The position numbers and the translations under genes were made by a program. A DNA stretch of 33,259 bases from an uncultured Clostridia bacterium. Lineage in GTDB: Bacteria > Bacillota > Clostridia > Christensenellales > Aristaeellaceae. Where the stretch lies: the NCBI GenBank assembly GCA_946626395.1, contig CAMOUF010000207.1:1-33259 (forward strand), read 5' to 3'. Below the pieces are notes generated by a model, which ran no database searches, was not told the DNA's origin, and saw only the letters and a list, made by a program, of their open reading frames with translations. Shown here piece by piece: positions 1-33,259 of the stretch (position 1 is the first letter of the stretch; each line of letters starts with the position of its first letter).

Positions 1-112
1 CCAAAAGAAAAATGCCGGGATACGCTTCAGTATACAATGTTTTTCCCCCCTTTCGCAAGGGGAAGCGCCATTTTTTACATATGCGGTAAAATCATAAAAA
101 CCTGCTGGGCCA

Positions 113-556
113 TTATTTCCCCAGCCGCTTTTTCCTGCGCTCCTGGGCGGCGGCGTATTCTTCCTTTTCCTCGTCGGTTTCCGGTTGGTACACCGGCACG
201 GGCACGGGGCGCTCGTCATCGCCGATGGCCACGAACACGGCGTAAGCCCGGTTCACCATGGCGCGGGTTCCGTCCAGCTGCTCCACGAAGCTGTCCACCC
301 GGACCTCCATGGAGGTGCGCCCCGTCCATACCACCCGGGCCTCCTGCACCACGGTGTCGTTCAGGTAGGCGGGGGCGATGAAGGTCAGGTTGTCCACGCA
401 CACGGTGGTCACGGCGCAGCGGGCAAACCGCCGGGCGGCCACCGCCCCCACAATGTCGATCCAGGCCATGATCTGGCCGCCGAACAGACGGGGCCGCTTG
501 TAGCCGTTGCAGTGCTGAGGCAGGATGATCTGTACGCTGGTGGTGATTTCGCTCAT
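113..556 (-). CDS. acyl-CoA thioesterase, hotdog fold (YciA/BACH-like)
   Basis: MSEITTSVQIILPQHCNGYKRPRLFGGQIMAWIDIVGAVAARR...: typical thioesterase N-terminus with (F)GGxxMxWxD; start placed at internal Met of ORF 113..622. Confidence 0.85.
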   Translation of the reverse strand: MSEITTSVQIILPQHCNGYKRPRLFGGQIMAWIDIVGAVAARRFARCAVTTVCVDNLTFIAPAYLNDTVVQEARVVWTGRTSMEVRVDSFVEQLDGTRAMVNRAYAVFVAIGDDERPVPVPVYQPETDEEKEEYAAAQERRKKRLGK

Positions 557-664
557 GAGGGCGTCTTCCTTTCGCTGCTTTTTTATCTTTTTCAGTTTAT
601 CACAGATTGGCGGAAAAAACAAATTCCGTCATAGGCAAAGGGGGCGAAGCCCTGGAAAAAAAGT

Positions 665-844
665 GGCTCAATGTAAAAGTTTGTGGGGGGAACCGCTCTT
701 TGGATGCCAAAGAGCGGTTCCCCCCACACCCTCCTCCGAGAAAGCAATCAAGGACTGGCAACCGTACAATCTTCATTTTTTCATGCTTTACGAAGGAAAG
801 AGCCGTGAATGGATTGGTGTCTCCGCAAGATTTTGTATTGAACC
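665..844. repeat. MITE-like intergenic element, copy 1
   Basis: Left end ggctcaatgtaaaagtttgtgg, right end reverse complement ggttcaatacaaaatcttgcgg; internal perfect 21-bp stem gtggggggaaccgctctttgg/ccaaagagcggttccccccac (683-727, loop atg); flanking direct repeat aaaaaagt (657-664 and 845-852); homologous to 16647-16828. Confidence 0.75.
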
Positions 845-908
845 AAAAAAGTTTTTCTGGAATCGCACAGATTATGCATTTTCGCTACAATAATTGGAAG
901 GGGACGGC

Positions 909-937
909 TTGAATAAATGCGCCGTTTGCTTTATAAT
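909..937 (+). promoter_or_regulatory. sigma-A-type promoter
   Basis: TTGAAT (909-914), 17-bp spacer, TATAAT (932-937), upstream of the DUF2461 gene. Confidence 0.7.
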
Positions 938-970
938 AGAAGGCGATAGGAGCAAACAGGAGGCGCTTTT

Positions 971-1666
971 GTGTTTCAAGGCTTTGGAAAGGAATTGATT
1001 CCTTTCTTTCTCGACCTGCGGTTTCATAACGACAAATCCTTTATGGACGCCAACCGGGAGCGGTATTACCGGGAGGTGCGCCAGCCTTTTTATGATTTCA
1101 TCGGGGCCATGGGCCCGGGGATGCAGCTGATCGCCGAGGACATGGAGGTGCGGCCCAACAAGTGCCTTTCCCGCATCAACCGGGACACCCGGTTCAGCCG
1201 GGACAAGTCCCCCTACCGGGATCATTTGTGGGTATCCTTCCGGGAGGCGGGGCGGCCCAACGACGGCGCCCCCTTCTACTGGTTCGAGATCAGCCCCGAG
1301 GACGTGACCTGGGGCGTGGGTATTTGGGGAGAAACCCGGGAAATCATGGATGCCATGCGCAGGAAAATGGCGGCGCGGCCCGACGACTTCCTGCGGCTGC
1401 TTCCGGTGCTGCGGGACCGGGGCTTCTGCCTGGCGGGCCAGGAATGGAAGAAGATGAAGCCGCCGGAGGAATTGCCGGAATTGCTCCGGCCCTGGTATCT
1501 CAAAAAGCAGATCTACGCCCAACGGATGAACACTTCTTTGGCATGGATCCATTCGCCTGACATTGTGAAGCGGGTGATGGATGATTATACCGCGCTGGCC
1601 CCGCTGTACTGGATTTTCCGGGGCTGCGTGGAGGACGCCATGAACATGATGGAGCGGCAGGACTGA
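971..1666 (+). CDS. DUF2461 / TIGR02453 family protein
   Basis: MFQGFGKELIPFFLDLRFHNDKSFMDANRERYYREVRQPFYDF...RDTRFSRDKSPYRDHLWV is characteristic of DUF2461; GTG start after aggagg. Confidence 0.85.
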   Translation: MFQGFGKELIPFFLDLRFHNDKSFMDANRERYYREVRQPFYDFIGAMGPGMQLIAEDMEVRPNKCLSRINRDTRFSRDKSPYRDHLWVSFREAGRPNDGAPFYWFEISPEDVTWGVGIWGETREIMDAMRRKMAARPDDFLRLLPVLRDRGFCLAGQEWKKMKPPEELPELLRPWYLKKQIYAQRMNTSLAWIHSPDIVKRVMDDYTALAPLYWIFRGCVEDAMNMMERQD

Positions 1667-1730
1667 AGGAATCTCTGTTCAACGATTTCCAAAGGCTTGC
1701 CGCCGAACAGAAACTGATTGGAGGAAATGT

Positions 1731-3239
1731 ATGAGTACTGGTTTGCGTGGGCTGAAAAGCGGCACGGACGTGCGCGGACGGGCGCTGGGCGATGGCGCGC
1801 CCCTGACGGGGGAGGTGGCCGCCCGGATCGGCGGGGCCTTTGTGGCCTGGCTGAAGAAGCGGGGCATTGACAATCCCCGGGTCGCCCTGGGACGGGATTC
1901 CCGCGTCACCGGCGAAGCGCTGCTGAACGCCTGCGCGGAGGGCTGCATGATGGCAGGGGCCCAGGTGGAAACCTACGGCATGTGCACCACCCCCGCCATG
2001 TATATGAGCCTGATCACCGAGGGCTTTGGCTGCGACGGTTCCGTGATGATCACCGCCAGCCACCATCCCTATGACCGCAACGGTCTGAAATTTTTTACCA
2101 AAGAGGGCGGCATCGACAGCCATGACCTGGACGCCATCCTGGATATCGCCGAAAGCGACGCGGCGCTGACCGGCGGCTCCTCCCCCATCGTGAAGCGGGA
2201 TTTCCTGCCGGTGTACTGCGAGCAGCTGAAGGACCGGGTGCGCAAAGGCCTGGACACCGACGTGCAAAAGCCCCTGCTGGGATTGCATGTGGTGGTGGAC
2301 GCGGGCAACGGCGCGGGCGGCTTCTACGCCAATCTCATGGAAGACTTGGGCGCGTGGGTGGAAGGCAGCCAGTTCCTGGAGCCGGACGGCATGTTCCCCA
2401 ACCATATCCCCAACCCGGAGAACGAGCAGGCCATGCAGTCCATCAGCGCTGCCGTGGTGAAGGTGGGGGCCGACCTGGGCGTGATCTTTGACACCGACTG
2501 CGACCGGGCCGCCATCGTGGACCATCACGGCCGGGAAATCAACCGCAACCGCCTGATCGCCCTGATTTCCGCCGTGCTGCTGGACAGGGAGCCCGGCCTC
2601 ACCATCGTCACCGACTCCGTCACCTCCTCCGGCCTGGCCCAGTTCATCATGGAATGGGGCGGCGAGCATTACCGCTATAAGCGGGGCTACCGCAACGTGA
2701 TCGACGAGGCCAAGCGCCTGAACGAGGCGGGGCTCAACTGCCCCCTGGCTATCGAAACCAGCGGCCACGCCGCCCTGCGGGAAAACCATTTCCTGGATGA
2801 CGGCATGTATCTGGTCACAGTGCTGATCTGCGAAGCCATGCGCTTAAAGAAAGAGGGCAAGGAGCTCACCGACCTGATTGCCGATCTGCGGGAGCCGGTG
2901 GAAAGCACGGAGATCCGCCTGGACATCACCGCCGAGGATTTCCGGGCCGCGGGCCGCGCCGCCATCGAAAAGGTGATGGACCACGCCGCCTTCGCCCCCG
3001 GCTGGCATATCGCCCCCGATAACCGGGAGGGCGTGCGCATCAATTTCGACCTGGACGAGGGGCTGATGAACGGCTGGTTCCTGCTGCGCCTCAGCGTGCA
3101 TGACCCGGTGCTGCCCCTGAACATCGAAAGCGATGTGAAGGGCGGCGTGAAGCAAATGGCCAAGGCCCTGCTGGATGTGCTGGAAGGCGTGGATGGCATC
3201 GACCTGAGCAAGCTCAAAGCCTTCGTGGGCCAGGAATAA
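1731..3239 (+). CDS. phosphomannomutase/phosphoglucomutase
   Basis: Phosphohexomutase motifs TASHHPYDRNGLKFF (active-site Ser), DTDCDRAAIVD (metal loop), ETSGHAALRE (sugar-binding loop). Confidence 0.93.
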   Translation: MSTGLRGLKSGTDVRGRALGDGAPLTGEVAARIGGAFVAWLKKRGIDNPRVALGRDSRVTGEALLNACAEGCMMAGAQVETYGMCTTPAMYMSLITEGFGCDGSVMITASHHPYDRNGLKFFTKEGGIDSHDLDAILDIAESDAALTGGSSPIVKRDFLPVYCEQLKDRVRKGLDTDVQKPLLGLHVVVDAGNGAGGFYANLMEDLGAWVEGSQFLEPDGMFPNHIPNPENEQAMQSISAAVVKVGADLGVIFDTDCDRAAIVDHHGREINRNRLIALISAVLLDREPGLTIVTDSVTSSGLAQFIMEWGGEHYRYKRGYRNVIDEAKRLNEAGLNCPLAIETSGHAALRENHFLDDGMYLVTVLICEAMRLKKEGKELTDLIADLREPVESTEIRLDITAEDFRAAGRAAIEKVMDHAAFAPGWHIAPDNREGVRINFDLDEGLMNGWFLLRLSVHDPVLPLNIESDVKGGVKQMAKALLDVLEGVDGIDLSKLKAFVGQE

Positions 3240-3273
3240 AGGAAAAAATCAGGGACAAGGGAGGAAGAATCCT

Positions 3274-3699
3274 ATGAGCAAAAAGCTGGGAGCCCTGATT
3301 TGCGTTCTTTCCGCCGTGGCGCTGTGCCTGTCCGCCGTGAATCTGTATCTGACCCTGGCCCCCAGAAAACAGGCGGACCCCGACGTGCAGTACGTTCTGT
3401 ATCTGGGCACCAACGATCAAAATACCAACGAGCCGGTTTTCCCCCCGGAAGAGGCCAAGGAAAAGCTGAAAAGCATCCTGATCCGGACCTTCGGCGGCTA
3501 CACCATCCAGGAAGCCAACGGCGGCTGGATCGACGACTGGGGAACGGCGTATCAGGAATACACCCTGGTGATTTATCTCAGCGATACCACGCTGGACAAG
3601 GTGCATGCCCTGTGCGGCGAGCTGATTGAGACCTTCCATCAAAGCTCCGTGCTGATTCAGGCCAACGAAACCAAAACCGAATTTTATTCCGGCAAATAA
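3274..3699 (+). CDS. exported/anchored DUF3574-like protein
   Basis: N-terminal hydrophobic segment; YVLYLGTNDQ...FGGYTIQEANGGWIDDWG...EYTLVIYL resembles DUF3574. Confidence 0.5.
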   Translation: MSKKLGALICVLSAVALCLSAVNLYLTLAPRKQADPDVQYVLYLGTNDQNTNEPVFPPEEAKEKLKSILIRTFGGYTIQEANGGWIDDWGTAYQEYTLVIYLSDTTLDKVHALCGELIETFHQSSVLIQANETKTEFYSGK

Positions 3700-3755
3700 A
3701 CGTTATATGAAAAGAAACACCCAGGATCAACAAAAAAACGGGAGGAATGATTGCC

Positions 3756-5732
3756 ATGGACATCCGTCAATTAACCGTCAATAACATCCGCACCCTGGCC
3801 GCCGACACCGTGCAGAAGGCCAACAGCGGCCATCCCGGCGCCCCCATGGGCATGGCCCCCATGGCCTATGCCGTGTGGATGAACGCCATGAAGCATAACC
3901 CCAAGGACCCCGCCTGGCCGGACCGCGACCGGTTCGTGCTCTCCTCCGGCCACGCCAGCGCCCTGATTTACACCATGCTGCATTTGACCGGCTATGGCCT
4001 GACCATGGACGATATGAAGCAGTTCCGCCAGTGGGGCAGCAAGACCCCCGGCCATCCCGAATACCGCCACACCGTGGGCGTGGAAACCACCACCGGCCCC
4101 CTGGGCCAGGGCGTGGCCAACGCCGTGGGCTTCGCTATCGCCGAAACCATGCTGGCCGCCCACTTTAACCGGCCCAATTTCCCCATTGTGGACCACCGGG
4201 TGTACGCCTTCTGCGGCGACGGCTGCATGATGGAGGGCATCGCCAGCGAGGCCGCCTCCCTGGCCGGCACCCTGAAGCTGGGCAAGCTGACCCTGCTTTA
4301 TGACGACAACGAAATCTCCATTGAAGGCAACACCGATATCGCCTTCCGGGAAAACGTGCCCGCCCGCTTTGAAGCCTATGGCTGGCAGGTGATCCGCCTC
4401 CAGGACGGCAACGACGTGGACGCCATCACCGCCGCCATCGAGGAAGCCAAGCAGGACGAGCGGCCCACCCTGATCGTGTGCCCCACCAAGATCGGCTTCG
4501 GCTGCCCCGCCAAGGAAGGCAAGTCCTCCGCTCACGGCGAACCCCTGGGCGTGGACAACGTGAAGGAAACCAAGAAGAACCTGGGCATGCCCGAGGACGA
4601 TTTCTGCGTGCTGCCCGAGGTGTATGACCACGCCAAGGCCCAGATGGAAAAGAACGAAAAGGCCGAGGCCGCCTGGAACGATCTGTTCGTGGCCTACTGC
4701 AAGGCGTATCCCGAGCTGGCCGAGGAATGGGAAGCCTGGCACAGCAGCGAGCTGCCCGACGACGTGGCGCTCAACGACGCCCTGTGGGCCTGGGACGCCA
4801 ATATGGCCACCCGCGCCACCTCCGGCGAAATGATCAACCGGCTGGCCAAGCTGCTCCCCAACCTGGTGGGCGGCAGCGCCGACCTGGCCCCCTCCAACAA
4901 GACCAACATCAAGGACGGCGGCGATTACTCCGCTGAAAACCGGGCGGGCCGGAACCTGCACTTTGGCGTCCGGGAGCACGCCATGGCGGCCATCTGCAAC
5001 GGCATCGCCCTCCACGGCGGCCTGCGGGTGTTCTGCGGCACTTTCTTCGTGTTCAGCGATTATATGAAGCACGCCATGCGCATGAGCGCCATCATGAAGC
5101 TGCCCGTCACCTATGTGCTCACCCATGACTCCATTGGCGTAGGCGAGGACGGCGCGACCCATGAGCCCATCGAGCAGCTGGCGGGCCTCAGGGCCATTCC
5201 CGATATGCTGGTGTTCCGCCCCGCCGACGGCAAGGAAACCACTGCCGCCTGGCTCACCGCCCTCACCGCCGGGCTGCCCACCTGCCTGGTGCTGACCAGG
5301 CAGAACCTGCCCCAGTATGAAGGCAGCGGCTGCGAAGCCATGAAGGGCGGCTATATCCTGGCCGATTCCGAAAAGGAAACCCCCGACGTGCTGCTGCTGG
5401 CCTCCGGCTCCGAGGTGGAGCAGATGATGGGCGCCAGGGAAGAACTCAAGAAGGACGGCATCGACGCCCGGGTCATTTCCATGCCCTGCATGGAGCTGTT
5501 CTTAAAGCAGCCCAAGGAATATCAGGACAAGGTCATTCCGCCCTGCGTCCGCGCCCGGGTCAGCATGGAAGCCGGGGTCACCATGCCCTGGTACCGCTTC
5601 ACCGGCCTGGACGGCAAGGCTCTGGGCATCGATCACTTCGGCGCTTCCGCTCCCGCGGCGACCCTGTTCAGGGAATTCGGCTTCACCGTGGAAAACGCGG
5701 TGAAGGCCGCCAAGGAAGTCGTCCGGAAATAA
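3756..5732 (+). CDS. tkt: transketolase
   Basis: Full-length transketolase: NSGHPGAPMGMAP, GPLGQGVANAVGFA, GDGCMMEG (TPP motif), THDSIGVGEDGATHEPIEQL; start after ggagg at 3741-3745. Confidence 0.97.
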   Translation: MDIRQLTVNNIRTLAADTVQKANSGHPGAPMGMAPMAYAVWMNAMKHNPKDPAWPDRDRFVLSSGHASALIYTMLHLTGYGLTMDDMKQFRQWGSKTPGHPEYRHTVGVETTTGPLGQGVANAVGFAIAETMLAAHFNRPNFPIVDHRVYAFCGDGCMMEGIASEAASLAGTLKLGKLTLLYDDNEISIEGNTDIAFRENVPARFEAYGWQVIRLQDGNDVDAITAAIEEAKQDERPTLIVCPTKIGFGCPAKEGKSSAHGEPLGVDNVKETKKNLGMPEDDFCVLPEVYDHAKAQMEKNEKAEAAWNDLFVAYCKAYPELAEEWEAWHSSELPDDVALNDALWAWDANMATRATSGEMINRLAKLLPNLVGGSADLAPSNKTNIKDGGDYSAENRAGRNLHFGVREHAMAAICNGIALHGGLRVFCGTFFVFSDYMKHAMRMSAIMKLPVTYVLTHDSIGVGEDGATHEPIEQLAGLRAIPDMLVFRPADGKETTAAWLTALTAGLPTCLVLTRQNLPQYEGSGCEAMKGGYILADSEKETPDVLLLASGSEVEQMMGAREELKKDGIDARVISMPCMELFLKQPKEYQDKVIPPCVRARVSMEAGVTMPWYRFTGLDGKALGIDHFGASAPAATLFREFGFTVENAVKAAKEVVRK

Positions 5733-5746
5733 TCCGTTTTCCATTG

Positions 5747-5782
5747 CAGCCTGGGGCGCCCGCGCGCGCTCCAGGCTGTTTG
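5747..5782 (+). terminator. rho-independent-type hairpin after tkt
   Basis: cagcctgg ... ccaggctg 8-bp stem followed by a short T-run (tttg). Confidence 0.5.
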
Positions 5783-5808
5783 CAAATTCCAGTGAAAGGT
5801 ATCGCGGC

Positions 5809-6756
5809 ATGAAAAAGCAAATCGTGGTTCTGGTTTTCCTTTTTGTATGGGTTCTTTTGTCTTCTTCCGCCCAGGCGGAACGGCAGCCTGCGGAGTTTAC
5901 TTTTACCCGGAACGAGGAAGACTTTACCCTTGCCTGGGGAAGCGGCCTGGAGGAAATCGCCGCCTGCGGCATAAACGGCATGACGGCGGAAGCCTTTTAT
6001 CCTGCCCGGCTTCCCCTGTGGGCAGACCCGTCTGTCATGAGCCCCGCCGTGGCAGGCTACACCGCCGCTTCCAGCACCGTCAAGATCCGCTTCCACGGCC
6101 TGGATGTGGACCGGGCCGAGCTGTATTGCTACTGCGGCCGGAATGAGGACGGGGAAATGGAGCGGGAGCAGGCCCAGCTGTATATGGTCAAGCTGGAAAA
6201 ATATGCGTATCCCGATGAAGGCATGCTCTCCGCCCTGCTGGAGGAGCTGTTCGCAACCTTTGGCCAGGCAAAAGAAGAAGAAGCCACCACACAAGGCTTC
6301 GCCATGATCACCACGGATCAGGGCATCTATAACGGCCCCGTGACCACCATCCGCCGCACCTACCCCTGGCGGGGAGCCAACCATACGGGCCTGCGCCTGA
6401 CCGCGGATTACAATGATTTTCGGCAGTCCTACGACAGCATCATCATTTACCTGGGTATGACCAACCTGGACGAAGCCCTGATGGAAGCGGCGGACAATGC
6501 GGCGGTGCAGGCTTCTCCGGAGCAGGTGACGGTGGAAAAGCGGATCGCCCTGCGGGACGAGAACAAGCAATCCGTGATGCGGCTGGAAGAAGGAACGATG
6601 CTGCATGTGGTGGGCTATGATAAGGCGCTGAACATGTTTGAGGTGGTCGTGGTGGACGAAAGCGGCGAATCATCCTCCGAACCCATCAGCGGCTATGTGC
6701 ACGGGGACAATCTGTCCACCTCCCGGGAAGAGCTGCTCCGGCTCTTCCCCCAATAA
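5809..6756 (+). CDS. secreted hypothetical protein with C-terminal SH3-like segment
   Basis: Signal peptide MKKQIVVLVFLFVWVLLSSSAQAE; C-terminus ...EGTMLHVVGYDKALNMFEVVVVDES..GYVHGDNL is SH3b-like. Confidence 0.6.
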   Translation: MKKQIVVLVFLFVWVLLSSSAQAERQPAEFTFTRNEEDFTLAWGSGLEEIAACGINGMTAEAFYPARLPLWADPSVMSPAVAGYTAASSTVKIRFHGLDVDRAELYCYCGRNEDGEMEREQAQLYMVKLEKYAYPDEGMLSALLEELFATFGQAKEEEATTQGFAMITTDQGIYNGPVTTIRRTYPWRGANHTGLRLTADYNDFRQSYDSIIIYLGMTNLDEALMEAADNAAVQASPEQVTVEKRIALRDENKQSVMRLEEGTMLHVVGYDKALNMFEVVVVDESGESSSEPISGYVHGDNLSTSREELLRLFPQ

Positions 6757-6793
6757 ATCCGGATCAAGCGAAGGCCGAAAGGACAAATACTTT

Positions 6794-7216
6794 ATGACCG
6801 CCAAAGAAATGTGGGCCCTGTACGGGGAAAAGGGAGCATACGACGCCTGGCAGTTTGGCGGCGACCCGGACGGGCTGGCCGCGCTTGTGCTGGCGGGACA
6901 AAAGACGGCCACGGCCTCGGCCTTTCCCCTGTATGAAGCGGAGGGCGAGCCCCTGCCCCGGGCGGGGGAATACAGCGTGATCCTGAACAGCCGAAACGAG
7001 GCTGTGTGTGTCATCCGCACCACCCAGGTGTATATTGCTCCGTTTCACGAGGTCACAGCCGCCCATGCCGCCCGGGAGGGAGAGGACGATTTGAGCCTTG
7101 CTTCCTGGCGGCAGGTGCACCGGGTTTTTTTCACAAAAGAATTGGCCGCCATCGGCCAGCCCTTTGAGGAGGAGATGCCGGTGGTGTGCGAGGAATTTGA
7201 ACGGGTATTTCCCTGA
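6794..7216 (+). CDS. ASCH domain-containing protein
   Basis: MTAKEMWALYGEKGAYDAWQFGGDPDGLAALVLAGQKTATASAFPLYEAEGEPLPRAGEYSVILNSRNEAVCVIRTTQVYIAPFHEV: ASCH signature; start moved from the ORF-track start. Confidence 0.88.
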   Translation: MTAKEMWALYGEKGAYDAWQFGGDPDGLAALVLAGQKTATASAFPLYEAEGEPLPRAGEYSVILNSRNEAVCVIRTTQVYIAPFHEVTAAHAAREGEDDLSLASWRQVHRVFFTKELAAIGQPFEEEMPVVCEEFERVFP

Positions 7217-7234
7217 ATCAGATCACACAGGAAG

Positions 7235-7894
7235 ATGGAGAACAGCTTTATGGACCAATTGAAAACCCCGCTGATGAAGCGCAGGATCGTGATGGCGCTG
7301 GCGGGCATGCTGCTGGCGGGGGTCAGCGTGGGATTGTTTAAGCGCGCCTTTTTCGGGGTGGACCCCTTCCAGTGCCTGTGCGCGGGACTGAACAACCTGA
7401 TTCCCATTCACTTTGGCACCCTCTATATGATCATCAACGCGGTGATGCTGATCGCTGTCTTTTTCCTGGACAGGCACTACATCGGCATTTCCACGTTTAT
7501 TAACCTGTTTCTGCTGGGCTATGTGGCGGAATTTACGGAAGGGCTGCTGGCGAAAATCTTCGGCATGCCCACCCTGCCGGGGCAGATCGCCTTCCTGCTG
7601 GCGGGCATCGTGCTGTCCTGCATTGCGGCAGCCCTGTATTACACCGCCGACCTGGGCGTGTCCGCCTACGACGCCATTCCCCTGCACATTGCGGACAAGC
7701 GGCCCCGGCTGTTTGGGAAAGCCGTTCCCTTCCGGGCAGTGCGCATCTGCACGGATTTGATCTGCACCCTGCTGGGGTTCCTGATGGGCTGCGTGCCCGG
7801 GGTGGGCACGGTGATCACGGCCCTGTTCATGGGCCCGCTGATCACCTTCTTCCGCAAAACCATTTCCGATCCCCTGCTGAAAAAAGCGATCTAA
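7235..7894 (+). CDS. YczE/YyaS/YitT-like membrane protein
   Basis: Multiple hydrophobic helices; FFGVDPFQCLCAGLNNLIPIHFGTLYMIINAVMLI and DLGVSAYDAIPLHI typical of this family. Confidence 0.7.
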   Translation: MENSFMDQLKTPLMKRRIVMALAGMLLAGVSVGLFKRAFFGVDPFQCLCAGLNNLIPIHFGTLYMIINAVMLIAVFFLDRHYIGISTFINLFLLGYVAEFTEGLLAKIFGMPTLPGQIAFLLAGIVLSCIAAALYYTADLGVSAYDAIPLHIADKRPRLFGKAVPFRAVRICTDLICTLLGFLMGCVPGVGTVITALFMGPLITFFRKTISDPLLKKAI

Positions 7895-7946
7895 TACTTT
7901 TCCTCTTTTAAAATCATACAGTCATGATGCAAAGGAAAACGACGAA

Positions 7947-8189
7947 GCAGGGGCCTATGTGATCCTACCCCTGCACCAAAGGATTTCATCCTCTGGACTC
8001 CAATAGCGGATAACGCTTGAGATGAAAAAACAACATGGTTCCCGCTGATGCTGGGAGGAACGCGGAAGATTGAATTGGCGCCGTGGTGCTTCTGGCCCGG
8101 CGGCAAAGCCGCCAACCCGGATGCAAAGCATCCGGGGAAAGCCAGGGAATCATCCCCCTGGCGCAGGTCTGGGCGCGCGCAGCGCCCAG
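7947..8189. other. hairpin-dense intergenic region upstream of pyruvate kinase
   Basis: Successive inverted repeats: gcagggg/cccctgc (7947-7974), ccaaagga/tcctctgg (7976-7996, one mismatch), ggcggcaaagccgcc (8099-8113), cccggatgcaaagcatccggg (8116-8136), gccaggg/ccctggc (8141-8162), ctgggcgc/gcgcccag (8169-8189). Confidence 0.6.
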
Positions 8190-8320
8190 CGTTCCTCTTT
8201 GCTGTATTTGAAAACCATCCTTGAGAACATACTTGTTATGATTTTAGAACGCGAATAAATAAGACGGAAAAGCTCTTCCATATGAAAAAAATAATGCCAC
8301 CAATGAAAGGAGAAATCCCC

Positions 8321-9733
8321 ATGCGCAAAACGAAAATCGTGTGCACCATCGGCCCGGCCAGCGAATCCGAAGAAATCCTGGAAAGGATGATGCTGGCGGG
8401 CATGAACGTGGCCCGGATCAATTTTTCCCACGGCACCCATGAGGAGCACGCGGAAAAGATCCGCCGGATCAAGGCAGTGCGGGAGCGGCTGAACCTGCCC
8501 GTAGCCATCATGCTGGACACCAAGGGCCCCGAGTACCGCATCAAAACCTTCGCCAACCACAAGATCACCCTCCAGGAGGGCCAGGATTTCACCCTGCGGG
8601 TGGACGACGTGGAGGGCAACGAGGAGCAGGTGTCCGTTACCTACGCGGACCTGAACAAGGATTTGAAGCCCGGCAACCGGGTGCTGATCAATAACGGCCT
8701 GATCGCCATGGACGTGGATGAAATCGTGGGCCCCGAAATCCGGTGCAAGGTGGTGGTGGGCGGCGAGCTCAGCGACCGCAAGAGCATGTCCTTCCCCGGC
8801 AAGGTGCTCAATCAGGTGTACTTAAGCGAACAGGACAAGGCCGATTTGCTTTTCGGCATCCAGCACGACGTGGATTACGTGGCCTGCTCCTTCGTTTCCC
8901 GGAAGCAGGATCTGCTGGATCTGCGGGCCTTCATGGAGGCGAACGGGGCCAAGCACATCAGCCTCATCGCCAAGATCGAAAACCAGAGCGGCATCGACAA
9001 TATCGAGGAAATCTGCCAGGCCTGCGAGGGCATCATGATCGGCCGGGGCGACATGGGCGTGGAAATCCCCTATGAGGAGCTGCCCGCCGTGCAGAAGCAC
9101 CTGATCGACAAATGCCGCATCATCGGCAAGCGGGTGATCACCGCTACGGAAATGCTGGAATCCATGATCCACAACGCCCGCCCCACCCGCGCGGAAATTT
9201 CCGACGTGGCCAACGCCGTCTACGACGGCTCCAGCGCCATCATGCTCTCCGGTGAAACCGCCGCGGGCAAGTATCCCGTGGAGTCCGTTTCCGTGATGGC
9301 GAAAATCGCCGAGGCCACCGAAAAGAAAATCAATTATGCCCAGCGCTTCCGCACCGCCGAATTCATCACCCACAACACCGTGGACGCCATCTCCCACGCC
9401 ACCTGCGGCATGGCCATCGACATCGGGGCCAAGGCCATTGTGGTCTGCTCCCTGAGCGGCGGCACGGTGCGCATGATTTCCCGCTTCCGGGCCCCCATGG
9501 ACATCCTGGGCCTGACCACCAGCGAACACGCCATGCGCCGCCTGTCCCTGTCCTGGGGCGTCACCCCCGCTCTGGCGGACACCTATACCTCCACCGATGT
9601 GCTGTTCTACGTGGCCACCCAGAAGGCCAAGGAGCTGCTGCATCTCCAGCCCGGAGACAAGATCGTCATCACCGGCGGCCTGCCCAACGCCAAGTCCGGC
9701 AACACCAATCTGATCAAGGTGGAAACAATTTAA
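8321..9733 (+). CDS. pyk: pyruvate kinase
   Basis: MRKTKIVCTIGPASES, MNVARINFSHGTHEEH, MLDTKGPEYRI, IMIGRGDMGVEIPYEELPAVQK, ATEMLESMI..PTRAEISDVANAVYDGSSAIMLSGETAAGKYPV; SD aaggag before 8321. Confidence 0.97.
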   Translation: MRKTKIVCTIGPASESEEILERMMLAGMNVARINFSHGTHEEHAEKIRRIKAVRERLNLPVAIMLDTKGPEYRIKTFANHKITLQEGQDFTLRVDDVEGNEEQVSVTYADLNKDLKPGNRVLINNGLIAMDVDEIVGPEIRCKVVVGGELSDRKSMSFPGKVLNQVYLSEQDKADLLFGIQHDVDYVACSFVSRKQDLLDLRAFMEANGAKHISLIAKIENQSGIDNIEEICQACEGIMIGRGDMGVEIPYEELPAVQKHLIDKCRIIGKRVITATEMLESMIHNARPTRAEISDVANAVYDGSSAIMLSGETAAGKYPVESVSVMAKIAEATEKKINYAQRFRTAEFITHNTVDAISHATCGMAIDIGAKAIVVCSLSGGTVRMISRFRAPMDILGLTTSEHAMRRLSLSWGVTPALADTYTSTDVLFYVATQKAKELLHLQPGDKIVITGGLPNAKSGNTNLIKVETI

Positions 9734-9736
9734 AAA

Positions 9737-9800
9737 GTGAGGAGTTAGGAGAGAGGAGTGAGGAGTTGAAAGCTGCGCAAACAATCAACTTCTCATTCCC
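9737..9800. repeat. purine-rich intergenic repeat block
   Basis: GTGAGGAGTT at 9737-9746 and 9758-9767 within gtgaggagttaggagagaggagtgaggagtt. Confidence 0.4.
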
Positions 9801-9865
9801 TCCTGATTGATTATTCACAGGCTGAAGGGCTATTCAGATAAAATTGTTAAAAATATGTCTGCGGG

Positions 9866-9893
9866 TTGACAATTTGTCAATCTGTGGTAAAAT
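9866..9893 (+). promoter_or_regulatory. promoter overlapped by a 7-1-7 palindromic candidate operator (Fur/Zur-family-like architecture)
   Basis: TTGACA (9866-9871), 16-bp spacer, TAAAAT (9888-9893); perfect palindrome TTGACAA-T-TTGTCAA at 9866-9880. Confidence 0.6.
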
Positions 9894-9923
9894 CACGGAA
9901 AAGAGAGAAAGGAGGGAACCGGC

Positions 9924-10217
9924 ATGGAGCGCAGAAGGATCGTGGCGTGGGTTTTGTTCGCGCTGATGGCGCTGATGCTGACGGTTTCCTCCGCCTATCT
10001 GGTGATGGCCGCGGGGCATTGCTGCGTGGGGCATCACTGCAAAACCTGCGATTGCGCCTCCCGGGCGGCGGCCGTGCTGTCGGGGTACGTGCTGTTTGCG
10101 GTCACGCTGCTGCTGCTGGCGTTTTCCGCCCGGAGGCGGCAGGCTTCCGTTCAGGAAACGGGGGCCCGGTTCGCGTGCGGCTCTCTGGTGCAGTGGAAGG
10201 TACAATTGAATAATTGA
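9924..10217 (+). CDS. small two-TM protein with Cys/His-rich extracytoplasmic loop
   Basis: MERRRIVAWVLFALMALMLTVSSAYLVMAAGHCCVGHHCKTCDCASRAAAVLSGYVLFAVTLLLLAF; motif HCCVGHHCKTCDC at 10017-10055; good SD (aaaggaggg). Confidence 0.7.
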   Translation: MERRRIVAWVLFALMALMLTVSSAYLVMAAGHCCVGHHCKTCDCASRAAAVLSGYVLFAVTLLLLAFSARRRQASVQETGARFACGSLVQWKVQLNN

Positions 10218-10256
10218 CGGCTTTTTGAAGCACAAGGTTTTTTGGACGTTTCACGG

Positions 10257-10278
10257 AAAGGGGCGGTCCGCCCTTTTT
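10257..10278 (+). terminator. terminator-like hairpin between the small Cys/His protein gene and znuA
   Basis: aaaggggcggtccgccctttt stem with T-run; nested inside cacaagg (10231-10237)/ccttgtg (10295-10301). Confidence 0.45.
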
Positions 10279-10286
10279 CGGGCGTT

Positions 10287-10314
10287 TTGAATTGCCTTGT
10301 GTTTTTTGTATACA
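10287..10314 (+). promoter_or_regulatory. possible internal promoter for znuA
   Basis: TTGAAT (10287-10292), 16-bp spacer, TATACA (10309-10314). Confidence 0.4.
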
Positions 10315-10355
10315 TTCATATGGAATAATATGGAAAATCAAGGAGGAAGAAAAAA

Positions 10356-11318
10356 ATGAAAAAGCTGTGTATCGGTCTGCTGGTTCTGGCGCTGCTGCTG
10401 GCCCAGGCTTTGCCAGGCCCGGCCCTGGCAGAAGGAGAAAAGCTGAAAATCGTCGCCACCATTTTTCCCCTGTATGATTGGGTGCGGCAAATTGCGGGAG
10501 ACAGCGGAAATGTGGAGCTGACGCTGCTATTGGATACCGGGGCCGACCTGCATAATTTCCAGCCCACGGTGAAGGACATCGTCACCCTGTCCCAGTGCGA
10601 CCTATTTCTGTATGTAGGCGGGGAAAGCGACAGATGGGTGGACGACGTGCTGGAAACCGCCCGCAACGATCATCTCACCCGCCTGAGTATGCTGGACGCT
10701 TTGGGCGACCGGGTCAGGATCGAGGAGATCGTGGAGGGCATGGAGCATGAAGAAGAAGAGCACGGGGAAGAAGAGGAAGAAGAAGCCGACGAGCATGTGT
10801 GGCTGAGCCTGAAAAACGCTCAGGCGCTGGTGGCAAAAATTGCCGATACCCTGTGCGCGTTGGATGCCGCCCACGCCGACGCCTACCGGACCAACACCGC
10901 GGCCTATGAAGAAAAGCTGGCGGCCCTGGACAGGCGGTATCAGGAGGCGGTGAACGCCGCGGCCTTTGATACCCTGGTGTTCGGCGACCGGTTCGCCTTC
11001 CGGTATCTGATGGAGGATTACGGGCTTTCCTATTTCGCCGCCTTCTCCGGCTGCTCCGCGGAAACGGAAGCCAGCTTCCAGACCATCCTGTTCCTGGCAA
11101 ACAAGGTCAATGAATTGGGCCTCCGCGCCATCATGACCCTGGAAAGCCCCAAGACCCGCATCGCCGAAACGGTGCGGGACGCCACGGAAACGAAAAATCA
11201 AAAGCTGCTGAGCCTGAATTCCATGCAGTCCATCACCTCTGGAGACGTGGCGGCGGGGGCCAATTACCTGACCATCATGGAAGAAAACCTGCAGGTGCTG
11301 CGGGAAGCGCTGAACTAA
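10356..11318 (+). CDS. znuA: zinc ABC transporter substrate-binding protein (ZnuA-like, cluster A-I)
   Basis: Signal peptide; LKIVATIFPLYDWVRQIAG, GADLHNFQPTVKDI, acidic/His loop EHEEEEHGEEEEEEADEHVWLSLKNAQALV, DTLVFGDRFAFRYLMEDYGL. Confidence 0.9.
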   Translation: MKKLCIGLLVLALLLAQALPGPALAEGEKLKIVATIFPLYDWVRQIAGDSGNVELTLLLDTGADLHNFQPTVKDIVTLSQCDLFLYVGGESDRWVDDVLETARNDHLTRLSMLDALGDRVRIEEIVEGMEHEEEEHGEEEEEEADEHVWLSLKNAQALVAKIADTLCALDAAHADAYRTNTAAYEEKLAALDRRYQEAVNAAAFDTLVFGDRFAFRYLMEDYGLSYFAAFSGCSAETEASFQTILFLANKVNELGLRAIMTLESPKTRIAETVRDATETKNQKLLSLNSMQSITSGDVAAGANYLTIMEENLQVLREALN

Positions 11319-11331
11319 GGAGAAAAAAACA

Positions 11332-12045
11332 ATGGCACTGATCAACGTAAAGGATCTTTCCCTGGGTTACGACGGCCATGAAATACTGACCGGGCTGAAT
11401 TTTTCGGTGGAAGCGGGAAATTATCTGTGCATTGTGGGGGAAAACGGCTCGGGCAAATCCACCCTCATGAAAACCATGCTCAGCCTGCAGCGGCCCCTGT
11501 CCGGCAGCATCGCCTTCGGCGATGGCCTCAAGCCCAACGAAATCGGCTATCTGCCCCAGCAAACCGCCGTGCAGAAGGATTTCCCCGCCACGGTGTGGGA
11601 GATCGTGCGAAGCGGCTGCCAGGCCCGCATGGGCAGGCGCCCCTTTTACAGCAAGGAAGAAAAGCAGCTGGTCCGGGAAAACATGGAGAAAATGGGCATC
11701 ATGCCTTTTGCCAGGCGGTGCTACCGGGAATTGTCCGGGGGCCAGCAGCAGCGGGTGCTCCTGGCCCGGGCCCTGTGCGCCACCCGGAAGCTGCTGCTGC
11801 TGGATGAGCCCGTATCCGGCCTGGACCCCAAGGTGACAGCGGAAATGTATCAGCTGATCGAAAGCCTGAACCGGCAGGAGGGCGTGACCATCATCATGAT
11901 TTCCCACGACATTGCCGCCGCCGTGCGCTATGCTACCCACATCCTCCACGTGGGGCATCAGGTGTTTTTCGGCCCGGTGGAGGAATACGTCCACAGCCCC
12001 ATTGCCCGGCGGTTTCTGGACGCGGAAGGAGGGAAGCAGGCATGA
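11332..12045 (+). CDS. znuC: zinc ABC transporter ATP-binding protein
   Basis: Walker A GENGSGKST, signature LSGGQQQR, Walker B LLLLDEP; ZnuC-type length and context. Confidence 0.92.
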   Translation: MALINVKDLSLGYDGHEILTGLNFSVEAGNYLCIVGENGSGKSTLMKTMLSLQRPLSGSIAFGDGLKPNEIGYLPQQTAVQKDFPATVWEIVRSGCQARMGRRPFYSKEEKQLVRENMEKMGIMPFARRCYRELSGGQQQRVLLARALCATRKLLLLDEPVSGLDPKVTAEMYQLIESLNRQEGVTIIMISHDIAAAVRYATHILHVGHQVFFGPVEEYVHSPIARRFLDAEGGKQA

Positions 12046-12881
12046 ACAATCTTTCCCTGTATTTGAGCCTGCCCTATGTGCAGAACGCCCTGATCGTGGC
12101 GGTGCTGATTGCCCTGTGCTCCTCCCTGCTGGGGGTGACGCTGGTGCTGAAGCGGTTTTCCTTTATCGGCGACGGCCTGTCCCACGTGGCCTTTGGGGCC
12201 ATGGCTGTGGCCAGCGTGCTGCGGCTGACCAATCAAATGCTGCTGGCGCTGCCGCTGACGGTGCTGTGCGCCGTGCTGCTGCTGCGCACCGGGCAGAACA
12301 CGAAAATCAAGGGCGACGCCGCCGTGGCCATGATTTCCGTGGGCGCGCTGGCCCTGGGATATTTGCTGCTGAACAAATCCCCTTACCGCTCCGGCAACGT
12401 GTCCGCCGACGTATGCTCCTCCCTGTTCGGCTCCACCTCCATCATGACCTTGAAGCAGAACGAGGTGTGGCTGTGCGAGGGGCTGTCCGTGGCGGTGGTG
12501 ATCATCTTCATCCTGTTTTACCATAAAATTTTCGCCGTCACCTTTGACGAGGATTTTGCCAAGGCGGCAGGCACCCGGGCGGAGGCCTATAACCTGCTCA
12601 TCGCCGTGGTCATTGCCGTCATCATTGTGCTGGCCATGAACCTGGTGGGCTCCCTGCTGATTTCCGCCCTGATCATTTCCCCCGCCATGAGCGCCATGCG
12701 GCTGTTCCGCAGCTTCAAGGGCGTCACCCTTTGCTCGGCGGTGCTGTCGGTGACCTGCGCGGTTCTGGGCATTATGATTTCCATTGTGGCCGATACGCCG
12801 GTGGGCTCCACCATCGTGGCGGCGGATATGCTGGTGTTCCTGATCTGCTGGGGGCTGAGCCTGGCAGGCGTGAAGCTGTAA
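12042..12881 (+). CDS. znuB: zinc ABC transporter permease
   Basis: ABC-3 family: LIALCSSLLGVTLVLKRFSFIGDGLSHVAFGAMA, NLVGSLLISALIISPAMSAM; overlaps znuC stop. Confidence 0.92.
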   Translation: MNNLSLYLSLPYVQNALIVAVLIALCSSLLGVTLVLKRFSFIGDGLSHVAFGAMAVASVLRLTNQMLLALPLTVLCAVLLLRTGQNTKIKGDAAVAMISVGALALGYLLLNKSPYRSGNVSADVCSSLFGSTSIMTLKQNEVWLCEGLSVAVVIIFILFYHKIFAVTFDEDFAKAAGTRAEAYNLLIAVVIAVIIVLAMNLVGSLLISALIISPAMSAMRLFRSFKGVTLCSAVLSVTCAVLGIMISIVADTPVGSTIVAADMLVFLICWGLSLAGVKL

Positions 12882-12898
12882 AAAGGAGAGAAAAGACA

Positions 12899-13633
12899 AT
12901 GAAGAAAAAAGGACTTTTGCTGGCGCTGCTGCTGATCGTCGCCCTGCTGTGCGCGGGCTGCGGAAACAACGAAAGCGCAGCCTCCGCCGGCGGCGAAAAA
13001 ACCGCCGCGGAGGTGCCCGTGGTGCTGAACCAGGCGGAATACCTGCTGTATCAGAACATCTTCTATAACAATTACGGCAGCCAGTACACCGGCCAGCCGG
13101 CGACCAAGAACGGCGTGTTCACCGTGCTCCAGGACGCCTATTCCAATGTGACCCGCTATTATGTGTGGGGCTTCCTGGACAACACCAGGTGCTGCGACTG
13201 GCAATGGGAAATCGTGCCCCGGGACACCAAGAACCTGCCCGCCCCCGGCTCTCTGGTCACGGTGAGCGGCGCGTTCATGGCGGATGAAAAGGCCCTGGAC
13301 GGCTACTGGATCGCCGACGCCCAAATTCAAACAGTGGTTTCCTTTACAGGGGAAAGCGCGGAACTGAACATGCGCACCATGAGCGATACCCTGGAGCGGG
13401 TGCAGGTGATCAATATTGCCAACAAGCCCGAATCCTTTGAAGGAAAAACCTTCACGGCGTACGGCCGCGTGGCGGGCCCCGGCGTTCTGGAAGATCCGTA
13501 TTACGACGGCTCCTGGCAGATCCTGTATCAGGGGCAGACCACCGCGTCCATGACCATCGGCACCATGATCAATCTGAGCGGTACGGTGGCCTCCGGCGCC
13601 TTGAACGCCACCACCGTGGCGCTTGCGCAATGA
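12899..13633 (+). CDS. lipoprotein with OB-like repeats and a CC motif, last-but-one gene of the znu operon
   Basis: Lipobox LLCAGC; TRCCDWQWEIVPRDTKNLPAPGSLVTVSG matches the neighbour's TACCAQGLEFVPKEGVELPEPGSNVTVTG; 17-nt gap to znuB. Confidence 0.75.
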   Translation: MKKKGLLLALLLIVALLCAGCGNNESAASAGGEKTAAEVPVVLNQAEYLLYQNIFYNNYGSQYTGQPATKNGVFTVLQDAYSNVTRYYVWGFLDNTRCCDWQWEIVPRDTKNLPAPGSLVTVSGAFMADEKALDGYWIADAQIQTVVSFTGESAELNMRTMSDTLERVQVINIANKPESFEGKTFTAYGRVAGPGVLEDPYYDGSWQILYQGQTTASMTIGTMINLSGTVASGALNATTVALAQ

Positions 13634-13646
13634 GGAGGAAGGAAAA

Positions 13647-14066
13647 ATGAAACGAAAGCTCTTTTCTCTCCTTCTGGCCCTGCTTTTCGCAGTTTCCCCT
13701 TTGGCCGCTTTGGGCGAGGGCATGCCCCAGATTGATTTGGATTTAAGCGGCATGAGCAGCCTGATCGTTTTTTCCCAGGTAGCCGCCATGATGGAAGACC
13801 CCAGCCAGTATGAAGGCAAGGTGGTGCGGGTGTCCGGGTATTATGATTATATCGACGATCTGTATACCAATAACCTGTATCACCTGTGCATGATCGCCGA
13901 CGTGACCGCCTGCTGCGCCCAGGGCCTGGAATTCGTGCCCAAGGAAGGGGTGGAGCTGCCGGAACCCGGCTCCAATGTCACCGTCACGGGACGCTTTGAA
14001 ATCTATTATGAGGATCAGGATATGTACGTCCATTTAGTGGACGCGGATATCCTGTGCTCTGATTGA
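13647..14066 (+). CDS. secreted CC-motif OB-like protein, last gene of the znu operon
   Basis: Signal peptide MKRKLFSLLLALLFAVSPLAALGEG; MEDPSQYEGKVVRVSGYYDYI ... ADVTACCAQGLEFVPKEGVELPEPGSNVTVTGRFE; SD ggagg. Confidence 0.75.
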   Translation: MKRKLFSLLLALLFAVSPLAALGEGMPQIDLDLSGMSSLIVFSQVAAMMEDPSQYEGKVVRVSGYYDYIDDLYTNNLYHLCMIADVTACCAQGLEFVPKEGVELPEPGSNVTVTGRFEIYYEDQDMYVHLVDADILCSD

Positions 14067-14089
14067 CGCCCGACGCCGGAAAAGAAAAA

Positions 14090-14261
14090 GGCTCATTGCA
14101 AAAGTTAGTGGGGGAACCGCTCTTTGGAGCTGCTTCGCACGGCCTGCGCTGTGCTTGCCCATGCTCCTTTCACCATGCTATTCGGGTGAATTTGCGCCAG
14201 GCGTCCCTTCGGGCCGCCTGGCTATAAGAGAGGTTCCACTCACTAACTTTTGCTATGAACC
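14090..14261. repeat. MITE-like intergenic element, divergent copy 3
   Basis: Left ggctcattgcaaaagttagtgggggaaccgctctt, right reverse complement ggttcatagcaaaagttagtgagtggaacctctctt; flanking gaaaaa on both sides; internal gccaggcg/cgcctggc hairpin. Confidence 0.7.
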
Positions 14262-14393
14262 GAAAAACTAAACACGGCTTAGCAATATAAGGCTGCCATC
14301 CCTTCCGAAATCCATCCCAAGCGCCATCCATGCAGATGATTTTCCTTCTGATCCAGATGGATGATTCCTTCAGCAATCGGAAAAAGCCTCATG

Positions 14394-15218
14394 TCATTTG
14401 ACGCGGCACCGACCGCCGGAAATCCAACCCCAAACGCCATCTACATAAATGTAATACCAGGGCTTCGCGGTATTTCCGTATTTTACCTCATAGTAGGGAT
14501 ATTCTTCATAGGCGTTCACCCGCGCGACCATGACCGAATTCGTGTCGGCGTTCTGGCGTACGATGGACGCGTCAGCTGTTACTGTGATTTTTCCAAGGCT
14601 ATTGGAAGGATAAGGGCCAGGATTAGGACCAGGATTAGGTGAATAATCACGGCTGATAAAACCGCGGGCATACTGTCCATTCACTTTCGCCTCTACATAC
14701 CACCAATTTCCATAATACGTATATTTTCCGAGAATCCAGTAGGTGGACCCTCTTCTGATTGTTCCGAAGGAAGAGAACGCAAGATTGCTGGTCTTGGGAT
14801 TATCGGTGATATACATATCCTCTGTTGCAGTGCGCTCAATATAGCTGAATTGGCCGATGTAATCAACACCGCGGTTGATTGAATTGACTTTACTCTTCAC
14901 ACCGCTGACATATTCCAACGGGATATAACCGACTCTGACTCCCCCGTTGTTCGTTTCATAGCGTACCAGAAGCCATCCATTTTCATATCCAACCAGGTAT
15001 AATTCGTAATTTGTATTGCACTGGGCATTTCCGACCCGGTAAGCGCTCTTGCTGGGCGCAGTATAGACCGGACACAGACCGCAGCCGATACCGCTTGGGG
15101 CCTGGAAGAATTTGAAATCTACGACACTGTAGATGTCGTTCCTGTTGGTGTAGGCATATCCTGTGCTGGCCACGAGGAGCATCAGAATAGTCAAAAGAGC
15201 AGTCATCCGTTTCTTCAT
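14394..15218 (-). CDS. secreted SH3-like protein
   Basis: Signal peptide MKKRMTALLTILMLLVASTGYAY; GIGCGLCPVYTAPSKSAYRVGNAQ..YLVGYENGWLLVRYETNNGGVRVGYIPLEYV (SH3b-like); proline linker NPGPNPGPYPSNS. Confidence 0.7.
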   Translation of the reverse strand: MKKRMTALLTILMLLVASTGYAYTNRNDIYSVVDFKFFQAPSGIGCGLCPVYTAPSKSAYRVGNAQCNTNYELYLVGYENGWLLVRYETNNGGVRVGYIPLEYVSGVKSKVNSINRGVDYIGQFSYIERTATEDMYITDNPKTSNLAFSSFGTIRRGSTYWILGKYTYYGNWWYVEAKVNGQYARGFISRDYSPNPGPNPGPYPSNSLGKITVTADASIVRQNADTNSVMVARVNAYEEYPYYEVKYGNTAKPWYYIYVDGVWGWISGGRCRVK

Positions 15219-15263
15219 GGGAATACCTCCTTCATTTTTGTACCTTGTTACTGCAACCGCTTT

Positions 15264-15560
15264 TCAGTTGATACCAACATGATCATACCGAACCAGCAGC
15301 CAACCGCTGCCCCGTCTCAATCCACCGATGCACATATCATGGTTCCTGGCTACAGATGCTTTTCCATTCGCCGCGCGATCGGCGGATGTACCCGGCGCGG
15401 TGTAACACAGGGCACTTGCCGCAGCCGATTCCGTATTGGCAGCGGGGGAACGGAAAAGTCGATCAAGTTGCATAGCGGTGAACATGCCAGCGCGGGCATC
15501 GTGAGCGCCATCAGCAGAACAGCCAACAGAACGCAGATGAATTCCCTTGTCTTTTGTCAT
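15264..15560 (-). pseudogene. frameshifted, truncated paralogue of the adjacent SH3-like secreted protein
   Basis: Pieces of the paralogue occur in three reading frames: signal peptide CVLLAVLLMALTMPALA, CQYGIGCGKCPV, and YTAPGTSADRAANGKASVARNHDMCIGG..GSGWLLVRYD. Confidence 0.75.
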
Positions 15561-15888
15561 TCTCCTTTTTTTATTATGGCTTCCATTTCTATTCCAGTGT
15601 TTTCTTCGACAGCGATTTTCCTTCGTGCAGCGCTTGTTTATCCGATTCATGTGACGAATGCCTGTCAGAAGCTGAATCATCAATCGTATTCTTTTTATAA
15701 TATAGCACAAATCAATTGAAAAGTCTACTTTTTATGTTGTGATTTGCAAGAAAAAATCCTTTTCTTACTGTCCAAAATCGTTCCCATATAAGAAAGTCAG
15801 GCAAAAAGCAAAGGAAAAGAAAACGGAAGATCACAGCTGATCCGATTTTGTTGCGCTTCTTCCGTCAGGTTTTCCATGCCTGGCATGA

Positions 15889-16539
15889 TTATTCCTTCTT
15901 CCGGGAAGCAAAATCCTCTTCGATCCTGCTTTTCCAGCTCCGATCCAGCTTCGCGTTGGCGCGCACCTGGCATACCGCATCGCTCACGCTGGCATAATTC
16001 AGCGCCTGGCCGGCAGCGTCGTTATGGAAGGATACGGCCCGATCCTCGGCAATGCCGAAATGGGCGGCGGTCTCCACAGCGTCGATATTGGCCCCCAGGA
16101 ACAAAAACTCCCAGCCGTACTTTTCCTTCTGCCGCTGGATCATGTCCTTCACCTGCTGGGCGGTATAGCGCCTGCTGGCGTTTTCCATGCCGTCGGTGGT
16201 GATCACGAAAATCGTGTGCTCGGGGCGGTCCTCTTCCCGGGCATATTTATGCACGTTGCCGATGTGGTGAATGGCCCCGCCGATGGCGTCGATAAGCGCC
16301 GTGCCGCCGCCCACGAAATATTCTCTCTCCGTCATGGGCTGGATTTTGTCCAGCGCCACCCGGTCATGGATCACGGCGCTGTCATAAGAAAACAGCACTG
16401 TGGACACCAGCGCCTCCCCTTCCTGGGCCTTCTGCCGCCGGATCATGCTGTTGAAGCCGCCGATGGTGTCGGCTTCCAGCCCGGCCATGGAGCCGCTTTT
16501 GTCCAGGATAAACACCATTTCCGTCAAATTCTTTTTCAT
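15889..16539 (-). CDS. von Willebrand factor type A domain protein
   Basis: MKKNLTEMVFILDKSGSMAGLEADTIGGFNSMI (MIDAS DxSxS), VGGGTALIDAI, FVITTDGMENAS; start set at internal Met of a longer ORF. Confidence 0.9.
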   Translation of the reverse strand: MKKNLTEMVFILDKSGSMAGLEADTIGGFNSMIRRQKAQEGEALVSTVLFSYDSAVIHDRVALDKIQPMTEREYFVGGGTALIDAIGGAIHHIGNVHKYAREEDRPEHTIFVITTDGMENASRRYTAQQVKDMIQRQKEKYGWEFLFLGANIDAVETAAHFGIAEDRAVSFHNDAAGQALNYASVSDAVCQVRANAKLDRSWKSRIEEDFASRKKE

Positions 16540-16646
16540 CGTATTCTTTCCCCCTTTATGTTTTCCGCAGGTTCTTTCCGTCCTTGCGCTATCATCATAC
16601 ACGAAAAAGGCGGCCCGCAGGTCGCCTGAAAAGCGACAAATAAAAT

Positions 16647-16828
16647 GACTCAATGCAAAAGTTTGTGGGGGGAACCTCTCTTTGGATGCCAAAGAGAGGT
16701 TCCCCCCACCCCCCCTCCGAGAAAGCAATCCAGGAATTGATAAACCCCAATCTTCCTTTTCTAATGCTTTACGGAGGAAAGAACCATAGATTGGTTGGTA
16801 GTATCCCCACAAGATTTTGTAATGAACC
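16647..16828. repeat. MITE-like intergenic element, copy 2
   Basis: gactcaatgcaaaagtttgtgggg vs right-end reverse complement ggttcattacaaaatcttgtgggg; perfect 21-bp stem gtggggggaacctctctttgg/ccaaagagaggttccccccac (16665-16709, loop atg); flanks aataaaat/aagaaaat. Confidence 0.75.
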
Positions 16829-16938
16829 AAGAAAATCGTCCCGGAAAGGGAAAGCCGATCTTCCGGCGTTTCCCGCTTCCGGGACATACTGTCAATGCAC
16901 AGGATTCTTCAATCTATGCTCTTATTCGCTTTCCCGCC

Positions 16939-18798
16939 TCAGGCCTTTTCCGCCAGCTTGGCGATCAGCTCGTTGCTGCGGGCGATGAAGGACTTGAGGT
17001 CCTCCGCCTCCAGGGGACGGCTGGACAGGCGGGCCAGGTCAAACAGCTGCCTGCACAGCAGGGCGCTCATGTCGCCTTCTTCCATGGCGGCCAGGGCGCG
17101 GATGGTGGGGCACAGGCGGTTGAGCACCAGGGTATATTTGGAGGGGAAGCCGAAGTCCTGGCCGTACATGGCGCTCATTTCCTTGTAACGGCGCACCTGT
17201 TCTTCCTCCGTCAGCACCACAGGCAGGTCATGGTCGCTGAGGGCCTCGATCTTCACGGTCAGCTCCTGATCGCCCAAAGCGTCCCGGAACAGCTTTTCCA
17301 TCTTGCCCTGGTCGATGTCCTTGCCTTCTTCGCTTTCCTCGGTCAGGCCGGTCACGTCGGCGTCCACCCGGACGAACTGCAGGCCCTCGTTGCCGCCGCC
17401 AAACTCCATGAAGCTCATAAAGTTCATATCGATCAGGGTGTCCATCACGGCCACGTCAATGCCCTTTTCGGTGTACAGGGCCACGGCCGCCGCCTGGCGG
17501 TTCTGCTCAGTGGTGTAATACACCTTCTTTTCCGCCTTGCCCTCGTTGCGGGCGCGGTATTCGTCCAGAGTCAGATATTCCCCGGCGGTGGTCTTGAACA
17601 GCAGGCTGCCCTTCACCATGTCATAGAACTTGCTGTCCCGCACGCAGCCATACTTGACGAAGGGGTGAATGTCGTCCCAGTAGGTTTCGTACTGCTTGCG
17701 CTCGGTGTTGAACAGGCCGTTGAGCCGGTCCGCCACCTTCTTGGTGATGTGGGCGGAAATCTTTTTCACATAGCCATCGTTTTGCAGGAAGGAGCGGCTC
17801 ACGTTCAGGGGCAGGTCGGGGCAGTCAATGACGCCCTTGAGGAGCATCAGGAATTCGGGAATCACTTCTTTGATGTTGTCCGCCACGAACACCTGCCGGT
17901 TGAACAGCTTGATTTCGCCCTCCTGGCCGCCGAAGTCCCGCTTGATCCGGGGGAAGTACAGGATGCCCTTCAAGTTAAAGGGATAGTCCACGTTCAGATG
18001 CACCCAGAACAGCGGGTCCTCAAAGGTGTGGAACAGCTTATGATAGGTTTCCTTATATTCTTCCTCGGTGCATTCCTTGGGCGCTTTCAGCCACAGGGGA
18101 TGCACGTCGTTGATGGGCGTTTGGGCCTTTTCCTTTTCTTCCTCCTCGGTGCCGGTGGGCTCGTCGGGGTCCTTTTTGGTTTCGTCGGGGGTCATATCCT
18201 CCAGATAGATGGGCACGCTCATATAGCCGCAGTAGCGATCCAGCACCTGGCGCACCCGGTAGCCGTCCAGGAATTCCTTTTCTTCATCCATGATATGCAG
18301 GATGATGGTGGTGCCCCGCTCCGTGCGGCCGCCATCCCGCATGGTGAAGGCCATGCCGTCCTCGCTCTCCCACAGAACAGGGGCCGCGCCCTCCTGATAG
18401 GACAGGGTGTCAATGGTCACCTTGTCGGCGGCCATGAAGGCGGAATAAAAGCCCAAGCCGAAATGGCCGATGATGCCGCCCTTATCGTCGCCGGTGTAAT
18501 TCTTTAAAAATTCCTCGGCGCTGGAGAAGGCCACCTGGTTGATGTACTTTTCCACTTCCTCGGCGGTCATGCCGATGCCGTTATCGGTAAAGCGCAGCTC
18601 CCCCGCTTCCTTGTCCACCGTGACGGTGACCCGGAGATCCTCGCCCGTTTCGCCCTTGAGCATTTTATATTTGGTGATGGCGTCGCAGCCGTTGCTGACC
18701 ATTTCGCGGATAAAAATGTCCTTATCGGAATAGAGCCAGCGCTTGATCACCGGCATGATATTTTGCGCGTGAATCGAAATGTTTCCTTTATTTTCCAT
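16939..18798 (-). CDS. htpG: molecular chaperone HtpG (Hsp90 family)
   Basis: MENKGNISIHAQNIMPVIKRWLYSDKDIFIREMVSNGCDAITK, FTDNGIGMTAEEVEKYINQVAFSSAEEF, IIGHFGLGFYSAFM; ATG 18798 preferred over upstream TTG. Confidence 0.96.
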   Translation of the reverse strand: MENKGNISIHAQNIMPVIKRWLYSDKDIFIREMVSNGCDAITKYKMLKGETGEDLRVTVTVDKEAGELRFTDNGIGMTAEEVEKYINQVAFSSAEEFLKNYTGDDKGGIIGHFGLGFYSAFMAADKVTIDTLSYQEGAAPVLWESEDGMAFTMRDGGRTERGTTIILHIMDEEKEFLDGYRVRQVLDRYCGYMSVPIYLEDMTPDETKKDPDEPTGTEEEEKEKAQTPINDVHPLWLKAPKECTEEEYKETYHKLFHTFEDPLFWVHLNVDYPFNLKGILYFPRIKRDFGGQEGEIKLFNRQVFVADNIKEVIPEFLMLLKGVIDCPDLPLNVSRSFLQNDGYVKKISAHITKKVADRLNGLFNTERKQYETYWDDIHPFVKYGCVRDSKFYDMVKGSLLFKTTAGEYLTLDEYRARNEGKAEKKVYYTTEQNRQAAAVALYTEKGIDVAVMDTLIDMNFMSFMEFGGGNEGLQFVRVDADVTGLTEESEEGKDIDQGKMEKLFRDALGDQELTVKIEALSDHDLPVVLTEEEQVRRYKEMSAMYGQDFGFPSKYTLVLNRLCPTIRALAAMEEGDMSALLCRQLFDLARLSSRPLEAEDLKSFIARSNELIAKLAEKA

Positions 18799-18863
18799 TG
18801 CCAATCTTCCTTCTTTCAGGTGATACGCGGCGAACAGCCCAGCCCTCCGCCGCCTTCTTTCAT

Positions 18864-18892
18864 ATTATACCACGGTCCTTTCCAAAATGCAA
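18864..18892 (-). promoter_or_regulatory. htpG promoter
   Basis: Minus strand TTGCAT (18887-18892), 17-bp spacer, TATAAT (18864-18869). Confidence 0.7.
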
Positions 18893-18899
18893 CAGAAAT

Positions 18900-18926
18900 T
18901 TAGCACTCAATAAAATCGAGTGCTAA
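18900..18926. promoter_or_regulatory. CIRCE element (HrcA operator)
   Basis: TTAGCACTC-AATAAAATC-GAGTGCTAA: exact 9-9-9 CIRCE consensus. Confidence 0.95.
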
Positions 18927-18951
18927 CAAATTCATACTTTTTCCTTTTTTC

Positions 18952-18980
18952 TTGTCTTCATAGGCAAATTATGATATAAT
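18952..18980 (+). promoter_or_regulatory. promoter of the toxin-antitoxin pair
   Basis: TTGTCT (18952-18957), 17-bp spacer, TATAAT (18975-18980). Confidence 0.65.
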
Positions 18981-19005
18981 ATGATTACAAAGGAGGAGAA
19001 AACCC

Positions 19006-19281
19006 ATGGAGCAAATCAGGCCTTCCGCTGAACTAAGGAACCATTACAGCGATCTTTCCAAGCTGTGCCGGGAAACGCGCCAGCCCATTCACATCACGGT
19101 AAACGGCCGAAATGACACCGTACTGCTCAGTGCCGCCGAATACGCTCAAATGAAAGCGGAGCTGGAGCTGCTGCGTATGCTGGCAGAGGCGGAGGAGGAT
19201 GCCGCCGCCGGACGGACGGCCCCCGCCGAAGACACATTCGCGGATATTCGTGCCAGACTGAACGAGAGGAAAAACGGATGA
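19006..19281 (+). CDS. Phd/YefM family antitoxin
   Basis: MEQIRPSAELRNHYSDLSKLCRETRQPIHITVNGRNDTVLLSAAEYAQMKAELELLRML: Phd/YefM pattern. Confidence 0.9.
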   Translation: MEQIRPSAELRNHYSDLSKLCRETRQPIHITVNGRNDTVLLSAAEYAQMKAELELLRMLAEAEEDAAAGRTAPAEDTFADIRARLNERKNG

Positions 19282-19589
19282 AGTATGCTCTGCTGCGCAC
19301 CGACACATTCAGCGATCAACTGAACGATATTATTTTTTATATTGTTCAGGACACCGGCGACGTGGACACGGCTTTGAGCGCGCTGGACCGTATCGAGCAG
19401 GATGTGATGCGGCTTGCAGCGTTTCCCAACAGCGGCAGCCTGCCCCGTTACGCCATCCTGCGCAGGCAAGGCTACCGCGTGCTTCCTGTGATGCGCTGGC
19501 TGGTGTTCTACAAGGTGGATCATTCCGCGCAAGCCGTGACCCTTTACGCCATTGCCGATCAGCGGCAGGAATACATGCGTCTGCTGTGA
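19278..19589 (+). CDS. RelE/ParE family toxin
   Basis: MKYALLRTDTFSDQLNDIIFYIVQDTGDVDTALSALDRIEQDVMRLAAFPNSGSLP...YRVLPVMRWLVFYKVD; overlaps the antitoxin stop. Confidence 0.9.
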   Translation: MKYALLRTDTFSDQLNDIIFYIVQDTGDVDTALSALDRIEQDVMRLAAFPNSGSLPRYAILRRQGYRVLPVMRWLVFYKVDHSAQAVTLYAIADQRQEYMRLL

Positions 19590-19621
19590 CCCCAAAGAGG
19601 TAATTTTTACATTGCTTTCCC

Positions 19622-19650
19622 TTGCGTGTCCCGGGCTTCTATGGTATATT
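19622..19650 (+). promoter_or_regulatory. promoter of the polysaccharide deacetylase gene
   Basis: TTGCGT (19622-19627), 17-bp spacer, TATATT (19645-19650). Confidence 0.5.
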
Positions 19651-19683
19651 TTTTGAGGAAATCCTTTTTTGGAGGACATACGT

Positions 19684-21009
19684 ATGAAGCGATTTTTCGC
19701 CCTGCTGGCGGCGGCCGCGCTGCTGCTGCCCGCGACGGCGCTGGCGGAGAAGGCCAGCAGCTTTCCGGCGGCTTTTCAGGTGAAATACACCGTCAAGGAC
19801 AAGCTGATTTCCGATCAGAAATACATTTCCTGGGAATATGTGACCACCGCCCGGACGGAGGCCGACGGGGAAATCAACGGCCTGGTGGATGATTTTGTGG
19901 AGAAAATGACCCCGGACATGCAAAAGAGCAGCAACCCCAAGCGCAACAGCCGCCTGGACGTGCACGTGGTGAACACCCGCAGCGGGGAAAGCTGCGTGAG
20001 CTTTTTGGTGCTGGCCCGGGAAAGCTACAAGCGCAAGCAGGTGCAGTCGCCCTTTGCCTGCCGGGTGTACGACATGGACACGGGAAACCAGGTGTTTCTT
20101 TCCGATTTATTCGAGGAGGATAGCGAAGCCTGGGACATCATGGGGGCCATGGTCTACGAGGAATTGAACAGCTATTTCCCCCACCTGGAGGCCGACCCGG
20201 AGACCCTGGCCTCCCTGTGCACCAAAGACGCGCTGATGGACACGCCCTTTATGCTGGGGCCGGTTTCCCTGAGCTTTCATTACGAAGCCAGGACCCTGTA
20301 TCCCAAGCAGCCCACCCTGATGCGGGTGACCATCCCCTACCGGGCTATCCGGGGCTATATGACGGAGTACGGCGAAAGGCAAACCGACAACACCAATTAT
20401 AAAATGGTGGCCCTGACCTTTGACGACGGGCCGGACTATTCCAACACCGCCACCCTGCTCAATAACCTGCGTCACAACGGGGCCCAGGCCACCTTTTTCC
20501 TGGTGGGCGACCGCATCGCCGAATACGCCGATATCGCCATGCGGCAGAACGACGAAAACCATTCCCTGCAAAGCCACCACTATAAGCACACCGACACCAG
20601 CAAATCCACCATTCCCCGCATCCAGGCCTATACCGAAAAAATGTACAAGGTCATGACGGAAACCTGGGGCCTGGGCCCCTGGATGCTGCGGGCGCCCTAC
20701 GGCATTTTTGATTATTTCATCAAGGCCAAGGTGAACCTGCCCCTCATCGAGTGGGACGTGGACACCAAGGACTGGACGGGCAAATCCTCCGCCGGGGTGA
20801 TGAGCGTGGTCCGCGCCGAAACCAAGGACGGCTCCATTATCCTCATGCACGACATCAAGGACAACACCCCCGAATCGGGCCGCCTGGCCGCCCAGTGGCT
20901 GTTTGAAAACGGGTATATGTGCGTCACGGTGGAAGAGCTGTTCATCCAGTATGAGCAGGAAATGGTGCCCAACAAAATCTATTACAGCGTAAAGACCACC
21001 CAGGATTGA
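19684..21009 (+). CDS. exported polysaccharide deacetylase (NodB domain, CE4) with DUF3298/RsiV-like N-terminal region
   Basis: Signal peptide; VALTFDDGPDYSNTATLL, SHHYKHTD, LRAPYGIFD, WDVDTKDW, IILMHDI. Confidence 0.88.
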   Translation: MKRFFALLAAAALLLPATALAEKASSFPAAFQVKYTVKDKLISDQKYISWEYVTTARTEADGEINGLVDDFVEKMTPDMQKSSNPKRNSRLDVHVVNTRSGESCVSFLVLARESYKRKQVQSPFACRVYDMDTGNQVFLSDLFEEDSEAWDIMGAMVYEELNSYFPHLEADPETLASLCTKDALMDTPFMLGPVSLSFHYEARTLYPKQPTLMRVTIPYRAIRGYMTEYGERQTDNTNYKMVALTFDDGPDYSNTATLLNNLRHNGAQATFFLVGDRIAEYADIAMRQNDENHSLQSHHYKHTDTSKSTIPRIQAYTEKMYKVMTETWGLGPWMLRAPYGIFDYFIKAKVNLPLIEWDVDTKDWTGKSSAGVMSVVRAETKDGSIILMHDIKDNTPESGRLAAQWLFENGYMCVTVEELFIQYEQEMVPNKIYYSVKTTQD

Positions 21010-21038
21010 ATCTTTCCCGCGCTGTCCGGGAGGGCCCT

Positions 21039-22001
21039 ATGCAAAGAAAGCTGGTCACAGTCATTTCTGTTTTGAATGAAGCCCATCGGGAAAAAATCCG
21101 CGCCGCCGCGGCGCGCCATGGCTTTGAAGCGCTGTTTTTTGACAGCGAAGCCCAGGCGCTGCCCCACCTTTCGGACGCGGAAATCGTGTTTGGGCAATCC
21201 GCCTTTTTCGCCAAAAACAGCCCCCGGCTGCGCTGGCTGTGCACTCCCTCGGCGGGGGTGGATCAATTCACCGCGCCGGACGCCTTCGCCTCTCCATCCG
21301 CCCTGCTTTCCAATTCCTCCGGGGCTTACGGCGTCACCATTGCCGAGCATGTGATCATGGTCACCCTGGAAATGCTGCGGCGGCAGGGGGACTACAACGC
21401 CATCGTCAGCCGCCGGGAATGGCGGCGGGATCTGCCGGTGCGCGCCATCAAGGGGAGCCGGATCACGCTGCTGGGCACCGGCGACATCGGCCAGGAAACC
21501 GCCCTGCGGCTGCGGGCCTTTGGGCCGGAAAGCATAGCGGGCATGAACCGGAGCGGGAAAAACCCCCAAGCGCTCTTTGACAGGATTTTTCGGCAGGAGG
21601 CCCTGGACGCTCTGCTGCCCCAGACGGATATCCTGATCATCTCCCTGCCCGGCACTCCGGAAACCCAACGGCTGCTGGACGCCAGGCGGGTGTCTTTGCT
21701 TCCGGATCAGGCGCTGGTCGTCAACGTGGGCCGGGGATCGGTGGTCGATCAGGCTGCCCTGGAAAAGGAGCTGCGTCAGGGCCGTCTTCTGGCCGCCCTG
21801 GACGTGTTTGAGCAAGAGCCCCTTCCCCAGGACGATCCCCTCTGGACCTGCCCCAACCTGCTTTTGATGCCCCACGTGGCCGGAAACATGACCCTGCCCT
21901 ACACCAAGGACCGCATCGTGGATCTGTTCCTGGAGGACTTTGAAAACTACTGCGCGGGGAAACCCCTCCATCGCTTAGTGGATATTAAAAAGGGCTACTG
22001 A
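21039..22001 (+). CDS. D-2-hydroxyacid dehydrogenase
   Basis: TLLGTGDIGQETALRLRAFG (NAD-binding), VVNVGRGSVVDQAAL (Arg), DVFEQEPLP (Glu), LMPHVAGN (His). Confidence 0.92.
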   Translation: MQRKLVTVISVLNEAHREKIRAAAARHGFEALFFDSEAQALPHLSDAEIVFGQSAFFAKNSPRLRWLCTPSAGVDQFTAPDAFASPSALLSNSSGAYGVTIAEHVIMVTLEMLRRQGDYNAIVSRREWRRDLPVRAIKGSRITLLGTGDIGQETALRLRAFGPESIAGMNRSGKNPQALFDRIFRQEALDALLPQTDILIISLPGTPETQRLLDARRVSLLPDQALVVNVGRGSVVDQAALEKELRQGRLLAALDVFEQEPLPQDDPLWTCPNLLLMPHVAGNMTLPYTKDRIVDLFLEDFENYCAGKPLHRLVDIKKGY

Positions 22002-22021
22002 ATCGGCGCGTTCGTCCAACG

Positions 22022-22059
22022 AAAAACCGCTCCCTCTGCAACGGAAGGAGCGGTTTTTT
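22022..22059. terminator. bidirectional rho-independent terminator
   Basis: aaaaaccgctcc / ggagcggttttt perfect 12-bp stem, T-runs on both strands, between convergent genes. Confidence 0.88.
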
Positions 22060-22075
22060 GTACCCATCCGTTTGT

Positions 22076-22729
22076 TCACGGATTGCATTTCTGGCAGGGA
22101 TCGTAGCCCTGTTCAATCAGGGCTTCCCGAGTGGTGGTGGTATTTTTCCGGTTTTCGGTGGTGATCCTGTCCACCTCGGCGCAGCCGGGCAGATGGAACT
22201 TCATGGTCTTGGTGTTCAGCACATACCGCTTTCTGCCGGTGGCGGGCGCAGCGGTGGGCTTGGGCGTGGCTTTCCGGGCGGCGGAAGGCGTGGCGGTGGG
22301 CTTGGGCGTGGCTGTGGCCGTCACGAAGGCGCTGGCATTGGAAGCGCTGATCAGCGCGCGCAGGGTTTCCCCGGCGGCGGCGTCCGCCGAAATCGTGATC
22401 AGTCCCGCCAAGGTCAGCGGATAAAACACGTCGCCCTTGATATATCCTTCCTTCAGGGATTTGCCGCTTAAGTACCGGATTTTATACCACAGGGTTTTGC
22501 TCACCGTTTCAGTGGACAGGATGGCGCACACCTGATAGTCCTTCAATTGATCGGCGCTGCTCCTCGCCGCGGCGGATTTATACACCGCCAGCGCGTTCAC
22601 GTTATTGGCGTGGGCCACGCCGAAAGGAACGGCTTCGCTCAGCGGCTTTGTCAGCTGATCCGCCGACGCGGAGAAGCATACGCCCCACAGCATGGAAGCG
22701 ATCAGCAGGATAGACAGCCATTTTTTCAT
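22076..22729 (-). CDS. secreted protein with TPKPTATP linker and C-terminal Cys-pair domain
   Basis: Signal peptide; ATATPKPTATPSAARKATPKPTAAP; VLNTKTMKFHLPGCAEVDRITTENRKNTTTTREALIEQGYDPCQKCNP resembles Ada-type metal-binding/DNA-entry-nuclease-associated tail. Confidence 0.75.
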   Translation of the reverse strand: MKKWLSILLIASMLWGVCFSASADQLTKPLSEAVPFGVAHANNVNALAVYKSAAARSSADQLKDYQVCAILSTETVSKTLWYKIRYLSGKSLKEGYIKGDVFYPLTLAGLITISADAAAGETLRALISASNASAFVTATATPKPTATPSAARKATPKPTAAPATGRKRYVLNTKTMKFHLPGCAEVDRITTENRKNTTTTREALIEQGYDPCQKCNP

Positions 22730-22787
22730 AGAGTAACCCCTCCCCTTTCTATTTGCTTGATCCGCCCAAATGCCTGGTTTTCCAGGC

Positions 22788-24161
22788 TTATGCTTTCTTT
22801 TCCTTCAGGCGGAAAATGATCAGGCACATCAGCGCCAGATACGCCGCCATCAGCCCCAGAGTGGCCCAGCAAAGGGCTTCGCTCTGGGCGGCCAGGGATA
22901 CCAGCACCAGAATGGGCGCGCCCAGCACGATGCCAAAGCTGCTGCCGGTGATCAGATTATTGGCGGCGGGGGGGGAAAGCTCCGGGTCGATTTCCCGCAG
23001 CAGGAGCACGCCTGAGCTGATGGTGCCCGTAAGCATGCCGAACATGGAAATGAGTCCCTGATCGTAATACGCCGGATAAATGGCTTTGCTGCATTTTTTC
23101 AGATGGAGCCAAGTGATGGCTCCGCCCAGCACCGCCATGAGAAGAAAGGGCAGCAGCAGGCCCCGGATATCCTCCACCTGAATGGAAGAAATGCCCGCCA
23201 CAATCATGATATCAAAGAAAAAACCGGAAATGCGGTTCAGCAGATAGTTGTTCTGATAGCGAAGGGCGCGGGTTTCATCCCCCTTGCCGCCGCTTTGCAG
23301 CACCCGCCGCAGCAGCATGGCCAGAGCGGAACCGATGATAAAGTTAAAGCCCCACAAGAGCGGCGAAACCGTTTTCGCCAGCCCAGGGGCCAGGGACCCC
23401 AGCAGGGAGGTCAGCCTCCAGGTGACCAGGAAGGTGGCCAGATAAACCACCAGCACCCACGCCGCCTGAATGGAAAGCGCGTCAATGGACGCGGAAAGGG
23501 AGCCGCTGCCGCTGCCGGAAAAAAAGTCCTGGGCGCTTTGGGCAGGGGCCGCTTGCTTTGGCTCCATGATTTTTCCCTGACGCCTGCGCACATTCAGCAG
23601 GATCACCCCCGCCGTGCAGGCCACCAGATAGCCCGTGGCGGCAAGGGCCATGCCGAAGCTGCGGCCCCCCGCAAAGCCCAGGGCCTCATAGGTGGAGCCC
23701 ACGTTATTGGCCTGGCCCGGGCCCTGGCCGTAGCCCATGGGCAGCAGCAGCCCCGCGGCCCGGAACAAGCCGGGCATCAGGGGGTAGGATAAAACCAGCG
23801 ACACCGCCAGCCCCACCATGCCCTGCACCAGATAGGTGCTCACGATCAGCGCGCCGGATTTGAGCCCGGTCAGGCTGCGGCCGCTCCCGGAGCCCTCGGG
23901 CGGCACCCGCAGGCCCATGGCGATAAAGCCCAGGGCAATGCCGTGGAACACCAATATTTCCATCAGCCCTTCATCCAGGGGCGCGCCCAGATATTTGGCC
24001 CCCAGCAGCAAAAAGCCCGCCAGCACCGGCATGGGCAGCATGACCTTTCGGATGGGCTTCACGGCGCGGTATAAAAAATGGGCGATAAGGATCGCGCCTG
24101 CCACCATCCCCAGCTGAACAATGATATTCCATAAAGCGGTATTCGCGGCTGAATAATCCAA
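22788..24161 (-). CDS. sodium:glutamate symporter (ESS/GltS-like) family
   Basis: Polytopic protein with LPMGYGQGPGQANNVGSTYEALGFAGGRSFGMALAATGYLVACTAGVILLN; start taken as TTG 24161 after GGGAGG. Confidence 0.75.
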   Translation of the reverse strand: MDYSAANTALWNIIVQLGMVAGAILIAHFLYRAVKPIRKVMLPMPVLAGFLLLGAKYLGAPLDEGLMEILVFHGIALGFIAMGLRVPPEGSGSGRSLTGLKSGALIVSTYLVQGMVGLAVSLVLSYPLMPGLFRAAGLLLPMGYGQGPGQANNVGSTYEALGFAGGRSFGMALAATGYLVACTAGVILLNVRRRQGKIMEPKQAAPAQSAQDFFSGSGSGSLSASIDALSIQAAWVLVVYLATFLVTWRLTSLLGSLAPGLAKTVSPLLWGFNFIIGSALAMLLRRVLQSGGKGDETRALRYQNNYLLNRISGFFFDIMIVAGISSIQVEDIRGLLLPFLLMAVLGGAITWLHLKKCSKAIYPAYYDQGLISMFGMLTGTISSGVLLLREIDPELSPPAANNLITGSSFGIVLGAPILVLVSLAAQSEALCWATLGLMAAYLALMCLIIFRLKEKKA

Positions 24162-24163
24162 TG

Positions 24164-25312
24164 TTATCTTCCTCCCGTTTTTTTCGCCGTCCACCAGTCC
24201 AGATATTTTCTTAGGTTGGCCCCATTTTGGCAGCGGACTTCATAATAAGCCTCCCCCACGGAGAACAGGAGCACATTGTGCCGGGTCATGGCCATGGCCT
24301 GGACGGCGTCCGGATACAGGATTTTTCCCACTGCCTCCAGATGATCCGCGTATTGAAGGATGGAGCCGCTGCCCAGGCAGACCTGCCGGTGGGCGTCCTC
24401 GATCCTGGACAGGGTCATGCCCTCGTCCCGGAACAAAATCTCCCGCTCCTGGGGCGCGAAATTCCTCCGGCGCAATTGCTCCTTTTGCCATGCGTCCCAC
24501 TGGGCAAGGGTGGGGAAAGGGGCGTCATGGGGAAAAAAGCCCGTAGGGGTCAGGCGCGTTTCCAGTCCGCAGGCGCAGAAAAACCGGTCTCCTTTGCTTT
24601 TCAGCGTGCCCACCCTTTTGCATTTTGGGCACAGGTACAGCAGCCTTTCCAGGCATTCCGCCAAATGGCGGGACCGATACGGCGCCGGGTTTTCCGCCTG
24701 CCTTGCCCAGGCGTCCTCACCGATGTCCCGGTCGATCAGGGCGTTTAGCTGCCCCGTGGTCATCTGTTTCAAGGGGGCCGGCTGATAGATGCCCGCTACC
24801 CGGCCCCGGACAGGGCCTTTGCGGGGCTTTTTCGCCCATCGGGGATCGGCCAGATAGGCGCCCTCCAGCCGGTAGGTGACCAGCGCCGCGTCCATCATAC
24901 GGGCCAGGGTGCCGGTGCCCGGCACCACGGGGATGCTTTTTCCATCCCAGCTGGCTTCGCCTTCCGCGAACAGGCAGATGGAATGCCCGGCCCGCAGATG
25001 CTTTAAGCAGAGCCTGGCCGTCTCCACGCCGGAATCACCCTTGCAGCGGGGAATGATCCCCACCAGCCATTGCAGCGCCCGGGAGAGAAGCCCCTTGCGG
25101 AAAAGATGCTCGCTGGCCACAAAATACGCCTGCCGCTTCCCCAGGGCCAGGGCCAGGAGAATCGGGTCCCGGGCCGAGGCATGATTGCAGACCAGCAAAA
25201 TCGGCCCTTCTGCTTGGATGGGCTCGCAGGAAAACCGAAAGAAACGCAGAAGAAAAGGGCGGGCCGCCTGCAGCACACGCCAAATCCGCAGGTAACGGGC
25301 ATGATCATCCAT
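24164..25312 (-). CDS. lysophospholipid/1-acylglycerol-3-phosphate acyltransferase (PlsC-like) with zinc-ribbon insertion
   Basis: NHASARDPILL (NHx4D), CLFAEGEASWDG, VVPGTGTLARM; CPKCKRVGTLKSKGDRFFCACG zinc-ribbon-like. Confidence 0.82.
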   Translation of the reverse strand: MDDHARYLRIWRVLQAARPFLLRFFRFSCEPIQAEGPILLVCNHASARDPILLALALGKRQAYFVASEHLFRKGLLSRALQWLVGIIPRCKGDSGVETARLCLKHLRAGHSICLFAEGEASWDGKSIPVVPGTGTLARMMDAALVTYRLEGAYLADPRWAKKPRKGPVRGRVAGIYQPAPLKQMTTGQLNALIDRDIGEDAWARQAENPAPYRSRHLAECLERLLYLCPKCKRVGTLKSKGDRFFCACGLETRLTPTGFFPHDAPFPTLAQWDAWQKEQLRRRNFAPQEREILFRDEGMTLSRIEDAHRQVCLGSGSILQYADHLEAVGKILYPDAVQAMAMTRHNVLLFSVGEAYYEVRCQNGANLRKYLDWWTAKKTGGR

Positions 25313-25423
25313 CCGGCCGCCTCCTCTCTGCTCCCCATCTGTCATGCTCTTTTTTCTCCCGCCCATCATACCATAATCCATAAAAAATGGAAAGAACTAT
25401 TGTATAACTATATGAACGCTTTC

Positions 25424-25600
25424 AATCACCAGGCAATAGGCATCAGGCAATAGGCAATAGGAAAACGAGAGTACAGAGTGAAGAATTCAGAGTTCAGATA
25501 TTTTCGTTATTTCAAGTCTTCATGCGTTTCTTGTGTACGCTATATTCCTCTGCACTCTGTACTGCACTCTTTCAACTATTGCCTTTTGCCTAATCACTTA
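25424..25600. repeat. intergenic inverted/direct repeat element
   Basis: AGGCAATAGG at 25431, 25445, 25452; inverted partner ctattgccttttgcct at 25576-25591; agtacagagtg (25470-25480)/cactctgtact (25553-25563) perfect 11-bp inverted repeat. Confidence 0.6.
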
Positions 25601-25623
25601 AAGTGCTTTTCCAGCCTTCCCAA

Positions 25624-26970
25624 TCATTCCAAAAGCACGCCCGTGGCCACGCCATCGTAGCCCACGGTTACCGGATCGTAGGATTTGCGGCACTGAACGG
25701 TGACAGACCCATCCGCAAAGCGCACCAGCATATCAAAGCCGCAAGGGGCCTCCCCCACCGCGTAGCAGCGCACCCGCAGCAAATCCTTTTCCACCCAGCC
25801 GCCGGAGGCCAGCGCGGGCACGGACAGCCAGCCGGGATAGGGAATTTTTTCATTTTTGCCCCGGCCAAAGGGAAGGCAGACCTTGCCCCGGGCGTTTTCA
25901 TATTCCAGGCAGTTGCCCTTTAATTGCAGGGATTTTAAGCCCAGCTGGTTTTCCTCCGGGAAAACATAGACCCCCGTTTCCGGGATGCCCAGCTTTTTTT
26001 GATCGGGCACGGTATGGACCCTGAGCTTGAGCGTCACGCCCTCCATGTCCTCTTTCCCCAGCCAGGGGTAGATTTCTTCAAAGAAGGCGTTGTAAATCCG
26101 CTGCACCCCGCAGGGGTCCAGCCGGGTATCGGCAATGGTGGACAGCACCGTCTTTTTTTCCGGGCAAATCACGCTGAGCTGACCCCCCAGGCCGTACATG
26201 GCAAAGCCCGCCCGGGTGCGCCAGCACTGCCAGCCGTAGCCGTACTGCTCCTCCTCGTTGGCCTGGAGCAGGGTCTCCATGTGCTTCTTTCCCATTTCCC
26301 TGGCATACCAGGCGGGAATGATTCCCTCTCCCCCATTGAGAACGCACAAAGCCACCCTGTGCAGATCCCTTAGGCTCATGCACAGGCCCGTGCCCCCCTG
26401 GCAGCAGCCGGAAGGGTCCCGGAGCCAATAGCGGTCATCCTGGCAGCGAAGGGGTGAAAACAGCCGCTCCTCCAAATAATTAATCACTTCCTGCCCGCTC
26501 AGGCGTTTCACCAGCGCCGCCAGGGCCTGAGAGCAGCCGGTGTCATAATAAAACACCGTGCCCGGCTCATGGGTGGGCGTGCCGGTAAAGAAGGTTTGGG
26601 CCCAGTTTTCGTCCACCCCTTCCCGGTAGGTGGTCCAGCGGTAGCAGGTGGCCATGCGCAGCATATCCCCGATAGTCAGCCGCAGCAGGCGTCCGTCCGG
26701 GTTGGGGGGCAGCCAATCCCGGAAATAATCGGTGATTTTATCGTTCAAGGTCAGCTTTCCCTGGTCGATGAGCATGCCCACGGCAATGCCCGTCATGGTC
26801 TTGCTGACGGAATACATCCGATGAGGAACGCCCTCCTTGAAGGGCGCGTAATACGCTTTCGCTTTTTCCCGGCCGTTCACCGTCAAAAGAAAGCCGTGCA
26901 TGTTCACGTCCTCTTTTTTGAGCCGATCAACAAAGGCCTGCACCCGGGCCGCCAAAGGATTTTCCGCCAT
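25624..26970 (-). CDS. serine hydrolase, beta-lactamase/penicillin-binding-protein fold
   Basis: MYSVSKTMTGIAVGMLIDQGKLTLNDKITDYF (SxxK), YYDTGCSQALAALVKRLSGQ (YxT/Yxx), class C beta-lactamase-like. Confidence 0.85.
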   Translation of the reverse strand: MAENPLAARVQAFVDRLKKEDVNMHGFLLTVNGREKAKAYYAPFKEGVPHRMYSVSKTMTGIAVGMLIDQGKLTLNDKITDYFRDWLPPNPDGRLLRLTIGDMLRMATCYRWTTYREGVDENWAQTFFTGTPTHEPGTVFYYDTGCSQALAALVKRLSGQEVINYLEERLFSPLRCQDDRYWLRDPSGCCQGGTGLCMSLRDLHRVALCVLNGGEGIIPAWYAREMGKKHMETLLQANEEEQYGYGWQCWRTRAGFAMYGLGGQLSVICPEKKTVLSTIADTRLDPCGVQRIYNAFFEEIYPWLGKEDMEGVTLKLRVHTVPDQKKLGIPETGVYVFPEENQLGLKSLQLKGNCLEYENARGKVCLPFGRGKNEKIPYPGWLSVPALASGGWVEKDLLRVRCYAVGEAPCGFDMLVRFADGSVTVQCRKSYDPVTVGYDGVATGVLLE

Positions 26971-28084
26971 CGTCCTTTCTCCCTTCCCGCAGAAGCTGTT
27001 CTTCGCACGCCGCCTGAATGAACGCCCCGGTGGCTTTCAGATCGCGGCTGACCACGTTTTCGCTGATATAGTAATCAAAGGACCCGTCCCGGCCTCCGCT
27101 GCCCCCCAGGCCCGCGCCCTGGCAGCACTTGGCGACGAAGGTTTCGCCGTTCTTCATTTGGCCCACAAAATGGCGCTGGATGCTTTCAAAGCTCCTTTGC
27201 GCCTCCTGGCCGCATTGCGCTGGCAGCAGCCCCAGCCGCGCGCCTTTGAGGAGCGCGTAAGTCATCAGGCAGGAGCCGGAGGATTCCGGATAATTCCCCG
27301 TCCGGCCCGGGCAGTCCAGCACCTGGAGCCAGACCCCCTCCTGTCGGACGGACAAAAGCTGTCGGGAAAGGGTTTGGAAAAACTCCAGCACCTCCCCGTA
27401 TCTTTCATTTTCCCTGGGCAGCAATTCCAGGCTGTCCGCCAGCGCCACCATGTACCAGCCCACGGCCCTTCCCCAGGCGTGGGCCGCCCGGCCCGTTTGG
27501 GGATCGGCCCAAGGCTGCTGCTTCTTTTCATCCCAGCCGTGGCAGGGCAGGCCCGTTTCCGAGTTCAGGGTATGGCGGTACGCTAAAATCAATTGGCTGG
27601 CCGCGTCGTTCAGGGCGTCGGTTTCCCCATGAAGCATCCGCTCCGCTTGGATATAAAAGGGAATGGCCATGTGCTGGCCGTCCAGCCACATTTGAAAGGG
27701 ATACACGTTTTTGTGCCAGAAGCCGCCGTCCGAGGTACGGGGCTGGGTGTCCAGTTGGGAGCGCAGCAAAGCAACGGCCTTCCGGAATTTTTCCTTGCCC
27801 GTTTTCTCATACAGGAAGATCAGGTTCCGCCCGTTGCACAGGTAATCCAGGTTTTGGGCGGAAAGATCATAGCCCGCGATGGTTCCGTCCTCCCCCACCA
27901 TGATGTCCAAAGCATCGTGGATATAGGAAAAATAGACTTCCCTGCCGGTCAGGGCATAGAGCATTTCCATGCCCCGCCAGACCACGCCGTAATCATAGCT
28001 CCATTTTTTGTTCAGCAGCCCTTCCCGCTTCATCAGCCATCCAGCCACCGTTTCCGCCGAGTGGGGAAGATACCCTGTCAGCAT
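26927..28084 (-). CDS. glycoside hydrolase family 88/105 (unsaturated rhamnogalacturonyl hydrolase-like)
   Basis: WSYDYGVVWRGMEMLYALTG, TSDGGFWHKNVYPFQMWLDGQHMAIPFYIQ, TGLPCHGWDEKKQQPWADPQTGRAAHAWGRAVGWYMVALAD. Confidence 0.9.
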   Translation of the reverse strand: MLTGYLPHSAETVAGWLMKREGLLNKKWSYDYGVVWRGMEMLYALTGREVYFSYIHDALDIMVGEDGTIAGYDLSAQNLDYLCNGRNLIFLYEKTGKEKFRKAVALLRSQLDTQPRTSDGGFWHKNVYPFQMWLDGQHMAIPFYIQAERMLHGETDALNDAASQLILAYRHTLNSETGLPCHGWDEKKQQPWADPQTGRAAHAWGRAVGWYMVALADSLELLPRENERYGEVLEFFQTLSRQLLSVRQEGVWLQVLDCPGRTGNYPESSGSCLMTYALLKGARLGLLPAQCGQEAQRSFESIQRHFVGQMKNGETFVAKCCQGAGLGGSGGRDGSFDYYISENVVSRDLKATGAFIQAACEEQLLREGRKDDGGKSFGGPGAGLC

Positions 28085-29790
28085 AGCACATGATCCTCCG
28101 CGGCGATCAGATCGCTGTAATCGTTCCTTTCCGCGTCTGTGATTTCTTCCTCCGTTTCCTCCAGGCCGGACTCATACCTGGACAGGAACAGCATGGCGAT
28201 GCGGCTGGCCCCTTCCTCCTGCAAATGGCTGTTGTCCTGGAGACCGTCGGGATAATTCCGGCTGCCGGCAGGCACATGGCAGTAAACGCGCTTGGAGTTT
28301 TCCACCCCCGCCGACTGCACCATATGCATGGTGGCCTTTTCCAGATCCACCAGCCGCACGCCCCGATAAGATGCCAGGTTCCGCATGGCGTCGGGATACG
28401 GGCCATGGGTGGGCAGCAGCTGGCCCGCTTCATTGAACATGCGCCGGGCGATGGGCGTGGCCAAAATGGGCTCCGCCCCCTGCCGCCGGGCCGCGTCGAT
28501 ATACATGGACAGGTATTCCGGGAAGGTGACGCGGGGATTGGTGTTCCGTTCGGGGTCAGGCTTTTCATCGTTATGGGAGAAGGAAATGACCAGCTTGTCC
28601 CCTTTGCGCAGGCACAGTTCGATAAAGTTCAGCCGCTTTTCCGCGATGAAGCTCTTGCTGCTGCGGCCGCACACGGCGCAGTTTTCCACATACGCCTGTT
28701 TCCCCATGGCATTCAGGCAGGCTTGCAGCTTCTGCCCCCAGCCCATCATAGGATATCTGTCCAAAGCATAATTGGCCATGGTGCTGTCCCCGCACAAAAA
28801 CCAGGTGGGCACCCGCTTGTCTGGCCGCCAATTGTCCCAGCCGCCGATGACCTCCTGAATGGAATAATCCGCGGCTTCCACGGCGGTCATGCGCTTTTGC
28901 TTGGGATGGCGGGGGGATTGATCGGCCCGGGCCCCGGTGGTGCCGAATTCGGCGTAGCGCTCCGTGACCAGCTTCACCTCGTCCCAGTCCGCAAAGCCCT
29001 GGGGGGAAACATGCTCGTCCATATCGCAGTTCAAAAACACCGTGCGGGAGAACTTCCGCCAGGGTCGGCCCAGATACGCCTGGCCTTCCGCACATTCGCC
29101 GGTCAATTTGCAGTTGTGGAACACCAGGCCGTAGGGCTGCTCCTCCGGGGTATTGGCGGCGGTATACAGCCCGCCCCGGGCATTCATGAACAGGGTGCAG
29201 CGCTCAAACCAGCAGCGGTAGGGGCCGAAGATAAAGTCCACGTCGCCCTGGATAAAGCAATCCTCAAAGTATTGGCGGCTGTGGGTGAGGGTGCTGTCGC
29301 CGATGGATTCCACGCATTCGGCGCCGGCCTGCCGGGGCGCCACGAAATCCACCACCTTCTGCATCAGCGGCCCGCAGAACAGGGTGTCCTGATGGGCGAT
29401 CATGCGCACGTTGCGCCACACGCCCCGGTCCCCCGCCGCGTACACCGCCACCGCCTGGCCCACGTCCCGGCCGTCCCCCGCGTCGTTGCGAATGGTGAGA
29501 TTTTCCACCTCCACGTTGTTGCCCGTCACCATGAAGGTGGCAGAAAGGAAGGTGCCCCGCTCGATGCCGTCGGGGTTTTGGTCCTTGGCGCAGCCCTTGG
29601 CGGTGATCACGGTGCGGTCCCGGGCCTCGCCGATGATGCGCACGTTGTCCTTATTGACCACCACCCGCTCCTGGAATTCTTCCATGCGCAGCAAAAGAAT
29701 GGTGGGCGTCTGGCCCCCGCCGGGAATGGCGTCAATGGCCTGCTGAATAGAAGTAAAATCCCCGCTGCCGTCCTTGGCGATAATATACAT
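28078..29790 (-). CDS. pectinesterase (CE8) fused to SGNH rhamnogalacturonan acetylesterase-like domain (CE12)
   Basis: CE8: KDGSGDFTSIQQAIDAIP, GQAVAVYAAGDRGVWRNVRMIAHQDTLF, FEDCFIQGDVDFIFG, YLGRPWRKFSRTVF; CE12: LCGDSTMANYALDRYPMMGWGQKL, FSHND, DNSHLQEEGA; no signal peptide. Confidence 0.92.
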   Translation of the reverse strand: MYIIAKDGSGDFTSIQQAIDAIPGGGQTPTILLLRMEEFQERVVVNKDNVRIIGEARDRTVITAKGCAKDQNPDGIERGTFLSATFMVTGNNVEVENLTIRNDAGDGRDVGQAVAVYAAGDRGVWRNVRMIAHQDTLFCGPLMQKVVDFVAPRQAGAECVESIGDSTLTHSRQYFEDCFIQGDVDFIFGPYRCWFERCTLFMNARGGLYTAANTPEEQPYGLVFHNCKLTGECAEGQAYLGRPWRKFSRTVFLNCDMDEHVSPQGFADWDEVKLVTERYAEFGTTGARADQSPRHPKQKRMTAVEAADYSIQEVIGGWDNWRPDKRVPTWFLCGDSTMANYALDRYPMMGWGQKLQACLNAMGKQAYVENCAVCGRSSKSFIAEKRLNFIELCLRKGDKLVISFSHNDEKPDPERNTNPRVTFPEYLSMYIDAARRQGAEPILATPIARRMFNEAGQLLPTHGPYPDAMRNLASYRGVRLVDLEKATMHMVQSAGVENSKRVYCHVPAGSRNYPDGLQDNSHLQEEGASRIAMLFLSRYESGLEETEEEITDAERNDYSDLIAAEDHVLC

Positions 29791-29803
29791 AGCAATTCCC
29801 CCC

Positions 29804-30448
29804 TTAAATCAATCCAAATTCCTTCAGCGCTTCCGCCGTCATTTTCGCGTATGCCTCCGCGCCGGGGCGGCGGGTGTGGGTGTCGTCGGTCTGCCCGTTG
29901 GGATAGGCGGGGAACACGCCGGGCTCCACATACATATACAGCTTTTTGCTTTCTTCCTCCCCCAGCTGACGCACGTAGGCGGTGCTCTTTTCATAGATGT
30001 CGATGAGGGGCACGTTCCGCTGGGCGGCCAGCACGCGAATCACATCGGGGTATTCCCCGTGGGTTTCCAGCAGCTTTCCATCCCGCCAATAGCGGCGGCA
30101 GATGGGCGTGAGCAGGATAGGCCGGGCCCGGTGCAGCATGGCGGTGTCCACATAAATTTCCAGGTTATGATAGAAGCTGGTCCAGGGGTCGGTGTGCCGC
30201 CAGACCAGGTCGCTGGTGTCGTTGTGGGTGAACTGGATGAGCAGCAAATCGCCGGGCTGGATTTCGGTTTCGATTTTTTGCAGCCTCCCCTCGGACAAAA
30301 AGGACTTGGTGCTCCGTCCCCCCATAGCCCGGTTTTCCACCCGCACCCCGGGCACAAATTCAGGCAGCACCTGGCCCCAGCCCGTGATGGGGGCCTGCTC
30401 CGGGGTATAGCTGGCGGCGGTGGAATCGCCGCAGACATAAATGGTCAT
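29804..30448 (-). CDS. rhamnogalacturonan acetylesterase-like SGNH hydrolase (CE12)
   Basis: [71 protein letters not shown]. Confidence 0.9.
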
Positions 30449-32697
30449 ATGATTTCCTCCTCTGATTCCGTATTTTTTCGGATGACGCGAACAGGCTTTC
30501 CCGCCGCGCAGGGAATGGTTTTCCCCCCTGCCAGGCGCAGGACGCCGTCCCGGTCCGGGATGATGACGGCCTCATAGCCCCCTTCATCCCAGGCAAGATC
30601 CACGGTCAGCCCGCCCCGGGCCCGCAGCCCTTTGGCGCTGCCCCGCTTCCACCGGGGCGGAAGGGCGGGCAGGATGCGCAGGAACCCCTCCTGGCTTTGC
30701 AGCAGCATTTCCGCCATGCCCGCCGCCGCGCCGAAATTGCCGTCGATCTGGAAGGGGGGATGATTGTCCAGCAGATTGGGCAGGGTGGATCTTTCCAGCA
30801 GCAGCCGGATATTGTCCCCCGCCTGTTCCCCGTCCAGCAGCCGGGCCCACAGGCAGATGATCCAGGCCCGGCTCCAGCCGGTATGGCCCCCGCCGTTTTT
30901 CAGGCGGCTTTCGATGGTGGCCCGGGCGGCGGCAAAGGCCGCGGGGGTTGCCGGCGTGATGCCATGGCCGGGAAACAGGGAAAACAGGTGGCTCATGTGC
31001 CGGTGGCCGGGGCAGGCGTCCCGGCAGGGGCGCAGCCATTCCTTGATCAGCCCGTTTTCGATTTGCACGGGCTTGAGCTTCGCCTTGAGCGCCGTCCACC
31101 TTTCCGTGTCCCGGTCCAGCGCCCCGCCGCATTCCTCCAGCGCTGTGAGCAGTTCCCACAGAATCTGCTGATCCATGGCCGCCCGGTCCGTCAGGCTGCC
31201 GCTTTCCCCGCCGGGGGTGATATACACGTTTTCCGGGGAGCAGGAGGGGCTGATGAAGATTTCCCCGTTTTCCTCGGTCATGTAAGCCGCCAGGAATTCC
31301 GCCGCGCCCTCCATCAGGGAATAATGCTCAGAAAGAAATGCCCGATCCCCCGTGAACCGGTAATGCTCCGCGATGTGCAGCGCAAGCCAGGCCGCGCCCA
31401 TGGGCCAATAGGTGGCGGGCGGGTATATGTCCTGGGGCGCGCAGTCCCCCCACAGGTCGGTGTTGTGGTGGGCCACCCAGCCCCGGTCAATGCCGTACAT
31501 TTCCCGAGCCACAGCCTCCCCCCGGGGCCGCATCCGCTGAAGATGCTCCAGCAGCGGCAGATGGCAGTCGCTTAAATGGCAGCTTTCAGCGGGCCAGTAA
31601 TTCATTTCCGTGTTGATATTGATGGTATATTTCCCATCCCAGGGCGGGCGGAAATCCTCATTCCACACTCCCTGCAAATTGGCGGGCAGGCTGCCGGGGC
31701 GGGAGCAGGACAAAAGCAGATACCGCCCATAGGCGAAATAGAGCGCTTCCAGGCCGTTGTCGCTTTCCCCCTGGGCATAGCGGGCAAGCCGTTCATCGGT
31801 GGGCAAATCCTCCAAAGAAGAATCGTCCTCCAGGCGCAGCGCGCAGGCGTTCATATGGCTTTCCACGTCCCGGATATGGGCCGCTTTCACCGCTTCATAG
31901 CCCGCTTTTTCCGCCGCGTCCAGCCTCTCCACGCAGGCGGCCAGGGGATCGGCTTCGTAAAACGTGGTGGCGGCGGCCAGATAGATTTCGCATTGTTCCG
32001 GGCAGCGAAGGAGGCTGCCCACCGTTTGGACCCCGTCCCCCACGCAGCGGCATACCGCCGCCCAGGAAACGCCCCCGTCCCCGGTTTGGCCGGTGAGGGC
32101 CAGGGTGCGCCCGTCCAGCGCGAATATCCAGTTCATGTACACGCCGCGGCTCAGAATCAGCCTGCACGGAAAGCCCTTATAGCGCAGCGCCATGACCTGG
32201 TTGGGATAGGACACAAAGCACTCCCGGAAGCATGCCTTGCCCTGCATGGCGTAAGCCGTTTGGGCGATGCCGGTGTCCAGATCCAGGGAACGGCGGTACT
32301 GCGCAACCGGCGTCTGGAAGCGCGTCATATCCCGCTTGAACAATCCCCGCAGGCCATGGAGGCAGGCGGGGGGATTGCCGTCCAGCTGCTGGAGGATCAC
32401 ATCGCACAGGGGCTCGTAGTGCCTTTCGCCGTTGGGCGTGGCGGTCAAGGCTTCCTCCGCCAGCTGGGTGGCCTCCTGGATTTTATCCTCCCGCAGCAGG
32501 CGGCGGATGCGGGGCAGATTGCTTTTCGCGTCCGGGTTTACCCGATTGCGAAAGCCGCCGTACCACAGGCTGTCCTCGTTCATCGAAACGCGCTCGATCA
32601 GCGCGCCGCCAAACACCATGGCCCCCATGCGCCCGTTGCCCAGGGGCAGGGCTTCATTCCAGTTGGCCGCGGGCTGACGATACCATAGCGTGTTCAC
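30445..32697 (-). CDS. glycoside hydrolase family 95 (alpha-L-fucosidase/galactosidase-like)
   Basis: [105 protein letters not shown]. Confidence 0.93.
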
Positions 32698-32716
32698 GCT
32701 CGTCCTTCCCCCCTCG

Positions 32717-32755
32717 AAAAAAACCGGGGCTGCCGGCAGAGTCCGACAGCCCCGG
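32717..32755 (-). terminator. terminator/attenuator hairpin after the solute-binding protein gene
   Basis: Minus strand ccggggctgtcgg...ccggcagccccgg followed by TTTTTTT. Confidence 0.8.
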
Positions 32756-32780
32756 CAAAGGGATTGCTTGTTCCGTTGAA

Positions 32781-33259
32781 TTAGCGGGCCATGAAGCCGT
32801 CATACGCGGCCTGATAGGCGGCGATCAGGTCTTCGATGCCCATCTTCTGCAGCTGATCCATGTAGCTGTCGAAGTTGGTGAGGGGTTCTTCGCCGGAGAT
32901 GAACTTCTTGGTCATATCGGCGATGTAGCTGTTGATGTCATCCAGCTGGGGCGCGGCGGCCTTCTGGGCATCCACGCTCAGCACGATGGCAGCGGGATAT
33001 TCCAGAGCGTTGGAGGCGGAGCCCCACAGCTTGGCGGATTCCACATAGTGCACTTCACGGGTGGAGGCCAGATAATCGCCGGCGCCCCAGCGGGGGAAGG
33101 ACACGTGGCTCATGGCATAGCGATACTTGTTGGCGAACGCGCCGTCATAGAAGTTTTCGGTCATCTTGTTGGCCCATTCGGTTTCATGCTTCACGCCGTT
33201 TTCATCCACGGTGTAGGTGCCGTTGCCCTGGGTCCAGGCGGTGGCTTCCAGGCTGGTGA
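32781..33259 (-). CDS. extracellular solute-binding protein, C-terminal part (truncated by window edge)
   Basis: Reading frame runs off the right edge; ...[38 protein letters not shown]...[51 protein letters not shown] resembles C-termini of family 1 sugar/oligosaccharide-binding lipoproteins. Confidence 0.75.

Follow-up and report, generated by a model that had tools for sequence, protein, structure and literature searches.

ZinT resembles a lipocalin and carries a His site. As an extracytoplasmic zinc helper of ZnuABC it is found either alone or joined to ZnuA; AdcA is indeed such a fusion of ZinT to ZnuA, and a Pht domain is fused to AdcAII (PMC6689063). The operon-encoded AztD passes zinc to AztC, a substrate-binding protein (SBP) of cluster A-I (PMC6689063). 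A third system, YcgQ (ScfB, TIGR03943), is a fitness factor of unknown function (PMC5584981), whose C-terminal part is the domain DUF1980_C (PF21537).

Here we describe a lipoprotein (LP) and a secreted protein (SP), encoded side by side in a clostridial znu operon, which resemble each of these systems in part. Like ZinT and AdcA they would be extracytoplasmic zinc helpers of ZnuABC that occur stand-alone or fused to ZnuA, but they are predicted OB barrels with two adjacent cysteines (CC) and no conserved His, and no search that we ran showed homology to ZinT. Like AztD they are operon-encoded and may deliver zinc to the SBP; AztD, however, has His sites and an unrelated fold, and we found no sequence relation to SP or LP. 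With DUF1980_C, SP shares a Y-x-G-K-x-[VI] strand, the CC ahead of strand 3 and a V-x-[VL]-[TS]-[GA] strand. Compared to YcgQ, the two proteins are exported (signal peptide or lipobox), tied to ZnuABC, and devoid of both the N-terminal two-TM DUF1980 domain and an adjacent YcgR-type permease. The Klebsiella protein 3f1z, a putative nucleic acid-binding lipoprotein (PF12869), is likewise an exported lipoprotein with an OB fold, but it matches with a Foldseek E of 1.8e-3 and an hmmsearch E of 0.29 only, and we found no tie to a znu operon. ZepA was considered as a possible relative and discarded; the paper describing it (PMC10957091) mentions neither DUF1980, YcgQ, an OB-fold nor cysteine.

Two adjacent exported proteins of a znu operon

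The window, by which we mean the whole stretch of 33,259 nucleotides that was analysed, co-encodes ZnuA, an ABC ATPase and an ABC-3 permease (PF01297, PF00005, PF00950) and hence contains an importer operon of the ZnuABC type. That zinc is the substrate is assumed from homology. LP and SP close the tight gene array, with gaps of 17 nt before LP and 13 nt before SP:

9866 to 9893, plus strand: promoter-like TTGACA-16-TAAAAT, whose first hexamer opens the palindrome TTGACAATTTGTCAA
9866 to 9880: palindrome TTGACAATTTGTCAA of perfect 7-1-7 symmetry, which overlaps with the -35-like hexamer; a possible operator, at a guess
9924 to 10217, plus strand: small membrane protein of 97 aa, H-C-C-x4-C-x2-C flanked by two hydrophobic stretches; probable gene 1 of the operon
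10356 to 11318, plus strand: znuA, metal-binding SBP of cluster A-I (PF01297, 5e-69), a variant with Cys233 present and the third His ligand absent
11332 to 12045, plus strand: znuC, ATPase (PF00005), AztA/ZnuC-like
12042 to 12881, plus strand: znuB, permease (PF00950, 1.8e-50)
12899 to 13633, plus strand: LP, lipoprotein of 244 aa with two predicted tandem OB modules, module 1 (about 44-148) with CC and module 2 (about 152-244) without
13190 to 13195, plus strand: codons of LP Cys98-Cys99, invariant in 27/27 sequences
13647 to 14066, plus strand: SP, secreted protein of 139 aa with one predicted OB module containing CC
13911 to 13916, plus strand: codons of SP Cys89-Cys90, in the loop preceding strand 3, invariant in 60/60 sequences

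For these last two genes the original prediction had proposed a shared domain, one lipid-anchored and one apparently free or N-anchored protein, and a duplication within LP. Indeed, blastp aligns LP with SP at 37% identity across 84 residues, cysteine pair on cysteine pair (E 3e-13), the profile-profile comparison gave P 1.5e-15, and the CC codons lie exactly where they had been placed. LP has the lipobox L-C-A-G-C with C21, and SP has a signal peptide and no lipobox; the distinction between a protein with a lipid anchor and one lacking it is correct but confined to this genome, since a good many of the SP relatives are themselves lipoproteins. The LP segment said to resemble its neighbour was recovered as well: the SP profile scores 49.4 against LP residues 152-244 in hhalign (at most 24.1 in 100 column shuffles), and the two LP modules score 32.0 against each other (at most 22.4 in the shuffles), which supports the duplication. 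Module 2 contains no cysteines, yet is homologous by profile to the CC module; it either lost its cysteines or never had any. Neither LP nor SP matched a curated family in the Pfam and NCBIfam searches, the PDB sequence search with the SP, LP and DUF1980_C profiles gave no significant match, and a literature search found, with the terms used, nothing on the exported family, which is hitherto without a name.

The AlphaFold2 model of SP, built from an alignment of 54 sequences, has a mean pLDDT of 93 and shows a helix and a five-stranded OB barrel: after the signal helix follow a helix at 38-50 and strands at 59-71, 76-84, 91-98, 110-122 and 125-137, with Cys89-90 in the loop immediately ahead of strand 3. 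In the LP model (27 sequences, mean pLDDT 89.5) the same order of helix and strands occurs twice, as helix 45-55 and strands 67-79, 84-92, 100-107, 119-128 and 136-149 in module 1, and as helix 163-175 and strands 184-193, 196-198, 207-211, 223-231 and 234-242 in module 2. SP and both LP modules are therefore OB-fold proteins as judged by their predicted five-stranded barrels, and the unrelated folds that would have spoken against tandem OB-like domains were not seen. The best Foldseek matches are OB-fold proteins too (PriB, SSB and the lipoprotein 3f1z), with modest significance (E values near 1e-3 or poorer, TM scores around 0.4-0.58). With 13.3 bits against a cut-off of 23.5 bits, SP is not a member of the tRNA_anti-like family PF12869.

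The cysteine pair proved to be conserved among orthologues, as had been anticipated: it is invariant in 60/60 SP relatives, in 11/11 LP relatives and in 27/27 members of a wider LP set. It lies inside the best-matching segment of 166 of 168 proteins, and the other two carry it outside the scored segment. Apart from CC, the overall identity within the SP family is 32%. Besides CC, the only position invariant in the 60 SP sequences is an Asp four residues ahead of the first Cys; G-x-E-F follows the pair in 93-98% of them, and the corresponding LP motif reads L-D-x-T-x-C-C-D-W-Q-W-E. Across the whole SP family we found no conserved His.

SP relatives occur in 106/300 genomes of the same family (with LP matches and some weak hits counted in), in 28/297 genomes of the order (a sample containing same-family members) and, with a narrower profile, in 8/300 genomes of the phylum. 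LP is rarer, being present at full length in about 27/300 family genomes. In the species-representative collection, 398 candidate stretches encode an SP relative; this search used a closer SP subset, the first alignment being too diverse, and a related-locus search with the single SP protein as query gave no match. Most hosts are Clostridia of the gut and rumen, presumably anaerobic; the named hits include Lachnospiraceae, Ruminococcus, Oscillospiraceae, Christensenella-type MAGs and Treponema socranskii.

Relation to DUF1980_C and linkage to ZnuABC

The comparison with the C-terminal domain of DUF1980, which the original prediction had suggested, turned out positive for the SP profile. Against 28 DUF1980_C domains of the same order hhalign gave P 7.6e-7 with CC on CC, and with the domain only the score was 38.6, of which 100 column shuffles never exceeded half (maximum 19.2). 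This argues for common ancestry with the cysteine pairs aligned. LP and SP themselves stay below the gathering cut-off of PF21537 (25.9 bits) and are thus not DUF1980_C members. Four proteins that directly follow znuB, however, bridge the gap, reaching 31-47 bits on PF21537, above the cut-off, and also matching the SP profile (loci L199, L200, L201 and L203). Because of the profile match and of these bridging proteins scored by both models, we regard the SP family, on sequence grounds, as a branch of the DUF1980_C (PF21537) superfamily that has diverged and is exported. LP alone against DUF1980_C is not significant, so that its connection runs through SP only. To full-length TIGR03943/DUF1980 (YcgQ) no window protein gave a match at E up to 1, and the best intermediates reach 33-52 bits, under the cut-off of 88.8 bits, and hence are not full-length members.

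In its ordinary form within the order (L096-L125), DUF1980_C follows a CobW-type GTPase domain (PF02492) in the same polypeptide, and these fusions are presumably cytoplasmic. One of them (L101:943-1884) adjoins a COG0523 gene whose product has a CxCC motif as well as a stretch rich in His. COG0523 proteins have been tied to zinc homeostasis (PMC2770081); the CobW/COG0523 neighbourhood is a second zinc-related setting of DUF1980_C.

More importantly, 158 of 168 distinct SP/LP proteins have a znuA, znuB or znuC gene no more than 3 kb away in the same orientation. The other ten comprise four at contig edges and six unlinked ones. Duplicates were removed before counting, but the sampled genomes come from related lineages and are not independent. 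The maps of neighbouring genes in the relatives, made only with profiles for the znu genes, SP and LP, gave the gene orders A-C-B-SP, A-C-B-LP-SP and A-SP-C-B-LP, two tandem SP genes, and A-SP without C and B. The link to znu thus survives rearrangement and, judging from the A-SP pairs, is closest to ZnuA. A Lachnospiraceae MAG even joins ZnuA and a CC-bearing SP domain in one protein of 467 aa (L266:4017-5420; PF01297 E 5.9e-58), with znuC and then znuB downstream. Fusion and linkage together point to ZnuA as the partner of SP. The same ZnuA clade occurs in many genomes without SP or LP, showing that the helper is dispensable.

Possible function of the cysteine pair

We propose, with a probability of roughly 60%, that SP and LP assist ZnuABC from outside the cytoplasm, capturing zinc with their cysteine pair and handing it to ZnuA. 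CC would form a thiolate metal site on the OB barrel, which is capped by a helix and placed in the DUF1980_C superfamily, with the invariant Asp (-4 from the first Cys) and a conserved Glu (+5 from the second) as candidate co-ligands. LP would be kept at the membrane by its lipid, and SP by proximity or, in other species, by a lipid of its own. Both could catch zinc outside the cell and load ZnuA, so that uptake is raised under zinc scarcity, and the cysteine-less module 2 of LP may serve interaction or spacing. We infer metal binding at CC, zinc as the metal, the direction of transfer and the role of module 2. Only two Cys plus carboxylates are available as candidate ligands, and the helper is dispensable; both are points against this reading.

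OB folds are general platforms for ligands and for protein interaction, and LP module 2 is well conserved though free of Cys. Both observations would suit docking or assembly modules that link ZnuA with the permease or the envelope, bind no metal and use CC structurally, for example in barrel packing. We consider this unlikely. Two adjacent Cys that remain invariant in a family of such low identity, and in exported as well as presumably cytoplasmic contexts, exceed packing needs.

Vicinal cysteines outside the membrane had initially been read as either a metal site or a redox disulfide. In the second case, SP and LP would maintain exported thiols, namely Cys233 of ZnuA and those of the small HxCx4CxxC protein, in the reduced state, or a vicinal disulfide would gate their activity. 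Indeed, they are exported, and further invariant exported Cys are encoded within the same operon. The window's operon encodes no thioredoxin-like protein or reductase, however, the predicted fold is an OB and not a thioredoxin fold, and the hosts would for the most part live without oxygen. Additionally, the same CC is present in the CobW-type fusions, in whose presumed cytoplasmic location vicinal disulfides are unlikely; an obligate disulfide thereby becomes improbable and a metal site likelier. Because of these fusions and of the znu linkage we favour the metal site, and regard the redox function as quite unlikely.

That the barrel binds a small molecule or nucleic acid, such as a zinc-chelate or metallophore, rather than the free ion, would fit the nucleic-acid-binding OB proteins and Klebsiella 3f1z at the top of the Foldseek list and the weak PF12869 match, but is very improbable, since these Foldseek matches reflect the common fold at the E and TM values given above, and the operon in the window contains no chelator-synthesis gene.

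If zinc capture by CC is correct, SP and LP add a further solution, unrelated to ZinT and AztD, for the same task, and the widespread DUF1980_C domain, so far of unknown function, gains a zinc-uptake context. The soluble domain of about 110 residues makes zinc binding and transfer to ZnuA directly testable.

Upstream region, ZnuA variant and small membrane protein

As to regulation, we found no Fur-family regulator in the organism's own genome, a 71%-complete MAG, and identified neither a Zur box nor a conserved operator when the palindrome TTGACAATTTGTCAA was used as query against the relatives. They share its -35-like half only, the right half not being conserved, so that it is at best a candidate operator.

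The ZnuA clade of the window retains H66, H147 and E263 (Asp in some), and carries D211-R212 in place of the Gln-His of AdcA and B. subtilis YcdH, whose His is the third ligand. Cys233 is invariant in the clade, and H66/H147/R212/C233 are found in nearly all of 180 aligned relatives. The metal site is possibly Cys-ligated. The idea that this ZnuA form, with Cys233 and without the His, co-evolved with SP had to be rejected: ZnuAs from SP-less operons carry the same residues, which makes Cys233 a trait of the ZnuA clade and not an adaptation to SP.

The small membrane protein belongs to no Pfam or NCBIfam family. A protein with an HxCx4CxxC-type motif stands upstream of 97 of the 172 znuA genes that have enough upstream sequence, and relatives of the small protein are encoded ahead of znuA in many Clostridia as well as in Treponema. 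Among 83 relatives H, G and a C-terminal K-x-R-L-N are conserved (in its longer form K-[VI]-[RQ]-L-N-N/D); the conservation of Gly and of K-x-R-L-N is independent of the search motif. Together, the motif of this protein and Cys233 of ZnuA suggest that thiols matter throughout the operon. One may tentatively speculate that the whole operon is an extracytoplasmic thiol zinc relay, in which the small protein, the Cys233 ZnuA and the CC OB proteins would pass the metal from thiolate to thiolate into ZnuBC. Although we find this doubtful, it would, if true, define a mechanistically distinct class of ZnuABC in anaerobes.

At two further loci (L063:6251-6748 and L047:7768-8735) the small HxCx4CxxC gene lies immediately beside SP or is joined to it in frame, with znuACB absent; these are operon remnants, left by a deletion or by an assembly artefact.
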